DNA of 64,000 bases, taken from NCBI RefSeq assembly GCF_024347675.1, contig NZ_AP024881.1, forward strand, positions 1,922,001-1,986,000, written 5' to 3'. This DNA is from Vibrio ishigakensis (lineage in GTDB: Bacteria > Pseudomonadota > Gammaproteobacteria > Enterobacterales > Vibrionaceae). The translations under genes were made by a program, and so were the position numbers. This document shows positions 1 to 64,000 of this stretch, one piece after another; positions within the stretch are counted from its first letter, which is position 1, and the number at the start of each line of letters is the position of its first letter. The notes beneath the pieces were generated by a model. The model worked only from the letters and a program-made list of their open reading frames with translations, was not told where the DNA came from and did not search any database.

Positions 1-365
1 ATCAGCACCTTATCGCCTTCAACGATGGCGTCGGTGTGGATCTCTAGGGTATCCGTGCCGTACTCAAGCTCATAAGATTGACCAATAGTTGCACGAGGCA
101 ATTTACCTGGCTTGCGAACTGGCACAAAGCCTACACCTAGTTCTAATGCTAGTGGCGCGCCAAACAAGAAACCACGAGCCTCAGTACCAACAATCTTGGT
201 AAAGCCCATATCTTTGTATTTCTCAACCATGGCTTCGATGGTCGCTTTATATGCGGCCGCGTCTTCCATCAAACTGGTGACGTCGCGGAAAAGAATGCCT
301 GGTTTTGGATAGTCTGGGATAGATTTGATGCTTGCTTTGATCAGCGCTTGTTTTTCGCTATTCAT
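1..365 (-). CDS. apt: Adenine phosphoribosyltransferase, 3' end outside the window
   Basis: Salvages adenine to AMP using PRPP in the cytoplasm. The reverse strand reads from an ATG at 365 and gives [20 protein letters not shown], the typical Apt N-terminus, followed by a PGILFRDVT stretch, an EARGF motif and a [10 protein letters not shown] loop, all hallmarks of Apt. About 121 of roughly 180 residues are present. The C-terminal part, including the PRPP-binding loop, lies beyond position 1. A ybaN-type gene lies upstream, a pairing also found in enterobacteria. Identification is by family motifs; only the missing 3' part is uncertain. Confidence 0.93.
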
Positions 366-427
366 AATAATTTCTTGTATCGGTGGGAACCACAGGTGAA
401 CATTGGATGACATCATACCATTTCACA

Positions 428-449
428 GCAAAGTTTGCGGAACAAACTT
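428..449 (-). terminator. Possible weak terminator after the ybaN-like gene
   Basis: A hairpin with 7-bp arms (AAGTTTG and CAAACTT) lies just past the stop codon of the ybaN-like gene. On the minus strand it is followed only by TGCTGT, not a proper U tract, so termination would be weak. It may instead be leader structure for apt. Confidence 0.3.
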
Positions 450-454
450 AGGGC

Positions 455-844
455 TTAATCACATTTGCTGGAGTTGGTTTCTGGTACTTGTATAAACCAG
501 GTCATGAGCAGTATAAAAATCACGCCAAGCAGGACTTTAACCCAGATTATTGGCGCCATAAAGATAGAAAAAGTGAAGCTGAGCACGATAAACACATAGG
601 CCTTTCGCTTTACACCCTTTTCAATGGAGCGAGACGCTCGCCAATTGATGATTATCGGGCCCACAGTCGGATGTGACAGCATTTTGTTATGCAGTCGAGT
701 CGACCCGCGCATATAGCAGGCGCTGGCGAGTAAGATAAACGGAGTGGTAGGAAGCAGAGGTAGCAAGATCCCGAGCAAGCCTAACCCTAGACTCACGCTA
801 CCTGCTGTAACCCACAATGCCTTGATCAAAACGATCCCCTTCAA
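455..844 (-). CDS. ybaN: YbaN-type inner membrane protein (DUF454)
   Basis: Small inner-membrane protein of 129 residues, the usual size for the DUF454/YbaN family, whose biochemical role is not established. The sequence shows the family pattern: an N-terminal membrane segment (about residues 8-40, GSVSLGLGLLGILLPLLPTTP), then a loop with CYMRGSTRLHNKMLSHPTVG and a WRASRSIEKGVKRKA basic stretch, then two more hydrophobic segments (about 80-120). The LPTTPF motif is characteristic. It lies upstream of apt on the same strand with a gap of about 90 bases. Family assignment is firm; function is unknown. Confidence 0.85.
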   Translation of the reverse strand: MKGIVLIKALWVTAGSVSLGLGLLGILLPLLPTTPFILLASACYMRGSTRLHNKMLSHPTVGPIIINWRASRSIEKGVKRKAYVFIVLSFTFSIFMAPIIWVKVLLGVIFILLMTWFIQVPETNSSKCD

Positions 845-904
845 ACTCTTTAGATGAGTAATCTAACCAAGCTGAAATCTGGGGTAAAGATCTATTTACA
901 GGCC

Positions 905-2002
905 TCAAGCACGGCAGTTTTGAATGATAAGCTGACAGCTACTTCCATCCATACTTTTCAATTTGAGGCTGTTGCTGTCGCTGGTACTCATAGGACAGGC
1001 GACATAATCTTTATCTTCAGAAGCACCAAGAAGTCGGCTTGGAGAGATATCAATACTGCCTTGGTCTGAACTCCAAACACAACCGATACCTGCGGCATGC
1101 ACTTTGAGCTTTTGGGATGGAAAGTCGATAAGGCCAATAACTGCGTTAAACGGTTTCGCGCAATCGGCAAACTGAATAGCCTTTGATACGTTCGCCACTA
1201 GATTGTCGATATGAAACAGTTGATCGTCTTGGCTACGGATATAATCGTTAAACAGGGCGCGGATCAGCAGCGTAGAAGAAACTGCCAGATCCCCTGCCAC
1301 ATTGGCATCAACAATGTAAAACAGGAACTGACCATTGATGTTCCAGGCGTAATCAAACACCAAAGGGACACGGTTAGGGTTTTGTAGGATACGGAAATTG
1401 AGCGCCCAATCCCCTTCACGGGTTCTAGGCTCTGGCAAAAGTGCCTGTAGAAGCTCGCGGGAGACGTCAGGATGTTGATGAAGGTAATCTAGGTGCCAAT
1501 GTAGTTCTTGGTCTTCTGGAAGCTCACCCTGCTCGTTTAAGCGAAACCATTGGCTAGAGAAATCTCTTTGCGCAAGTAGCGCATCTTGAGACTCTTTCAG
1601 GGTGCTAGCAACGGTTTTCAAAAGATGTGACGGGTCTACGATGGGTTTAGTGACGAAATCCTTAATACCGAACTTAAGTGCCTTAGCCACTACCGACATC
1701 TTGTCGGTACCGGAAACCACTATCATAGGAAGAGACGGATATTGATGACTCACCTCCTCCACAAACTCGATGCCATCTAATAGAGGCATTTCTATATCGC
1801 AGATAACTATGTCAGGAACCTGCGTGGTTAAGCTCTTTAAGCCCTCTAGGCCATTATCGGCTTCAGAGACATCGTAACCCTGCGACTCCAACAAAGAACG
1901 CACCAGAGCCCTGAAGACAGCATCGTCATCCAGAACTAAAACCTGTTTAGCTGCAATTTCTTGCTCCATCGGCAGCTCCGCTTCTACGCTCATTTGTTGC
2001 AC
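905..2002 (-). CDS. rssB: RssB-type response regulator
   Basis: Response regulator resembling RssB, the adaptor that delivers sigma-S to ClpXP in enterobacteria. An N-terminal receiver domain (about residues 20-140) has the acidic pocket LDDD, the phospho-acceptor Asp in VICDIEMPLLDG, and a conserved Lys in VTKP. The C-terminal half resembles a degenerate PP2C-like domain, with a FYIVDANVAG...LLIRALFN stretch that aligns by eye with the FYCLDVTRAG...LLLRALFN region of E. coli RssB. The GTG at 2002 is preferred because GGGG lies 6 bases upstream; the ATG at 1993 is too far from it. The gene is divergent from aphB. The sigma-S role is inferred from homology. Confidence 0.8.
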   Translation of the reverse strand: MQQMSVEAELPMEQEIAAKQVLVLDDDAVFRALVRSLLESQGYDVSEADNGLEGLKSLTTQVPDIVICDIEMPLLDGIEFVEEVSHQYPSLPMIVVSGTDKMSVVAKALKFGIKDFVTKPIVDPSHLLKTVASTLKESQDALLAQRDFSSQWFRLNEQGELPEDQELHWHLDYLHQHPDVSRELLQALLPEPRTREGDWALNFRILQNPNRVPLVFDYAWNINGQFLFYIVDANVAGDLAVSSTLLIRALFNDYIRSQDDQLFHIDNLVANVSKAIQFADCAKPFNAVIGLIDFPSQKLKVHAAGIGCVWSSDQGSIDISPSRLLGASEDKDYVACPMSTSDSNSLKLKSMDGSSCQLIIQNCRA

Positions 2003-2189
2003 GACTTACCCCTTAAGTTTACTTCATTCGCTTTAACCTTAGGTGTCAGACAATAGAATCTCAAAGATAATTCCTTTAAATTAGCGACAAATATGTAAAA
2101 CTAATTGATAATAAAAAGATATTTCCCCGATCCATATGCGATCAATTGATTAACTTAAGTGAGTGTATTTCAAGATCATGAAAGATACT

Positions 2190-3065
2190 ATGAAACTCGA
2201 TGACCTTAACTTGTTCCGCCAAGTAGTGGAGCATGGAAGCTATACAGCCACCTCTCGAGCGACACGAATTCCGGTGGCTACCATTACCCGCCGTATTCAA
2301 GCTCTGGAAGATGCCATCGACCTACGACTTTTGAATAGACACGCTCGCAAGCTAACCTTGACCGAGGCAGGTCAACGCTTCTATCAAGAATGCGGTCCCC
2401 TTCTAAAACAAATTTCTGCCTCTGCAGTTGAGCTCGGTGAAGAGTGTCGTGGTGCAGCAGGCCGTCTGCGTATCTCCACACCAGCAAACCTAACCAAGCG
2501 TATGCTGATGCCGATGTTCGAGAAGTTCATGAAAACCTACCCAGATATCCATCTGGATCTTTCTATGACTAACCGAGCTGACGAGCTGGATCCAACTGAG
2601 TGGGACATGATCTTCCGCGTTGGTCCTCAACGTGACTCTAACCTTATTGCTCGTAAGCTAACGGAAGTAAAAGACATCCTGGTTGCTAGCCCTGAGTATC
2701 TGCAAAACTCCTCAGCTTCTCTGCAGCACGCTGAAGACCTAGCAAACCACTCCCTTCTTAAAGGTCTGCCACTGACTCACTGGTCACTGGTGAACAACCA
2801 TGGCGAAACTGTGGTAAACAAGGCTAAGGGTCGCCTTGAAGCGTCTGACCTTAATGTAGTGCGTCACGCATGTTCAGCGGGCCTTGGTATCGGACTTGTG
2901 CCTGATGTGATGGTGACTCACCATGTTGCTGAGGGTAACCTAGTGCGCGTGCTTCCTGAGTGGGCAGCAAACCCGCGTGATATCTTCGTGCTATACAACC
3001 ACAAAGACCATATCCCAGAGAAGACTCGTCTACTTATCGACTTTATCCGCGACTACTTCGCATAA
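2190..3065 (+). CDS. aphB: LysR-family virulence regulator AphB
   Basis: LysR-type transcriptional regulator. In V. cholerae AphB works with AphA to activate tcpPH and also responds to low pH and oxygen. The N-terminus MKLDDLNLFRQVVEHGSYT matches V. cholerae AphB very closely, as do the winged-helix stretch IPVATITRRIQALED and RLLNRHARKLTLTEAG, and YNHKDH near the C-terminus. Starting at the ATG at 2190 gives 291 residues, the V. cholerae length. Upstream in-frame starts exist at 2163 (GTG) and 2178 (ATG). No tcp genes are present in this window, so the local targets are unknown; a housekeeping stress role is plausible. Confidence 0.92.
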   Translation: MKLDDLNLFRQVVEHGSYTATSRATRIPVATITRRIQALEDAIDLRLLNRHARKLTLTEAGQRFYQECGPLLKQISASAVELGEECRGAAGRLRISTPANLTKRMLMPMFEKFMKTYPDIHLDLSMTNRADELDPTEWDMIFRVGPQRDSNLIARKLTEVKDILVASPEYLQNSSASLQHAEDLANHSLLKGLPLTHWSLVNNHGETVVNKAKGRLEASDLNVVRHACSAGLGIGLVPDVMVTHHVAEGNLVRVLPEWAANPRDIFVLYNHKDHIPEKTRLLIDFIRDYFA

Positions 3066-3077
3066 GTCTTTAAGCAT

Positions 3078-3110
3078 AAAAAAACCCAGCTCTGGCAGCT
3101 GGGTTTTTTA
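3078..3110. terminator. Bidirectional intrinsic terminator between aphB and purF
   Basis: Hairpin with CCCAGCT / AGCTGGG arms flanked by an A run on the left and a T run on the right, so it can act on both strands. It lies 13 bases after the aphB stop and 20 bases beyond the convergent purF stop. Confidence 0.9.
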
Positions 3111-3129
3111 GTATCTATATATGGCTAAA

Positions 3130-4644
3130 TTAAGCTTCGTTATACAGCTCTAGGTTAGCGAGGTCTTGCGCGATATCACGCTGAAGTTTTGCATCGTCAG
3201 AGCGAAGAGAGTCTAGGTACTCAAGATACTCCTGGTCTACATCGCCAGTTACGTAGTGACCGCTAAATACAGACGCTTCAAATTCTTTAATATCTGGGTT
3301 GCCTTCACCTACCGCAGATACTAGGTCTTCGATAGTTTGGAACATCAGACCATCAGCACCAATCATATTCGCAATCTCATCGACTTCACGACCGTGAGCG
3401 ATTAGCTCGTTAGCACTTGGCATATCGATACCGTAAACGTTCGGGAAACGAACCTCAGGCGCTGCAGAAACGATGTAAACCTTGTTTGCACCAGAATCAC
3501 GAGCCATATCGATGATCTGCTCTGAAGTAGTACCGCGAACGATAGAGTCATCTACTAGAAGAACGTTCTTGCCCTTGAACTCAGAACGGATAGCGTTCAG
3601 CTTACGGCGCACAGACTTCTTACGCTGGGTTTGACCAGGCATGATGAAGGTACGACCAACATAACGGTTCTTCACGAAACCTTGGCGATATGGCTTGTCG
3701 ATGATCTGAGCGATCTGAAGCGCGATATCACAAGACGTCTCTGGGATAGGAATTACCACATCGATATCTAGGTCATCCCACTCTTGCTTGATCTTCTCAC
3801 CCAGTTTCTTACCCATCTCTACGCGAGCGGCATAAACAGAAACCTTGTCGATGAAAGAGTCAGGACGCGCAAAGTAAACGAACTCAAAGATACATGGGTT
3901 CAGTTGAGGATTCTTCGCACACTGCTTAGTTGCGATCTCACCATCAAAAGTGATGTAAACCGCTTCACCCGGTGCGATGTCACGCATGAAGTCAAAACCA
4001 ACTGCATCTAACGCTACAGACTCAGACGCCACCATGTATTCGGTCTTACCGTCTACATCGCGCTTACCAAGACAAAGAGGACGAATGCCGTTAGGGTCAC
4101 GGAAAGCCACCATGCCTTGACCGATGATCATTGCAGATACTGCGTAAGCACCCTTTACTGTCTCGTGAACGCGCTCAACCGCTTCAAAAACCTCTTCTTT
4201 GGTTAACTTAAGGCTCTTAGTCATATCGATGTTATGAGCTAGAACGTTTAGCAGAACCTCAGAGTCAGAAGTCGTATTTACGTGACGACGGTCTTGTTCA
4301 AACAGACGCTGACGAACTTCTTCTGCGTTGGTCAGGTTGCCGTTATGTGCAAGGGTGATACCAAATGGCGAGTTCACATAGAAAGGCTGTGCTTCAGACG
4401 CACTTGAACTGCCTGCAGTTGGGTAACGAACGTGACCGATACCTACTGTGCCTTGAAGACGCTGCATGTGTTTTGCTTCGAACACATCTTTAACTAGACC
4501 GTTCGCTTTACGCAGACGAAAACGATTGCTATCTATGGTAATAATACCCGCAGCATCTTGGCCGCGGTGTTGTAGCACGGTTAGTGCATCATAAATAGCC
4601 TGATTGACAGGGGTTGTGCCCACAATCCCAACAATACCACACAT
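3130..4644 (-). CDS. purF: Amidophosphoribosyltransferase
   Basis: First committed step of purine synthesis: PRPP plus glutamine gives phosphoribosylamine. At 504 residues it has the normal length. It begins MCGIVGIVG, with the catalytic Cys right after the initiator Met, so maturation only needs Met removal. The Ntn-type glutaminase domain spans about 1-235 and the phosphoribosyltransferase domain follows, with the PRPP loop [14 protein letters not shown] near residues 360-375. cvpA lies 31 bases upstream on the same strand and a PurR box precedes cvpA, giving the cvpA-purF operon known from E. coli. Confidence 0.98.
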
Positions 4645-4675
4645 GTCTTTACCCTCAGTATTGACCTATTTCGCT

Positions 4676-5173
4676 TTATACCACGCCGGATAAAAAGCTA
4701 GACGTTTGTTTCAAATGTTCAAAAAACGGGGCTATGATTCGACTGAATTCAGGGATCAGTTGCGACTGACGCCACCAATCCGAACTTGGCAAGCTAGTGA
4801 AGGCATCCATAAAGAACAATACAGCCGCCACAACTAGCACACCTCTTAGGGAGCCAAAGACCACCCCTAAGACTCTGTCGGTACCCGACAGCCCGGTTTT
4901 TTGAACCAACTGGGCAATAACATAGTTGACCACCGCGCCGACAACCAAGGTAGCGATGAAAAGCGCGCCTACTGCCGCACCATTTCGCACCATGTCATCT
5001 TGGATATTAGTAAAGTAAACCGCGAGCTTGGCGTAGTATTGGCTGGCTATAAAAAAGGCACCAAACCAAATCACCAAAGAGAGCGCTTCCTTAACAAATC
5101 CTCGAACTAAACTGATCAGCGCAGATAAACCGATCACACCTAAAATTGTAAAATCTACCCAGTTCATGAGCAT
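4676..5173 (-). CDS. cvpA: CvpA family membrane protein
   Basis: Integral inner-membrane protein of 165 residues, known from E. coli as required for colicin V production and linked there to envelope stress. Four hydrophobic segments are visible (about 5-20, 28-45, 65-88 and 100-122). The N-terminal WVDFTILGVIGLSALISLVRGFVKEALSL pattern is typical of the family. Two ATGs compete, at 5173 and 5167; the sequence GAGGAAGTA precedes the first, which is slightly close, and is a little far from the second, which matches the E. coli N-terminus better. Co-transcription with purF is inferred from the shared PurR-controlled promoter. Confidence 0.9.
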   Translation of the reverse strand: MLMNWVDFTILGVIGLSALISLVRGFVKEALSLVIWFGAFFIASQYYAKLAVYFTNIQDDMVRNGAAVGALFIATLVVGAVVNYVIAQLVQKTGLSGTDRVLGVVFGSLRGVLVVAAVLFFMDAFTSLPSSDWWRQSQLIPEFSRIIAPFFEHLKQTSSFLSGVV

Positions 5174-5194
5174 TACTTCCTCATGTTGGCGCGC

Positions 5195-5231
5195 ATTCTA
5201 ACAGAAAAATGCGCGACGCAAACGTTTTCTT
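5195..5231 (-). promoter_or_regulatory. PurR operator and promoter of cvpA-purF
   Basis: Positions 5216-5231 read ACGCAAACGTTTTCTT, essentially the PurR consensus, ending right at the dedD stop codon. On the minus strand a -10 hexamer TAGAAT (5195-5200) lies 16 bases from TTTGCG, so the operator overlaps the -35 region, as expected for hypoxanthine/guanine-dependent repression by PurR. The site is seen directly; the regulation is inferred from E. coli. Confidence 0.85.
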
Positions 5232-5806
5232 TATGGATTTAGTGGCTTAAATGTTTGAATCTGACCATTTAGGCCAGTAATTTTTTTCAGCTCAGGCAAC
5301 TGAGACTCTAGCTTGGAGCGGGAAACGTCAGGTCCGACAATTACTCGAGAAAGGTCCTTATCTTTTTTCACGTTGGCTTGAAAACCACGACTGCGAAGAT
5401 CTTTAACCATGGTTGCCGCATTCTCTGCATTGCGAAGCGCGACTAGCTGAATGATATAAGCACCATCTTGATACTGGTTGCGCTCAGGCACTTCACGCTC
5501 TTTAACCTCAACCACTTCTACAGGTTTAGATTCTATCTTCACCGTCTGTTTTGGCGCTTCAGGCTCTGGTGTAGATTCCTGTATCACCTCTTCAACTGGA
5601 CTCGGTGGCAAGCTCACGTCTTCTTCAACCGGCTCTAGCACCTCAAAAGACTCAACCTCAGACTCCAGTTCAGGCTTGATCGGGATAGCAACAAACTCCT
5701 CTTTATAATGGAGCTTCTGTCCATCTAGAACATCCGGCAGGACGATTACACCCACAGCCACTAAAACTATGGTTCCAACTAAACGGCTTTGGAACTTACT
5801 TGCCAT
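5231..5806 (-). CDS. dedD: SPOR-domain division protein DedD
   Basis: Bitopic inner-membrane division protein; its periplasmic SPOR domain binds denuded peptidoglycan at the septum. The 191 residues show a short cytoplasmic start, one membrane segment (about 9-27, LVGTIVLVAVGVIVLP), a long acidic and proline-rich linker (about 40-110), and a C-terminal SPOR domain (about 115-188, starting AYIIQLVALRNAENA). It overlaps folC by 11 bases and lies upstream of cvpA, the same order as in E. coli. Role at the septum is inferred from the family. Confidence 0.9.
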   Translation of the reverse strand: MASKFQSRLVGTIVLVAVGVIVLPDVLDGQKLHYKEEFVAIPIKPELESEVESFEVLEPVEEDVSLPPSPVEEVIQESTPEPEAPKQTVKIESKPVEVVEVKEREVPERNQYQDGAYIIQLVALRNAENAATMVKDLRSRGFQANVKKDKDLSRVIVGPDVSRSKLESQLPELKKITGLNGQIQTFKPLNP

Positions 5807-7070
5807 TTGAACTCCTTGTTTGCCAATACTCTAATACTGCGCCAACCGTGAAAAATGAACCCAGCACTAATACTACATCCTCTTTGCTAGCGGACGATAA
5901 AGCCGCATTGAATGCATCGATCGGATTATCAAATTCTGGGGTATCAGATGAGAGGTGCTGACTTAATTCACTGGCGCTGGCCGCTCGAGGGCCCTCTAGC
6001 GACGCGGGATACCAGATAGGATCACACGCCTTTAATTCTTCTAGGGTAGCTTCTACGTCTTTATCGTGAAGCATACCTATCACAGCATGCAGCTTTTTAT
6101 CGCCATAACGCTGTTTAACTTGCTTGACCAGATACTCGGCCGAATGCGGGTTGTGTGCCACATCCAAGATAATGGTCGGTTCACTACCAAGCTTCTGCAT
6201 ACGTCCTGCAAGGTTTGCCTCTTCTAGCCCTTTAACCACATTCACATCGGTTATATCCAGCTCGGATACACCAAGTGCCATCAATGCGGTAGCGGCGTTT
6301 GCCAATGGAAGATTTGGAAGTGGCAGGTCATTCAGATCGAAGCTTCCAGATTGCCAATGCCAACGCTCGCCATCTTGCTTATAGCTGTACTGGTATTCCA
6401 CCTGATACAAGGGCGCCCCTATGTCATCGGCATGCGCGGCAACCGTCATCGGCGCATCAGGCTGACCACAAATAGCAGGCTTGCCACTGCGGAAGATGCC
6501 GGCTTTTTCAAAACCAATCACATTGATGTCATCACCGAGCCAGTCCACATGGTCTACAGCCAAGCTAGTGATAACGGAGACATCGTGGTCAACGATATTG
6601 GTGGCATCGAGCCGACCGCCCAAACCCACTTCAAGCAGGACCACATCGACCTGCTGCTGTTGGAAAAGATGCAGCCCAGCTAAGGTCGCTATCTCAAAGA
6701 AACTAAGACTGGTTTCACCACGAAGGGATTCAATGTAATCAAAGGCATCAACATGATGCTGATCGCTAAGTTCTTCGCCATTGATGCGAACGCGTTCGTT
6801 GTAACGAATCAGGTGGGGGGAGCTGTATACGCCTACCTTGTAACCAGCATCTAGTAAGATAGCTTCCATGATGGCACAGGTCGAACCCTTACCATTAGTA
6901 CCGGCAACGGTAATCACCTTAGGTGCGGGTTTAGTAAGGCTAGGATTGGCTCGCTTGGCAACCTCAGTAATGCGGTCTAGGCCAAGGTCGATGGCGGTGG
7001 AATGAATGGATTGCAAATAATCAAGCCACACCGATAGTGGCGATGTGGCTTGTGGACGTTGAGAACTCAT
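5796..7070 (-). CDS. folC: Folylpolyglutamate/dihydrofolate synthase
   Basis: Adds glutamate to dihydropteroate and extends polyglutamate tails on folates, using ATP in the cytoplasm. Normal length at 424 residues. The Mur-ligase-type P-loop AGTNGKGSTCAIME is near residue 57, followed by SPHLIRYNERVRING and LEVGLGGRLDATN, both FolC signatures. A C-terminal Mur-ligase domain contains ILDVAHNPHS. It is followed by dedD with an 11-base overlap and preceded by accD with a 38-base gap, so translational coupling with dedD is likely. Confidence 0.96.
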   Translation of the reverse strand: MSSQRPQATSPLSVWLDYLQSIHSTAIDLGLDRITEVAKRANPSLTKPAPKVITVAGTNGKGSTCAIMEAILLDAGYKVGVYSSPHLIRYNERVRINGEELSDQHHVDAFDYIESLRGETSLSFFEIATLAGLHLFQQQQVDVVLLEVGLGGRLDATNIVDHDVSVITSLAVDHVDWLGDDINVIGFEKAGIFRSGKPAICGQPDAPMTVAAHADDIGAPLYQVEYQYSYKQDGERWHWQSGSFDLNDLPLPNLPLANAATALMALGVSELDITDVNVVKGLEEANLAGRMQKLGSEPTIILDVAHNPHSAEYLVKQVKQRYGDKKLHAVIGMLHDKDVEATLEELKACDPIWYPASLEGPRAASASELSQHLSSDTPEFDNPIDAFNAALSSASKEDVVLVLGSFFTVGAVLEYWQTRSSNGK

Positions 7071-7108
7071 CTATCTACGCAAAGCTTGGGATAATGAGTA
7101 CTACTTTA

Positions 7109-8032
7109 CTATTTTTCTTTAGCAACTGGTACTTCGTATTCAGGCTCTTTTTCACCTTGAGATACAGGTACTACCATTGGCGAGCTGTGTTGGGTCAACT
7201 TGGCGATGATACCACCCACACGCTGGCGCATTTCACGGCGATCAACGATCATATCGATAGCACCGTGCTCCAGCAGGAATTCACTGGTTTGGAAGCCCTC
7301 TGGTAGGTCTTCACGTACCGTTTGCTCGATTACACGACGACCAGCAAAACCGATTACTGCGCGTGGCTCACCGATGTTGATGTCACCCAGCATAGCGAAG
7401 CTTGCTGATACACCACCCATAGTTGGGTCAGTCATTACCGAGATAAACGGTAGGCCTTTGTTCGACAGACGCTCAAGAGCGGCACTGGTTTTCGCCATCT
7501 GCATAAGAGACATCAGCGCCTCCTGCATACGTGCACCGCCACTTGCTGAGAAGCACACAAGGCCACAGTTGTTTTCGATAGCCGCTTCTACTGCGCGAAC
7601 AAAACGAGCACCTACAACCGAACCCATTGAGCCGCCCATGAATTTGAACTCCATGGCACAGGCAACGATAGGCATGCCCATAAGCTGGCCTTTCATAGCG
7701 ATAAGCGCGTCTTTTTCGCCACTGCTCTTCTGATAGGTAGAGATACGGTCTTTATAACGCTTAGTATCTTTAAACTTCAGTTTGTCTTTAGGCTCTAGCT
7801 CTGTGCCTAGCTCTTCACGACCATCTTTATCTAGGAAGCTGTCTAGTCGTGCGCGCGCACCGATGCGCATGTGATGATCACACTTAGGACATACTTCTAG
7901 ATTACGTTGCAACTCTGCTTGATACAGCACTTGCTCGCATGAAGTACATTTAGTCCATACCCCTTCTGGGATACTTGCCTTACGAGACGATGAAATGCTG
8001 CTTTTGTTAAATATCTTCTCAAGCCAACTCAT
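7109..8032 (-). CDS. accD: Acetyl-CoA carboxylase carboxyltransferase beta subunit
   Basis: With AccA it transfers the carboxyl group from biotin to acetyl-CoA, giving malonyl-CoA for fatty-acid synthesis. The 307 residues start MSWLEKIF. A four-Cys zinc ribbon (CTSC ... CPKC, about residues 29-51) precedes the carboxyltransferase core, where [28 protein letters not shown] and [12 protein letters not shown] are conserved motifs. The C-terminal tail is low-complexity and charged. It belongs to the truA-accD-folC-dedD block, though the 193-base gap to truA leaves room for its own promoter. Confidence 0.97.
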
Positions 8033-8225
8033 GAAAGACCTTTTTCTTTGAGCTCCCGTCCTTTAGACAAGAGGTGAACAATTTGCAAGGATTAAACCAT
8101 ATATCCACATCAGTGTAGATAAAAAACTGGTTGTACCTATCAGAATATGGTTAAAATTTGACTCATTTTGGGGTCGATTGTTGCCAAAATGGTACCTAAC
8201 TCACCTTTGGGGCAAGTTGTAAAAA

Positions 8226-9017
8226 TTAAAGTTCCTCAGGAAGGAACAGTGGCCCCATCGGCGCCTGTGGAATACCAAACTGCTCTGGGTAATCCACACT
8301 CACCAAATAGAGGCCTTCAGCCTTGGCGGTAGCTCCGGCAAGCTTTCTGTCTTTTTGCTCCAGAAGCCATTTCATCCAAGTTGTTGGTTGCTCTCCGCGC
8401 CCTACTACAAGAAGGCTACCCACTATGTTTCGCACCATATGGTGCACGAAGGCATTGGCCTTGATATCCACCACAACATAGTGATTATGACGAGTCACAT
8501 TAATGTGCATCATATTGCGAAACGGACTTAGAGATTGGCAGTATGCAGCGCGAAATGAGGTGAAATCATTCTCACCAAGCAAGAACTGGGCAGCTTCGTG
8601 CATCTTCTCAACATCAAGCTCACCATGATAGTGGCTCACGCCCTTGCCTAGAATTGCCGGACGCAGTGCATGGTTAAAGATGACATAACGATAGCGACGT
8701 GCAGTAGCACTAAATCGAGCATGAAACTCTTCGTCAACCTCAACAGCCCAGCGCACAGCGATATCCTTAGGAAGGTTGGCATTAACGCCCATCTGCCATG
8801 CCACCAGCTTACGCTTAGATTCGGTATCAAAGTGAACCACCTGCCCTGTGCCGTGCACGCCCGCGTCGGTGCGACCTGCACACTGAACCTCGACCGGATG
8901 GTTAGCCACCGCTGTAAGCGCCCTCTCTAATCGCTCTTGCACAGAATCGAATTCATTCTGTCTTTGCCAGCCGTAGTAACGTGAGCCGTCGTATTCAATA
9001 CCTAGGGCAATTCTCAT
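8226..9017 (-). CDS. truA: tRNA pseudouridine(38-40) synthase
   Basis: Makes pseudouridine at positions 38-40 of the anticodon stem-loop of several tRNAs. The sequence begins [20 protein letters not shown], typical of TruA, and contains the catalytic Asp in [17 protein letters not shown] (about residue 52) and the C-terminal [14 protein letters not shown] segment. Length 263 is normal. It lies between the fimV-like gene and accD, as in enterobacteria and other vibrios. Confidence 0.97.
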
Positions 9018-9095
9018 CTATTTGATACTCTTTAAGGCCTGCCGACCGATGTAAAATGGGCGAGCAGTATAAACCAAGCTCTGATTGCTCTCAAA

Positions 9096-10655
9096 CTACT
9101 TAGAGATGGAATCCAGAAGCGTTTGTGCCTGCTGTTTCTGCTCACTATCACCCTTGTCGATAACCGTTTGCAAAAGCTTAGTGGCATGCACAAAGTCGTT
9201 CATCTGGATATAAACAGAGGCTAAGTCAATAAGACCGGCTATCTCCCCTCTCTCATCAACATCGGTCAGCTCAACCTTGCCAATGACATCAGGAAACTCA
9301 TCCAGACCAACCCTTAGATCTAAGTCTTCTTCATCTGGATTTACCTGAGGCTGTGAGTCGTTCTCCGCCAGAATATCGTCGATAGACTTGTAGTTGCTTT
9401 TCTTAGGCTCTACTTTCTCCGGTTCTGGTTTCTCTTGAGCTTTCTCTTCTTGAATAGAAGCTTCAGACTCAGCCATTTCTTGCACTGGCTTGTCATCGGT
9501 TTCGGCTAAAGCCTCAGCAAGGGCCTCTTCTTCACCATATTCAGGCAGATCTTCGTCCCGCCACGTCTCTTTCTCTTCGGAAGCTTCAGGTTCTTCCTCT
9601 TCAACCTGATTCTCTTTTGCCAAGATTTCATCAAGTTTTTGCTCAAACTCTTGATCAAGCGGACTCACTACATGCTGAACTGGCTCATCATCAGCTTTAG
9701 GCTTGGCTTCCGCACTCTCTATTTCTTGTTCAGCCGCAGCCGTACTAGCAGGTATAGAGTTCAGCTCTTTCGGTTTGTTATTCTCATTTGCAAGATTTGG
9801 TAGCGCCTTAACACTGCTTAGGGTCATTCGCACCATAAGCAGCATGATAAGAGCCGTGATCACCACAGACAGCGCTACGATAACCCACACATTAGTCAGT
9901 AGACTCTCAGGCTCGGCTGGCGTCGTTCTAGATTGGATGATCTGCTGCTCAAAGTTAGAGCGCCTCTCAGCTTCAAGCTCTAGCTTTCCCTTAAGGTCGA
10001 CCACATCGGTGCGGATGCTTGAAAGTTGCTGCATCAAGTTTTGATTGTTTTGCTGCAGGCGTTGTGAATCTTTCTGAGAGGATTGCAATTGTTGCTTCAA
10101 AAACGCAATCTGCTCATCTTGGATAGCGCGAGCACCGGAGTCCTCAACTTGGATTCGTGTGGGGCCGTTTTCCTGCGCAAGTTTAGCTAGATAGCTAGGT
10201 TTCCTCTCGTGAATCTTCATCAAGCGAATAGCTTCACTTTCGCTTTGCTTGTCCACTTCCGCCTCTGTTGGAATAGAGATGGTACTGCCCGGTTTCAACA
10301 GATGGATATTGCGGTCTTCAAATGCGGTTGGGTTTGCTCGATAGATGGCCAGCACCATCTTGTAAACCGATTGGTCCTCACTGGTAATCGCCTTACTGGC
10401 GATAGACCACAAGGTTTCATCAATGCCAGTCGGGCCATAGGTGCGCTCTATGGAGATCTTATTCTCAGCACGATTAATGACAGTTTTACCGTCAAAGGTG
10501 TCTGGCACAATATAGGTAGGTACGGCCTGAAGTTCTCCATCAGGTCCAGTTAATCGAATCTCTTCCGCTAACGCAGGTGTAGCTAGCGTAATTAGCGCCA
10601 TTAGGGCGACAAATTTAACTCGAAAACTCATAAGAAGTTTCGCCCAAAAAGTCAT
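9096..10655 (-). CDS. Short FimV/HubP-like polar protein with LysM domain
   Basis: Member of the FimV/HubP family, inner-membrane polar organisers that recruit partition and flagellar or chemotaxis proteins in Vibrio. Visible in order: signal peptide ending ATPALA (about 30), a LysM-like region (about 65-115) ending LLKPGSTISIP, a coiled coil rich in Gln (about 180-240), a single membrane segment (about 253-276), a long acidic Glu/Pro-rich cytoplasmic stretch (about 310-450), and a C-terminal FimV-type TPR unit (about 470-519, DLASVYIQMNDFVHATKLLQTVI). At 519 residues it is far shorter than V. cholerae HubP (over 1,500). The ATG at 10631 is an alternative start. Confidence 0.8.
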   Translation of the reverse strand: MTFWAKLLMSFRVKFVALMALITLATPALAEEIRLTGPDGELQAVPTYIVPDTFDGKTVINRAENKISIERTYGPTGIDETLWSIASKAITSEDQSVYKMVLAIYRANPTAFEDRNIHLLKPGSTISIPTEAEVDKQSESEAIRLMKIHERKPSYLAKLAQENGPTRIQVEDSGARAIQDEQIAFLKQQLQSSQKDSQRLQQNNQNLMQQLSSIRTDVVDLKGKLELEAERRSNFEQQIIQSRTTPAEPESLLTNVWVIVALSVVITALIMLLMVRMTLSSVKALPNLANENNKPKELNSIPASTAAAEQEIESAEAKPKADDEPVQHVVSPLDQEFEQKLDEILAKENQVEEEEPEASEEKETWRDEDLPEYGEEEALAEALAETDDKPVQEMAESEASIQEEKAQEKPEPEKVEPKKSNYKSIDDILAENDSQPQVNPDEEDLDLRVGLDEFPDVIGKVELTDVDERGEIAGLIDLASVYIQMNDFVHATKLLQTVIDKGDSEQKQQAQTLLDSISK

Positions 10656-10755
10656 TCACAAATCCATTTGAAACAGTAGAAATACTAATTTCCTAGATTT
10701 CACCATAAAACTCAACTTTGACCCCGAGTTTTAAGCAAAAAATGTGTCATAAACA

Positions 10756-10784
10756 AAAAGCCCGCCAATCAAGGCGGGCTTCAG
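10756..10784 (-). terminator. Intrinsic terminator after the asd-type gene
   Basis: GCCCGCC / GGCGGGC stem with a 6-base loop, followed on the minus strand by TTTTTGTTT. It separates the asd-pdxB unit from the fimV-like gene. Confidence 0.88.
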
Positions 10785-10802
10785 CTTAAAAATCACTCGA
10801 TT

Positions 10803-11816
10803 TTATAGGTAATCGCGGATTAGAACTTCTGCAATATGAACTGCGTTTGTTGCCGCGCCTTTACGCACGTTATCGGCAACAACCCACATGTTTAGACCAC
10901 TGTGATGACTGATATCGTTGCGAACGCGACCCACCATTACATGGTCTTTACCGCCTGCATCACGAACCTGAGTTGGGTAGTCTTCACCACGGAATACTTC
11001 AATGCCTTCCGTCTGCTCTAGAAGCTCCATCGCATACTCTGCATCCATTGGGGTGCTAGTCTCGATATGTAGCGCTTCTGCGTGACCGTAGAATACAGGT
11101 ACACGTACACAGGTTGGATTAACCATGATAGAAGCATCATTGAAGATCTTCTGGGTTTCCCACACCATTTTCATTTCTTCTTTGGTGTAGCCGTTTTCCA
11201 TGAACTTATCGATCTGTGGAAGACAGTTAAATGAGATCTGCTGACTGAACGCATTCGGCTCCACAGGGCGACCGTTTAGTAGGCTCGCGGTTTGACCGGC
11301 TAGCTCATCAACACCTGATTTACCTGCGCCAGATACTGACTGATAGGTCGATACGTTAATACGCTCGATACCCACAGCATCATGAATAGGCTTTAGTGCC
11401 ACCAACATCTGAATGGTAGAACAGTTCGGGTTAGCAATGATGTTGCGGTTACGGAACTCAGCGATAGCTTCTGGGTTAACCTCAGGCACAACCAGTGGAA
11501 TATCATATTCATAACGGAAATGTGAGGTATTATCGATCACGATAACGCCTTCATCTGCCGCGATTGGTGCCCACTTTGCGGATAAATCGCCACCAGCAGA
11601 GAAAAGCGCAATATGCACCTGTGACCAATCGAAATCTTCTACATTTTGTACTGCAATGGTCTTACCGTTGAAGCGGTAGCTTTTACCCTCACTACGCTCA
11701 CTGGCAAGCAGGTGCAATTCTTCTACTGGGAAATCACGCTCCTGAAGAACTTCTAGGATGGTTTCACCTACTGCACCGGTTGCCCCTAAAATGGCAATAT
11801 TAAACTTTTGACTCAT
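10803..11816 (-). CDS. asd: Aspartate-semialdehyde dehydrogenase, Usg-1-type position
   Basis: NADPH-dependent reduction of aspartyl phosphate to the semialdehyde, the branch point to lysine/DAP, methionine and threonine. The N-terminal Rossmann motif [14 protein letters not shown], the active-site Cys in NPNCSTIQM (about residue 131), and the [11 protein letters not shown] segment are intact. At 337 residues it is the shorter, Gram-positive-like type. In E. coli this position (between pdxB and truA) holds usg, a paralogue. Vibrios often have two asd genes, so this may be the second; the catalytic residues suggest a working enzyme. It overlaps pdxB by 4 bases. Confidence 0.88.
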
Positions 11817-12946
11817 TGCGTTTCCTCAATTTTAAATCCAAGCTGCTCTAGTTGGCTCAAGTTGGTCTCTTTTGTACCTGCAACCGTCACTGCACCGTAC
11901 TCTCGGCGGTCCCAGTATTGCTTGCGCATCTTGTCAAAAGAGCCAGGCTTGGCAATCTCTCTTCTAAACAGAGCATCGTCTTTGCGCACATCATAGATCA
12001 ACTGAGTCAGATTGTGCAGTGTTGCTTCGTCCCACTCGCGTGAAAGTCGAACAAACGGCACTGGCGCTTGTGGCAATAGGTCATTGGCACTCGCTCTAAG
12101 CTCGCTGCCAATATGCTCACAGAAAGAATTAAAGATCATTGTGGTGCCACGCGCCTTACCCTCAAGGCCGTACCCAGCCACGTGCGGTGTTGCAAATGCA
12201 AGCAGCGGAAGCAATTCCATATCCACTTCTGGTTCAAACTCGAATACATCCAGCACCGCGGTGAAACCATCTTGTTTTTCTAGTCGGGCTTTAAGCGCCG
12301 AGTTATCTACCACAGGGCCACGAGCAGCATTAATCAAGATTTGATCGCCACGCAGGTTATTCAAGCGTGCTTCATTGATTATGTGGTGAGTTGGGTACTC
12401 GCCATCTTTGGTGATTGGGGTGTGCATAGAGATAACATCGCACTGTTCTAGCAAGGTCTCTAGCTCAGTAAACTCACGCTTATCGCCCTTTGCTTGCGCC
12501 GGTGGATCATTGATAAGCACTTTAATACCAATGCCTTGCAAGCATTTAGCAAGATAACTGCCTACCTGCCCCGCACCGATAATACCAACGGTTTTATCAA
12601 AGATTGAAAAGCCTTTCTCTTGAGCCAGTACCATAAGGCAAGAAACTACATACTCAGCTACGCCAACCTTGTTACAGCCAGGTGCATGGGTATAGTGCAC
12701 ACCCTTAGCTTCAAGCGCAGCCTGGTCTAAGTGGTCATAGCCTGCAGTCGCCGTGCCCACAAACTTTAGCTTGTTGGCTTTTGACAGCAGTTCTTCATTC
12801 ACCTTGGTCACCGAGCGGATCATAAGACCGTCCACATCCACTAGGTCATCGGCTGTGATTGTGCGTCCAGAAAGGGGAATTACCTCACCAAGTTGGCCAA
12901 AAAGCTCCTTGGCATAAGGCATGTTTTCATCAATGATAATTTTCAT
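11813..12946 (-). CDS. pdxB: Erythronate-4-phosphate dehydrogenase
   Basis: Second step of the DXP-dependent pyridoxal phosphate pathway: oxidises 4-phosphoerythronate with NAD. The 377 residues start [17 protein letters not shown], a PdxB hallmark. The D-2-hydroxyacid dehydrogenase fold is visible with the NAD-binding [14 protein letters not shown] (about 120-134), NAARGPVVD, and the catalytic His in [18 protein letters not shown]-terminal PdxB dimerisation domain follows. It overlaps the asd-type gene by 4 bases, which implies translational coupling. Confidence 0.96.
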
Positions 12947-13004
12947 ACAGGTAGGTCGTTGTTGATTATCAGGCTAGGTTAAGCCCTGCTTAAAATAATG
13001 TAAA

Positions 13005-13071
13005 TAAAAAGCCCGACCAGCATTGCCAGTCGGGCTTTTCAAAAGATTCAGATTTGGATTAATTCCAAAAA
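13005..13071 (-). ncRNA. Candidate FarS-like sRNA from the fabB 3' UTR
   Basis: In V. cholerae, RNase E releases the Hfq-dependent sRNA FarS from the fabB 3' UTR, and FarS represses fadE mRNAs. Here the 3' UTR from the fabB stop to the terminator is about 65 bases, right for such an sRNA. It contains a small hairpin just after the stop (TTTGGA / TCCAAA), a single-stranded stretch CTGAATCTTTTG, and a strong GCCCGAC / GTCGGGC terminator with a U tract. The position and architecture fit; I cannot align it to the V. cholerae sequence here. Confidence 0.6.
13006..13039. terminator. Terminator after fabB
   Basis: GCCCGAC (13011-13017) pairs with GTCGGGC (13029-13035), flanked by AAAAA on the left and TTTT on the right. 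On the minus strand it ends the fabB transcript and would form the 3' end of the proposed sRNA. Confidence 0.9.
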
Positions 13072-14283
13072 TTAGCCTTCGTACTTCTTGATAACAAGAG
13101 TCGCGTTAGTGCCGCCAAAGCCGAAGCTGTTAGACATTACCGTCTTCAGCTCAACATCGCGCTTCTCAGTTACAATGTCTAGGCCTTCAGCTGCTGGGTC
13201 TAGCTCTTCTACGTTGATGCTTGGTGCAACAAAACCGTGCTCTAGCATTAGAGTCGTGTAGATAGCTTCGTGTACGCCAGCCGCACCTAGTGCGTGACCA
13301 GACATAGCCTTAGTTGCAGAAATCGCTGGGCTGTTACCACCGAATACTTCTTGGATAGCACCAAGCTCTTTCACGTCACCTACTGGAGTAGAAGTACCGT
13401 GAGTATTCACGTAATCAACGCCATCTACATTTTGCAGAGCCATCTTCATACAACGAACTGCACCTTCACCTGATGGAGCTACCATGTCGTGACCGTCAGA
13501 GTTAGCACCGTAACCTACGATCTCACCGTAGATCTTCGCGCCACGTGCTAGTGCGTGCTCAAGCTCTTCGATAACCATCATACCGCCACCGCCAGAGATA
13601 ACGAAGCCGTCACGGTTCGCATCATAGGTACGTGAAGCGCGTGTTGGGTCATCGTTGTACTTAGTCGATAGAGCGCCCATAGCATCGAACATCATAGACA
13701 TGCTGTAGTCTAGTTCTTCACCGCCACCAGCGAATACAACGTCTTGCTTACCAAGTTGGATAAGCTCCATCGCATGACCAATACAGTGCGCTGAAGTAGA
13801 ACATGCAGAGCTGATTGAGTAGTTAACACCCTTGATCTTAAATGGTGTTGCAAGACATGCAGAAACGGTTGAACCCATAGTACGAGTTACCATGTAAGGA
13901 CCAACGCGCTTAACGTTCTTCTCGCGTAGAGTATCGATTGCAGCGACTTGGTTCAGTGATGATGCACCACCAGAACCTGCAACAATACCAGCACGCTCAT
14001 TTGAAACTTGCTCTGGAGTTAGACCAGAGTCAGCAATCGCTTGCTCCATAGATAGGTAAGCGTATGCCGCTGCATCGCCCATGAAACGCATCTGCTTACG
14101 ATCAATATGCTCTGCTGGGTTAATCTTTAAACTGCCCCAAACCTGAGAGCGCAGGCCGTTCTCTTTAAACTGTTCTGAAGCTTCAATGCCTGATTTACCC
14201 GCTTTCAGTGATTCAAGTACTTCTTCGACGTTGTTACCGATACTTGAGACAATACCCATACCGGTGATCACGACTCGTTTCAT
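13072..14283 (-). CDS. fabB: 3-oxoacyl-ACP synthase I
   Basis: Condensing enzyme that elongates acyl-ACPs and is needed for unsaturated fatty-acid synthesis. At 403 residues it begins [16 protein letters not shown]. The catalytic triad is visible: Cys in [12 protein letters not shown] (about 162), His in [11 protein letters not shown] (about 297) and His in [12 protein letters not shown] (about 332). It is monocistronic, ending in a strong terminator, with a promoter region of about 120 bases shared with the divergent mnmC. FadR control is known in E. coli, but only a poor box is visible here. Confidence 0.97.
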
Positions 14284-14402
14284 GTGACAATCCTATAATT
14301 CAAATTTTCCGCTAGATAATACCGACAAAGACTACACAAAGTGGTCAGCTTTCCCTGTAATTTGTACAATCTGTCTTATTAGTGGCAGATTTTATGATCT
14401 AA

Positions 14403-16394
14403 ATGAGCAAAATTAAATACGCACAGCTTGAATGGAACGAAGCTGGCACCCCAGTTTCCGAGCATTTCGACGACGTTTACTTCTCAAACCAGAACGGTTT
14501 AGCGGAAACCCGCTACGTTTTCTTGCATCAAAACCATATCCCAAGTAGATGGAATGAATACCAGCAATCGCGTTTCGTAGTGGCAGAAACCGGATTTGGC
14601 ACTGGCCTCAACTTTCTTGCCCTTTGGCAGGAATTCAAGGATTTTAGGGCTCAAAATCCAGATGCTAAGCTCAACCAGCTTCATTTTATCTCTTTCGAGA
14701 AGTTTCCGGTTACTCGAGAAGACTTAGAGAAAGCTCACGCCAGTTGGCCCGAACTAGCAGAGCTTGCCAAAGAACTGCAAGCCTCTTACCCAGATGCCCT
14801 ACCCGAGTGCCACCGTCTTGTATTAGATAACGGCGCCATCACTCTCGATCTCTGGTTTGGCGATATCGCCGACTGTATGCCCAAGGTGCCTACCTACAGT
14901 GACGGCATCGTGGATGCTTGGTTCTTAGATGGTTTTGCCCCAAGCAAGAACCCAGAGATGTGGAATCAAGACCTATTCAATGGCATGGCTGAACTGGCAA
15001 AGCTTAACTGTTCCGTGGCTACCTTTAGCGCCGCAGGCTTTGTACGTCGCGGGCTTATTGAAGCCGGCTTTGCTATGCAAAAAGTAAAGGGCTTTGGCAC
15101 CAAGCGTGACATGCTGGCAGGTCGAGTAGAACAAAAAACTCCGTATACCAATATCTCACCCATGTTTGACCGTGCCAGTAGCAAAACCGACGATATCGCT
15201 ATTATCGGCGGTGGTATCGCAAGTGCGACTCTGGCTAAAGCTTTGATCGCACGGGGCTCAAAAGTGACGGTGTATTGCAAAGATGAGACTGCCGCCGAAG
15301 GCGCTTCTGGCAATCGTCAAGGCGCGCTTTATCCGTTACTTACACCAGAGGTGACCACCATCTCTAAACTGTTTGGGTCCGGTTTTGGTTTTGCAAGGCG
15401 CTTTTACGACGATGCGGCTAAGCAGAATGAGTTTGACCATAACTGGTGTGGCGTAACCCAATTAATGTGGCAAGAGAGTGAGAAAACCAAGCTAACTAAG
15501 CTCGTACAGGGCCAGTTTCCAGAAAGCTTGGTCAAGCATTTGACTGCCGAGCAAACCAATCAGGCCGTGGGTTTGGATTGCGACTTGGAAGCAGTCTCAT
15601 ATGAGCAGGGCGGCTGGCTCTCTCCCAAGCAGTGTACCCAAAACCTATTAGAAAGCTTGAGCGTGCTAAAAACTTCGCATCAAATTGAGTCCTTAGCTCA
15701 ATTGGAAAATGGCAATTGGAAGATCACCACTTCCGATGGCGATTTTGAACATCAGGTGGTAGTTTTAGCCAATGGTCATCACTTTGATCAGTTTGAGCAA
15801 ACCTGCTCTGTGCCTTTAGGCAAGGTTAAGGGACAAGTGAGTCATATCCCGAGCAACGAAACCTTGTCGAAGCTTAAGACAGTACTTTGTTACGATGGCT
15901 ATATGACCCCAGCCAATCCTAAAACCAATAGTCACTGTATTGGTGCCAGCTATGATCGCTCAGATCTATCCAATGCCTTTGACCCAGACGCGCAACAGCA
16001 AAATGGCGATAAGCTAAGAACCTGCTTACCAAATCAAGAATGGCCACAAAGCGTGGACACCTCAGACAATCAGTCTCGCCAAGGCGTACGCTGTGTCTCT
16101 CGTGACCATCTGCCGTTTGTAGGTAATGTAGGAAAGTTTGAGCAAATCAAAACCGAATATGCTGACCTTCAACATCAAAAAGAGGTTCAGCCCGTGGCTC
16201 AATACGAGGGTTTATACTGCTTATTCGGTCTAGGTTCGAGGGGCCTAACTACAGCACCACTGCTTGGTGAAGTGCTTGCTTCTCAGATACACCAGCATCC
16301 ACTGCCGCTATCCACGGATATCTTAGAAGCCCTGCACCCAAGCCGTATGTGGGTAAGAAAGCTCAGAAAAGGCAAAGCTATAGTCGAGCTATAA
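14403..16394 (+). CDS. mnmC: Bifunctional tRNA mnm5s2U biosynthesis enzyme
   Basis: Completes 5-methylaminomethyl-2-thiouridine at the wobble position of several tRNAs. The N-terminal half (about 1-250) is the SAM methyltransferase (MnmC2) with [18 protein letters not shown] and [15 protein letters not shown]. The C-terminal half is the FAD-dependent oxidase (MnmC1), starting with the dinucleotide motif [17 protein letters not shown] (about 262-280) and including [11 protein letters not shown]. Length 663 is normal. It is divergent from fabB and converges on the flavin reductase gene. Confidence 0.97.
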
Positions 16395-16404
16395 ACTTCA
16401 AACG

Positions 16405-16434
16405 TAAAAAAGGGGCTTAATGCCCCTTCTCTTC
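16405..16434. terminator. Convergent terminator between mnmC and the flavin reductase gene
   Basis: AGGGGC / GCCCCT stem with loop TTAAT. On the minus strand it is followed by TTTTTT, so it is strong for the flavin reductase gene; the plus-strand tail (CTCTTC) is weaker. Confidence 0.85.
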
Positions 16435-16969
16435 ACACTAACTCGCCAATCAAGGTTTCAACCGTCTGCTTTACCTTCTCGCCCATCTCTGGGTCTTTAA
16501 ACTCATTTGCTTCCACATCAAACACGTCATAGAAGCTCGGTACCGACAGTGATGCCTTGACGTCAGCCGCGAAGTAAGGGGCCGAGTTTACTGCCGTATT
16601 TAGCACGTTCTGCGCGCCACCTGGGCCAGGTGAAGTAGCAAGATAGACAACAGGCTTGTGCTGGAACACATTGCGGTCGATACGGGTTGCCCAATCAAAT
16701 AGGCTCTTGTAGGCCGCGGTGTAGCTAGCGTTGTGCTCAGCGAACGAAACCACGATGGCATCGGCGCGACCAAGCTTGGCTAGAAAACGCTGAGCATCTT
16801 CCGATTTACCGATCTCTTTTTCCTTGTCTTCACTAAACAATGGCGCATCGAATTCTTTAAGATCCAACACCTCAACATCAGCATTTGGGATCAGGTTCGC
16901 AGCGTAAGCCGCTAGAGTTTTATTAATTGAAGTAGAGCTGGTGCTTGCACCGAAAGCGACAATTTTCAT
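16433..16969 (-). CDS. NADPH-dependent FMN reductase family protein
   Basis: Flavodoxin-fold oxidoreductase of 178 residues, likely reducing FMN or quinones in the cytoplasm. The N-terminus KIVAFGASTSSTSINKTLAAYAA carries the phosphate-binding loop with Ser/Thr residues, followed by DAPLFSEDKEKE, and a VSFAEHNASYTAAYKSLFDW segment matching the family motif where flavin and the dimer interface meet. No neighbour suggests a specific substrate. It stands alone between two terminators. Confidence 0.85.
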   Translation of the reverse strand: MKIVAFGASTSSTSINKTLAAYAANLIPNADVEVLDLKEFDAPLFSEDKEKEIGKSEDAQRFLAKLGRADAIVVSFAEHNASYTAAYKSLFDWATRIDRNVFQHKPVVYLATSPGPGGAQNVLNTAVNSAPYFAADVKASLSVPSFYDVFDVEANEFKDPEMGEKVKQTVETLIGELV

Positions 16970-17016
16970 CTTGGTATCCTTTTGCGATGGAGTGTTTTGA
17001 CCTTGAGTTAGATAAT

Positions 17017-17054
17017 AAAAAAGCTCTTAAGGGGTTACCACCTAAGAGCTTTTA
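17017..17054. terminator. Terminator after yfcL
   Basis: AAAGCTCTTA pairs with TAAGAGCTTT around a GG...CC inner stem. On the minus strand it is followed by a T run, 30 bases past the yfcL stop. Confidence 0.85.
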
Positions 17055-17083
17055 ACATCATATTCGAAAAATTTGAATAAGCG

Positions 17084-17353
17084 TTACGCCTGAATCATAT
17101 TCGACAGGTTATCCCACATGTCTTGTACGATCACACGGTCAGCAGGAGTCAGTTCACTTTGCGCCTTATCTAGGCTCTCTACGATCTTTTGTTTGAACTG
17201 TGCCACGTCAGCAATCGCTTCGCTCTCACAATCGGCCGCGGCCAGTGAGATATGGCCACGTAGGTAACCACCTGCAAACAATTCATCATCAGAAGCAGTC
17301 GCTACCTGCTGGTCAATATGGTCAAGCAATTGCTCTTCTAGCTGTAAAATCAT
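17084..17353 (-). CDS. yfcL: YfcL family protein
   Basis: Small acidic protein of 89 residues of unknown function. It matches the YfcL family in size and in features such as the C-terminal LTPADRVIVQDMWDNLSNMI. It follows epmC with a gap of only 3 bases, the same epmC-yfcL order as in E. coli, so the two are very likely co-transcribed. No membrane segments or signal peptide are present, suggesting a cytosolic protein. Confidence 0.85.
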   Translation of the reverse strand: MILQLEEQLLDHIDQQVATASDDELFAGGYLRGHISLAAADCESEAIADVAQFKQKIVESLDKAQSELTPADRVIVQDMWDNLSNMIQA

Positions 17354-17356
17354 AGG

Positions 17357-17887
17357 TTAAACGACCTTAAAATCTTGCGCCTTAAGTGGTGGCGTGTTGT
17401 AAAAATCACGGAGTGCATTAGACAGCATTTCAACACGCTTTGGCAATCCTGTTTGTAAAATCTTTAGCACCTCAGCGTGCACTTTGGCAGTAAAACCGAG
17501 TCGATCTGGCTCGAAGCTACCATGAAGATTGTCACAGCTCACCTGAAAACGAAAACCCGCGCTTTGCGATAAGATCCACTCATAGGCTTGAGGGCGAATC
17601 TCTACCTTTTCGAACTCGGCCTGAGTCTTTTCATCACGGCCATCTGGCTCATACCAATATCCGAAGTCCTCAAGAAGCCTTCTCTTAGGGCCTGCCACAC
17701 ACCAATGGGCAATCTCATGCATGGCTGACGCGTAGTAGCCATGGGCGAAGATAATGCGATGGTAATTGTGCTCAGCATCGGCTGGCAGATAAATAGGTTC
17801 ATCGTCACCCTTAATAAGGCGAGTCTGAAATTCCTCAAAAAAGGTGGTATCGAAGAGTTCGATAAGGTGCTCAATCTTGTGAGGCAT
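17357..17887 (-). CDS. epmC: Elongation factor P hydroxylase
   Basis: Hydroxylates the beta-lysylated Lys of EF-P, the last step of EF-P modification after EpmA and EpmB. The stretch RLIKGDDEPIYLPADAEHNYHRIIFAHGYYASAMHEIAHWC is highly conserved in the YfcM/EpmC family and contains the metal-binding HEIAHW. GYWYEPDGRDEKTQ and VSCDNL are also conserved. The ATG at 17887 is chosen; a GTG at 17917 would add ten residues not typical of the family. It lies downstream of aroC, separated by a hairpin. Confidence 0.92.
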   Translation of the reverse strand: MPHKIEHLIELFDTTFFEEFQTRLIKGDDEPIYLPADAEHNYHRIIFAHGYYASAMHEIAHWCVAGPKRRLLEDFGYWYEPDGRDEKTQAEFEKVEIRPQAYEWILSQSAGFRFQVSCDNLHGSFEPDRLGFTAKVHAEVLKILQTGLPKRVEMLSNALRDFYNTPPLKAQDFKVV

Positions 17888-17945
17888 AAAAACTTCTAGC
17901 TCAATTTCACTGGGCACATTGTGCGGATTTTTGGCTCAAGATACA

Positions 17946-17972
17946 ACAAAGGCGCGATAAACGCGCCTTTCA
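17946..17972. terminator. Hairpin terminator between aroC and epmC
   Basis: AAAGGCGCG (17948-17956) pairs perfectly with CGCGCCTTT (17962-17970) around loop ATAAA. On the minus strand the following TTTGTTG gives moderate termination after aroC. Confidence 0.75.
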
Positions 17973-17986
17973 AACTCAAACAGAGG

Positions 17987-19072
17987 CTAAATCTTCGGGG
18001 TTTGGGTCACTACGCCGTGGTTTTGACCACGATGACGAAGCAGATGATCCAGCAATACAATAGCTAACATAGCTTCTGCAATCGGCACAGCGCGAATACC
18101 TACACATGGATCGTGACGACCCTTAGTGATCAGCTGAGTCGGCTCACCTTCTTTGGTGATGGTGTTACCCGGTACCGTGATACTAGAAGTCGGCTTAAGC
18201 GCGATGTTAGCAACGATATCTTGACCGGTTGAGATGCCACCTAAGATGCCACCAGCATGGTTAGATGCAAAGCCCTCAGGAGTCAGCTCATCTCTGTGTT
18301 CACTGCCTTTTTGCGCAGCCACATCGAAGCCATCACCAATCTCAACGCCTTTCACCGCGTTAATGCTCATTAGCGCATGTGCGATATCGGCATCAAGGCG
18401 ATCAAAGATAGGCTCACCAAGACCAACAGGGATACCCTTTGCAACTACTTGTAGCTTAGCGCCCACAGAGTCACCCTCTTTCTTCAGATCACGGATAAGC
18501 TGGTCAAACTGCTCTACCGCTTTCGCATCTGGTGAGAAGAATGGGTTGTTCTCGATCTCGTTGTAATCAACTTCGCTGATCTTCACGTCACCCATCTGGG
18601 TAAGGTATGCACGGATCTCAACACCAAATTCTTTGGCTAGATACTTCTTCGCAATAGCACCAGCAGCAACACGCATCGCTGTCTCACGTGCAGAAGAGCG
18701 GCCGCCGCCACGATAATCACGCACACCATATTTTTGATGGTAGGTGTAGTCCGCATGACCTGGTCGGAATTTATCTTTGATCTCAGAGTAATCTTTTGAA
18801 CGTTGGTCTGTGTTTTCAATCAGTAGACCAATCGAGGTGCCTGTGGTTTGCCCCTCAAATACACCTGAAAGGATCTTCACCTCATCAGGTTCGCGACGCG
18901 CAGTGGTATATCGAGAAGTACCCGGGCGACGACGGTCGAGATCTTTTTGCAGATCCGCTTCGGTGATCTCTAGACCCGGAGGACAACCATCTACAATACA
19001 GCCAAGTGCAATACCGTGACTCTCGCCAAAGGTGGTCACTCGAAAGTGTTGTCCTATGCTATTTCCTGCCAT
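17987..19072 (-). CDS. aroC: Chorismate synthase
   Basis: Last step of the shikimate pathway: EPSP to chorismate, using reduced FMN. The N-terminus [20 protein letters not shown] is canonical, and later [34 protein letters not shown] and a C-terminal [17 protein letters not shown] are conserved. The ATG at 19072 is preferred because AGGAAG lies 5 bases upstream, giving 361 residues; a start seven codons upstream is possible but not family-like. Its upstream neighbour prmB ends in a strong terminator, so aroC has its own promoter. Confidence 0.97.
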
Positions 19073-19152
19073 TACTTCCTCGTTGTAACTCAATCGTTTT
19101 TTGACAATCCCTCAATACTCCATAGATCCACTCAGGTTGTAAAGAGCACAAA

Positions 19153-19184
19153 CAAAAAAACAGCCCATAAGGGCTGTTTTCAAA
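19153..19184. terminator. Terminator after prmB
   Basis: AAAACAGCCC (19157-19166) pairs with GGGCTGTTTT (19171-19180), followed on the minus strand by a T run of seven. Confidence 0.92.
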
Positions 19185-19201
19185 CAATTGGCATTCTCTA
19201 A

Positions 19202-20146
19202 TTAATCGAGATAAAGAGAAAATTCATCCGCACAATCTACGCACTGCTGACGAGTCAGCATAAACACGCCATGACCGCCATTTTGGAACTCAATCCAAGT
19301 GAATGGGATGTTCGGATACTGATCCATCACATGCACCATAGAGTTACCCACTTCGCAGATAAGGATGCCGTTCTCAGTCAGGAAGCGAGGTGCGTTAGCA
19401 ATGATGCGACGCATCAACTTAAGACCGTCACTACCAGCTGCAAGGCCAAGCTCTGGCTCATGCTTAAACTCTTCAGGTAGAGAGTTCATGTCCTCTTCAT
19501 CCACATAAGGTGGGTTGGTCACGATAAGATCGTATTTGTCCTCGATAAGATCACGGAACAAATCTGAGCGAATCGGAGTAACCTGAGCCTCAAGACCGTG
19601 GTCTTGAATGTTCTGCTCAGCTACTTCTAGCGCATCTGCCGAGATATCGATGGCATCCACTTCTGCATCAGGGAAGGCGTGCGCACAAGCAATAGCAATA
19701 CAACCAGAGCCGGTACACATATCCATGATGCGACGAGGCTCTTCTAGTAGCCACGGCTGGAACTGGTTTTCAATCAGTTCACCGATTGGAGAGCGTGGCA
19801 CTAGCACTCGCTCATCTACGAAGAACTCAAGACCGCAGAACCAAGCCTTGTTAGTAAGGTAAGCGGTTGGGGTGCGGTCATTAATACGTTGAATTACGCG
19901 CTCAACGATGCGCAGACGCTCACTGCTGGTCAGTCTCGAGTTCAAGACATGAGACGGAACGTCGATAGGTAAGTAGAGAGAAGGTAGGATCAGTTGTACC
20001 GCTTCATCCCATGCGTTATCTGTACCATGGCCATAAAACAGACCCGCAGCATTAAAACGGCTAACGGTCCAACGAATCATATCTTGCAGTGTATGGAGTT
20101 CAGACACCGCTTCATCTACAAAAATCTTATCCAAAATTTTCTCCAA
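19202..20146 (-). CDS. prmB: Ribosomal protein L3 glutamine methyltransferase
   Basis: SAM-dependent methylation of a glutamine in ribosomal protein L3. The 314 residues contain the methyltransferase motif [19 protein letters not shown] (about 140-158) and the catalytic [10 protein letters not shown] signature (about 210). The N-terminal [16 protein letters not shown] and [23 protein letters not shown] are specific to PrmB rather than PrmC. It is divergent from smrB, also the arrangement in E. coli, with about 48 bases between the starts. Confidence 0.95.
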
Positions 20147-20194
20147 AAAGCGCTACAATACTGCCCAATTAAGGTTTGATTGGTTAGTGACCAC

Positions 20195-20716
20195 ATGAGC
20201 AACACAGAAGATGACGACTTTGCATTGTTTCAAGAGGCAGTACAGGGCGTTAAAAAACTGGATCAGGATACCATAATCCAGAAGCCAAAAAGAGAGACAA
20301 AGCAAAAACAGCAACAAAGATTCAGTCGTGAAGCAAGAGACAATGAATTTTTCTTCTCAGACGAGTTTGTTCCGCACCTAAATGAGGAAGGCCCGACTCG
20401 CTATGCCCGTGATGACGTCTCTAAGTACGAAGTGAAAAGACTGCGCCGCGGCGTGTATGTGCCGGACGTATTTCTGGACATGCACGGCATGACGCAAAAC
20501 GAAGCCAAGCGTGAGCTCGGTGCCATGATTGCACACTGTGTAAAAGAGAAGATCCATTGTGCCAGCGTGATGCACGGTATCGGTAAACACATACTCAAAC
20601 AGAAAGTGCCGCTGTGGCTTGCCCAACATCCTGATGTAATGGCCTATCACCAAGCACCCCTAGAGTTTGGCGGTGACGGTGCACTCCTAGTTCTGCTCTC
20701 TATCCCTGAAAAGTAA
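20195..20716 (+). CDS. smrB: Ribosome rescue Smr-domain endonuclease
   Basis: In E. coli SmrB (YfcN) cleaves mRNA at collided ribosomes. The N-terminal part is charged, and the C-terminal Smr domain (about 90-172) has LDMHGMTQNEAKRELGAMI and VMHGIGKHILKQKVPLWLAQHPDVMAYHQAP, including the HGxGxHxL-type motif. The ATG at 20195 gives 173 residues; an upstream TTG at 20180 is less likely. The ribosome-binding site is weak (GTGACC). It is divergent from prmB. Confidence 0.9.
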   Translation: MSNTEDDDFALFQEAVQGVKKLDQDTIIQKPKRETKQKQQQRFSREARDNEFFFSDEFVPHLNEEGPTRYARDDVSKYEVKRLRRGVYVPDVFLDMHGMTQNEAKRELGAMIAHCVKEKIHCASVMHGIGKHILKQKVPLWLAQHPDVMAYHQAPLEFGGDGALLVLLSIPEK

Positions 20717-20733
20717 TGATCTTTTCCCCCTGC

Positions 20734-20770
20734 CCCTCGTAATCAGATCTGCATAATCAATTTACGAGGG
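20734..20770 (+). promoter_or_regulatory. Hairpin sequestering the ribosome-binding site of the fasciclin gene
   Basis: CCCTCGTAA (20734-20742) pairs perfectly with TTACGAGGG (20762-20770) around a 19-base loop. The right arm contains AGGG, 7 bases before the ATG at 20778, which is the best available Shine-Dalgarno. If the transcript begins upstream, translation would depend on opening the stem. A -10-like CATAAT in the loop is a caveat, because transcription starting there would not include the hairpin. Confidence 0.45.
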
Positions 20771-20777
20771 ACAGGTT

Positions 20778-21299
20778 ATGACTCAAGTTGCAATCCACAC
20801 ACTAAAACAAAAATTCCTACACCATTTTGCTTGGCTTTTAGGGGTGTTCATTATTAGCTTCAGTGCCAACGCAGCGCACCACGGTATGAAGAAAGACATC
20901 GTCGACATCGCAGCGGGTAATCCAGACTTCTCTACCCTAGTGACCGCTGTAAAAGCAGCTGGCCTAGTGGATACCTTGAAAGGGGAAGGTCCATTTACCG
21001 TGTTTGCTCCAACCAACGAAGCATTCGCTAAACTGCCGAAGAGCACATTAGACGCATTGCTCATGCCAGAGAACAAAGACAAACTAGTGGCAGTGCTCAC
21101 ACACCACGTAGTGCCGGGAAAAGTCATGGCGGCGGATGTGGTCAAAATGGACAGTGCCAAAACGGCCCATGGTGACATGGTGATGATCAAAGTCGATGGT
21201 GGCAACGTGATGGTAGACAATGCCATGGTCACTGCTACCGACATCAAAGCGTCCAATGGTGTGATTCATGTTATCGATACTGTAATTATTCCAAAATAA
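20778..21299 (+). CDS. Secreted fasciclin-domain protein
   Basis: Exported protein of 173 residues with one fasciclin (FAS1) domain, a fold that mediates adhesion. A signal peptide (about 1-35, ending SANA) is followed by the FAS1 domain (about 42-172) with the two conserved blocks: [19 protein letters not shown] and the C-terminal [13 protein letters not shown]. It is close to single-domain fasciclin proteins found in many marine Gammaproteobacteria. Its cellular role is not known. It lies 61 bases after smrB and ends in a terminator. Confidence 0.9.
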
Positions 21300-21313
21300 T
21301 GAACCCATAACGA

Positions 21314-21343
21314 ATTAAGCCCGCACTAAGCGGGCTTTTGTAT
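21314..21343 (+). terminator. Terminator after the fasciclin gene
   Basis: AAGCCCGC and GCGGGCTT arms around a short ACTA loop followed by TTTTG. It lies 15 bases past the stop and may also serve the converging amidohydrolase gene. Confidence 0.85.
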
Positions 21344-21361
21344 GTTTGGTACACTCCAAGA

Positions 21362-22795
21362 CTATTTTTCTAGAGCACTAAGTAACATCTCTTTAGATGA
21401 CTGCAACAGCTCTTGATACTCAGCACGCTGCGCTTCGGTCAGGCTAGATGCTGGGTTCTCGCTAAGATCATTTAGGGTTAGATACTCTCGACCCGCTTTT
21501 TTCTGCTCAAAGTCCAGCTTAATCTCCTCAAGTAATACTGGATTTGTCATCAGCTCCAAGCCTTGTGCAGCTAGTGTATGCGCCGCAGAAATCATGCCTT
21601 TGCGACCAATGTTGGAACCTACTGATGCCGTCACACCCCACTGGTGGGCAGGGACGTGTTTTGGCCATGCCGAGAATGCAACACCCATGGTTGGCACAAT
21701 CCAACTTACATCGCCAACATCAGACGACCCGCCTACTTCTACGCCTTTTTGTGGCTCGAGCACAGCATCGGTCAAACCGGCTTCCGGCTTGCCTATTTCA
21801 CGTTGAATGGTGCGAGCGAACTCCTGCTCCGCCTCACTCCACTGAATTGGGAAATAGCGCTTCAGGTGTGTGGTGATACTCTCCGCGAACCTGTCGTTGG
21901 GCATGATGTCATAGATGCCACCTAGATTGGTTACTTGCGACTTGGTCTGCGTCGCCAGACCTGCGCCTCTCGCCATATCTTCTAACCATGCCTTGTGCTT
22001 ACGCACATCCTCAGCACTTTTACCTCGATAGCGAACCAAGACCTTGGCGTAATCAGGTACCACGTTTACCGCAGCGCCACCTTCAAGCACTTGATAGTGC
22101 AAACGCGCTGTTGGCTCAAGCTGCTCACGCATCATATTCGCTGAGACTAAGAATATCTCTGCCGCATGTAGAGCATTACGTCCTTCCCATGGAGAAACGC
22201 CCGCGTGGGCTGTAACACCATGCCACTCCATGATCAGATCCACCGATGCGGTAGTATGGAAGTTAACCGCGGTTGTCACATCGAATGGATGATTGTGAAG
22301 CGCCACGTCTAAGCCGTCGAATACGCCAGCCGCTACCATATAGTTTTTACCGTTTAAGGCCTCTTCAGCAGGACAGCCAAATACCTTAATAGTGCCCGGA
22401 ATGCCCTCTTTCTGCATATGATTCTTAAGCGCGACAGCCCCACCAATGGAAGCTGGACCGATTGTACTGTGACCACAGCCATGACCATTACTGTTCTCTG
22501 TGGCTTGTTGGTGAGGAGTGATTTCGTTGCCAAGGCTAGGAAGCGCATCAAACTCAACAAGATAACCAATTTCAGGTTTACCCGAACCCCAGGTCGCAAC
22601 CCAAGAGGTTTCAAGACCGGCGATATTTCGCGCTTCAATGGTAAAGCCGTGCTTCTCAAGCAGCGCACTTTCGATGGCTGAGCTTTCAATCTCTTGATAA
22701 CTCAATTCAGCTAGTTGCCAAACCCTTGATGAGACCGACCACAGTTCATCGGCAATTTCGGTCACTTCTTGATCGAGTTTGGTGTAATCAGACAT
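21362..22795 (-). CDS. M20-family amidohydrolase, AbgB-like
   Basis: Metal-dependent hydrolase of 477 residues, most like the AbgB subunit of p-aminobenzoyl-glutamate hydrolase. The metal-site motifs are visible: GHGCGHSTIGPASIGGA (about 105-121) and FGCPAEEALNGKNYM (about 139-153), plus the dimerisation-domain pattern ASVDLIMEWHGVTAHAGVSPWEGRNAL. No abgA-like partner or transporter lies nearby, so the substrate is open: an aminoacyl-aryl amide is plausible. It is monocistronic. A CRP-like site lies about 90 bases upstream. Confidence 0.8.
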   Translation of the reverse strand: MSDYTKLDQEVTEIADELWSVSSRVWQLAELSYQEIESSAIESALLEKHGFTIEARNIAGLETSWVATWGSGKPEIGYLVEFDALPSLGNEITPHQQATENSNGHGCGHSTIGPASIGGAVALKNHMQKEGIPGTIKVFGCPAEEALNGKNYMVAAGVFDGLDVALHNHPFDVTTAVNFHTTASVDLIMEWHGVTAHAGVSPWEGRNALHAAEIFLVSANMMREQLEPTARLHYQVLEGGAAVNVVPDYAKVLVRYRGKSAEDVRKHKAWLEDMARGAGLATQTKSQVTNLGGIYDIMPNDRFAESITTHLKRYFPIQWSEAEQEFARTIQREIGKPEAGLTDAVLEPQKGVEVGGSSDVGDVSWIVPTMGVAFSAWPKHVPAHQWGVTASVGSNIGRKGMISAAHTLAAQGLELMTNPVLLEEIKLDFEQKKAGREYLTLNDLSENPASSLTEAQRAEYQELLQSSKEMLLSALEK

Positions 22796-22882
22796 TTTAG
22801 ACTTCTCCAGTATTTATGAATCTATTGCTCTGTATAAGCTGGAGATGAATATAATCCGTCACTTTGATTGCTCACACTTCAA

Positions 22883-22898
22883 TATGACGGACGTCACA
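22883..22898 (-). promoter_or_regulatory. Candidate CRP site upstream of the AbgB-like gene
   Basis: TATGACGGACGTCACA matches TGTGA-N6-TCACA in nine of ten consensus positions. It is about 90 bases upstream of the AbgB-like start, a plausible activating distance. Assigned by eye only. Confidence 0.4.
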
Positions 22899-23003
22899 CG
22901 GCATTGAGCCAAGTGAGGAGGTAGCTGCAAAAGAAGTCTCAGGCTAGGTGGACAAGAAAAAGTTGACGCAGTGGCTCTACATTAGATGCTGATAAAACGG
23001 AAA

Positions 23004-23030
23004 GGAAAACCGCCCGCATGCCGCGGGCAA
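23004..23030 (-). terminator. Terminator after sixA
   Basis: GCCCGC (23012-23017) pairs with GCGGGC (23023-23028), followed on the minus strand by GGTTTTCC. It lies 8 bases past the sixA stop. Confidence 0.7.
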
Positions 23031-23037
23031 CAGGTAT

Positions 23038-23502
23038 TTAAGGAGCGATGTGCCATTCGATAGCACCGGAGCGCTTTTCGAGATCAAAATCTACCGCGGC
23101 AAAGCCAGAGGTTGGGAACATTGGAGCCGACATATCATCAACAAACTCAGCCGTTAAGTAGCCCACCAAAGGAAGGTGAGAGACCAATAGCACCGAGTCT
23201 AGGCTGCGGGTTTCTGCCAGCGCACAAACGTATTGGTATACATCGTCAGCTTGACCATACGGCGTAATATCGTCTGAGGTTTCCACAGAGCCGGTTGTAA
23301 AGTTAGAAGAAATGCAATCCCAAGTCTGCTGCGCGCGGATATAAGGACTGACCAACACCAAATCGAATTGGGATACACCCTGTTCAACCACCGCCTGAGC
23401 CACCTGACGAGATTGACTTTCACCTCTATCGGTAAGGGTACGCTCAGCATCAGACTGAGCAAAAGTGCCCGCCTCTCCATGACGCATAATAAATACTTTC
23501 AT
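23038..23502 (-). CDS. sixA: Phosphohistidine phosphatase SixA
   Basis: Histidine-phosphatase-superfamily enzyme that removes phosphate from phospho-His proteins; in E. coli it acts on the nitrogen PTS protein NPr. The catalytic MRHGEAG motif opens the protein and the second conserved His is in LLVSHLPLVGYL. The ATG at 23502 has GGAG upstream and gives 154 residues, the family length; a longer reading frame to 23580 has no family support. In E. coli sixA lies near fadIJ; here it is elsewhere in the window. Confidence 0.93.
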   Translation of the reverse strand: MKVFIMRHGEAGTFAQSDAERTLTDRGESQSRQVAQAVVEQGVSQFDLVLVSPYIRAQQTWDCISSNFTTGSVETSDDITPYGQADDVYQYVCALAETRSLDSVLLVSHLPLVGYLTAEFVDDMSAPMFPTSGFAAVDFDLEKRSGAIEWHIAP

Positions 23503-23674
23503 TGACTCCAATTCTCTTAAAACTTTATTCGCTTCAATTGAGCCTACACCATTACTGTTACAAACACTTCGACCAAACAAACATTTCTTAAAAAAAGCGC
23601 GATTCTATTTGCTCAATTGCCATGCTCCGTCATACTTGATAACTACAAGCGTTCCAATAACTTAGGTGGCAAAG

Positions 23675-26452
23675 GTGCACACTAGCCCAAACGACAGCAA
23701 TCTCTACCGCTCTCTCATTTTGGATAACCAACTCAAGGTTATCTTGGTGCAAGATTCTGAGGCTACTCGCTCGGCAGCATCGCTAGCGGTGCGTGTTGGT
23801 CACTTCGATGATCCCGCTGACCGAGAAGGCTTAGCGCACTTTTTGGAGCATATGCTGTTTTTAGGTACGGAAAAATACCCTCAAGTTAGTGATTTCCAGA
23901 CCTTTATCAGTCAACACGGCGGCTCTAATAACGCTTGGACGGGCACTGAGCACACCAACTTCTTCTTCGAGGTTTCACCTAACCACTTCGAGCCTGCATT
24001 AGATAGATTCAGTCAATTCTTTATTGCACCTCTATTTAACGAAGAGGCACTGGATAAAGAGCGCCAAGCGGTGAACTCTGAGTATCAGATGAAGGTGCAT
24101 GATGATGCTCGCCGCTTTTATCAGGTGCAGAAGGAATCCGTAAACCCAGAACACCCTTTCTCAAAGTTTTCTGTAGGTAATGAAGAAACCCTTGCAGACA
24201 GAGAAACCGGCTCTACCCGAGATGAAATCATAGCGTTTCATGCTGAGCATTATTCGGCAGATCTAATGAGCCTAGTCCTCGTCGGCCCGCAAGACCTGAA
24301 TAACCAAGAACAGCTGGCCAGGACTCTATTTAGCGATATCAATAATCAAGACTTAAAGGACAAAACGGTTTCTATCCCGCTACTGACCGAGAAGCAACAG
24401 CAACTTTGGATAGAGCTAGAGCCAGAAAAAGACGTGCGTAAGCTAAGTCTTTCCTTCTCTTTTCCCAACATGCATTCGCACTACAAGACTAAGCCACTCT
24501 CCTATCTAGCGCATCTGATTGGCTATGAAGGGCCGGGGAGTCTAACCCTTTACCTTAAAAACAAGCACTGGATTACCTCACTTGCGGCCGGTGGTGGTGT
24601 AAGCGGCAGTAACTTTAGAGAATTCACGGTCGGCTGTCTTCTAACCCAAGAAGGGCTCGAACACACTGAAGAGATCGTTGAGCTTATCCTCTCTTACATC
24701 AAGCTAGTGTGTGAACAAGGGATCGAGGATTGGCGCTACTTTGAAAAACAGGCAGTACTCGAATCGGCGTTTCGATTCCAAGAATCCATCAAGCCTATGG
24801 ACCTTGCCAGTTACCTGACCATGAATCTGCAGAACTACCCTATCGAAGATGTCATCTACGGCGACTATCGCATGAGCGATTATGATGAGGGGCTGATCCG
24901 AAGCTTCATTCCTTACTTTTGTGTAGAGAACCTCAGGGTTTGGGTGACGGCTAAAGAGCGTCACTATGATCGCAAAGCTAAGTGGTACGACACCCCTTAC
25001 TCTATGACTCCATTTAGCGACGAACAGATCGCTCGTTGGAAGAATCCGAAATCCGTTGATGAGTTTTTGCTTCCGCAGAAAAACCCGTTTATCAGCTACG
25101 ATTTGGACCCTAAACCTTTAGATGGTGATAAACAACTGCCAGAGCTAATTGAGGAACTGCCAGGCTTTCGTTTATGGCACCTACAAGAGCCAAAATTCAG
25201 AGTGCCTAAAGGCTCTTTATATATAGCTATCGATAGCCCATGCTCGGTCGAAAATCCAAAGAGCATAGTCACCCTTAGGCTTTGTGTAGAAATGTTTATG
25301 GAGACCATGTCCCGCCTCTCCTATCAGGCTGAGATTGCGGGAATGGGCTATAACATGTACGCCCATCAAGGTGGTATTACCCTTACGCTAAACGGCTTTA
25401 GTGAGAAGCAGCCTCAGCTACTTCGCATGATTCTAGATAAGTTTGCCACCAGAAATTTCGATCCTGAGCGCTTTGAGATCATCAAGGCGCAGATGCTAAG
25501 AAAACTCAATAATGCCAGCAAAGACAGGCCCCTTTCTCAGCTATTTAACAACATGGCTGGCCTGCTACAACCCAATAACCCGCCAGCACGAGTGCTTCTA
25601 GAAGCATTGGAGCAGGTGACAGTAGATGAACTGCCAAAGTTTGTAGAGCAGTTCCTAGGTAAGCTCTATGTTGAGATGTTTGTTTACGGCGATTGGACTC
25701 GAGATGCGGCTGAAAATGTTGCTAGCGAGCTTAAAGATGCCCTTAGAGTAGAAAACCAAGAGTACAAAGAATCGCTGAGACCTTTGATAAAGCTTGGTGA
25801 GAACGGCACCTTCCAGCGCGAGGTATGGTGCAATCAAAACGACTCTGCGGTGGCCGTTTACTATCAAGGGGCGGATTCGGAGCCAGAAACCATCGCTACC
25901 TTTACCCTAGCCAATCACCTTATGTCGTCGGCTTTCTTTAATGAAATCCGCACCAAGCAACAACTGGGCTATATGGTAGGCACGGGCAATATGCCAATGA
26001 ATCGACATCCGGGTATTGTTGCCTACGTGCAATCACCAGTGGCACCTCCAAGCCTTCTTATTCAAGCTATAGATGAATTCCTAAACGCCTTTTATATGGT
26101 GCTTTTGGAGCTTACCGAGGCGCAGTGGCAAAGCAGTAAGCTTGGACTTATTAATCAGATCGGTGCGCCAGATACCAATATGCGCGCTAAAGGGCAAAGG
26201 CTGTGGGTGTCCATTGGTAATAAAGACCTGGATTTCAATAACCGAGAAAAGGTGGTCGAGAATCTGCACAAGCTTACTCGCGCGGATATGATCCGCTTTG
26301 TAGTGGACAAGCTTAAGCCACGCACCTCGAATCGCTTGGTGATGCACACCCAAGGTGAGTCTCATCAAGATGCACCAAAGCTCGCTCTTGGCCAAGAAAT
26401 CGGATCTATTAAAGAATTTCAGCTACGACCAAAAGATATCGAACTCGGTTAG
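23675..26452 (+). CDS. Insulinase-family (M16) zinc protease, pitrilysin-like
   Basis: Large M16 metalloprotease of about 925 residues, the size of pitrilysin and insulin-degrading enzyme. The inverted zinc motif HFLEH (about 54-58, in GLAHFLEHMLFLGTEKYP) and the downstream Glu region ERQAVNSEYQMKVHDDARR are intact, and four M16 repeats are expected by length. The C-terminal half has the usual inactive-repeat pattern RTKQQLGYMVGTG. The GTG at 23675 is preferred because AGGTGG lies 5 bases upstream; another GTG is at 23666. There is no clear signal peptide, so it is probably cytoplasmic, unlike E. coli pitrilysin. Confidence 0.9.
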   Translation: MHTSPNDSNLYRSLILDNQLKVILVQDSEATRSAASLAVRVGHFDDPADREGLAHFLEHMLFLGTEKYPQVSDFQTFISQHGGSNNAWTGTEHTNFFFEVSPNHFEPALDRFSQFFIAPLFNEEALDKERQAVNSEYQMKVHDDARRFYQVQKESVNPEHPFSKFSVGNEETLADRETGSTRDEIIAFHAEHYSADLMSLVLVGPQDLNNQEQLARTLFSDINNQDLKDKTVSIPLLTEKQQQLWIELEPEKDVRKLSLSFSFPNMHSHYKTKPLSYLAHLIGYEGPGSLTLYLKNKHWITSLAAGGGVSGSNFREFTVGCLLTQEGLEHTEEIVELILSYIKLVCEQGIEDWRYFEKQAVLESAFRFQESIKPMDLASYLTMNLQNYPIEDVIYGDYRMSDYDEGLIRSFIPYFCVENLRVWVTAKERHYDRKAKWYDTPYSMTPFSDEQIARWKNPKSVDEFLLPQKNPFISYDLDPKPLDGDKQLPELIEELPGFRLWHLQEPKFRVPKGSLYIAIDSPCSVENPKSIVTLRLCVEMFMETMSRLSYQAEIAGMGYNMYAHQGGITLTLNGFSEKQPQLLRMILDKFATRNFDPERFEIIKAQMLRKLNNASKDRPLSQLFNNMAGLLQPNNPPARVLLEALEQVTVDELPKFVEQFLGKLYVEMFVYGDWTRDAAENVASELKDALRVENQEYKESLRPLIKLGENGTFQREVWCNQNDSAVAVYYQGADSEPETIATFTLANHLMSSAFFNEIRTKQQLGYMVGTGNMPMNRHPGIVAYVQSPVAPPSLLIQAIDEFLNAFYMVLLELTEAQWQSSKLGLINQIGAPDTNMRAKGQRLWVSIGNKDLDFNNREKVVENLHKLTRADMIRFVVDKLKPRTSNRLVMHTQGESHQDAPKLALGQEIGSIKEFQLRPKDIELG

Positions 26453-26523
26453 CTTTATCGTTTGCGCAACTTCTGTTACATTCGGGCGAAATTTTCCCCT
26501 GAACCGAATAAACGCTCGAAACT

Positions 26524-27678
26524 ATGGATCAGAAACAACGCGAAATCGTCGAGTTTGGTGATACCCTTCACCGCAGTGGCTGCCCTCCTTACAAGGTAGA
26601 AAAGTACACCCAACTGTATGCAAAACAACAAGGCACCGAGGTTATGGTTCAGGCTCTACCGACCTCGGTTAACTATCAGTTTATCAGTGACAACAGTAAG
26701 GTTGTAATGCGCCGTATGGCGCCAGCCTCTATTAATCTTGCTTTGCTCTCCCAAACAATTGAACGCTTACACAGCCCAGAAAAAAATAAAGTCGAAAAAC
26801 CCTTCTTCTATCCAAAATGGGTAATGGCGCTGGCTAATATGTCCATCCCTCCTGCCTACTTGATGCTAGTGGGTAGCACTATGGAAGCCATTGGGTGCTC
26901 AGTGGTTCTGGGCTTTTTAGTCTGGCTGGTTCAATTAATGCTAACCGACAGACGCAGCATCGCTATCGAATTCGTTTCAGCACTTTTGGTGGGTGTCTGC
27001 ATGGCGTGGCTCAGCTCAACGGGTTTACCTATCCCAGTCTATGCCTTGTGTATTGCCTCTGTGGTCTTGTTTGTACCCGGCCTCTCCATCGCCAACGCCC
27101 TAGAGTGTCTCGCCTTTAACGATCTCGTCTCTGGCACTAGCCTGTTGGGACAAAGCGCCTTGGTCCTACTCAAGCTATTTATCGGTATCTTTATGGGTAT
27201 CCATATTGGTGAAAACCTTTGGGCTGCATCTCACTCCATCAACTACACCAATGACGTGCCGGTCTGGCTACACGTTGCTGGTGTGCCTCTGATTTCCATC
27301 GCTATCGGCGTGATATTTAATGCCAAGCCTCGCGATATGATGCTAGGTCTGCCAGTGGCAATTCTTGGTATGTGGGGACCGCTGTATCTAGACTTTGGCA
27401 GTGGCTGGATCGTGGGAACTTGGGTGACCACTATGCTCATCACCTTCTATGGCACTTGGCTTGCCAAGATCATGAAGCTAACTGGCTCTATCTATATTTT
27501 GCAGGGCATCATCATCTTGGTACCGGGGAGTCGGGTACTGGTCAGCGCCAGTCAGACGGTATTTGACCAATCCATATTACCAATCCCCAGCATAGGCTTG
27601 TCAGCACTATTCATGTTCTCTGCAATTGTGGCAGGACAAGTGACCGCTTATTCGCTCTATCCGCCGAAAAACGGTTAG
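26524..27678 (+). CDS. Threonine/serine exporter family protein (fused YjjP/YjjB type)
   Basis: Inner-membrane protein of 384 residues. The N-terminal DUF1212 region (FGDTLHRSGCPPYKVEKYTQ, about 12-31) and a multi-spanning core of about ten hydrophobic segments match the ThrE family. In E. coli the two halves are separate proteins, YjjP and YjjB, which export succinate; here they are one chain, as in Corynebacterium ThrE. The PGLSIANALECLAFNDLVSGTSLL stretch near 186-210 is typical. The exported substrate cannot be read from the sequence. Confidence 0.85.
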   Translation: MDQKQREIVEFGDTLHRSGCPPYKVEKYTQLYAKQQGTEVMVQALPTSVNYQFISDNSKVVMRRMAPASINLALLSQTIERLHSPEKNKVEKPFFYPKWVMALANMSIPPAYLMLVGSTMEAIGCSVVLGFLVWLVQLMLTDRRSIAIEFVSALLVGVCMAWLSSTGLPIPVYALCIASVVLFVPGLSIANALECLAFNDLVSGTSLLGQSALVLLKLFIGIFMGIHIGENLWAASHSINYTNDVPVWLHVAGVPLISIAIGVIFNAKPRDMMLGLPVAILGMWGPLYLDFGSGWIVGTWVTTMLITFYGTWLAKIMKLTGSIYILQGIIILVPGSRVLVSASQTVFDQSILPIPSIGLSALFMFSAIVAGQVTAYSLYPPKNG

Positions 27679-27712
27679 AAAAAGAGGTTGGGATATCCCA
27701 ATCTCTTTTGGT
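27679..27712. terminator. Convergent terminator between the exporter and the M19 gene
   Basis: AAAAGAG-TTGGGA pairs with TCCCAA-CTCTTTT with one unpaired base on each side. T runs on both strands make it bidirectional. Confidence 0.88.
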
Positions 27713-27713
27713 A

Positions 27714-28964
27714 TTACTGCCAATTAGCCTCATACACTCGCATTAGGTTTTCACCCAAGAAACCTCGAATATCAGACTCTGACCATTCATATTTATCTTC
27801 CAGCACTCGGGCCACGCCCCAGATATCACCGCCGCTAGCATTCTGGGTAGGGGCACCAAAGCCTTTCTCCGGTGGATACTTGTCTACCACACCGATGAAG
27901 GCCTTTAGGAAATCCTGGTAGGTGTGTGAGTAATCTGAAGCAAAGCAGGTATGGTCTCGACCTACTAGGTCACCCACATAATCAACATGCTCAGCAATGT
28001 CCTCCATAGTTGCCGTGCCCTCTTCATTCAAGAAAAGCCCCACACCTACCGAGCACACCGCACCCTCTGTGCTCGCGATAGCGCGTATAGCCTCATCATC
28101 GATACTTCGGCCATGATTACGCAGCGCTTTAGCATTCGAATGCGTAGCAAGCACCGGCTTAGTAGAAAGGTTAGCGGCATCAATACACGCCTGATTTGAG
28201 GAGTGAGAGCAATCTATGATGACACCCTCTCGGTTCATCTTTTGAATAAACGCTTTTCCCAGTTCAGAGACACCCGCATTAGTACCACTTTGACCACCAC
28301 CCGCTAAGGCATTGTCGTTGTTGTAGGTAAAGTTCATCACCATGATGCCATTCTCTTTCGCCCACCCGACCTTCTCTAAGTCTTGCTCTACAAAATCTGC
28401 ACCTTGAGAGTTGTACATGATCGCCATCTTGTCTTCGGCTTTTGCTCGGCGGATATCTTCAGCTCGTACTACGCGAACTAGGTCCATCTCTTCAGAAACC
28501 TTATTGGTTTTCTGGATAGTTTCTTCAAATGAGACATCGTTGACCCCTTCAAACGCCCACACAGATGTTGAGATCAGGGTAATGCCATTATCACGATTCT
28601 TTTCTACCGCTTCTGCAAACTTCTCTTCGGTCACACCTTGAATGCCGACACCCGATGGCATTAAGGAATTGATCACGATTGCATCTTGATAACGCTGTTT
28701 GATCTGCTCGTCGCCCGTCCTGTCCTCTGGTGTACGACCGGCATCGAAGAACTGAGCCACATATTCTGCCCGCTCGTTTATCTCATCTTGGGATTTACCA
28801 CGAGGATTCCAGAGCTTCGCCTTTACATCTACATCTGACACAAAGCCCGCATCTGTTGTCCAACCATCCTTGACGTGTTTATGCTCATGTCCAATCTCAT
28901 GAGCCACCGCAGTGCTGCAGATCGTCGCACCGATAATTAGAGCCACGAGGGTCTTTTGCATCAT
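27714..28964 (-). CDS. Secreted M19 (renal dipeptidase) family protein with an altered metal site
   Basis: Member of the M19 membrane dipeptidase family, 416 residues, with a signal peptide (about 1-21, ending TAVA) and a His-rich start (HEIGHEHKH). The family core is recognisable: VIIDCSHSSNQ and PVLATHSNAKALRNHGR keep the two zinc-binding His residues, and CFASDYSH aligns with the usual substrate-site GSDF. But the usual HND motif after the first strand reads INSLMPSG, and the bridging Glu region (usually IEG) reads MYNSQG. A binuclear zinc site therefore seems incomplete. The AraC gene is divergent, suggesting local regulation. Confidence 0.82.
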   Translation of the reverse strand: MMQKTLVALIIGATICSTAVAHEIGHEHKHVKDGWTTDAGFVSDVDVKAKLWNPRGKSQDEINERAEYVAQFFDAGRTPEDRTGDEQIKQRYQDAIVINSLMPSGVGIQGVTEEKFAEAVEKNRDNGITLISTSVWAFEGVNDVSFEETIQKTNKVSEEMDLVRVVRAEDIRRAKAEDKMAIMYNSQGADFVEQDLEKVGWAKENGIMVMNFTYNNDNALAGGGQSGTNAGVSELGKAFIQKMNREGVIIDCSHSSNQACIDAANLSTKPVLATHSNAKALRNHGRSIDDEAIRAIASTEGAVCSVGVGLFLNEEGTATMEDIAEHVDYVGDLVGRDHTCFASDYSHTYQDFLKAFIGVVDKYPPEKGFGAPTQNASGGDIWGVARVLEDKYEWSESDIRGFLGENLMRVYEANWQ

Positions 28965-29072
28965 TAATTCCTATGAGTTCGCCTTTAACTGCGTCCATCT
29001 TAGGCTCTTAATAATTACTAAAAGACCATTTTATGACATACACTGACACTAATTATTCGATTCCGGTTTTGT

Positions 29073-30050
29073 ATGCTCTCTATCCTAGAATCTAGAAGCC
29101 TATATGCTTCAATTAACTATCTAAAATCTCAAAAAGCGCCTGTATCAGAGTGGTTACACGACTGCGGCCTGCCACCCTCCCTTTTAGACCAAGTAGAGAG
29201 CCGAGTCCCCTCTGTAGGATGGTGGAAGCTGCTAGAGTTCGCCGCAAGCAAACTTGAGAACAACCAGTTAGGTGTGAATATCGAAGCCCAAGACCGCGGT
29301 TTTTCATTGATGTCTCAGTTTGGTTCTGCCATTTATCAAAGCAAAACCTTGGCAAGCTGCTGGCATGAAGTTGCCACCCTTAGCCATACTCAATCAAGCA
29401 ATGCCGCCTTAAGCTTACATACTACTGAAAAAGGGCTGTGGCTTTTGGGAACTGGGACAGAGCAGAGGGTTGAACACTACCCTCAGATAGAGCAGTTAGT
29501 GGTGTGCAATTTTATTCGTTTAGGCCGCTTCAAGCTCGGAGAGGGCTGGGCGCCGGATGCCATTAAAGTCATCAACAAGCAAAACCAACTACTCTTCTCA
29601 AAGCTATTTCCAAATGCAGATATCATTTTATCTAGCGAAACTGGCGTCTTTTGTTACCGGAAAAGTAGTGTTCCAAGTAAGTCTGAACTTTCCAACCATT
29701 CTCTATCTGAACTCAGTTTTAGCGAACGCCTCTATCAGCTTCTACTGGCCTTTGCACCCCACGGGTTGCCAAGCAAAAGGTACTTCTTAGATAAATTAGA
29801 GCTCAGTAACCGACAACTAAGGTCTCGCTTAGAGCAAGACAAGGTCACCTATCGAGAACTAGTCAACAAAGCCAAGCTAGAAGCCGCCAAACAGTACCTA
29901 CGAGACAGCCAACTAAAGGTGATAGATATAGCGTATATGCTTGGATACCAAAACCCCAACCACTTTAGCCGCGCCTTCAAAAAAGCAGAAGGAGAAACCC
30001 CTTTGAAATTCAGACAAAAAAAAAGGCCGGTAAACCGGCCAAATTTTTAG
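29073..30050 (+). CDS. AraC-family transcriptional regulator
   Basis: Regulator of 325 residues. The N-terminal two thirds look like the arabinose-binding-type domain of the OruR/ArgR group (PF12625), with [27 protein letters not shown]. The C-terminal AraC helix-turn-helix spans about 235-322: [25 protein letters not shown] and [32 protein letters not shown]. It is divergent from the M19 gene, 108 bases apart, so that gene is the likely target. Its 3' end contains the terminator hairpin and overlaps the fadJ stop. Confidence 0.9.
30014..30049. terminator. Bidirectional terminator embedded in two coding 3' ends
   Basis: GGCCGG (30025-30030) pairs with CCGGCC (30035-30040) around TAAA, with nine A on the left and five T on the right. 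It lies inside the last codons of the AraC gene (RPVNRPNF) and just beyond the fadJ stop at 30047. Confidence 0.88.
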
Positions 30051-32149
30051 TAGAAAGTGCGATTTTGCTCTGCCCTATCCAGCATCGCCTGACATGGCTT
30101 GAATCTTTCGCCGTACTTGAGTTCAAACTCACCCATCTTCTCGATAAGTTTATCCAGCCCATAATGATCCATGAACCGGAATGGACCACCGGTGAATGGA
30201 GGGAAACCAATACCAAAGATGGCACCTATATCACCGTCTCTTGCGCTGGCAATAATTCCCTCATCCAGACAGCGCACCGCCTCGTTAAGTAGCGGAATCA
30301 CGCAGCGAAGGGCAATGTCATCCTCAGAGATAGACTTAGATGGCGTCAACTTCAGCAGACCATACACCGACTTGTCGACCTTCTTGTCTTTACCCTTATA
30401 GGTATAGAAACCCTTGCCGACCTTACGACCTTTACGGCCATCATTAAGCAAGGTGTCGAACAGGTCTGGGCCTTGGAATCGGTCACCTAATTCATTCACC
30501 AAAATCGGCATTATCTTGGCACCGATATCCACACCCACCTCATCAAGTAGGGTGATTGGGCCAACAGGGAAACCAAAGTTGAGCAAGGCGTTATCTATGT
30601 GCTCTATTTCTTGCTCCGCCATCAAAACGTGTGCAGCTTCATTCATATAAGGTGCAAGAATACGGTTTACATAAAAACCCGCACTGTCTTTGACTACGAT
30701 AGGGGTTTTACCCTGCTTTCTAGCCAGCGCAACCACAGTAGCTACGGTTTCATCTGAGGTAGTCGCATGAGGGATAACCTCCACTAACGGCATCTTCTCT
30801 GCTGGACTAAAGTAATGCAGACCCACTACATTCTCTGGCTTAGAAGCACCCTCTGCAATCTGATGGATAGGCAGAGAGGAAGTGTTGGAGGCAAAGATAA
30901 TATCTTTGTCGCTAAGCGCTTCCACCTCTTTAACCATAGACTGCTTAAGCGCCAGGTCTTCAAATACCGCCTCGATAACCACTTGCGTCTGCTCAAAGCC
31001 TAGATAGTCTGTACCGCCTCGTAGTTGCCCCATCTTCGCCTGAAGCTGAGCTTTGGAAAGGATGCGACGTTTACGTTGCTTGCTAAACAACTTGTAGTTG
31101 TATGACAGAGCGTTAAGCACCCCATCCTCAGACACATCTTTTAGCTTGACCGGCACCTTGGCTTTACCAAGGGAGACATGGGCAATACCCGCACCCATTA
31201 AACCGCCACCTAGCACGCCTACTTGATTAACCGTGCGGGGTTTCGCATCGCCAAAATGTTCTTTTTTCATCTCGGTAGTTGCGAAGAAGATAGAGCGAAG
31301 CGCCTCAGACTCTGGGGTCATCACCAACTCACCAAACTCGTTCGCTTCTTTCTCTAAGCCTTTTGCAAAGCCCTTCTCTAAGCCATACTGCATCACCTCA
31401 AGGATTTTATCTGCTGCAGGGTAATTACCACGGGTTTTTGCTCGAGTCTTTTTCGCTGCTTGATCAAAGATAACCTTACGGCTAACCGAGATATTAGAGA
31501 TAAGCTTCTCTTTAGGTGGAGTCTTGCGCTTAGGTTTCGATTTAGTAGCGAACTGCTTGGCAACCTCAAACAAGATAGAATCCGGCACAGCGGCATCTAC
31601 TATACCCAGCCTCTTGGCTTTCTTTGCACGTACCTGCTTGCCGGTAAGGATAAGATCCAGCGAAGCCATCAAACCGATAAGGCGAGGCAGGCGCTGTGTA
31701 CCACCAGAGCCAGGCAACAGACCAAGCTGTACCTCAGGAAGACCAAGGCGGGTAATATCATCATCACTACAAACGCGATAGTCACACGCAAGCGCCAACT
31801 CTAGACCACCGCCAAGGGCCGGACCATGAATGGCCGCCACAACGGAGAATGGCAGTTTCGACAACTCGTTAAACATCTCTTGCCCCGTAGTGGCAAGCTT
31901 AGTGGCCTCTTCGGCACTGGTACACGCATCCAACATACGCACATCCGCACCCGCAACAAAGTTGTCAGGTTTGAGCGAATGGATAATAAGGCCTTTGGCA
32001 TCACTGCCTTTTAGCTCTTCAAGGATAGATTTGATCTCATCGGCAAAGGCTGCTTGCAGGGTATTCATCTTCTCGCCCTGCACATCTATTGAGAGCCAAG
32101 CAAGCCCTTCGCTGTCGATGGTTAAATTAAAGGTTTTTACATCACTCAT
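30047..32149 (-). CDS. fadJ: Fatty-acid oxidation complex alpha subunit
   Basis: Bifunctional enoyl-CoA hydratase / 3-hydroxyacyl-CoA dehydrogenase, forming a complex with FadI. The N-terminal crotonase domain (about 1-190) has the oxyanion and active-site stretch [18 protein letters not shown]. The NAD-binding motif [16 protein letters not shown] begins near 315, with catalytic [15 protein letters not shown], and a C-terminal dehydrogenase domain follows. The ATG at 32149 has GGAGG upstream and gives 700 residues; its first base overlaps the fadI stop. A longer frame into fadI is not family-like. Length and order fit FadJ rather than FadB. Confidence 0.96.
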
Positions 32150-33456
32150 TATTCCACCTCCAGGATCATAGCAGCGCCCAAGCCACCAGCAGCACAAGCG
32201 GTATTCAACGCTAAGCCGCCGCCTCTGCGTTTCAGCTCTCTTAGGGTTTGAGTAATCATACGAGCGCCAGTTGCAGCAAATGGGTGACCATAAGCAATAG
32301 AGCCACCTAGGACATTGAACTTGTCCATATCAACTTCACCAATAGCTTGGCTTCTACCTAGTTTTTCTTGGGCGAATTTATCGCTGGCAAACATCTTGAG
32401 ATTGGCAAGGGTTTGAGCGGCGAACGCTTCGTGCATATCGATAAGGTCAAGATCGGCCAAAGAGATCCCTGCTCTGTCCAAAGCGATTGGCGTGGCGTAA
32501 GACGGCCCCATTAACATATCTTTTTCCACTTGTGTGGCACTGAAGGCATAAGAGCGAATAAAGCCGAGGATCTCTAAACCAAGCTCTTTGGCCTTGCTCT
32601 CCGTCATCAGCATAATTGCGGCTGCGCCATCGGTCAGCGGAGTGGCATTTGCTGCAGTGACAGAGCCATATTGTCTATCAAAAGCAGGTCTTAGCTTGGC
32701 ATAACCCTCAATCGTGGAATCAAAGCGGATGTTATTATCTTTATCTATCCATGACCTATAAGGCTCAGGATAGGCAGTCATCACTTCATCACGCACTAAA
32801 CCTTCATTCCAAGCGTGTGCGGCCAAGGAATGAGAGCGATGTGCTAGCGCGTCCTGATCTTGACGAGAAATACCATGGGTCTTCGCCATCTGCTCGGCGG
32901 TTTGCCCCATAGAAAGACCAGTAGAGTACTCTGCAACAGCAGGTGGCACTGGCATAAGGTCTTTGAGTTTGAAATCTTTAAGAATCTTTAGCTTTTGAGA
33001 AAGGGTTTTGGTTTTACTTAGCGCCAAAAGATTAGCGGCTAGAGATTTGCTCACTCCGATTGGCAGAACAGATGACGAATCCGCACCGCCAGCAATACCC
33101 ACTTCTACACTACCCGCCATGATAGACTCAATGACGTTAGCCGTAGCTTGAAAGCTGGTCGCACAGGCTCGGGTAACACTGTAGGCATCGGTATTAACAT
33201 CCATGCCCGTTCCAAGCACTATCTCACGAGCGATATTGGGTGCAGCCGGCATCTGCACCACCTGACCAAACACCACCTGGTCAATCAACTTAGGGTCAAT
33301 ATCGGTGCGAGCAAGCATCTCACTCACTACCATCTTGCCCAAGTCTAGGGCCGGAACATCTTTAAATTCAGTACTTTGCCTTGCGAACGGCGTTCTAAGG
33401 CCAGCGACGACAGCGATTCTGTCTCCCTGACGCGTAGTCAACTGCTGTATTCCCAT
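32149..33456 (-). CDS. fadI: Acetyl-CoA C-acyltransferase (thiolase)
   Basis: Thiolase that cleaves 3-ketoacyl-CoA and partners with FadJ. The 435 residues show the nucleophilic Cys in [15 protein letters not shown] (about 96), [11 protein letters not shown] with the catalytic His, and the second Cys in [16 protein letters not shown]. Length is right for FadI, which is longer than FadA. It starts the fadIJ operon behind a FadR operator that overlaps the likely transcription start. AAGGAAG precedes the ATG. Confidence 0.96.
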
Positions 33457-33472
33457 TACACTTCCTTTATCA

Positions 33473-33517
33473 CAGGTCAGACCTGATCCAGTGTAACGAA
33501 ATTGTTAATGAGTTCAA
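33473..33517 (-). promoter_or_regulatory. FadR operator and promoter of fadIJ
   Basis: CAGGTCAGACCTG (33473-33485) is a perfect 13-bp palindrome that fits the FadR consensus, 17 bases upstream of the fadI ATG. On the minus strand a -35 TTGAAC (33512-33517) and a -10 TACACT (33490-33495) are 16 bases apart, putting the start site at the operator. Bound FadR would therefore block transcription until long-chain acyl-CoA releases it. Confidence 0.88.
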
Positions 33518-33547
33518 AAGATAAATTTGCCAAACTAGATCTAAGGC

Positions 33548-33575
33548 AAAAAAAAACCGCACCCAGAGGTGCGGT
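33548..33575 (-). terminator. Strong leftward terminator with no known gene upstream
   Basis: CCGCACC (33557-33563) pairs with GGTGCGG (33568-33574) around CAGA, followed on the minus strand by nine T. It is upstream of the fadI promoter and downstream of nothing annotated, so a leftward transcript must start between about 33600 and 33860. There is no T tract on the plus strand. Confidence 0.85.
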
Positions 33576-33720
33576 AATATACTGTTAATTCAATGTACTA
33601 CTCATTGAATCTCAATCTCACTGAAAAAGGATGGCTCTAACAGAGCAAAAATGTGGTAGTGAGCAAATTGAAGTCAGTCTAAAAGGAAACCGTCATTGAT
33701 TGCTTTAAATAAGCAGATTG
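33548..33720 (-). ncRNA. Candidate unannotated sRNA upstream of fadI
   Basis: The orphan terminator implies a leftward RNA. Moving 5' from it, a second hairpin GCTCT-AAC-AGAGC (33633-33645 region) and AU-rich single-stranded stretches are present, and no open reading frame of note exists on this strand. The U9 tail would suit Hfq. I could not fix the 5' end; the right edge given is arbitrary. Confidence 0.45.
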
Positions 33721-33761
33721 AATGACTGGTCGCTACTATAAGGACTATGGATATTGATTCT

Positions 33762-33775
33762 TTGAAATAGATCAA
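33762..33775. promoter_or_regulatory. Candidate FNR-type site upstream of the sigma factor gene
   Basis: TTGAAATAGATCAA differs at one position from the FNR consensus TTGAT-N4-ATCAA. It lies about 90 bases before the sigma gene and could equally act on the leftward RNA. A nearby TGATGATCACA is also symmetric. Assigned by eye only. Confidence 0.35.
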
Positions 33776-33861
33776 ACTTTGCTTGATGATCACAAGTTAT
33801 TACGCAAATCTATAGATGGTAATGCCTGACCTTGTAACAGCCCGCTCACAAAGGAGGTAGT

Positions 33862-34443
33862 GTGGCCGTATTAAATCTTTTCAAAAAAAAGCAAAGTCCG
33901 CGAAATAAAAATTCGACTTCCTCGGTCGAATCTAACATGGACAAGCAAAGAAAATACGAGGCACTAGTTCGTGCCTATCACAAGGACCTGTTTAGATACG
34001 CTTATTGGTTGTGTAAAGACAAAAGCGTGGCAGAAGACCTTGTGCAAGAAACCTGTCTACGGGCATGGAAAGCTCTAGATTCTCTGCAGGACGAAAAGGC
34101 GGCTAAGTCATGGTTAATCACTATCTTACGCCGTGAGAATGCTCGCCGATTCGAACGTAAGCAGTTAGACCTAGTTGATATTGATGACCCCGGTAACGAG
34201 GGTCAGGTTAACGATGATGGGTTTCATCAAAGGGAATGGCTTCAAGCCCAGATTATGCGCCTCGATATTGAATATCGGGAACCATTATTTTTGCAGGTCA
34301 TTGGTGGGTTCAGCGGGGAAGAGATCGGAGACATTCTGGATCTCAACAAAAACACCGTGATGACTCGACTGTTTAGAGCTCGAAACCAGCTCAAAGACCT
34401 ATTGGATTCAAGTAAAGAAACACAGGGGATGCAGAATGGATGA
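33862..34443 (+). CDS. ECF-type sigma-70 family RNA polymerase sigma factor
   Basis: Sigma factor of 193 residues. Region 2 is YHKDLFRYAYWLCKDKSVAEDLVQETCLRAWKAL (about 40-72) and region 4 is EPLFLQVIGGFSGEEIGDILDLNKNTVMTRLFRARNQL (about 138-176); no region 3, as in ECF sigmas. The GTG at 33862 has a perfect AAGGAGG 4 bases upstream; an in-frame ATG at 33937 would skip a basic, Ser-rich N-terminal stretch. It overlaps the DUF3379 gene by 8 bases, the usual arrangement of a sigma factor and its regulator. Targets unknown. Confidence 0.9.
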   Translation: MAVLNLFKKKQSPRNKNSTSSVESNMDKQRKYEALVRAYHKDLFRYAYWLCKDKSVAEDLVQETCLRAWKALDSLQDEKAAKSWLITILRRENARRFERKQLDLVDIDDPGNEGQVNDDGFHQREWLQAQIMRLDIEYREPLFLQVIGGFSGEEIGDILDLNKNTVMTRLFRARNQLKDLLDSSKETQGMQNG

Positions 34444-35158
34444 TTTAGAATTTCGTCGCCGCATCATGTCAGACCCCAAAGCGAGAGACGAGGAGCTGAT
34501 CGCGGCCATAACGGCAAATGAAAGCAATGCGAGATTTGCTGACGACGTGTTAAGCCTAGATGCGCGAATCGAACAAGCGATGCGTGTTGATGCGCCAGAT
34601 AATCTGGCCGACAAGATACTGTTTCAGCAGTCCACAACTGAAAAGGTTGTAAGACCAAGTTTTGTGAAACGTCATTTTGCGCTAGCCGCGTCTATCGCCT
34701 TTGCCTTTGGTGTGATGGTAGGCCAATTAAACTGGACTCCGGCTGTAGTGCCAACTGCGCAAGCGAGTCTAGCGGACACCGCGATGGACCACGTTGTGGC
34801 TGAAAAACCGTTTATCCGTAACTTGGATGAACAAGCTGACTCAGCTCAAGTGAACATGAAGCTGTCTCCATTTGCTTATCGCTTTAAAGAGACCTTCCCT
34901 TATCACGTGTACTACCTAAATCACTGTGGATTTGGTACAAGTAACGCCTTCCATATGGTGTTCCAAGGTGAAAAAGGCAAAGTTACCCTGTTTATTACCG
35001 ATATCCCATCGGAAAATGCAGCTAACTTCGTCGATAGAGAAATGTCAGGTACTTTGATGCCACTCGAAGGCGCTTCTATGATAGTTGTCGGTAGTATGGA
35101 CGAAGACGTAGAGAAGATTGCTAAGCACCTCTCTACTATTATTGAACCTAAGGCATAG
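34436..35158 (+). CDS. DUF3379 membrane protein, likely anti-sigma factor
   Basis: Protein of 240 residues with the family's layout: an acidic cytoplasmic N-terminus (about 1-70), one membrane segment (about 78-96, HFALAASIAFAFGVMVG), and a periplasmic C-terminal domain (about 110-240). The N-terminal 70 residues carry short helices with FRRRIMSDPKARDEELIAAI, comparable to anti-sigma domains. Overlap with the sigma gene and a single membrane segment support an anti-sigma role. That function is inferred, not shown. A hairpin lies about 20 bases past the stop. Confidence 0.75.
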   Translation: MDDLEFRRRIMSDPKARDEELIAAITANESNARFADDVLSLDARIEQAMRVDAPDNLADKILFQQSTTEKVVRPSFVKRHFALAASIAFAFGVMVGQLNWTPAVVPTAQASLADTAMDHVVAEKPFIRNLDEQADSAQVNMKLSPFAYRFKETFPYHVYYLNHCGFGTSNAFHMVFQGEKGKVTLFITDIPSENAANFVDREMSGTLMPLEGASMIVVGSMDEDVEKIAKHLSTIIEPKA

Positions 35159-35178
35159 GTATAAACTGCATATAAATC

Positions 35179-35209
35179 ATCCCCTTAGATCAACTATTGC
35201 TAAGGGGAT
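35179..35209 (+). terminator. Hairpin after the DUF3379 gene
   Basis: A perfect 10-bp stem ATCCCCTTAG / CTAAGGGGAT around an 11-base loop. A T run only occurs 16 bases later, so this is either a weak terminator or an mRNA 3'-end stabiliser. Confidence 0.4.
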
Positions 35210-35330
35210 CCCACTTCCCTCCCATTTTTCGAACCAATAATTGACTTAGAGCAATAACTCTATAAATAACCATATTCCAGATTTTTTACGTTATATAGCG
35301 CCCAGTTTGCGATTTTCTATGGAATTTTCG

Positions 35331-35348
35331 TAGTGGTCTGAGTTGTTT
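35331..35348 (+). promoter_or_regulatory. FadR-like box upstream of fadL
   Basis: TAGTGGTCTGAGTTGTTT fits the FadR consensus in the left half and resembles E. coli fabA-type sites (TGATCGGACTTGTT). A possible -10 TAGAAT follows at 35353-35358, so FadR would overlap the promoter and repress. The rest of the 305-base gap, to 35463, shows no other clear signal. Confidence 0.6.
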
Positions 35349-35463
35349 AAATTAGAATAATCAATAGTATCAGCCGACCTTAATTATAAATGCCCACGAA
35401 AATGAGGGGCAAAACCGGTTGATACGCTAGGAATTTGGCGTAAAACATAAGGAACAAGTTAAC

Positions 35464-36705
35464 ATGAATAAGACGCGTGTTTTTCAACGCTCTCTACTTG
35501 CAGTTGCAGTAGCAGTAACCACTTCTCAGGCTCACGCAGCAGGTTTCCAACTTAACGCACAGTCAGCGACAGGTATCGGTCGTGCATTTGCAGGTGACGC
35601 AGTAATCGCAGATAACGCGTCTTCTATGGCTCGTAACCCAGCGACAATGGCCCTTTTTGATAAAACTTCTTTGTCTCTAGGTTTTGAAACCATCATTACT
35701 GACATCTCTGTTAAAGATTCAGCTGCACCATCTATCTATCCAGACTACGACGATGTTGGTGGTACATCTGTAGCACCAAACATCCACTTGATCGTTCCAG
35801 TAAATGACAAGTTTGCATGGGGTGTTAACGCGTACTCAAACTTTGGTACTAACACTGACTTCTCTGATAGCCCTCAGTACAATAACTCTCTATTCGGCGG
35901 TGAAACAGACATCCTGAGCATGAACATCGGTCTTGCTGGTTCTTACCGCTTGAACGAGCAATGGAGCTTCGGTGCGGGCCTAGATATCATCTATGGTAAA
36001 GGTACTCTACGTCGTGGTAACCAAGAGCTTAAAGCTCTTGCTGGCCCAGCAGGTGACCTTCTTTTCCCTGGCAATGACTTCATTAACGTACAAGACGCGG
36101 AAGGCTGGGGTGTAGGTTTCAACGTAGGCACAGTTTACGAGCTAAACGAAAATAACCGCTTCGGTTTATCTTATCGTTACAGCCCAGAAATCGAAGCTAA
36201 AGATGACGCTGGTCAAAAGATCACTCTACCACTTCCAGACATGGTTGAATTCTCTGGTTACCACCGAATCCAAGATACCAAGTTTGCGGCTCACTACTCT
36301 GTACAGTGGATCGGTTGGAGCGCATTTGACGTAGTTGAGTTCGAAAACCTTCAAGGTCAAGGCATGAACGCGAGCGGTAGTTACGAGTCAGTATACGATT
36401 GGCAAGATGGCTGGCGCTTCGCCATTGGTGGTACTTACTACCTAAGCGACGCTTGGACACTACGTGCTGGTTACATGCACGATACCAGCGCTCAAGACGA
36501 AGTTACTTCAATCTCAGTACCTGACTCAGATCGTAACTGGTTCTCTGGTGGCTTCACTTACCACTTCAACGAAGACCAAAACCTAGACTTCGGCTTTACT
36601 TACCTAGTAGGTTCAGACACTGATGTTCTAGACCAAGGTATCCTAAGCGCAACAACTCGCGCGGATGCTATCCTAGTAGGTCTTCAGTACAGCCACCAAT
36701 TCTAA
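35464..36705 (+). CDS. fadL: Long-chain fatty-acid transport porin FadL family
   Basis: Outer-membrane 14-stranded barrel that takes up long-chain fatty acids. Signal peptide (about 1-25, ending SQAHA) is followed by AGFQLNAQSATGIGRAFAGDA and NPATMAL, which form the hatch domain of FadL. 413 residues is slightly shorter than E. coli FadL. The C-terminus ends in HQF, with Phe last as expected for barrel assembly. It has its own FadR-like box and terminator. V. cholerae has two tandem fadL genes here; only one is present. Confidence 0.92.
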   Translation: MNKTRVFQRSLLAVAVAVTTSQAHAAGFQLNAQSATGIGRAFAGDAVIADNASSMARNPATMALFDKTSLSLGFETIITDISVKDSAAPSIYPDYDDVGGTSVAPNIHLIVPVNDKFAWGVNAYSNFGTNTDFSDSPQYNNSLFGGETDILSMNIGLAGSYRLNEQWSFGAGLDIIYGKGTLRRGNQELKALAGPAGDLLFPGNDFINVQDAEGWGVGFNVGTVYELNENNRFGLSYRYSPEIEAKDDAGQKITLPLPDMVEFSGYHRIQDTKFAAHYSVQWIGWSAFDVVEFENLQGQGMNASGSYESVYDWQDGWRFAIGGTYYLSDAWTLRAGYMHDTSAQDEVTSISVPDSDRNWFSGGFTYHFNEDQNLDFGFTYLVGSDTDVLDQGILSATTRADAILVGLQYSHQF

Positions 36706-36732
36706 TATTGGTTTGACTGAAACCAGCTAAAA

Positions 36733-36769
36733 GAAAAGGTGTTGAACTTGGTTCAACACCTTTTTTGTT
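36733..36769 (+). terminator. Strong terminator after fadL
   Basis: A perfect 14-bp stem AAAAGGTGTTGAAC / GTTCAACACCTTTT with a 3-base loop and T tract, 28 bases past the stop. Confidence 0.95.
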
Positions 36770-36855
36770 TTTAAGGTGATAAGTTTGTCAATGAAGATAC
36801 CAGCTTAAGAGCACGCCAGTATCACGTTTACCGTTGAGACTAGGATATACGGTCT

Positions 36856-37542
36856 TTAAACTCGATTATCACCACAACTGAAGGCAATAACTTGACTAAT
36901 TTGGGTAAGGCTTCGACCTGATTCTTGTTGCCATTCACAAAAGGCTTTGTTGGCCGAAGTTCGTGCTCGTTTTGTGTCGCGACCACCTTCTACAATCTTG
37001 TAGGCTCTTAGATAACTTTCAACATCTGATGACATGATAAAAGTGTCTACGCCTAGCTGTCTTAAGGCGTACGGACCCGTATTACCACCTAATCGCTTAC
37101 CGTTTTTCTTCAAGTAGTCCCAAAGCTCTGTAATTCGCTCTGCTGGCCAGTTCGCTACCATATCGGCGAAAGAGCCGTGTTCGCGCCTTGAGCCAATGAT
37201 CATTTGGGCATTGGCTTGTATGGTCATTACCTTGGCAAAATGTCGAATAATGCGTGGATCTTGCGCCTTTTTCTCCCACATCTCATCAGAAAGCATCAAA
37301 AGATGCTCAGGCTTAAAGCCGAAGAAGACCTCTTCAAAGTTTGGCCACTTCTTACGAACTACCGACCAAGAAATCCCTGATTGAAACACCTTCTGACTGA
37401 ATGCAGCCAACCAGCGATCATCAGGTATTTCAGCAATCTCATCATCAAACAGTGGCGATGATAAGCGTGCTTCAAGCTCAGCTTCCCCACCCTTTCTTTC
37501 CGCAGCTCTAAAATAGATATCTTCAAACTTTTCTAGATTCAT
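36856..37542 (-). CDS. DNA-3-methyladenine glycosylase I family protein
   Basis: Base-excision repair glycosylase of the Tag family, 228 residues. The sequence FSQKVFQSGISWSVVRKKWPNFEEVFFGF (about 50-78) matches the Tag core, although the usual N-terminal zinc-binding Cys residues and the CEW motif are not apparent, so it is a divergent member. The ATG at 37542 is chosen because GAGGTGAAT lies just upstream; a start at 37575 is weaker. Repair of 3-methyladenine is inferred. It is convergent with fadL and upstream of nothing. Confidence 0.75.
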   Translation of the reverse strand: MNLEKFEDIYFRAAERKGGEAELEARLSSPLFDDEIAEIPDDRWLAAFSQKVFQSGISWSVVRKKWPNFEEVFFGFKPEHLLMLSDEMWEKKAQDPRIIRHFAKVMTIQANAQMIIGSRREHGSFADMVANWPAERITELWDYLKKNGKRLGGNTGPYALRQLGVDTFIMSSDVESYLRAYKIVEGGRDTKRARTSANKAFCEWQQESGRSLTQISQVIAFSCGDNRV

Positions 37543-37584
37543 ATTCACCTCTTTTTCTACCACTAGGTTACTCATTTTTGAGGC

Positions 37585-37616
37585 AACAAAAAAGGCGCTG
37601 TTTCCAGCGCCTTGAG
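37585..37616 (-). terminator. Terminator after the phosphoesterase lipoprotein gene
   Basis: AAGGCGCTG pairs with CAGCGCCTT around TTT, followed on the minus strand by TTTTTTGTT, 15 bases past the stop. Confidence 0.88.
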
Positions 37617-37630
37617 TCTAATCTTAAAAT

Positions 37631-39799
37631 CTACTGTTGTTGCATCGCTTCGCGGTCAGCCACCTTCTTAAGGTCGATAATCTCTCCCATCTCGGTATCG
37701 ATTAGGAAGTGATCACTTGCTTCACCGGTTGCGAACCTGTCTAGGATGTAGAACAGAGTACCGAAACGAACCTTGAATACCTGACCTACCGGAGTATGAC
37801 CATCAGACTCAGTCGGAAGACGAACTTCTGTTTCCATCTCAGATAGCTCATTACTTAGTAGCTTGTACTGAGGCAGACGAGACTGCTTAATGTCACGGAA
37901 CGCCAGTTCATCTGCGTTACGCAGGCGATAGAAGTCTGTCGCAAGCTCAGTGCCGTCCCACTCTGCAAATTCAATCAGGGTAAGGCCGTGCTCTTGGGCA
38001 AGTAGTGTTGCCTTAGTCTTGGCTTCATTCCAATCCTTCATGAATTCATTCAGATCGTCTTGGCTGTATGCATCAGCACACGGCATATCTAGCGCTGCTT
38101 TTAACTGACAAACAGTGATGTCAGTTTCAAGCTGAGACAGAATCAGCATATCTTTACCATTCATGTTGAATAGCATGTTCTTCAGATCTTGCGGCCACTC
38201 GCTTGGTAGGAAACGAAGACGTGTAAGCTCTTTGATATGCCAATCGGTTAGCTGGTAGTAATCTTTTGAATCTAGGATCTCGCGAGTCCAAACATTCTCT
38301 TTGCCACTAGCAGTTAGATGAGCATGTTCTTCTGCATAGTGCTCAAACAGCTCATTAAAGCGTGGAACCTCTTCGATAATAACGGTTTCTACCTCAACTT
38401 GGCCTGCACCTTTGATTTCCAGAACCTTATACGCTGGGATATAGCCAGCTAATGAAGGCGCTTGGATGTTGAACAGGGTATAGGTCTCACCACCGATGTG
38501 GTATTGCTTCTTACCCGTGTCGTTAAAGTGCATGTGACCACCGACATGGATGCCAAGACCCGTTTGTGCCAGAGCCTTAGAGGTATCATCCTCAGGTACA
38601 CGCTTAAGCTGGAAGTTACCCTCACCGAAGATGTCTTCGATCTCTTCAGAGGCGCCGTTATAGAAGTCAGTCATTGGGAAATGACTAAACGAGATAAGTA
38701 CCTTGTTCTGCTCTTTGGCTGCTTCCACTGTATCTGTGATCCACTCAATCACATGCTGCTTATGGGTCAACATCATGTTATAGCCAGCATTGCTCGAACC
38801 ATCGAAATCATTGCCGTCAGTAGAGTTATCTGGAGTCCCAGCTTTAGGGCGATACACGTTGGCATCGATAGCCATCAACCAAACGCCTTCGATTGGCTCT
38901 ACTAGGTAGGTTGTGTCTGGGACCATAGAACATGAGGTGTAGTCAGGCTTTTTATAGTCACCACCGGTACCTTCATGGCAAATCTCAAAGAAGCGATTTT
39001 CAAACGCAGACTCGATATAAGCCGTCTCATAGCGGTAGTTGTCACGTGCACCTTGAGATGAGTATGGGGTCTCAAAGTAATAGTGCTCAGGTGTTGGGTG
39101 GAAGCCGTGCGGAGCAAGGATTTCCATGATCTCCTTATAACCCCACTCTTTCACCTCTTCAGTACAGATCTGAGGCAGTTCCCAATCTGGGTTATGAATA
39201 ACCGTCCAATCACCATCATAGCCCTCACAACCATCTCTTCCTCGGCTATAGATGCGCTGCTCTTTACCACCAGCACCCAGGTAGTCACGCTTACCATTTG
39301 GAATAGTAAATGGACGCGTTGGATCGTGGTTACCAGGAGCGGCAAAGAACTCTAGATCATATTTGTCTGCATAGTAGTCAAAGATACTCACCAAGCCGCG
39401 CATATGCACAGGCTGGCCATCATCACTAAAATCACCAGGAAGAGCAACGTGCTTAATACCGCGAGCAACCACATCATCCAAAGCTGCAATCATCGCGAAG
39501 TAGTTCTCATTGAACAGGCGTGTGGATTCCATCTGAGATTGCATAGTACGAATAGTCGCGCCTTTGCCAGTGATGCTGTTATACAGCCCATCAAATGAAC
39601 CATCTTTGAAATCGCCATACACATCGTGGAAATGGATATCTGGCATGAAGGCTATCTTTACACCCTCGATTTCTACTGGCGGCTTCTCTGGAAGATTACC
39701 TGGCTTGTCACCATGGTCATTGTTGCTGGACGAGCTGTCGTTACAGCCAGCTAGCAGAGCTGCGGTTACGAATGCTAAAGCACTAACCTTGAATTTCAT
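37631..39799 (-). CDS. Large calcineurin-like phosphoesterase lipoprotein
   Basis: Secreted metallophosphoesterase of 722 residues with lipoprotein signal MKFKVSALAFVTAALLAGC (lipobox LAGC). The calcineurin motifs appear in order: MPDIHFHD (about 57), LPGDFSDDG, APGNHD, SFSHFP, and GGHMH. A following region of about 300 residues after the catalytic domain resembles no family I recognise. The ATG at 39799 has GAGGG upstream. An earlier in-frame start gives no signal peptide. A nucleotidase or phosphodiesterase role is plausible; substrate unknown. Confidence 0.85.
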   Translation of the reverse strand: MKFKVSALAFVTAALLAGCNDSSSSNNDHGDKPGNLPEKPPVEIEGVKIAFMPDIHFHDVYGDFKDGSFDGLYNSITGKGATIRTMQSQMESTRLFNENYFAMIAALDDVVARGIKHVALPGDFSDDGQPVHMRGLVSIFDYYADKYDLEFFAAPGNHDPTRPFTIPNGKRDYLGAGGKEQRIYSRGRDGCEGYDGDWTVIHNPDWELPQICTEEVKEWGYKEIMEILAPHGFHPTPEHYYFETPYSSQGARDNYRYETAYIESAFENRFFEICHEGTGGDYKKPDYTSCSMVPDTTYLVEPIEGVWLMAIDANVYRPKAGTPDNSTDGNDFDGSSNAGYNMMLTHKQHVIEWITDTVEAAKEQNKVLISFSHFPMTDFYNGASEEIEDIFGEGNFQLKRVPEDDTSKALAQTGLGIHVGGHMHFNDTGKKQYHIGGETYTLFNIQAPSLAGYIPAYKVLEIKGAGQVEVETVIIEEVPRFNELFEHYAEEHAHLTASGKENVWTREILDSKDYYQLTDWHIKELTRLRFLPSEWPQDLKNMLFNMNGKDMLILSQLETDITVCQLKAALDMPCADAYSQDDLNEFMKDWNEAKTKATLLAQEHGLTLIEFAEWDGTELATDFYRLRNADELAFRDIKQSRLPQYKLLSNELSEMETEVRLPTESDGHTPVGQVFKVRFGTLFYILDRFATGEASDHFLIDTEMGEIIDLKKVADREAMQQQ

Positions 39800-40083
39800 T
39801 GTTGCCCTCTGTGAGATAAGTGATTGAAAAATCAAGGGCATACTAGAAATCAAATATGACAGTTCCGGTGAATAATCATGACAACAATTTGACGCCGAGT
39901 GTCGAGAAGTAACATTCAATGACAAGGATATTTATTCATATACAAAACAACACTTTACGTAAGCGAAGGTGTCAGTAATTACATATTGAAACCAACAAAT
40001 TTGAACCAAAGTGGTCCAATTATGACGCAACCGGTTGCTTTGCTGTTTGAAATATAAACAATCAAACAAATCAATCTATTAGC

Positions 40084-40114
40084 TTGATGACTCATCAACC
40101 CAATTATGTATAAT
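40084..40114 (+). promoter_or_regulatory. Palindrome and promoter of the 190-aa barrel gene
   Basis: TTGATGACTCATCAA (40084-40098) is a perfect 15-bp palindrome that begins with a -35-like TTGATG; TATAAT follows at 40109-40114, 19 bases later. The start ATG at 40131 is about 10 bases beyond the predicted transcript start, so the mRNA would be almost leaderless. Nothing else is clear in 39800-40083. Confidence 0.5.
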
Positions 40115-40130
40115 CGCCGCTCGTGAAACT

Positions 40131-40703
40131 ATGCCCCTAAATACCGTGCCAAAATCCAGTTCGATACTTATCCCATCAGCGCTATTACTTCTATTCTCAC
40201 TGCCGACTCAAGCCGAAGAATTTCGAGGCCACAGATTCGGTGCCGGATACTCAAACAGTGAGATCCAAGTAGGTGATACAGAGCAGTCATGGGGAGAGGG
40301 TTTAAAGTACGAATATGGCTATGACTTTAATAAGCTAGTTGGCTTTAATTTCTCATACGAGTACAACGAAGCACATGATATGTTTGAAGGACTTGGAGTA
40401 GATGTAGAGGGTAGAACCTTTAAAAGCTCTTTGGACTTTGGTTATACCTTTGTGTTCGAATATTTGGCGATCAAGCCCTACGCATTGCTAGGCGCTGCCT
40501 ATATGAAGAACAGACAAGATTTTCACACGGTACAAGGCGTACATACCTTTAAGCATGAAGAGACCAGTTTCAACTACGGTGGTGGTGTGAGGCTACAGAT
40601 GCGCAACGGTATCTATTCAGACCTGCGATTTGATGTCCAAGAGCAGTACGACATTAGGCAATTCTCTTGGACATTAGGCTACCGTTTTAACGAGCTACTC
40701 TAG
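40131..40703 (+). CDS. Small outer-membrane beta-barrel protein
   Basis: Protein of 190 residues with a signal peptide (about 1-29, ending PTQA) and an alternating pattern of about eight strands, for example GAGYSNSEIQVG, FGYTFVFEYLAIKPYALLGAAYM and FNYGGGVRLQM. It resembles the OmpA/OmpW-like 8-stranded porin family; I do not recognise a precise family. It converges on mlaA with a 4-base overlap. A GTG at 40146 is an alternative start. No terminator lies between it and mlaA. Confidence 0.75.
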   Translation: MPLNTVPKSSSILIPSALLLLFSLPTQAEEFRGHRFGAGYSNSEIQVGDTEQSWGEGLKYEYGYDFNKLVGFNFSYEYNEAHDMFEGLGVDVEGRTFKSSLDFGYTFVFEYLAIKPYALLGAAYMKNRQDFHTVQGVHTFKHEETSFNYGGGVRLQMRNGIYSDLRFDVQEQYDIRQFSWTLGYRFNELL

Positions 40704-41437
40704 AACTCGTCTTCCAGATAATCATCGAGGAAGTCCTCTTCCTCCTCATCTACGGCTTCGTTGTCCGTCACCATAGCCTTGTAGTCACGGCGCTGCAGAT
40801 ACGCATCACGCGTGAGCGAGTAGGAGTCTGGAGAGTTTTCTAAAATCTCTTCTTGAGGCACTAAAGCCGCTCGGCTCTCCATGCCCTCAAACACCCACTT
40901 TCCAAAGCTGGCCCAGATATTGAGGAATGAGAGTGGTGGATAAAGATCATCAGCAAAATCCCCTACCTCACGCACTGTCCAAGGGCCATAACCCGGGAAC
41001 ATAAAGTACCACCCACTGCCAACACCGTAGTGACCAACCACGTCACTAAAGGCTCGGCTTTCCATCTTGGCAATACCTCCCTCAGAGGCAGCGTCATAGA
41101 GCCCCAGAACACCAAAGGTAGTGTTTATCCAGAAACGGTTAAAGTGGTTAAAGGCAAGCTGACCGTTACCCATTAGCAGATTGTTTAAGGCGCTAGAGGG
41201 CTCATCAAGATGAGAGAGGAAATTACTAATGCCGGTTCGCATAAAGCCGGGCGTGTAGTTTACGTAGCCAAGGGAAACAGGACGAACCAAATAAGGGTCT
41301 AGGACTTCATAGTTGAAATCCCACATGGTGCGGTTAAACCCTTCGAAAGGGTCATTGGGATGGGATTCAACATCCTCATCTGGGGTTGAAGAGCACCCCA
41401 CCAAGAGTGAGGCAATCAATAGCCACAATATTCTCAT
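40700..41437 (-). CDS. mlaA: Outer-membrane lipid asymmetry lipoprotein MlaA
   Basis: Removes phospholipids from the outer leaflet and passes them to MlaC, part of the Mla pathway; also known as VacJ. It has lipobox LLVGC, and the DPFEGFNRTMWDFN signature at about 29-42, plus the GHYGVGSGWYFMFPGYGPWTVRE segment. Length 245 is normal; the acidic C-terminal tail (EEEEDFLDDYLEDEF) is unusual in degree. In E. coli mlaA also lies near fadL. The other mla genes are not in this window. Confidence 0.93.
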   Translation of the reverse strand: MRILWLLIASLLVGCSSTPDEDVESHPNDPFEGFNRTMWDFNYEVLDPYLVRPVSLGYVNYTPGFMRTGISNFLSHLDEPSSALNNLLMGNGQLAFNHFNRFWINTTFGVLGLYDAASEGGIAKMESRAFSDVVGHYGVGSGWYFMFPGYGPWTVREVGDFADDLYPPLSFLNIWASFGKWVFEGMESRAALVPQEEILENSPDSYSLTRDAYLQRRDYKAMVTDNEAVDEEEEDFLDDYLEDEF

Positions 41438-41464
41438 AACAGGAAATCCGTCTCCTGAAGTTTA

Positions 41465-41490
41465 ATTGGGGCTCGAAAGGAGCCCCTTAG
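41465..41490 (-). terminator. Hairpin after ccmI
   Basis: GGGGCTC pairs with GAGCCCC around GAAAG. The minus-strand tail is AATTAAA rather than a T run, so it may be a partial terminator; its position after ccmI fits. Confidence 0.6.
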
Positions 41491-41493
41491 AGC

Positions 41494-42714
41494 CTAGTAA
41501 CGCTGGTTGATCTCCAGTGTTGCTTGACCGCCTTGCGCCGTGATGGCGCTTTCGCCGTACCAATCACCATCTCGAGTACCTACGTTACCATCGGTATCGA
41601 TACGAGCGCGAACAATAAATTCATCTAAATCAGACAGTTTCTGACCTTCCATCATGCTATTACCGTCATCCATCATAATAGTACGTGGGAAAGAGCCAAG
41701 TCCAAATCGAGCTGCTGCCACCGGCATAGGAGAGCCATCTGAGCGGTGCACAGAGACAATCAATACGCCCTGCTCCGGCATCTCAACCTGATCATTTAGA
41801 GAAACCTCAATACGAACCGCGCCTGGTAGCGCAGCTGAGGTATCACCCATAGCACGCTGAGCACTGGCAATACTGCGTTCTAGCATCTCGTAACGGCTGT
41901 CCTCTGGGCCTATCATCTGCTGCATACCGCGCCAATAGCGAATGGCGCTCTTATAGTCTTGCTTCTCAAAGGCAGTGAAAGCAAGAAGTGATAGCACGCG
42001 CACATCCACATAATCACGGTGTAGAAGATCTTTCAGAAGACGGTCTGCTTGGGTTTGGTCAACCGGATCAGCGGACATAGTTAGTGCTTGCGCTAGACCA
42101 AGCTGGATGTCAGGGTCTTTTGGTTCAAGCTTGCGCGCGCGCTCCATAGCGCCGATTGCGGTCTCAACATCACGGTTAGCTAGGCCAATACGCCCCAACA
42201 GCAGCCAACCGGTCGCATCGTCACCATTGCGATGCAGGCTGGTGCGCAATGCCAGAGTCAGATCTTTCATCTCCTGCTCTGTCATACCTTCACTGCTCGG
42301 ATTCATCAGCTTCTTACTCAGCTCAGGCAGACTTGCGCTCACCTCTTGCCAGTTTTTCACTTCATCGATGGCACCAAACTTGGCATAGAAACCATAGCTT
42401 ACACCAAATAAAAGAACCGCAGATACAACAGCAACCAAAATAGGCGAGTTAAGCTCTTTCGCCGCCAATTGCTGATTTTCAGGGATATCATCCAAAAGAG
42501 ACTGCTTAAGGTCAGTGATAAGCTCATCGCGGTTTACCACGATACCCTCATCATCTTCCACTTCAAGCTCCGCAACGCGCTCACGGTAAATAGCCTTGTT
42601 CAGTTCATCACGTCTTTCTGCATCGTTTGCTACCTTATGACGAGTCAAAGGGATAACGATAAGCAGAGCAGACAGCAAAACAATAACTAAGGTTACAATC
42701 CAAAATATCGTCAT
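41494..42714 (-). CDS. ccmI: Cytochrome c maturation protein CcmI
   Basis: Inner-membrane TPR protein that presents apocytochrome c to the haem-lyase complex. The 406 residues start with two membrane segments (about 3-22 and 95-115, IFWIVTLVIVLLSALLIVI and ILVAVVSAVLLFGVS) separated by an acidic cytoplasmic loop, then TPR repeats (about 145-270) and a periplasmic C-terminal domain. Its start overlaps the ccmH stop by one base. It is the last gene of the ccm operon. Confidence 0.93.
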   Translation of the reverse strand: MTIFWIVTLVIVLLSALLIVIPLTRHKVANDAERRDELNKAIYRERVAELEVEDDEGIVVNRDELITDLKQSLLDDIPENQQLAAKELNSPILVAVVSAVLLFGVSYGFYAKFGAIDEVKNWQEVSASLPELSKKLMNPSSEGMTEQEMKDLTLALRTSLHRNGDDATGWLLLGRIGLANRDVETAIGAMERARKLEPKDPDIQLGLAQALTMSADPVDQTQADRLLKDLLHRDYVDVRVLSLLAFTAFEKQDYKSAIRYWRGMQQMIGPEDSRYEMLERSIASAQRAMGDTSAALPGAVRIEVSLNDQVEMPEQGVLIVSVHRSDGSPMPVAAARFGLGSFPRTIMMDDGNSMMEGQKLSDLDEFIVRARIDTDGNVGTRDGDWYGESAITAQGGQATLEINQRY

Positions 42715-43178
42715 TATTTGCTGTCTCCGTCTTTATCATTCAGCAAAGCATCTAGGCGCTCGTTGTCGTCGGAGCTGAGGCTCTCTTTACGCGTGGTTTG
42801 ATTACGTTTGGTTCGAGTGATCATGATGGCAAAACCACCAAGTACTACAAGAAGAGGACCGAACCACAGAATCGCAGTCGCAGCAGTAAACGGCGGTTTA
42901 TAGGTAACAAAGTTGCCGTAGCGCGCTACCATGTAATCGACGATTTCTTGCTTCGACTTACCCGCTTTGGTCATCTCATACACCTTTTGGCGAAGGTCCA
43001 ATGCAAGCTCGGCATTGGAGTCACCTATGGTGTTGTTCTGACACTTAGGGCAGCGTAGTGTCTGGTTGAGCTCATGGAACTGACGCTCTTGCTCGGGGCT
43101 ATCAAACTCATGCACCTCAATCACAGCATAAGCGGTGAAACTGAAGAACATGGCTAGGGCGATTAACCACTTTTTCAT
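42714..43178 (-). CDS. ccmH: Cytochrome c maturation protein CcmH
   Basis: Thiol protein that reduces apocytochrome c for haem attachment. The 154 residues include a signal-anchor-like start (MKKWLIALAMFFSFTAYAV), a LRCPKCQN redox motif (CxxC, about 41-44), and a membrane segment near 105-123. The ATG at 43178 is preferred because GGAGG is just upstream and the frame starts with the typical leader; a longer frame has no support. It overlaps ccmG by 4 bases. Confidence 0.95.
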   Translation of the reverse strand: MKKWLIALAMFFSFTAYAVIEVHEFDSPEQERQFHELNQTLRCPKCQNNTIGDSNAELALDLRQKVYEMTKAGKSKQEIVDYMVARYGNFVTYKPPFTAATAILWFGPLLVVLGGFAIMITRTKRNQTTRKESLSSDDNERLDALLNDKDGDSK

Positions 43179-43729
43179 GATTTCGCCTCCGCTAGCATCT
43201 CTTGATACATAGGGCCCAGTTTCTCCTGCCAATTCTTCGCATTCACGTCACCCACGTGACGATAGCGAATCACGCCATTAGCATCGATAAGGAAAGTCTC
43301 AGGTGCGCCATATACGCCAAGGTCTAGACCCAGCATACCGCTACCGTCATACAGGCTGGTCACATAAGGATTACCTAGCTCTTTCAGCCACTTAATTGCC
43401 TTGGTGCGGTCATCCTTGTAGTTAAGCCCAACGATCTTCACGCCATTAGCCGCAAGCTCGTTCAGATACTGATGCTCTGCATAGCAGGTTGGACACCAAG
43501 TGGCCCAAACGTTTAGAAGCAGAGGCTGGCCTTTAAAGATGGCTTGGTCGTGTTGCAATGTCTTATTTTCAAGATCCTGCAAGGTGAACTCAGGCACCTC
43601 TTTACCAATCAATACCGACTCCAGCTTAGTTGGGTCATCACCACCAGCGTTGCGCACCAACTGAGTGGCAAACACTATGGCCAGAATCATGAATAAGACT
43701 AGAGGGACAAATAATACTTTCTTGTTCAT
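43175..43729 (-). CDS. ccmG: Thiol:disulfide interchange protein CcmG/DsbE
   Basis: Membrane-anchored thioredoxin that reduces CcmH or apocytochrome. One N-terminal membrane segment (about 5-23) is followed by the thioredoxin fold with the WATWCPTCYAEH active site (about 74-85) and the Ccm-specific GAPETFLID. The length of 184 residues is normal. Its start overlaps the ccmF stop by one base, consistent with translational coupling. Confidence 0.97.
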   Translation of the reverse strand: MNKKVLFVPLVLFMILAIVFATQLVRNAGGDDPTKLESVLIGKEVPEFTLQDLENKTLQHDQAIFKGQPLLLNVWATWCPTCYAEHQYLNELAANGVKIVGLNYKDDRTKAIKWLKELGNPYVTSLYDGSGMLGLDLGVYGAPETFLIDANGVIRYRHVGDVNAKNWQEKLGPMYQEMLAEAKS

Positions 43730-45687
43730 TACGCCTCCTTCGCTTGTGCTTTACCGCGGAAACGATAGCGGCGGTCACTGATCGCAATAGCGCCACCGAT
43801 AGCCATTAGTAAGCTACCCGCCCAGATCCAGCGAACAAATGGCTTGTAGTAGATACGAACTGCCCAAGACACATTGTCATCAAGCTTCTCACCCAGTGCG
43901 ATATACAGGTCACGAGTCACGCCTGCGTCGATAGCCGCCTCGGTCATCATCGAGCGTTGCGTAGTATAGAAGCGCTTCTCTGCGTGTAGAGTGTTGATCT
44001 TACGGCCATCTTTGGTGATGTCGAAGTCTGCGATATAGCCATCATAGTTAGGGCCATCGTTATCACGCACTTGATCAAAGTAGAAGTTATAGCCTTGGAT
44101 CTCGAAGTTATCACCCGGCGCCAAACGAACGTCACGCTCGATGCTGTAGTTCTGCACCATAGCGATACCGATAACGGTAATTGCTAGACCCATATGAGCA
44201 AACATCATCGCCCAGTGACTCTTCTGGATCTTACCTAAACCCTTGAAGAAACTGTGTCTGTGGGTAGCACGCTGATACACCTCGTACTTATGCAGCGTAA
44301 TGATCCAGATAGCCATCAACCAACCAAGGAAAGCAAGACCTGTGAAATGATCGCTTAGCAAGTAGACCATCAGTAGAGCAAAGCCTACAGAAGCGATACC
44401 ACTGAGGATAAGCGGCTTCATGAAGTTACCAAGCTTGTCTCGCTTCCAGCGAAGCAGAGGACCGATACCTAGTAGGAAGGCGAACGGCACCATCAGCCAA
44501 GTAAACAAGGTATTAAAGAACGGAGCACCGATAGAGACCGAGCCCAGACCAATCTGCTTGTGCACTAGCGGAAGCAGTGTACCAACCAGCACAACCACCA
44601 GAGCTGCCATCAATAGAATGTTGTTAGCAAGCAAGGCGTTCTCACGAGACACCAAGCTAAAGTTGCCGCGCACGCGCACCGACTGCCCTTTCAAAGCAAA
44701 CAGCAGTAGCGAACCACCAATAACAAACACCAAGAAAGCTAGGATAAACATACCGCGTGATGGGTCAGAGGCGAATGCGTGCACCGATACCAAAATACCT
44801 GAACGTACAAGGAAGGTACCCAATAAGCTGAGTGAGAATGCCGAGATAGCAAGCAGTACAGTCCAAGCTTTGAACGTACCACGTTTTTCCGTTACTGCTA
44901 GCGAGTGCATCAATGCAGTACCCGCGAGCCATGGCATAAAGGACGCGTTTTCTACTGGATCCCAGAACCACCAGCCGCCCCAGCCAAGCTCGTAATACGC
45001 CCACCAAGAACCCAGTGCGATACCGAGAGTCAGAAAGGCCCATGCAGCAATCGTCCAAGGACGAGACCAACGAGCCCATGCTGTATCCAAACGACCTGTC
45101 ATCAAAGATGCGATAGCAAACGCAAAGGCAACTGAGAAACCCACATAACCCATGTACAGCATAGGCGGGTGGATGATAAGACCCGGGTCTTGCAGAAGTG
45201 GGTTAAGGTCACGACCGTCAACAGGGAAGAATGGCAGAGTACGCTCAAACGGGTTTGAGGTCATGATGATAAACAGTAGGAAGCCCACTGTGATCATGCC
45301 CATTACCGCAAGCACTCGTGCAACCGATTCTTGTGGCATGCCGCGGCTAAAGGTTGCTACCGCTACCGTCCATGCAGCTTGAATCAACACCCAAAGCAGC
45401 AACGAGCCCTCGTGCGCACCCCAAACCGCTGTAATGCGATAATACCAAGGCAGTGCCGTGTTGGAGTTGTTCGCAACATAGGTCAGGGTGAAATCATTCA
45501 CATAGAATGAGTAGCACAGAATATAAAAAGAGATAGCCAAAAGGATGAACATACCCCAAGACAGAGGTCTGGAGGTGTTCATCAGAAGGCCGTTGTTGTT
45601 GTTCGCCCCCCACAATGGCAACACGCTAAGAAGCACGGCCATCGCCAGAGAGGCGATCATGGCAAAATGCCCTAACTCAGCAATCAT
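43729..45687 (-). CDS. ccmF: Haem lyase subunit CcmF
   Basis: Large membrane component of the haem lyase. The 652 residues include the WWD signature [19 protein letters not shown] (about 232-250), typical periplasmic His residues and about 14 membrane segments. [22 protein letters not shown] is near residues 78-99. A C-terminal periplasmic domain precedes the last membrane segment. It overlaps ccmE by 4 bases. Confidence 0.97.
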
Positions 45688-46169
45688 TGAGCGCTTCCTT
45701 GTTTCTGTTCATCTGTGTATTGAAGCGGTTCGTGTACCACTTTCATTGCCTCAGCAATCTCAGGAGGCATATATTCTTCATCGTGCTTTGCTAGCACCTC
45801 GAATGCTTCAACCGTGGTCGCATCAGTCAAAACGCCTTGCGCTACAATACCCTGTCCTTCACGGAACAGGTCAGGAAGGATACCTTCGTAAACTACAGTG
45901 ACCGCAGGACCCACATCCGCAACGTCAAAAGAAACCTTCAAAGATTGGTTGTCGCGAGATACCGAACCCTCAACCACCATACCACCGATACGCAGACGTT
46001 GGCCGACTTCAGGTTTTTCACCATTTGCCTTGCCGTTCACTATTTCTGTCGGGGTATAAAAAAGGTCCATATTTTGACTAAGTGCATATAGCATCAAACC
46101 AACGGTTGCGCCTAGGCCAACGACCAGCGCCAACACCAAACCTAACCTTTTTTTACGTCTCGGGTTCAT
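45684..46169 (-). CDS. ccmE: Haem chaperone CcmE
   Basis: Periplasmic haem chaperone that binds haem covalently and gives it to CcmF. One N-terminal membrane segment (about 8-28) leads to an OB-fold domain. The haem-binding His sits in [11 protein letters not shown], the family motif (His about 132). The [15 protein letters not shown] and [17 protein letters not shown] stretches are conserved. Length 161 is normal. Overlaps ccmD by 4 bases. Confidence 0.97.
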
Positions 46170-46378
46170 AAGGTATTCTCCACATCTTTGGCCGCCTCGA
46201 TTCGCGCCTGACGATCCATCTTATTTTGTACTTCTTTGAGTACCGCGTTGCTGCTACGTCTGCTGAGAACAAACAGCAGGGCTAAAGAACCAAAGGTGAT
46301 GCCGAACGCAGCCCATACATAGTCTGCGTAGCCACCCATGGCTAAAAAATCGGAAAAGGAGTCAAAGTGCATACTCAT
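46166..46378 (-). CDS. ccmD: Cytochrome c maturation protein CcmD
   Basis: Small membrane protein that helps release haem-loaded CcmE from CcmABC. The 70 residues have one membrane segment (about 19-38, [19 protein letters not shown]) and a charged cytoplasmic tail. [12 protein letters not shown] at the N-terminal end is typical. It overlaps ccmC and ccmE by 4 bases each. Confidence 0.95.
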
Positions 46379-47124
46379 CCTCGTTTAAATGTGTCACTGG
46401 CCAGTTGCTGAACCCAAGGTCTGTGCCCCTCTTTTTGCAAGATGGCAGTGCGGAAGCGGGTTAAGGTAACTGAACCAAAGAAGAAGGCGAAACCAAAGAT
46501 ATTCAGTAGCAAAGGCCACAACATATCATTAGAAATAGAAGGCTTTTCAAACTTGGTGATGGTTGCACCCTGGTGCAATGTATTCCACCACTCCACTGAG
46601 AAGTGAATGATCGGTAGGTTGATAACGCCTACTACAGCCAGAATGCCGGCAGCTTTAGCTGCGGTTTTCTGATCATCGAACGCATGATAAAGGGCGATAA
46701 CCCCTAGATATAAGAATAGCAGTACCAGCTCCGATGTCAGACGCGCGTCCCACACCCACCAAGTACCCCACATAGGTTTACCCCAGATAGCACCGGTGAC
46801 CAGAGCAATAAAGGTAAATACAGCGCCAATAGGTGCCATTGCAGAAGCGGCAATGCTTGATAGTCTGTGCTGCCAGACTAGACCGACAAACGCAGCGATC
46901 GCCATAGACATATAAGCGCCCATTGACCAGATAGCCGATGGCACATGTATATAGATAATCCTGAAGCTATCACCTTGTTGATAATCAGAAGGCGCAAACG
47001 CAAGTCCCCAAACGGTACCCACGGTCAGACAAACAACCGCCAATGTGGTGAACCAAGGGAGCAACGTGCCACAAAGGTTGTAGGTTGTTTTAGGATTGGA
47101 ATAAGGGTGTAACCACTTCCACAT
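46375..47124 (-). CDS. ccmC: Haem export/handling protein CcmC
   Basis: Integral membrane protein that loads haem onto CcmE. The 249 residues contain six membrane segments, the periplasmic WWD motif WGTWWVWDARLTSELVLL (about 125-142) and external His residues such as in YIHVPSAIW. It overlaps ccmD by 4 bases and lies 28 bases after ccmB, the only sizeable gap in this operon. Confidence 0.97.
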   Translation of the reverse strand: MWKWLHPYSNPKTTYNLCGTLLPWFTTLAVVCLTVGTVWGLAFAPSDYQQGDSFRIIYIHVPSAIWSMGAYMSMAIAAFVGLVWQHRLSSIAASAMAPIGAVFTFIALVTGAIWGKPMWGTWWVWDARLTSELVLLFLYLGVIALYHAFDDQKTAAKAAGILAVVGVINLPIIHFSVEWWNTLHQGATITKFEKPSISNDMLWPLLLNIFGFAFFFGSVTLTRFRTAILQKEGHRPWVQQLASDTFKRG

Positions 47125-47152
47125 ACAGTTTCTTCTCTAAACTCGAATAGTG

Positions 47153-47821
47153 TTAATTTACCGATACCCGTAGCGCTGAACTAGTCGCGAACGGCGTAAG
47201 TGTTAAGGAGCCCACTAACATAGCGGCTAAAATTGCGATTTGTCCGTTGTAATTGACACCCAAGCTCGCTGCATCGATCGCAGAGGTGGCAAATATTAGT
47301 ACCGGAATATAAAGAGGTAGGATCAAGAGACTCAACAGAACCCCACCTTTTTGCAAGCCAACGGTTAATGCAACGCCGATAGCCCCAAGAAAACTCAAGG
47401 TTGGTGTACCCAGTAGAAGCGTTACCACTACCGCAAGCCAGGTATCAAAATTTAGGCTAAGCAAGATTGCCAACAGCGGGCTAATCAGAATCAGAGGTAG
47501 CCCCGTCAACAGCCAGTGGGCGATGACCTTAGAGATCACCACCAAAGGCAACGGAATTGGCATCAGCATTAATTGCTCGAGGGCGCCATCTTGGAAATCA
47601 TCACGAAATAGGCGCTCCAGCGAGAGCATGGCCGCAAGCAGAGCAGCTACCCACACAATACCCGGTGCAATGCGCATCAACAGATTTGGCTCAGGACCAA
47701 TACCTAGCGGGAATAGCGTGATGACAATGATAAAAAACCACAGCGGGTTGAATACATCTGCGCGGCGGCGAAATGCGATAAGCAACTCTCTTCGAATAAT
47801 GGCCAGCATATTATTCAGCAT
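47153..47821 (-). CDS. ccmB: Haem ABC exporter permease CcmB
   Basis: Permease of the CcmABC(D) ABC complex. The 222 residues have about six membrane segments; the FRDDFQDGALEQLMLMPIPLPL stretch (about 70-91) is typical of the CcmB family and contains a cytoplasmic contact loop for CcmA. It follows ccmA with one base between them. Confidence 0.96.
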   Translation of the reverse strand: MLNNMLAIIRRELLIAFRRRADVFNPLWFFIIVITLFPLGIGPEPNLLMRIAPGIVWVAALLAAMLSLERLFRDDFQDGALEQLMLMPIPLPLVVISKVIAHWLLTGLPLILISPLLAILLSLNFDTWLAVVVTLLLGTPTLSFLGAIGVALTVGLQKGGVLLSLLILPLYIPVLIFATSAIDAASLGVNYNGQIAILAAMLVGSLTLTPFATSSALRVSVN

Positions 47822-47822
47822 C

Positions 47823-48440
47823 TCAATACCCCAGCCTTATCTTCTTCAGCTTATCACTGCTGGTAAACATATCTTGGTGGGTAGTAAGCAGCACAGAGCC
47901 GCCGTTTTCGGTATGCTGCAGAAACAGCTGCTCAAGTACCTTAACCCCTTGCTTGTCGATAGCAGTTAGAGGCTCATCCAAAATCCACAACGGGTGCTTA
48001 CTTAGCCACAGCCTTGCTAAGGCCACGCGACGCTGTTGTCCGGCAGAGAGCTGAGCAACTGGGACATCCTCACGGCCTGCCAAGCCAACCTTGGTAAGAG
48101 CCTGCCAGATCTCGTCCTCAGCGAAGCTTTGATTGGTCATTTGAAGATAAAAGGAGAGGTTTTCAAACGCGTTGAGGTCGCGCTTAACACCCGTCTGATG
48201 CCCTAAGAACAACAGATCTTGATGATATGCGTCGCGGTCGCTAAAAATTGATTCTTGTTTCCAGGTGATAGAGCCTGATTCCTTGTCACCCAATCCTGCA
48301 ATGATGCGCAATAGTGTTGTCTTCCCGGTACCGTTTCGTCCTTCAATCTGGATAAGGTCACCAGACTGTACAGAGAAAGACAGGTCTTGGAACAAAACTC
48401 TTTCATCGCGAATTGCAGTTAATCCATTTACTTCTAGCAT
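47823..48440 (-). CDS. ccmA: Haem ABC exporter ATP-binding protein CcmA
   Basis: ATPase that drives release of holo-CcmE. The 205 residues include the Walker [14 protein letters not shown] (about 37-49), signature LSAGQQRR and Walker [13 protein letters not shown]. The ATG at 48440 starts [17 protein letters not shown], the typical CcmA beginning; a frame reaching 48473 adds a Cys-rich stretch not typical of the family. First gene of the ccm operon; its promoter lies in 48441-48595. Confidence 0.96.
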
Positions 48441-48595
48441 AGCCCGACAGCACAAAACACACAGAAGTGGCATAGTACCACAGGCTTTGAATACGCAACT
48501 AATGTAAACGATTAATAAGTAAGCGTTTCTTCACACAATTAGTGAAGTATGTCGCTAGGATTTGAATCGGGTCATATTCCCAACAAATAAAGACC

Positions 48596-49549
48596 CTAGT
48601 AGGAGTAAGTGATTACCATATTTACCATATTTACCAGATTTCGTTCCGGTCCGGATACCACTTCTAGGCTAGTTCCGAAAGACTTGGCGAAATTCCAGTT
48701 CATTCCCACTACTGCGGCGTACTGCGAAGAACTGCTCTGCTTCAATGAATAACTAAGCCCTTCAACACCCAATGCGTTCTCTTCAGCGACCGTACCTTCC
48801 GTATTCATATAAGCTAAGCCGAGATAGCCATAGATAGCGCCATATCCCTCAACAGGAAATAACTGCCCCACTCTCGGACTAATTAGTGTGGTCTTTGCTT
48901 GAGTTCTGCCATCATCGGTCTTCGACTGTGTCATGCTTATAGGCAACACATAGGTAAAACCGCCAAACTGTCCTACAAGGTTGGCTGACAGCCCCCAGTT
49001 GGTGCCTTCGATATCGTCTATCTCAAAAGTAGGGAATTCAATCACCTCTCCAAGCTTGTCACACAGCTCTCCGCCCAGTCGCGGATCGCTCTGACAATGT
49101 TCTGAGAAACGCTCAAATATGGAAGTAGGTATACCAACACTTAGGGCCGTTCGACCTCGAAATCGTCCGCCATGCACGCCCATCTGCAAATTTGGCAACA
49201 CCCAAGCGGCCGCCCTTAATTGCAGGGTCGCGCTCTCTATCTCAGGATCACCCCAGGTTACCTGTGACAGATCATATTTGTCCCCTAGATTGTTGTCTCC
49301 ATATCCTACTTCCAGAGAATGTATGTCGTAGCCTTGCTTTGCCACACTAGGAACCAAAGAGAGTGAAAACGGCAATGGCAGATGATACCCAAGGTCAATG
49401 GCTTGCTGAGCATGAAACGGCAACATACGATCGTATTTCTTGTTTAGCCTCTCCTGCTCAACCTGATTAGGAAAATCAACGCGAGCAGATTCAGCAATCG
49501 CCAAAGGGCTGAATAAAACGATCAGGAAGAAACACAGGCGCATGATCAA
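48596..49549 (-). CDS. Outer-membrane barrel-type protein of unknown family
   Basis: Exported protein of 317 residues with a signal peptide (about 1-19, ending AIA), acidic amphipathic strands and a C-terminal barrel-type Tyr (NMVITYSY). The layout recalls the DUF6588/MetA-pathway-like barrels of unknown role, but I do not recognise it firmly. It overlaps the upstream D15-type barrel gene by 4 bases, so they are expected to work together. The 3' end includes a 9-base tandem repeat coding NMVNMV. Confidence 0.65.
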   Translation of the reverse strand: MIMRLCFFLIVLFSPLAIAESARVDFPNQVEQERLNKKYDRMLPFHAQQAIDLGYHLPLPFSLSLVPSVAKQGYDIHSLEVGYGDNNLGDKYDLSQVTWGDPEIESATLQLRAAAWVLPNLQMGVHGGRFRGRTALSVGIPTSIFERFSEHCQSDPRLGGELCDKLGEVIEFPTFEIDDIEGTNWGLSANLVGQFGGFTYVLPISMTQSKTDDGRTQAKTTLISPRVGQLFPVEGYGAIYGYLGLAYMNTEGTVAEENALGVEGLSYSLKQSSSSQYAAVVGMNWNFAKSFGTSLEVVSGPERNLVNMVNMVITYSY

Positions 49550-50676
49550 AACGCCTCTGTAAAGGTGAGATAAAAGCCCACCTCATCTTCGCTAGAAAAA
49601 CCAAGGTCGGCGCGAACATTCATCCTAGGTTGCAATTCATAGCGATAGCCCACTCCATAAGTCACTATCCAATCTTGATACAGACTGCTCGCCTCATCTG
49701 AGATAGAACCCGCCCCTATCCAAGCGGTAACGCCATGTCGGCTAAGACCACTTCCATCGGCAAAGGTATGCCGGTATTCAAAGGTATTTTCAGTGGCATT
49801 CAAATCGCGAAAGTGCCCCATATAAGTGCCACGCATGAAGTCCATGCCACCTAACATTGCCATATCGTAGTAAGGCACATCACCATCACTAAGCTCGATG
49901 CGATTAAGAAACGCAAAGGTAGAGCCAAGCCTCGGGGTATAGTAGTAGCGATAATCCAGTAGGGCTTTTTGATATCTTGAATCACTCCCCCACTCCGGTG
50001 AGTAACCAGTGAACTCTAGATTAAAGAAATGTCCCTTTCTGGCATTTACCGCCACATCGCGGCTATCCCACTGAACGACTGCTCCTAGGCCAACACCCAG
50101 TGGCAGATCTTTGTATTGATTAAAGTTCGGGTCCCATATGGCTGAATCTGGCAGGTCATCCGATGGAGAGAAGTATTTTAGTCTCAGGATAGGGCCGACA
50201 TAGAGTTGCTCATACACCCTAAAGGTCAGGTCAGCGTTATATTTCACATACTCGATATCGACCAAAAGCTCATCACTTGACTCCTGAGCCTTGCCTGCAT
50301 CATAACCCACGCCCCAGTAATAAAGGCTTTGATGCCCGGCATCTAGGTGACCAAAATAACGAACATCATCATTGTTAAAGAAGATTTTTTGCTTTGAGCG
50401 AACGCCAAAACCTATTCCATCATCAAGCTCATTCGCTACCCCAACTAAGGTAACGGATGAGCGCTGAAGCTCTAGGTCATCCTCGGTTTTAAACGATAGC
50501 AGACCACCTACTGCCAGCATCAGGCCGGTTTCTGGCATATAGCCCGGACCACCCAAGATTGAAAATAGAGTGCGGTTAGGGTCTTTGTTCTTTTCAGCTC
50601 GAGCCTGCCAACCGGAAAAGGGAGCAGCCCCCAGAAAAACTATCAGGGCGAATGTGAGCCTATTGAGACGATTCAT
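49546..50676 (-). CDS. BamA/TamA-like barrel without POTRA domains
   Basis: Outer-membrane protein of about 376 residues whose C-terminal barrel looks like the D15/surface-antigen (Omp85) family: AVVQWDSRDVAVNARKGHFF (about 200-219) and MDFMRGTYMGHFRDLN, followed by a GxxxFRY-like strand set. The N-terminal part is a signal peptide (ending ARA) with no POTRA repeats. Because of that it may be a D15-related barrel rather than an insertase. The ATG at 50676 is used; a TTG at 50694 is possible. It is followed by a 4-base-overlapping partner barrel. Confidence 0.75.
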   Translation of the reverse strand: MNRLNRLTFALIVFLGAAPFSGWQARAEKNKDPNRTLFSILGGPGYMPETGLMLAVGGLLSFKTEDDLELQRSSVTLVGVANELDDGIGFGVRSKQKIFFNNDDVRYFGHLDAGHQSLYYWGVGYDAGKAQESSDELLVDIEYVKYNADLTFRVYEQLYVGPILRLKYFSPSDDLPDSAIWDPNFNQYKDLPLGVGLGAVVQWDSRDVAVNARKGHFFNLEFTGYSPEWGSDSRYQKALLDYRYYYTPRLGSTFAFLNRIELSDGDVPYYDMAMLGGMDFMRGTYMGHFRDLNATENTFEYRHTFADGSGLSRHGVTAWIGAGSISDEASSLYQDWIVTYGVGYRYELQPRMNVRADLGFSSEDEVGFYLTFTEAF

Positions 50677-50782
50677 AGCATTCAGAACGCGCAAAAAGGC
50701 TAGTTTTAGTTACTTATGTGAACCACATCCAATCAAAAATAGGCATTTCTGATATGCATCATCAGCATTTTGTCGAAGCTTT

Positions 50783-50852
50783 ACCTTAGGTTATTGATAT
50801 AAATAGCTAGTCACAGCTATTTATCCTGATATGCACACTAGTTATACCTAAG
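50783..50852. repeat. Nested inverted repeats in the divergent intergenic region
   Basis: AAATAGCT (50801-50808) pairs with AGCTATTT (50815-50822), and outside it CTTAGGT (50785-50791) pairs with ACCTAAG (50846-50852). They lie between the barrel gene and the divergent membrane-protein gene, and could be operator sites or terminator-like structure. Confidence 0.35.
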
Positions 50853-50928
50853 ATGCAAAAAGGCAATTTCTATTCAGCAACGCCCTTTCTTACACTGAGC
50901 CTGTTTCTAAAAACCTACGGTGACACAT

Positions 50929-51450
50929 ATGTCTAAGCAGCAAGTGACGGCAACAGGGAACGTTGTTACCGAAAAGACTTCGAAAGCAAAATCAATACTG
51001 GGGAAGGTATGGCGATTTGTTTTCAAACTGATCAAGATTGCGCTGTTTTTGGCCTCAATCGCAGCGACCGCAAAATTTTTCTCTCTGCTATCTAATATCC
51101 ACGGTAAACAGATGCCGGCGGAAGAGTTCGTTAACGGCTACCCAACCATCATCAAGCTGATCAACTCCGAGCTGTTCATGGGACTGATCTTTGTGATCAC
51201 CCTAGGTATCTTCATCTATGTGGGTAAGCTTTTCTGGGACCTACACGAGATTGCGGTCCACGAGAGTCAGCACAAAAATAGCGCTCACACAACGCTAGTG
51301 TTCGCACTTTCTCTGTGTGGCCTATTTATCAACAAGACTTGGTGGGTTTTAGCTATTGTTATCGCCTTCACTCGCTGGGACATCATCGGCAAAAACATGA
51401 GTAAGATCATCAGCAACGGTGTGTCGAAACGCAAAGAGGAGCAAGCATAA
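50929..51450 (+). CDS. Inner membrane protein with an HlyD-type partner (YibI-like arrangement)
   Basis: Membrane protein of 173 residues with three or four hydrophobic segments (about 25-50, 78-100 and 118-145). It starts with MSKQQVTATGNVVTEK; the ATG at 50929 follows GGTGACAC. The next gene, overlapping by one base, is an HlyD-type adaptor, the same order as E. coli yibI-yibH, although I cannot confirm the family. Transport of some substrate across the membrane is suggested only by the neighbour. Confidence 0.6.
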   Translation: MSKQQVTATGNVVTEKTSKAKSILGKVWRFVFKLIKIALFLASIAATAKFFSLLSNIHGKQMPAEEFVNGYPTIIKLINSELFMGLIFVITLGIFIYVGKLFWDLHEIAVHESQHKNSAHTTLVFALSLCGLFINKTWWVLAIVIAFTRWDIIGKNMSKIISNGVSKRKEEQA

Positions 51451-52481
51451 TGAAAGAGATAATGCTGCCCTATATCCTGATCATTTGGATTCTTGTAAAG
51501 CTAGGCATCATAAAGTGGACTATGCGAAATGCAGTAATCTGTGTTGGTTTCGGTGCCTTCCTAGCCACATCGCTATTTACCGCTTCACGCTTTTGGGCAC
51601 CGGTAGACCTGACTGATAGTTCGACGGTAAAAGCCCCACAAGCAGTACTGAGCCCACTAGTAGGCCAAAAGATTGACCAGATCTTTGTTAAGCACAACCA
51701 AGAGGTCAAAAAAGGTGAGCTTATCTATACCTTGGTGAGCACAGATACCGATGAGCAGATCAAAAGCCTAGAGGCAAACATCAACGCCCTTGATCATCAG
51801 ATCAAAGCAATTGAAGAGCGTATCCAGAATGACCAACAAAACCTAGCTCGTCTAAAGAAGCTTGGTGAGTATGGCAGTGACATGGAGCGTGATGACCTTG
51901 AGTCGAAGATCCAACAAGGCTTTGCCGACATCCAAGCTAAGCAGGCTGAGAAGGCCTCGATTACCGCTCAAATCAAAGAAAACCAATGGCAGAGTTCACT
52001 TAACCAAATCGTTGCGCCATTTGACGGTGTAATCGGTGTGGTCAACATCAGTAACGGTTCACGCATGGGGAACATGCACATCTATGAAACCAAGAAGAAG
52101 TTCTTGGAGATGCGCATCAGCGACCAAGCCTTTACCTATATTAAGAAAGGCCAGTTTGCAGAGTTCTATGTAAACTCTCATCCAGGACACGTGTTTAGAG
52201 GCAAGGTTCACAGCATCACCTCAGGGACCGGTGAAGCGACGGTTTCCCCAAGACAAGGGACTCAAAACGTGACCCAGCACGTAGCGCAAAACGCCGGCTC
52301 CCATGGCCGTACCGTAGTCATCGAGTTTAAAGAGCCAAAAGGGATGACCATCCCAATCGGCGCAACAGGATCAGCTTGGATTTCAGCAGAGAAACCAGCT
52401 CCAATCCTTGGCTTCATGGATATCATAGGTGCTGCAACTGTGCGTCTAAAATCCCTAAAAGCGTACCTATCTGCACTGTAA
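51450..52481 (+). CDS. HlyD-family membrane fusion protein (YibH-like)
   Basis: Periplasmic adaptor of 343 residues. It has an N-terminal membrane anchor (about 5-22, 25-45), biotinyl-lipoyl-like half-motifs on both sides (TVKAPQAVLSPLVGQKIDQI about 60-80 and NQIVAPFDGVIG about 185-197), a coiled coil (about 95-170) and a beta-barrel region. Similar proteins act in EmrA-type or YibH-type export. Its only visible partner is the small membrane protein upstream; no exporter pump is seen. Confidence 0.82.
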   Translation: MKEIMLPYILIIWILVKLGIIKWTMRNAVICVGFGAFLATSLFTASRFWAPVDLTDSSTVKAPQAVLSPLVGQKIDQIFVKHNQEVKKGELIYTLVSTDTDEQIKSLEANINALDHQIKAIEERIQNDQQNLARLKKLGEYGSDMERDDLESKIQQGFADIQAKQAEKASITAQIKENQWQSSLNQIVAPFDGVIGVVNISNGSRMGNMHIYETKKKFLEMRISDQAFTYIKKGQFAEFYVNSHPGHVFRGKVHSITSGTGEATVSPRQGTQNVTQHVAQNAGSHGRTVVIEFKEPKGMTIPIGATGSAWISAEKPAPILGFMDIIGAATVRLKSLKAYLSAL

Positions 52482-52485
52482 ATAC

Positions 52486-52752
52486 TAGGGTCTGTTGACC
52501 TTTTGCGGTTGAATTTTGCTCGAGTCAGAAACGATTTAATCGCGGCGAGAACCTTGTAGCCTAGTCATCTAAGCAAAAGGGGCTCAACAAAGAGTAAATC
52601 GTTTCTGGCCGAGCCCTTCGGGTAGCGTTTGTTGGGCATTTCTACCGCGTTAGACACTTTTCATGTAGAACCACTACACCCAAAAGCGTCTGCCTTGTAT
52701 AAATACCCAACAATTCGCTACAAAAACAAACTCAAAAGGTCAACAGACCCTA
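52486..52752. mobile_element. MITE-like element with 19-bp terminal inverted repeats
   Basis: TAGGGTCTGTTGACCTTTT (52486-52504) is repeated exactly in inverse orientation at 52734-52752. If TA is the duplicated target, the element itself is 263 bp (52488-52750). Inside, two imperfect inverted repeats form large hairpins: 52518-52538 with 52595-52614 and 52623-52642 with 52700-52719. No coding capacity of note. It sits 5 bases past the YibH-like stop and just before its terminator. The TA flanks suggest an IS630/Tc1-type transposase mobilised it; that enzyme is not in the window. Confidence 0.8.
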
Positions 52753-52753
52753 A

Positions 52754-52779
52754 CAACCCAGCCTAGGCTGGGTTTTATT
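52754..52779 (+). terminator. Terminator beyond the MITE-like element
   Basis: AACCCAGCC and GGCTGGGTT form a stem around TA, followed on the plus strand by TTATTATTT. It would originally end the YibH-like transcript and is now separated from it by the 263-bp element. It ends only 4 bases before the converging LysR stop. Confidence 0.85.
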
Positions 52780-52782
52780 ATT

Positions 52783-53685
52783 TTAGCTTGCGATACTCAC
52801 TGTAGCACGATAATCCTGCTTACTGGCTATCTCTAATGCTTGACTAATCCACTGACAAAACGGCCTAGTTCGCGCATCCAACTGCCAACTCAGCACCAAA
52901 CCTTTACTCACCTTTGGAAGAAAACGGGAATTCAGCACTCGTAACGAGTCATACTGAGAAAGGGAGTCCAAAGCGTTTCTCGGGATACAGGCAATGTTTG
53001 AATTCGAGTGACACATCTGAAACAGAGTGACCACGTCATCTACCCACCATACTGAAGCAAAATCAGTAATCGATTTGAGCAGATCAGAATTGAACTGCGG
53101 CGGTATTAGATAACGATAAGTAGACAACTCAAACAGCTCTTGCGCCTTGTTGATTCGCTTAGCGTTTTCTTCTGTCGCCACCCAAACATTCTCTGCTACC
53201 CCTATGCTCTCGGTATGGAACTCAGAAGCTGGAAGAAAATCATCACAGCCACCAATTACGATATCGAGATCATGGGCGCTTAGAAGGTCGTTTAAGGTCT
53301 TACTGTCACGATAGATAAGGTATACCTCAACTGAAGGAAAGGTAGCCTCAAAATCTTGCACAAGACGGGTGATATTTCTCGGAGAAAGAAGCGGGTCTAT
53401 ACCGATTCTAACTTGTTGTTTTTGATTATGTTTTAGCTGCTCTGCTTGCTGCATAAATCTAGCATGCTGCGCCTTCACCATGCGCGCCTGCTTTAAAAGA
53501 GCTTCGCCGTTATCATTAAGGGAAATGAAGCGACCATTTCGAGTGAACAGGTCGTACCCTAAATCAATTTCTAAATTATGTATCAACTGACTAACCGCCG
53601 ATTGGCTTTTACCCAGTTTCTTTGCTGCGATACTAAAAGAGTTGTGTTCGGCGGCTAAAATAAATGCTTCAATCGCTTCGATCAT
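52783..53685 (-). CDS. LysR-family transcriptional regulator
   Basis: Regulator of 300 residues. The winged-helix N-terminal domain (about 1-60) reads MIEAIEAFILAAEHNSFSIAAKKLGKSQSAVSQLIHNLEIDLG, the usual LysR pattern, and a periplasmic-binding-protein-like effector domain follows (about 90-295). No divergent target gene is adjacent; the next leftward gene is the O-antigen-ligase-like protein, 287 bases away. Its function is therefore open. Confidence 0.88.
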   Translation of the reverse strand: MIEAIEAFILAAEHNSFSIAAKKLGKSQSAVSQLIHNLEIDLGYDLFTRNGRFISLNDNGEALLKQARMVKAQHARFMQQAEQLKHNQKQQVRIGIDPLLSPRNITRLVQDFEATFPSVEVYLIYRDSKTLNDLLSAHDLDIVIGGCDDFLPASEFHTESIGVAENVWVATEENAKRINKAQELFELSTYRYLIPPQFNSDLLKSITDFASVWWVDDVVTLFQMCHSNSNIACIPRNALDSLSQYDSLRVLNSRFLPKVSKGLVLSWQLDARTRPFCQWISQALEIASKQDYRATVSIAS

Positions 53686-53972
53686 TTTATTTCAAACCTA
53701 CTTAATGCGTTCATCCAATGAACATAAAATACTCCACCCAGCAGTTCGATGATTAAACAACCAAAACAAGGTCACATTTCCATCATGAATATTATTTTTC
53801 TCTATTCTACTAGGCTACAAACCGATTTTTATTATGAATGGTCTGAGGAGTATATTTATACCTAGTTTTCTCTGACATTTCCATGACAAGTTTGTTAAGT
53901 AAATCAACAATTTGAAACTTACTTTGCAAAAAATGGCATCTGGTCACTCTATGTAGAAACAATGACTTACGT

Positions 53973-55337
53973 CTATCTGTTCACTTCTACTGAATTAAAA
54001 TCCAAATTTCTTGCCGGACAATTATTACCTGCCCAAAACTGAGGCCTGACAACCTCTTCAACATTCCACCTATAGAAGTCATTACTTACCCTTTCATAGA
54101 CTTTTAAAGTCACAGAATAGATAGAGAGGCTACACATAACGATTAAAAATCCATGATACCATTTATTCAATGGAGCAATAGAGTCGTATTTTGCTCTGCT
54201 GCAGAACCATCCGGTAAATAAACAAGCCAGCAATAGGCTTAAAGGTGAATCCAATACACCTGATATCAAACTATGAGCTAGCCCTGAAAGCAACGACAAA
54301 CCGATAATCCGATATCTATAATTTTTTTCTTGAAAAACTTGCTTTAGCAAAATTAGACACAAACAAATATAGCAAAATGCAGGTACTACTCCCCAATTCA
54401 ATATTATCTTTAGGATGGAATTATGTGGTCTTACTTCTCGAACGGAATTACAAACGAAGCCATCACTTCCAAGCCCCCAAAAACTCGACATATCAATAGC
54501 ATATTTCCAAAGACTCAATCTATCTTCAGTGGTACCGCGCATATCTAGAAGCGAGCGAGATTGTTCCCCGTGAAGCAATAGGCTTGGGAGGGGTGTTAAG
54601 AATATATAAGAAATTACTGCCCCTGTAGAAAAGCAAATTAAAGCAGTTTTCAGGATCTCTGGGGCTCTTCGTCTATCAATTAAGCACCAAAGCAAAATAC
54701 CTCCAAAAGACGCGACAGCTAAGCCTCGAGCATCCAAAGCAACTATTGCAGCACAATTCAAGATAGGAAAAATAAAGGCGAGTTTACTTCTCGAAATTAA
54801 GGCAATGTACAACAAAGGAATCATTAACCAGATCTGGACCTGATTCATAAACCTTGGGTTGGCGTAGCTAAGAATATGAAATATTCCTGCACCATCACCC
54901 AAAAAGTTAGCTACTGAGTATCCAACAAATACAGAAAGGAAACATAAAGTAGAAATTATCGACAAGAACCTAAAGTGGAGTTTTGCCGGTCTCCCAATTG
55001 AAAAAATAAGAATGAGTAAGAACAATCCAAAATAATAAAAGTAGTTTGTGATACTTTGAGTAAAATAATCCCCCGATATATCACTAAGAAATGCTAGTAA
55101 AAAAAATACAATAGTGAATAGTTTAATATTAAAATTTGATGAAAGGAATCTAAGTGCAAGCTTTTCCCTAAAGTTTTCTGACACAACAATAAACAGACAC
55201 GATAATACAATTAAGAAACAAAGAAATATACGCTTGGAATCATATAAAATAATACCTTGGTCTGGTAATAGAACTAGATTAAAGCTAAATAGAGAAATGC
55301 CAACTAATGCAACAATGCTAAGTAATTTAGTGATCAT
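53973..55337 (-). CDS. O-antigen ligase-like (Wzy_C) polytopic membrane protein
   Basis: Integral membrane protein of 454 residues with about 11-12 hydrophobic segments and one large periplasmic loop (about 240-330) carrying RGTTEDRLSLWKYAIDM and VREVRPHNSILKIILNWG, a pattern typical of O-antigen ligase, O-oligosaccharyltransferase (PglL/PilO) and Wzy proteins. The ATG at 55337 avoids reading through the terminator stem; a GTG at 55385 is possible but lies in the hairpin. AT-rich. Beside a tad pilus operon, modification of pilin or an exopolysaccharide is plausible, not shown. Confidence 0.72.
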   Translation of the reverse strand: MITKLLSIVALVGISLFSFNLVLLPDQGIILYDSKRIFLCFLIVLSCLFIVVSENFREKLALRFLSSNFNIKLFTIVFFLLAFLSDISGDYFTQSITNYFYYFGLFLLILIFSIGRPAKLHFRFLSIISTLCFLSVFVGYSVANFLGDGAGIFHILSYANPRFMNQVQIWLMIPLLYIALISRSKLAFIFPILNCAAIVALDARGLAVASFGGILLWCLIDRRRAPEILKTALICFSTGAVISYIFLTPLPSLLLHGEQSRSLLDMRGTTEDRLSLWKYAIDMSSFWGLGSDGFVCNSVREVRPHNSILKIILNWGVVPAFCYICLCLILLKQVFQEKNYRYRIIGLSLLSGLAHSLISGVLDSPLSLLLACLFTGWFCSRAKYDSIAPLNKWYHGFLIVMCSLSIYSVTLKVYERVSNDFYRWNVEEVVRPQFWAGNNCPARNLDFNSVEVNR

Positions 55338-55353
55338 AAAAAATATATTTATA

Positions 55354-55389
55354 CAAAGTGGCAGACCAAGACTTGAGTCTGCCACTTAG
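55354..55389. terminator. Terminator at the end of the tad operon
   Basis: AAGTGGCAGAC (55356-55366) pairs with GTCTGCCACTT (55377-55387). The minus-strand tail is TGTATAAATATATTTTTT, A/T-rich with a T run. It lies 10 bases after the OmpA-family stop and before the O-antigen-ligase-like gene. Confidence 0.8.
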
Positions 55390-55398
55390 ACGAAGGTG

Positions 55399-56037
55399 CT
55401 AGGAAGGATCTGAAAGCTTAATCTCCACACGTCTGTTAATCGCTCGACCTTCTGAAGTTGCGTTATCTCGAATCGGCTCAGACAAACCCTTTGAATGTGT
55501 AGAAAGTACTTCTTTTTCTACACCAGAATCAACAAGAAATACTTGACTGGTAAGTGCTCTATTTTCCCCCAGACCTTGGTTGTATTTCTCAGAGCCTAAG
55601 TTGTCTGTATGCCCGACAACATCTAAATCAGGCACCTGTTGTAGGGATTGCAAACGCTCAGCTAGAGTCGTTAGTGTCAACTTAGAAGTCTCAGTGAGTT
55701 CACTTTTATCAAAGTTGAAATAGACACGAGCAACCACACCATCTGAATCAACTTCAAGCACCTCTGCTTTCGCAAGATATTCGATACAGTCATCTCCCAA
55801 TGAAATGTTACTTGTAGCTAATCGCGATTTTTGTTCATCAGACAATTCAGGTTGAATCTGGTAATACTGAGCTCTGTTTGCAACAACAGCGTTAGCACCG
55901 GCAATATTAACAGAGTGCTTAATCAGCATATGCTCACTAGAGCAAAGCTGTTCAATATTAGCATTAACATCACCCTCAGCAGCTAATGCTACTGAGGTTC
56001 CCATTGCAAGGGCAAATGCCCCAACGATAAACTTCAT
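55399..56037 (-). CDS. OmpA-family peptidoglycan-binding protein at the end of the tad operon
   Basis: Periplasmic or outer-membrane protein of 212 residues with a signal peptide (about 1-19, ending ALA). The C-terminal OmpA-like domain (about 105-208) has VVARVYFNFDKSELTE, VVGHTDNLGSEKYNQGLGENRA and RAINRRVEIKL, the Asp and Arg that bind diaminopimelate included. Genes like this often close Vibrio tad operons and may fix the pilus machine to the cell wall. It is 9 bases past the tadG gene. Confidence 0.88.
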   Translation of the reverse strand: MKFIVGAFALAMGTSVALAAEGDVNANIEQLCSSEHMLIKHSVNIAGANAVVANRAQYYQIQPELSDEQKSRLATSNISLGDDCIEYLAKAEVLEVDSDGVVARVYFNFDKSELTETSKLTLTTLAERLQSLQQVPDLDVVGHTDNLGSEKYNQGLGENRALTSQVFLVDSGVEKEVLSTHSKGLSEPIRDNATSEGRAINRRVEIKLSDPS

Positions 56038-56046
56038 AAAGATTTC

Positions 56047-57534
56047 CTAAAGTGTTTTATCGTACAGGCGAGATACACCACTGGTGGCCGCACCCTTTTG
56101 AATCAATTCTTGAATCTTCTCCAACAGATCTTCACTATTGGACACATCTATAATCTCATCGGCACAATCTCTAAATCCAGTCTGTCCTGAAGCGTCAAAA
56201 CTTATGCCAATAACTCCTATGTATAATGGTCGCTCATGGTCTTTAAAATGCTCTCTGATCTCTGTACAAAGACCCGCATTTACTAGCCTAGAAAAAGTAT
56301 TCCTATACGGGTCTTCTTGCCCATCACTTAAGATTAGTAACATCTGTGAGCGTTCAAAATATTCTTCAAGATCGTCAGGATTGTCTTTGTCAGGACGAGC
56401 TGAAGCTAAAATTTGTGCTCCTCTAATGAAGCCCTGATAAACTGAAGTACCCCCAGAGGCCTCCATGTCATCGATAATTGGTTTCTGGTTTGAAAGCCCG
56501 ATAGTTTCAAACTTAGCTTTTGAGCCGCATATACTTCCTCCAAACAATCTCATTCCACTATCTGAGTAATTCGGATGTAAATTATGTTGGACAGTTTTCG
56601 AAATATTCCAATTCCTTACGGTCTTATCAATATCGATATAACTAAGAGGATCCGGCCACCTAGCAGTATCTTTACCGTATCCAGTCTCTCGCCTAGACTG
56701 ATCGAAGATATCTGATATAACAGATGCATGAGCTTGAGTTGAGAAATCAGGGCAGTTCTTTGCTTTTTTACTGCATTCAGAGACATCGCCAACACGTTTG
56801 TATCCCCATTGATACCAATCAATATCACTATGATTAACCCTAACTCCATCAACTGTCGCGGACTTATACTCCAATTCAGTTACACACCTTCTCTCTCCAT
56901 CAACTAACTCTTGTGTTCGCATGTTATATGGCACAAATCCAATCCTATGTGCATAGCCAGCTTCGACGGCACCGCTTGAGAGTAAATCATCCGAAATTAT
57001 ATTTACTTGCTCTTTAAGAACTTCCAATCTTGTCTGAGTTCTGCTCCAGTCCTCGTCCATTGAACCAGAAAAATCAGCGACATAAACTAAATCAAGATCT
57101 GAAGGTAGCATATAAGTTTTGGCCATCGCTTCATTCCCAATCGCTCTCGAATCAGAGTCCCCAGAACCACTATTTATAAAACTTAACTGTGAACCAAACT
57201 TAGCGTCGGCCTCAACTTCGTATTGAACATAGTAGAGTTTATTTCCATCAACCTCTTCTTGACCCTCTTTACGAATAACATTTACGTTTTCGATATCTAC
57301 ATTTGGTAGATATTTTTCAAGATAGTCACGTGCCATTTGGTCAGAAAATGTTTTATCAGAGCGATTGGCGATTGAAACCGCGAGGGTTGCAGCCTCTGCG
57401 GCATCAGCCAGACGATTACGCTCCTGAATTATTCTACTACCTTCGACAGCCAACTGAGCCATACCACCAATAGCTACCATACTCAGAGCAACAACTATTA
57501 TTGCGACCCCTTTTTGCTTCTTGAAACTCTTCAT
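56047..57534 (-). CDS. tadG: Flp pilus assembly protein TadG, von Willebrand type
   Basis: Secreted or membrane protein of 495 residues with an N-terminal membrane segment (about 8-28, KGVAIIVVALSMVAIGGM) and a vWFA domain with the metal-site motif VADFSGSMDEDW (about 152-163). Its start resembles a TadE-type pseudopilin leader but lacks the Glu5 residue. Many extracellular Cys residues suggest disulfides. It follows tadF by 16 bases. In the tad system TadG is required for pilus formation. Confidence 0.9.
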   Translation of the reverse strand: MKSFKKQKGVAIIVVALSMVAIGGMAQLAVEGSRIIQERNRLADAAEAATLAVSIANRSDKTFSDQMARDYLEKYLPNVDIENVNVIRKEGQEEVDGNKLYYVQYEVEADAKFGSQLSFINSGSGDSDSRAIGNEAMAKTYMLPSDLDLVYVADFSGSMDEDWSRTQTRLEVLKEQVNIISDDLLSSGAVEAGYAHRIGFVPYNMRTQELVDGERRCVTELEYKSATVDGVRVNHSDIDWYQWGYKRVGDVSECSKKAKNCPDFSTQAHASVISDIFDQSRRETGYGKDTARWPDPLSYIDIDKTVRNWNISKTVQHNLHPNYSDSGMRLFGGSICGSKAKFETIGLSNQKPIIDDMEASGGTSVYQGFIRGAQILASARPDKDNPDDLEEYFERSQMLLILSDGQEDPYRNTFSRLVNAGLCTEIREHFKDHERPLYIGVIGISFDASGQTGFRDCADEIIDVSNSEDLLEKIQELIQKGAATSGVSRLYDKTL

Positions 57535-57550
57535 TTTGAACTTCCTTGTA

Positions 57551-58072
57551 TTAACGGCCTGGTAAAACCGACGAGTTATTTACATATCTCATACCAGGGA
57601 AATATTGAGAGAAACCTTCCATCTTGATACAAACTGTGACTTGATAAATAGGGAAAACTACACCATCTTCACGAACAGGCCTCAGGTGCTCAAGTGTTTC
57701 AATCTCTTGAGCAGGACTACATGTTTCACCATTGTCGAAGTCTTTGGTAAAACGTTGAGATCCAGCATCTGTCAAAGCTTCAATGGTCAAACCATAACCG
57801 TCTTGTTTTTCAGGAGCCTGCCTTTCGAGCATGTCTGCAGCTATAGTATTCATCAAATCGAAGTCTTGTTGCGTTAGCGTCTGACGAGAATCAAAAAACC
57901 GCAGTCGTTCTTTAGTCGCTGTGCCTATAGCGTAACTAACTTGCATAGACTGCGTTTTACCAGACAATACATACGCTAAATCTCCGATAAAAAACATCAT
58001 CGTAATCAATATTGTCATCCCAAAAACTGCTTCAACGGTAAAAGCACCGTTTTGCCCTTTAGGACTCTTCAT
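57551..58072 (-). CDS. tadF: Pseudopilin TadF
   Basis: Pilin-like protein of 173 residues. Its leader has a prepilin-peptidase-type site GQNG|AFTVEAVFG, with Glu at +5, followed by a hydrophobic segment (about 12-33). It overlaps tadE by 14 bases. In Aggregatibacter, TadE and TadF are pseudopilins processed by TadV; the same is inferred here, though tadV itself lies outside the window. Confidence 0.87.
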   Translation of the reverse strand: MKSPKGQNGAFTVEAVFGMTILITMMFFIGDLAYVLSGKTQSMQVSYAIGTATKERLRFFDSRQTLTQQDFDLMNTIAADMLERQAPEKQDGYGLTIEALTDAGSQRFTKDFDNGETCSPAQEIETLEHLRPVREDGVVFPIYQVTVCIKMEGFSQYFPGMRYVNNSSVLPGR

Positions 58073-58544
58073 CTTCCCACCCCTCGTGCTCTTGAACGGT
58101 TAGAATACGCCTTGAGATTGTTGAGCTAGGCAGAATAGTCTCAAATACTACTGGTCGATAATTGTAAGTAAGTTGATACATAACGAGTGGGCAACGCTCA
58201 CAGCCTTCCGCTGGTAATTTCTGAGAAAGTAACTCTAGGGTTCGGTAAGTTTCGATGTCATACGAAAAATCTTTATAACTGACAAACCCAAGGTTGTTCC
58301 AAAACGAATTGTCACTCTCTAGGACTTCTATCAGCCGCTCTTCATATTTAGTTTCAAGCTTCTCACCCTCAAAAATCCTAACCTTTCGTGTGCTCTCTGA
58401 TAAAGTCGCATCAGTTAAATTAACAATGTAAGAAAAACGACCAATTTCAAACACTACAAACAGGGCGAAAAAAAGAGCGAAACCACCTAGTGCAAATTCA
58501 ACAGAAACTATGCCCTTCTGTTTGGAAACTCTTAGTCTATTCAT
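58059..58544 (-). CDS. tadE: Pseudopilin TadE
   Basis: Pseudopilin of 161 residues. The site KQKG|IVSVEFALGG, with Glu at +5, is right for prepilin peptidase, and is followed by a hydrophobic stretch (about 17-37). It lies one base after tadD. The C-terminal half has two Cys residues in EGCERCPLV. Assembly role is inferred from the family. Confidence 0.87.
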   Translation of the reverse strand: MNRLRVSKQKGIVSVEFALGGFALFFALFVVFEIGRFSYIVNLTDATLSESTRKVRIFEGEKLETKYEERLIEVLESDNSFWNNLGFVSYKDFSYDIETYRTLELLSQKLPAEGCERCPLVMYQLTYNYRPVVFETILPSSTISRRILTVQEHEGWEDEES

Positions 58545-58545
58545 A

Positions 58546-59553
58546 TCAATTGATCACCTGAATAAAATAGTCATGGTTCTCCAAAACAGCATTATTCTCC
58601 CGAGCAAAGTTTCTAGCTTGACGATAAGTATTAAAATCCCCTACCAATAAACGATACCAAGTCCCAGAGTCACCAAGATCTACGGGGCGAATTGCTATCG
58701 GAAGTTCAGTGTCAATTAGTTCTGTTCTTTTCTCCAGTGCCTCTGCCATATTGTCGTATGCACCTAACTGGATATGATACTTACGTCCAGTGTTTTTTAA
58801 CTGGTTGATTGGCTCTTTAGCTTCAAAGAACTCTTCGGCGGTTACTGCTGAAACCTCTTCAATTTGAGCAACATTTTCTATTTCAGGTTCAATCAATCCA
58901 GAATCAGTTGTCTCAGTAATATCATTTTGCTCTTGGCCCTCTAATTTCATGAGACTCAATTTTAAGTTAGAGCTAACTTTATTGTTACTTGTATCCTGTT
59001 CATAGACAGGGAGCAAGATATCAACCGCAGCTTGAAAATCCCCCTCATAAATATGAACCATAGCAATATTGTTTTTCACTGCTGTTTCGTCATAGCCTCT
59101 TAAACGTGCAAGGTTAAAGCTATCTATAGCGGTTTCATACTTTTTAGTTTGAGCTAACGCTATACCTCTGTGCATATAAAGCTCACCACTATTAAGACCT
59201 AAGCCAATCGCCTTCGAATACTGTTCAATTGCATCATCAAATAAAAAGTTCTTTGCGTTAATCTTGCCTTTAATAAGATGAGCTTGTGCCGGAGGATTTG
59301 GAGAAAGTTCTAAGACTCGAGAAATATAAAAATCAGCAGACTCTACGTCACTGTTGTTTAAATAAGCTTCAGATAATTTCAACTGGGAATCCCAATCACT
59401 TTCATTTTCTACAACTTTAGTCTTATAAATATCAACCAAACCTGAGTAGTTGTTACTAACCGTTAGCTGCTCAATATTTTGTTGCTCTTGATTCTGAGAG
59501 TTACTTGCACAACCAGACAGAACTAAAACTACAATTAGGATTATTTTCTTCAT
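58546..59553 (-). CDS. tadD: Pilotin-like TPR lipoprotein TadD with a C-terminal SPOR domain
   Basis: Lipoprotein of 335 residues with lipobox LVLSGC. TPR repeats (about 30-190) match TadD, which helps put the secretin in the outer membrane. Unlike a plain TadD, it ends in an acidic linker (about 195-255) and a SPOR domain (about 256-333: YHIQLGAYDNMAEALEKRTEL ... WYRLLVGDFNTYRQARNFA), which binds peptidoglycan. It lies one base before tadE and after tadC. The fusion is seen directly; its role is inferred. Confidence 0.85.
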   Translation of the reverse strand: MKKIILIVVLVLSGCASNSQNQEQQNIEQLTVSNNYSGLVDIYKTKVVENESDWDSQLKLSEAYLNNSDVESADFYISRVLELSPNPPAQAHLIKGKINAKNFLFDDAIEQYSKAIGLGLNSGELYMHRGIALAQTKKYETAIDSFNLARLRGYDETAVKNNIAMVHIYEGDFQAAVDILLPVYEQDTSNNKVSSNLKLSLMKLEGQEQNDITETTDSGLIEPEIENVAQIEEVSAVTAEEFFEAKEPINQLKNTGRKYHIQLGAYDNMAEALEKRTELIDTELPIAIRPVDLGDSGTWYRLLVGDFNTYRQARNFARENNAVLENHDYFIQVIN

Positions 59554-59554
59554 G

Positions 59555-60394
59555 TTAATTGCCTGTCATCATTCGAGTAATACCTGGTGCTAATATCAAA
59601 ATCACGATTGGAAACATAATAAACAAAATAAGAGGAGCACTCATTTTTGCTGCAAGTTTACCTATTTTTTCTTCCATGACTAGAATCTGTTCATTACGAA
59701 AGTCTTCAGCTAAGTCAGATAAAACTGGAGCAACCGAAGTGCCGTATTGAATATTTTGAGTAAGAGTTAGTGCAAAGCTCCTTACCTGTGGAGTAGGCAC
59801 TCGCTTTGTAAGATCTTTTAGAGCTGCCTCCATACCTTTAACTTCCGCTGCATCCGATGTTTTGCGAATTTGGTAGCATAGATCTTTATCAAAGCTTTTC
59901 AGTTCGTCACCCAAATATCTAAAAGAGGCTTCTAAAGTCATACCTGTTTGAATACACACCGACATCATATCCAGCATATAGGGTAATTGGCGCGAGTTTT
60001 TTTCCACTAATCTTTTTTTACGCAAAGCTAGGTACATATCTGGAACAATGATAACCAGTACAAGAGACAACATAAATGATATCAGCATGTTATTGGTATT
60101 ATGAACAAACATTACTATAGATATTGAAGATACTAGTAATAATAGTGCTTTCATCGGCGTATAGTACCTAAGCAACTCTCGATTATAAATTCCAGCATCT
60201 TCGAATTTGTCTCTTATTTCTCGCTGAGTTCCCCTACCCACCCCTCCGAGGACATCATGAAAAAAACTAAAATTAATCTGTTTTTTTCCTTCAAGCAATC
60301 GCTGGATTCTATATTGCTTTGACTTATAGTCTAAATATTTGGTTATACAAAAGGCTATAACTGCAGTAACCATCAAAAAAATAGCAATTATCAT
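59555..60394 (-). CDS. tadC: Pilus inner-membrane protein TadC
   Basis: T2SF-type membrane protein of 279 residues, partner of TadB. It has membrane segments near the N-terminus (about 1-20), at 90-125 and near the C-terminus (about 250-275), and the T2SF stretch LPYMLDMMSVCIQTGMTLEASFRYLGDEL (about 135-163). The ATG at 60394 overlaps the tadB stop by one base; a start at 60421 would overlap tadB by 28 bases and lacks a better ribosome-binding site. Confidence 0.9.
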   Translation of the reverse strand: MIIAIFLMVTAVIAFCITKYLDYKSKQYRIQRLLEGKKQINFSFFHDVLGGVGRGTQREIRDKFEDAGIYNRELLRYYTPMKALLLLVSSISIVMFVHNTNNMLISFMLSLVLVIIVPDMYLALRKKRLVEKNSRQLPYMLDMMSVCIQTGMTLEASFRYLGDELKSFDKDLCYQIRKTSDAAEVKGMEAALKDLTKRVPTPQVRSFALTLTQNIQYGTSVAPVLSDLAEDFRNEQILVMEEKIGKLAAKMSAPLILFIMFPIVILILAPGITRMMTGN

Positions 60395-61305
60395 TATCGT
60401 ATACTCTTGACTAACCACCAAACAATAAACATACCGATCCCTTCACTTATCAAAACATAATAAAGTATCCATTTACCATCTGGATTAAACAATACAAACT
60501 CTAAGTCTTTTGGACTAATCCAGTTCAGAAGAAACATGAAGCAGAACGGTATGGCTCCAACTATCTTTGCAGATATACGAGCTTCAGAGGTCATAGCCAT
60601 TTTCTTTTTTTCCAAATTTCTTGCTTCAACCAAAACTCGAATCAGTTTACCTAATACACTTTTAAGTTGTCCTCCACGCTCCATATTAGCGCGAATAGTA
60701 ATGACAAAAAATAGAAATGGAGGGTATGGAAATCGTTTACATGAACGCTCGAAAATACTTTCCAAAGATTCACCCAACCTCATTCGATCAGAGATATCCT
60801 TAAATTCTCTACCAACATCGGTATCGGAAACTTTTGCAACATAAGAAAATGCAGAATTAATACTTTCGCCTGCTGTAACAGCACTCATTAAAATATTTAG
60901 TGCATCCGGAAAGTCATTATCAAAGGCTTTACGTCTTCTATCTACAAGAAAACGGACGCCAAAAAATAGGAATAGTATTGTTGTAGAAACATGAACTTCT
61001 AGTTCAGGGAAATTTAACCAACGTTGATTGACATAAAAGACAACGCCATTAACCAAAGCAATAAAAACTATTGTTTTCGATATCGGAAACTTACCTAAGG
61101 ACGCTTTGAGAACATTCCAGAAGTTCGTCAGTCCTTGTAAAAAGTTTGATTTGGTCAAACCTTTTAAATCTACAGCGTACAACTCTTTGCTTTTTGCTTC
61201 TGATACCTGCTCCAAAAACATATAACGCGGATCAGGCCTACGCTTCGCATAAACTAGCAACCCCAAACCAAACAACAATGGAATCAGAGCAAGCCAGATA
61301 TTCAT
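60394..61305 (-). CDS. tadB: Pilus inner-membrane protein TadB
   Basis: T2SF-type membrane protein of 303 residues. An N-terminal membrane segment (about 2-20) is followed by a cytoplasmic part, two central segments (about 75-115), the T2SF core FPDALNILMSAVTAGESINSAFSYVAK (about 135-161) and two C-terminal segments. It overlaps tadA by 4 bases and tadC by one base. Anchors the TadA ATPase by analogy with the family. Confidence 0.9.
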   Translation of the reverse strand: MNIWLALIPLLFGLGLLVYAKRRPDPRYMFLEQVSEAKSKELYAVDLKGLTKSNFLQGLTNFWNVLKASLGKFPISKTIVFIALVNGVVFYVNQRWLNFPELEVHVSTTILFLFFGVRFLVDRRRKAFDNDFPDALNILMSAVTAGESINSAFSYVAKVSDTDVGREFKDISDRMRLGESLESIFERSCKRFPYPPFLFFVITIRANMERGGQLKSVLGKLIRVLVEARNLEKKKMAMTSEARISAKIVGAIPFCFMFLLNWISPKDLEFVLFNPDGKWILYYVLISEGIGMFIVWWLVKSIR

Positions 61306-62585
61306 GCATGCTCCGGTTGAAGATCAAATGCAGCTTCTAGTTCACGTGACAAACCATACTCAGATGCACGCATCGTTATTTGAGAACGACTAGATAAACC
61401 TGAGGTTACAAAATTGCCGGTGATCTTGTCTTTTGCTTGATCTTCATCCGGCACAAACTTAAAGATCTCCTCCATTACCGGAGCCTCGCCCTCAAGACCG
61501 TAAATCTCCGAAATACTAGTAACCTTACGACTACCATCGCGAAGCCGGTTTACTTGAATAATAATGTTCACTGCTGAAACTATGGTTCTTCGAATTGCGG
61601 CCAGTGGCAATGCAAGGTTCGCCATCATCACCATAGATTCGATACGAGACATTGCATCGCGGGGAGTGTTGGCGTGTAATGTTGACATGGAGCCGTCGTG
61701 TCCAGTATTCATAGCCTGCAGCATCTCAAAAGCCTCAGCACCTCGGCACTCACCTAGAATAATGCGTTCAGGACGCATACGAAGGGCGTTAATTACCAAG
61801 TCACGCTGGGTAATTGCTCCCGAGCCTTCAGTACTCGCAGGGCGGGTTTCTAGCCTTACAACATGGGGCTGTTGAATTCTTAGCTCTGCCGCATCTTCAA
61901 TAGTAAGAATACGCTCATCATTACCAATATACTGAGATAGCGCATTAAGCATGGTCGTTTTACCTGACCCTGTACCCCCGGAGATAATAATATTCAAGCG
62001 GCAACGGGCAGCTATCATTAATACTCGCGCCATAGCAGGTGACATTGCACCAAACCCAGTTAGTTCTCTAAGACCTAGTTTTTGCTCTTTAAACTTACGA
62101 ATCGAAATAGCAACACCATCAAGGGCAATCGGCGGGATTACTACATTTACACGGCTTCCGTCGGCTAGACGAGCATCACAAAGAGGGCTAGATTCGTCAA
62201 CACGACGTCCAACGTTGTTAGCGATACGTTTGGCTATCTCCAGCAGCTGTTTCTCATTCATAAATGAAATATCTGCCTTCTGGGTTTTACCATTACGCTC
62301 GATAAACACCTCATCGACACCGTTTACCATGATGTCGGAAATGGATTCATCGTCCATTAACTGTTGCAGTGGACCAAGGCCAATCAGTTCGTCAACCAAG
62401 TTTGTGGTTAGCTCGGCTCGAGTAACCGCAGGAACCGGAATCGAGTAGTTTTCGCAAAGCTTGCCAATGGCTTTTTCTATCTGTGAGGTGAGCTCCTGTG
62501 GCGTCATCTCACTCAAGATGCCAGCATCAATCACCTCAAAGATTTGTGCACGAAACTGCTCATAAAGCTCTTTTGTCAGGCTCAT
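61302..62585 (-). CDS. tadA: Pilus assembly/retraction ATPase TadA (CpaF)
   Basis: Secretion ATPase of the VirB11/PulE superfamily, 427 residues. Walker A GGTGSGKTTMLNAL (about 205-218), the Asp box, and Walker B-like RIILGECRGAEAFEML are present, with catalytic His in STLHANTPRDA. Single-ATPase Tad systems both extend and retract with this enzyme. Its ends overlap tadB and tadZ by 4 bases each. Well matched in length and order. Confidence 0.95.
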   Translation of the reverse strand: MSLTKELYEQFRAQIFEVIDAGILSEMTPQELTSQIEKAIGKLCENYSIPVPAVTRAELTTNLVDELIGLGPLQQLMDDESISDIMVNGVDEVFIERNGKTQKADISFMNEKQLLEIAKRIANNVGRRVDESSPLCDARLADGSRVNVVIPPIALDGVAISIRKFKEQKLGLRELTGFGAMSPAMARVLMIAARCRLNIIISGGTGSGKTTMLNALSQYIGNDERILTIEDAAELRIQQPHVVRLETRPASTEGSGAITQRDLVINALRMRPERIILGECRGAEAFEMLQAMNTGHDGSMSTLHANTPRDAMSRIESMVMMANLALPLAAIRRTIVSAVNIIIQVNRLRDGSRKVTSISEIYGLEGEAPVMEEIFKFVPDEDQAKDKITGNFVTSGLSSRSQITMRASEYGLSRELEAAFDLQPEHA

Positions 62586-63850
62586 TTCTTATTCCTTTTA
62601 AAAGAGAACTTAGAAAACAAACCCGTCTTCTTATTTGGGTTTCTACCATTTATTGACAGGGCTAGTGACGTAAATGGTTTTGTCTTTCCCTTTTCTAGCC
62701 CTTGGAGCCTTTTGCCTTCTATGAGTTGCTTAGCTGCAGTCTTGTAAAATGGAACTGCCACTTCCGGCTTGATCTTCAGAAAACGCTCTACTTCTTCAAA
62801 ATTGAGGTTAAAGCATGCTTCTGGACGATGATGGTTCAAAACTACCATTACACGAGGGCGGACCAACTGGGGTATAGCTACATCTTTAATCCTGTCTAAC
62901 AAACGCTGGGTTGCGCGCACGCTTGAAACCGAAGGCTCAGTGACCAGAACAATTACATCGTTCTCTGTCACCATTTTTTCGGCATCCAATGGGAAGTCTA
63001 AGGATCCAGAAAAATCCGAAATGATAAAGTTTGCTTGCCTGCTAAGACGACTACTTACTGTATTCGTGTATTTCTCTAATTCTTCTATCTTATCTTTGCC
63101 TGTGAAACCAAGATAAAGAAAATTGTGTTCTACTTCATTCAAGTAACTCGTAGCCGATTCTTCATCAAGCTTGGAAGGTTCCACGGTGATAGTGCTCACA
63201 TCAACCTGTTCAAGATCTTTTTGGCTAAGAATGATATCTATATTGCTCTGGGAGTAATGATGATCGACCAAGATGGTGCGACTACCTTTTTTTGCCAAAA
63301 GCGCACTCAACTCTGTTGAGATAACAGAAGTACCGATTCCACCTTTCGCACCAACCACGGCAATTCGCTTAGCCTTCCTAAAGTAACCACTTTCATAACG
63401 TTTTCTCTCGTCACGACTGGCTTGCTTCAAACACTCGATAAGCTCTAACTTGTCACTTGGCCACGGAAGGTAATAAAAACCCATCTTTTCCAAATTGCGC
63501 AGAACCTGAATTGAGTCTGTTTGACCTAACAGGATTACCGTCTTGCTATTTGGAAGTTGAGCATTGATTTCTTGAGCGTCAGCTTGAATATCTATGGAGT
63601 TCGTCATTTCTACAATGACAACATCCCCTAGTTCTTTTTCCTTGGTACTAGTTGGTAAGCCCTTGATGCATTTAGGCTCTTCCAAACCTTCGAAATTATA
63701 AGCCTCTATAACACCATCACGACAATCGCTACTACTAAAGAAAAGAGTTGCGCCACCTGTTTGTGCTGGTTGACTAGGTTTTGGAGAACTGCTTTTTTTC
63801 TTGTCTATATCGAGGGATAGCTCTTCAGAAAGGTCAAATATATTTGCCAT
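62582..63850 (-). CDS. tadZ: Polar localisation ATPase-like protein TadZ (CpaE)
   Basis: ParA/MipZ-type protein that positions the Tad machine at the pole. The 422 residues have a receiver-like N-terminal domain without obvious phosphorylation site (about 35-150) and a MinD/ParA-like domain with a deviant Walker A, AKGGIGTSV (about 166-174), where the second Lys is Thr. This atypical P loop is known in TadZ proteins. It overlaps tadA by 4 bases and its start overlaps the rcpB stop by one base. Confidence 0.9.
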   Translation of the reverse strand: MANIFDLSEELSLDIDKKKSSSPKPSQPAQTGGATLFFSSSDCRDGVIEAYNFEGLEEPKCIKGLPTSTKEKELGDVVIVEMTNSIDIQADAQEINAQLPNSKTVILLGQTDSIQVLRNLEKMGFYYLPWPSDKLELIECLKQASRDERKRYESGYFRKAKRIAVVGAKGGIGTSVISTELSALLAKKGSRTILVDHHYSQSNIDIILSQKDLEQVDVSTITVEPSKLDEESATSYLNEVEHNFLYLGFTGKDKIEELEKYTNTVSSRLSRQANFIISDFSGSLDFPLDAEKMVTENDVIVLVTEPSVSSVRATQRLLDRIKDVAIPQLVRPRVMVVLNHHRPEACFNLNFEEVERFLKIKPEVAVPFYKTAAKQLIEGKRLQGLEKGKTKPFTSLALSINGRNPNKKTGLFSKFSFKRNKK

Positions 63851-64000
63851 TAATTCACCCTACTTCCCGGATTTATCAACTGAATAGTTCGATTAGCCTC
63901 AACAGTACAACCCGCCTGTGGGTTAGATTTGGTTATCGTGATTGGCTTACACTGGTCAATCACTGACTGCCACTGATAAACGGTAAGAACAAATGGGCTC
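63850..64000 (-). CDS. rcpB: C-terminal end of an RcpB-type tad pilus protein (partial)
   Basis: The last 49 codons of a reading frame ending at TAA (63850-63852), directly upstream of tadZ and overlapping its start by one base. The encoded residues end GCTVEANRTIQLINPGSRVN. In tad loci of Pasteurellaceae and Vibrio the gene just before tadZ is rcpB, an outer-membrane component, so this is the likely identity. The N-terminal part is outside the window and I cannot confirm it. Confidence 0.6.
   Translation of the reverse strand, partial: SPFVLTVYQWQSVIDQCKPITITKSNPQAGCTVEANRTIQLINPGSRVN

Follow-up and report, generated by a model that had tools for sequence, protein, structure and literature searches.

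MITEs are non-autonomous mobile elements whose interior is usually derived from the partner insertion sequence (IS) by internal deletion. REPINs are inverted REP doublets that form hairpins and make up one mobile, non-coding unit; their REP units are shorter than the arms described below and depend on a Y1 (RAYT) transposase. REPINs are also named in PMC3189936, which describes MITEPsy1 of Pseudomonas syringae, an element that inserts at CTAG or YTAA and whose transposition has been trapped in vivo. ERIC sequences are 127-bp intergenic palindromes of Enterobacteriaceae and Vibrionaceae (PMC10969869 and PMC2759123), and elements with unrelated interiors are also called MITEs (PMC6382973).

With ISSod6 and its IS5-family relatives (NF033580), the element reported here shares the terminal sequence GGGTCTGTTGA(T/C)CTTT, TA flanks and a Y-TA-R context, but these IS are about 880–890 bp long and encode a 253-aa transposase, whereas the element is non-coding. 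As in a REPIN, two structured units stand inverted in one non-coding mobile unit, although the element is bounded by ends that match IS5-type repeats, in contrast to the short, RAYT-dependent units of REPINs. ERIC sequences, which also occur in Vibrionaceae, resemble it in being MITE-like intergenic repeats that are structured and non-coding, and are set apart from it by length and sequence, on description rather than alignment. The ERIC architecture probably differs from that of the element as well. MITEPsy1 is, like the element, non-autonomous with IS5-family-like terminal repeats, but it is 100 nt long with a 4-nt duplication, and the available text of PMC3189936 mentions no structured core of this kind.

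The window analyzed here is a 64,000-nucleotide stretch of the Vibrio ishigakensis genome, and all coordinates refer to it. The element occupies positions 52486–52752 (267 bp including TA, with TA flanks) and, with its surroundings, has the following parts:

51450–52481, forward strand: upstream gene for an HlyD-type membrane-fusion protein, its stop codon lying 4 nt upstream of the element
52486–52505, forward strand: left terminal inverted repeat including the target-site TA, perfect over 20 bp, with ends matching ISSod6-type IS
52518–52614, forward strand as its inward-reading strand: hairpin arm 1, with outer stem, internal loop, inner stem and apical hairpin (borders taken from the structure map)
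52615–52621, no strand assigned: central CCC-loop-GGG hairpin, from the fold and the structure map
52622–52721, reverse strand as its inward-reading strand: hairpin arm 2, the inverted homologue of arm 1
52733–52752, reverse strand: right terminal inverted repeat with TA, with ends matching ISSod6-type IS
52755–52774, forward strand: terminator-like hairpin followed by a T-rich tail, starting 3 nt after the element
52783–53685, reverse strand: convergent gene for a LysR-family regulator, a neighbor outside the element

The perfect part of the terminal repeats, given as 19 bp in an earlier sequence-only reading of this DNA, spans 20 bp counting the TA and 18 bp without it, lies where that reading placed it, and forms part of a 31-nt pair of arms with 87% complementarity. 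The two long internal inverted repeats of that reading were both recovered, at 52526–52607 (52526–52541 with 52592–52607) and 52629–52713 (52629–52645 with 52697–52713), and a third, small hairpin (52615–52621) lies between them. The predicted RNA fold of the element has an energy of -118.1 kcal/mol against a shuffle mean of -62.4 (sd 4.3; z -12.8), a value reached by none of 200 shuffles, and the DNA fold gives a z of -11.5. Within the element, no ORF of at least 90 aa is listed, in agreement with the non-coding content described earlier, and no promoter-like site was found. The layout agrees with the proposal that the element separates a gene from its terminator, here a putative one predicted as a hairpin with a T-rich tail; in an 801-base region, three terminator-like sites were found against 1.0 expected. 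One point absent from the sequence-only reading is the inverted homology of the two hairpins. Across 35 elements, arm 2 scores on average 17.2 against inverted arm 1, compared with 9.6 for shuffled and 9.9 for direct comparisons, and because the two hairpins are inverted homologues, its own model recognizes the whole element on either strand, with scores of 230.6 and 204.5 bits.

The element is a MITE, a non-autonomous mobile element, as had been proposed together with the expectation of dispersed near-identical copies, TA flanks, an empty site in a close relative and a full IS with the same ends. Its own genome (4.79 Mb, two contigs) contains eight full-length copies at 94–100% identity along with four partial ones. 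Matches were found in 27 of the 61 genomes searched, from 5 of 25 genera, and in 13 of 72,556 plasmid records (seven Pseudoalteromonas, four Vibrio and two Catenovulum). A total of 93 copies were read, comprising 33 loci from genome searches and 60 stretches picked from the match list, and were reduced to 85 non-redundant insertions by removing identical left flanks. TA is present at both ends of 71 of these 85 insertions, and 72 show the Y-TA-R context. For a sister insertion filled in genome G018, six of 12 genomes searched (G005, G006, G011, G017, G024 and G027) read across the empty joint, with differences of a few bases there, so that the joint is not letter-perfect. When the flanks of the window copy were joined and searched against 118 genomes, 32 gave matches; outside its own genome no listed place spans both flanks, so these matches were discarded as evidence, and no syntenic empty site was found among the 118. 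The empty-site expectation therefore holds for one sister copy in related species but was not borne out among these genomes for the window copy, while the copies, the TA flanks and the matching IS described below agree with the proposal. Being short, non-coding and repeated, with a TA target duplication, a sister empty site and an IS with matching ends, the element is well described by the MITE reading.

By sequence match, the ends of the window element are ISSod6-type IS5-family ends. Genome G011 carries four 887-bp elements (with TA) that have the ends TAGGGCGTGTTGATCTTT and encode a 253-aa IS5-family transposase with Pfam domains PF13340 and PF01609 and an NCBIfam NF033580 score of 261 bits (cut-off 110). 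ISSod6 itself, from the Shewanella oneidensis megaplasmid, scores 279 bits against NF033580 and ends in TAGGGTCTGTTGATCTTT; the expected full IS with the same ends thus exists in four copies in G011 and also as ISSod6 and others. Both ends lie within three mismatches of the element ends in 34 of 37 IS loci, these 37 having been used out of 80 fetched from named genomes, and both element ends resemble the left IS end for about 35 bp. The partner IS is usually not resident, since an ISSod6-type transposase (E≤1e-30) is intact in only one of 41 genus genomes while exact copies of the end sequence occur in 26 of the 41; remnants were seen internally deleted in one genome and as a fragment in another. 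No ISSod6-type transposase was matched in the element's own genome, and without a resident enzyme the element would probably be mobilized by an IS passing through the genome, such as one carried on a plasmid.

Beyond the ends, nothing detectable is shared between the interior of the element and these IS. The interior does not fit an origin by internal deletion of the IS, with only the ends matching, and model matches were absent from 30 of 31 IS loci; in the 31st (L239) the match is to a separate core that is interrupted by an IS.

As judged by covariance models, the interior is instead a distinct family of about 268 nt in which two inverted homologous arms surround a small central hairpin. 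The first model was built from a MAFFT alignment (A1) of 26 Vibrio-type and related sequences, chosen from 30 copies below 93% identity after omission of four with extra insertions. It matched 46 of 369 genomes of the class, in 40 of 272 genera, and most of the listed matches are full length at about 268 nt. A second model, built from a broader alignment (A3), matched 139 of 398 genomes of the phylum, in 68 of 212 genera; counted from the list, 85 of the 139 are labeled with the same phylum only, and 55 of those fall in family f223. Letter-by-letter reading covered 24 phylum loci, including 12 outside the class that all belong to f223. Full-length core matches are also carried by plasmids of Azotobacter, Pseudomonas aeruginosa and Halomonas, and a Methylophaga plasmid has a partial match. 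E-values from these covariance models are rough, and in a control set of 205,816 bases (the window, 31 IS loci, four plasmid IS loci and 10 viral loci) the second model found the window element, one L239 copy and a 6.6-bit noise match, and nothing else. The "two-hairpin interior" noted earlier is therefore more than the decoration of a Vibrio MITE, being a structured core that is conserved well outside the genus and bounded there by several kinds of terminal repeat. The MITE assignment stands, with the missing local transposase and the wide spread of the core lying outside that reading.

Searches of known families returned no counterpart of the core. Rfam 15 gave no match to the window (the best hit below threshold scored 20.3 bits against 119) and no core match in seven further loci, where the sole above-threshold match is an unrelated tRNA in L413. 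No description of the element was found by words or sequence strings in the open-access literature. Annotated phage records gave no link to phage, and ten viral contigs that share one loop string were rejected as carriers; these string matches are attributable to chance because none of the ten matches the models.

Changes in the core follow its predicted pairing. Of the 106 pairs in A1, 53 have changed at both partners; shuffled alignments average 29.8 such pairs (sd 2.7), and sliding the structure leaves 20–26. A3 (35 loci in 66 rows, with 31 loci matching on both strands) gave a covariation score of 0.789 against 0.198 shuffled and 0.045–0.130 slid, with 89.1% of cells paired against 57.3%, and A4 (25 other loci in 50 rows) gave 0.673 against 0.175 shuffled; both alignments were made to the model, which favors its structure, and both include related rows and both strands of loci. 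The number of pairs altered on both sides is a less telling count in these sets (A3, 100 against 88.9 shuffled; A4, 92 against 78.1). In A1, conservation is no higher in unpaired interior columns (79%) than in paired columns (84%), and in recent copies the loops carry 161 changes over 60 columns against 247 over 212 in the stems, or about 2.3 times as many per column, which indicates constraint on the stems. Loop motifs recur as well: of 106 sense arms, 60 contain a spaced CAAGGC..AACGC, where shuffling predicts 0.1, and as a plain count CCC..GGG stands at the center in 51 of 53. This enrichment is support rather than proof, since the models that found the sequences favor such letters.

The kinds of mismatch within stems bear on which strand folds. 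Using only columns whose commonest pair is Watson-Crick, 35 rows contain 57 G-T and 26 A-C mismatches in arm 1, and 28 G-T and 51 A-C in arm 2 (Fisher p 4e-5, per-row p 3e-4). A hold-out of 25 further loci gave G-T/A-C counts of 30/14 in arm 1 and 12/16 in arm 2 (Fisher p 0.050, per-row p 0.034); all these p values are optimistic because the rows are related. The signal emerges only when the arms are separated, as pooling cancels the opposite signs (69 G-T against 51 A-C with both arms pooled, and 42 against 50 in recent copies). The asymmetry suggests that folding takes place on the inward-reading strand in both arms, a result that is marginal in the hold-out.

These data also bear on whether the interior does anything at all. 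In an ordinary MITE with a functionless interior, the arms could stay complementary through hairpin correction during replication (template switching), which would mimic compensatory change. The own-genome copies, with five paired double changes beside 15 single changes, are compatible with such a process, as are the similar pooled G-T and A-C counts and the deletions that palindromes suffer, here seen as partial copies, 55-bp elements and 17-bp footprints. However, copying from arm to arm should erase mismatched internal loops, whose motifs recur across the phylum; the G-T/A-C asymmetry flips sign between the arms, weakly so in the hold-out; and loops that change roughly twice as fast as stems in recent copies argue that the stems are held. 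We therefore consider a functionless interior unlikely.

A resemblance to integron attC sites was also considered. The stems of attC sites are free to vary as long as the fold and a small number of loop bases are kept; the arms behave similarly, with one strand apparently folded. Yet of 120 sense arms only 3 contain the attC core, GTTRRRY ... RYYYAAC, compared with none of 120 shuffled arms, on which ground attC sites were rejected, and it is very improbable that the arms are attC-type recombination sites or other structure-read DNA sites.

Related cores do not always carry ISSod6-type ends. Other terminal repeats found in relatives include TAGGGCCTGTTAACACTA, TAGGGGGCGTTCTCAATTA, AAGGAAGCTCTGATC, AGGAACCTCTGGTTAAT, ACTAACCCGAACACTGG, CTAAGCCGAACCATG, TAGTACTCTTTCAAGG and further ones. 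Loci L354 and L362 are 85% identical in the core and 55% and 60% at the ends, and L350 and L362 are 83% identical in the core and 50% and 45% at the ends. Ends of the form TAGGG(C/T)(G/C)TGTTAAC also bound IS5-family elements of 809–828 bp in all four plasmid loci opened, out of nine plasmid records. In Psychromonas sp. MB-3u-54 (L239, 302–640), a core has the ends GTTATACCCATGTTACTTCAAGATGC, unrelated to the ISSod6 type, and an ISSod6-like IS is inserted inside its second arm. An autonomous IS with the ends TAGTACTCTTTCAAGG was sought in two genomes, but every locus fetched proved to be a copy of the element, a deletion variant or ordinary flanking sequence. Exchange of ends between cores is the simplest reading of these comparisons, and for TAGGG-like ends the joint divergence of IS and passenger could also account for the pattern.

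The element is thus probably a passenger with ISSod6-type ends, moved in trans by IS5-type transposases, with a core kept by selection on its structure. An ISSod6-type transposase acting in trans would recognize the ends and insert the element at Y-TA-R with TA, as the ends and target sites suggest, and the transposase would probably be supplied by a visiting IS, for example a plasmid-borne one. Selection would act on how the inward-reading strand of either arm folds when single-stranded, be it as RNA or as DNA during replication or transposition. The inverted arms would present the same 5' hairpin whichever strand is read, so that the element would work in either orientation. The core could stay mobile over long times by joining up with the ends of one insertion sequence after another, and it may contribute something that depends on single-stranded hairpins.

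Relative to neighboring genes, 85 insertions show no orientation bias (27 --, 21 ++, 20 +-, 16 -+ and one one-sided), which is what a two-faced element would allow. The same result led us to reject a 3'-UTR function as judged by orientation. More broadly, the host might make use of the core as a non-coding RNA gene or a 3'-UTR regulator brought in by the transposon, as its very stable fold, its deep covariation and its frequent position near gene ends would fit. At 12 of 89 adjacent gene 3' ends the gene stops at the first three bases of the element, TAG (for example L002, L004 and L013), a count that rests on heuristic ORF calls; where the target site is a stop codon, the inserted element would restore one. 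Nevertheless, the unbiased insertions, two arms of opposite sense, the lack of an Rfam family at threshold and the lack of a promoter-like site within the element make such host use improbable.

For the passenger element favored here, a role of the core in its own spread is more likely than service to the host, because the core is patchy between related genomes and unoriented. A more far-reaching version, which we put forward only tentatively and hold to be somewhat doubtful, is that the core is a distinct kind of selfish structured nucleic acid, a parasite of IS that has lasted for very long periods because it adopts the ends of whichever IS is active, with two inverted arms read as single-stranded hairpins by a host or transposition factor conserved across the phylum. 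MITEs are usually regarded as two dead ends joined by filler. In this family it is the filler that is conserved, with stems that covary across many genera, and the transposon ends that change. If the passenger reading is correct, the element would represent a non-coding passenger under structural selection independent of any single transposase and would provide a readily traceable family of markers, and the question of why many bacterial MITEs fold so well would become directly testable.

Reduced and altered forms of the element were also observed. A one-sided polarity of truncation was considered for the four partial copies in its own genome, all of which keep the right end, and was rejected: outside this genome, some partial matches are left ends, and others are arm-deleted variants or lie at contig edges. 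Footprints of 17 bp, TAGGTCAACAGACCCTA, are exact at G000:C1:1781384-1781400 and G000:C2:530118-530134 and resemble the scars that would be left if the element were deleted between the short repeats that lie at its hairpin foot; with three mismatches allowed, the pattern occurs at 50 sites (element ends included) against 14 for a reversed control. Micro-elements of 55 bp that consist of the two ends only are located at Y-TA-R sites in L107 (501–555, G024) and L108 (501–555, G019), and similar ones in L283 and L284. In L106 (501–2581, G030), about 2.1 kb between matching ends contains ordinary ORFs, histidine-phosphatase-like and racemase-like by eye, and is perhaps cargo between element remnants.

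Other variants differ within the core. In a group of Vibrio loci (L136, L144–L147, L161 and L266–L268), some variants have direct repeats like GGGGRCGCCYAG beside arm 1, and others lack arm 1 and keep one such repeat, so arm 1 may be gained or lost as a unit. An extra stretch resembling CCAACAGTAGGCGCTTTAGGCG is found at CAA|GGC or CAA|CGCC internal-loop sites in L384, L391, L402 and L408 (G205 and G337), and some of these copies have it on each side of an arm.
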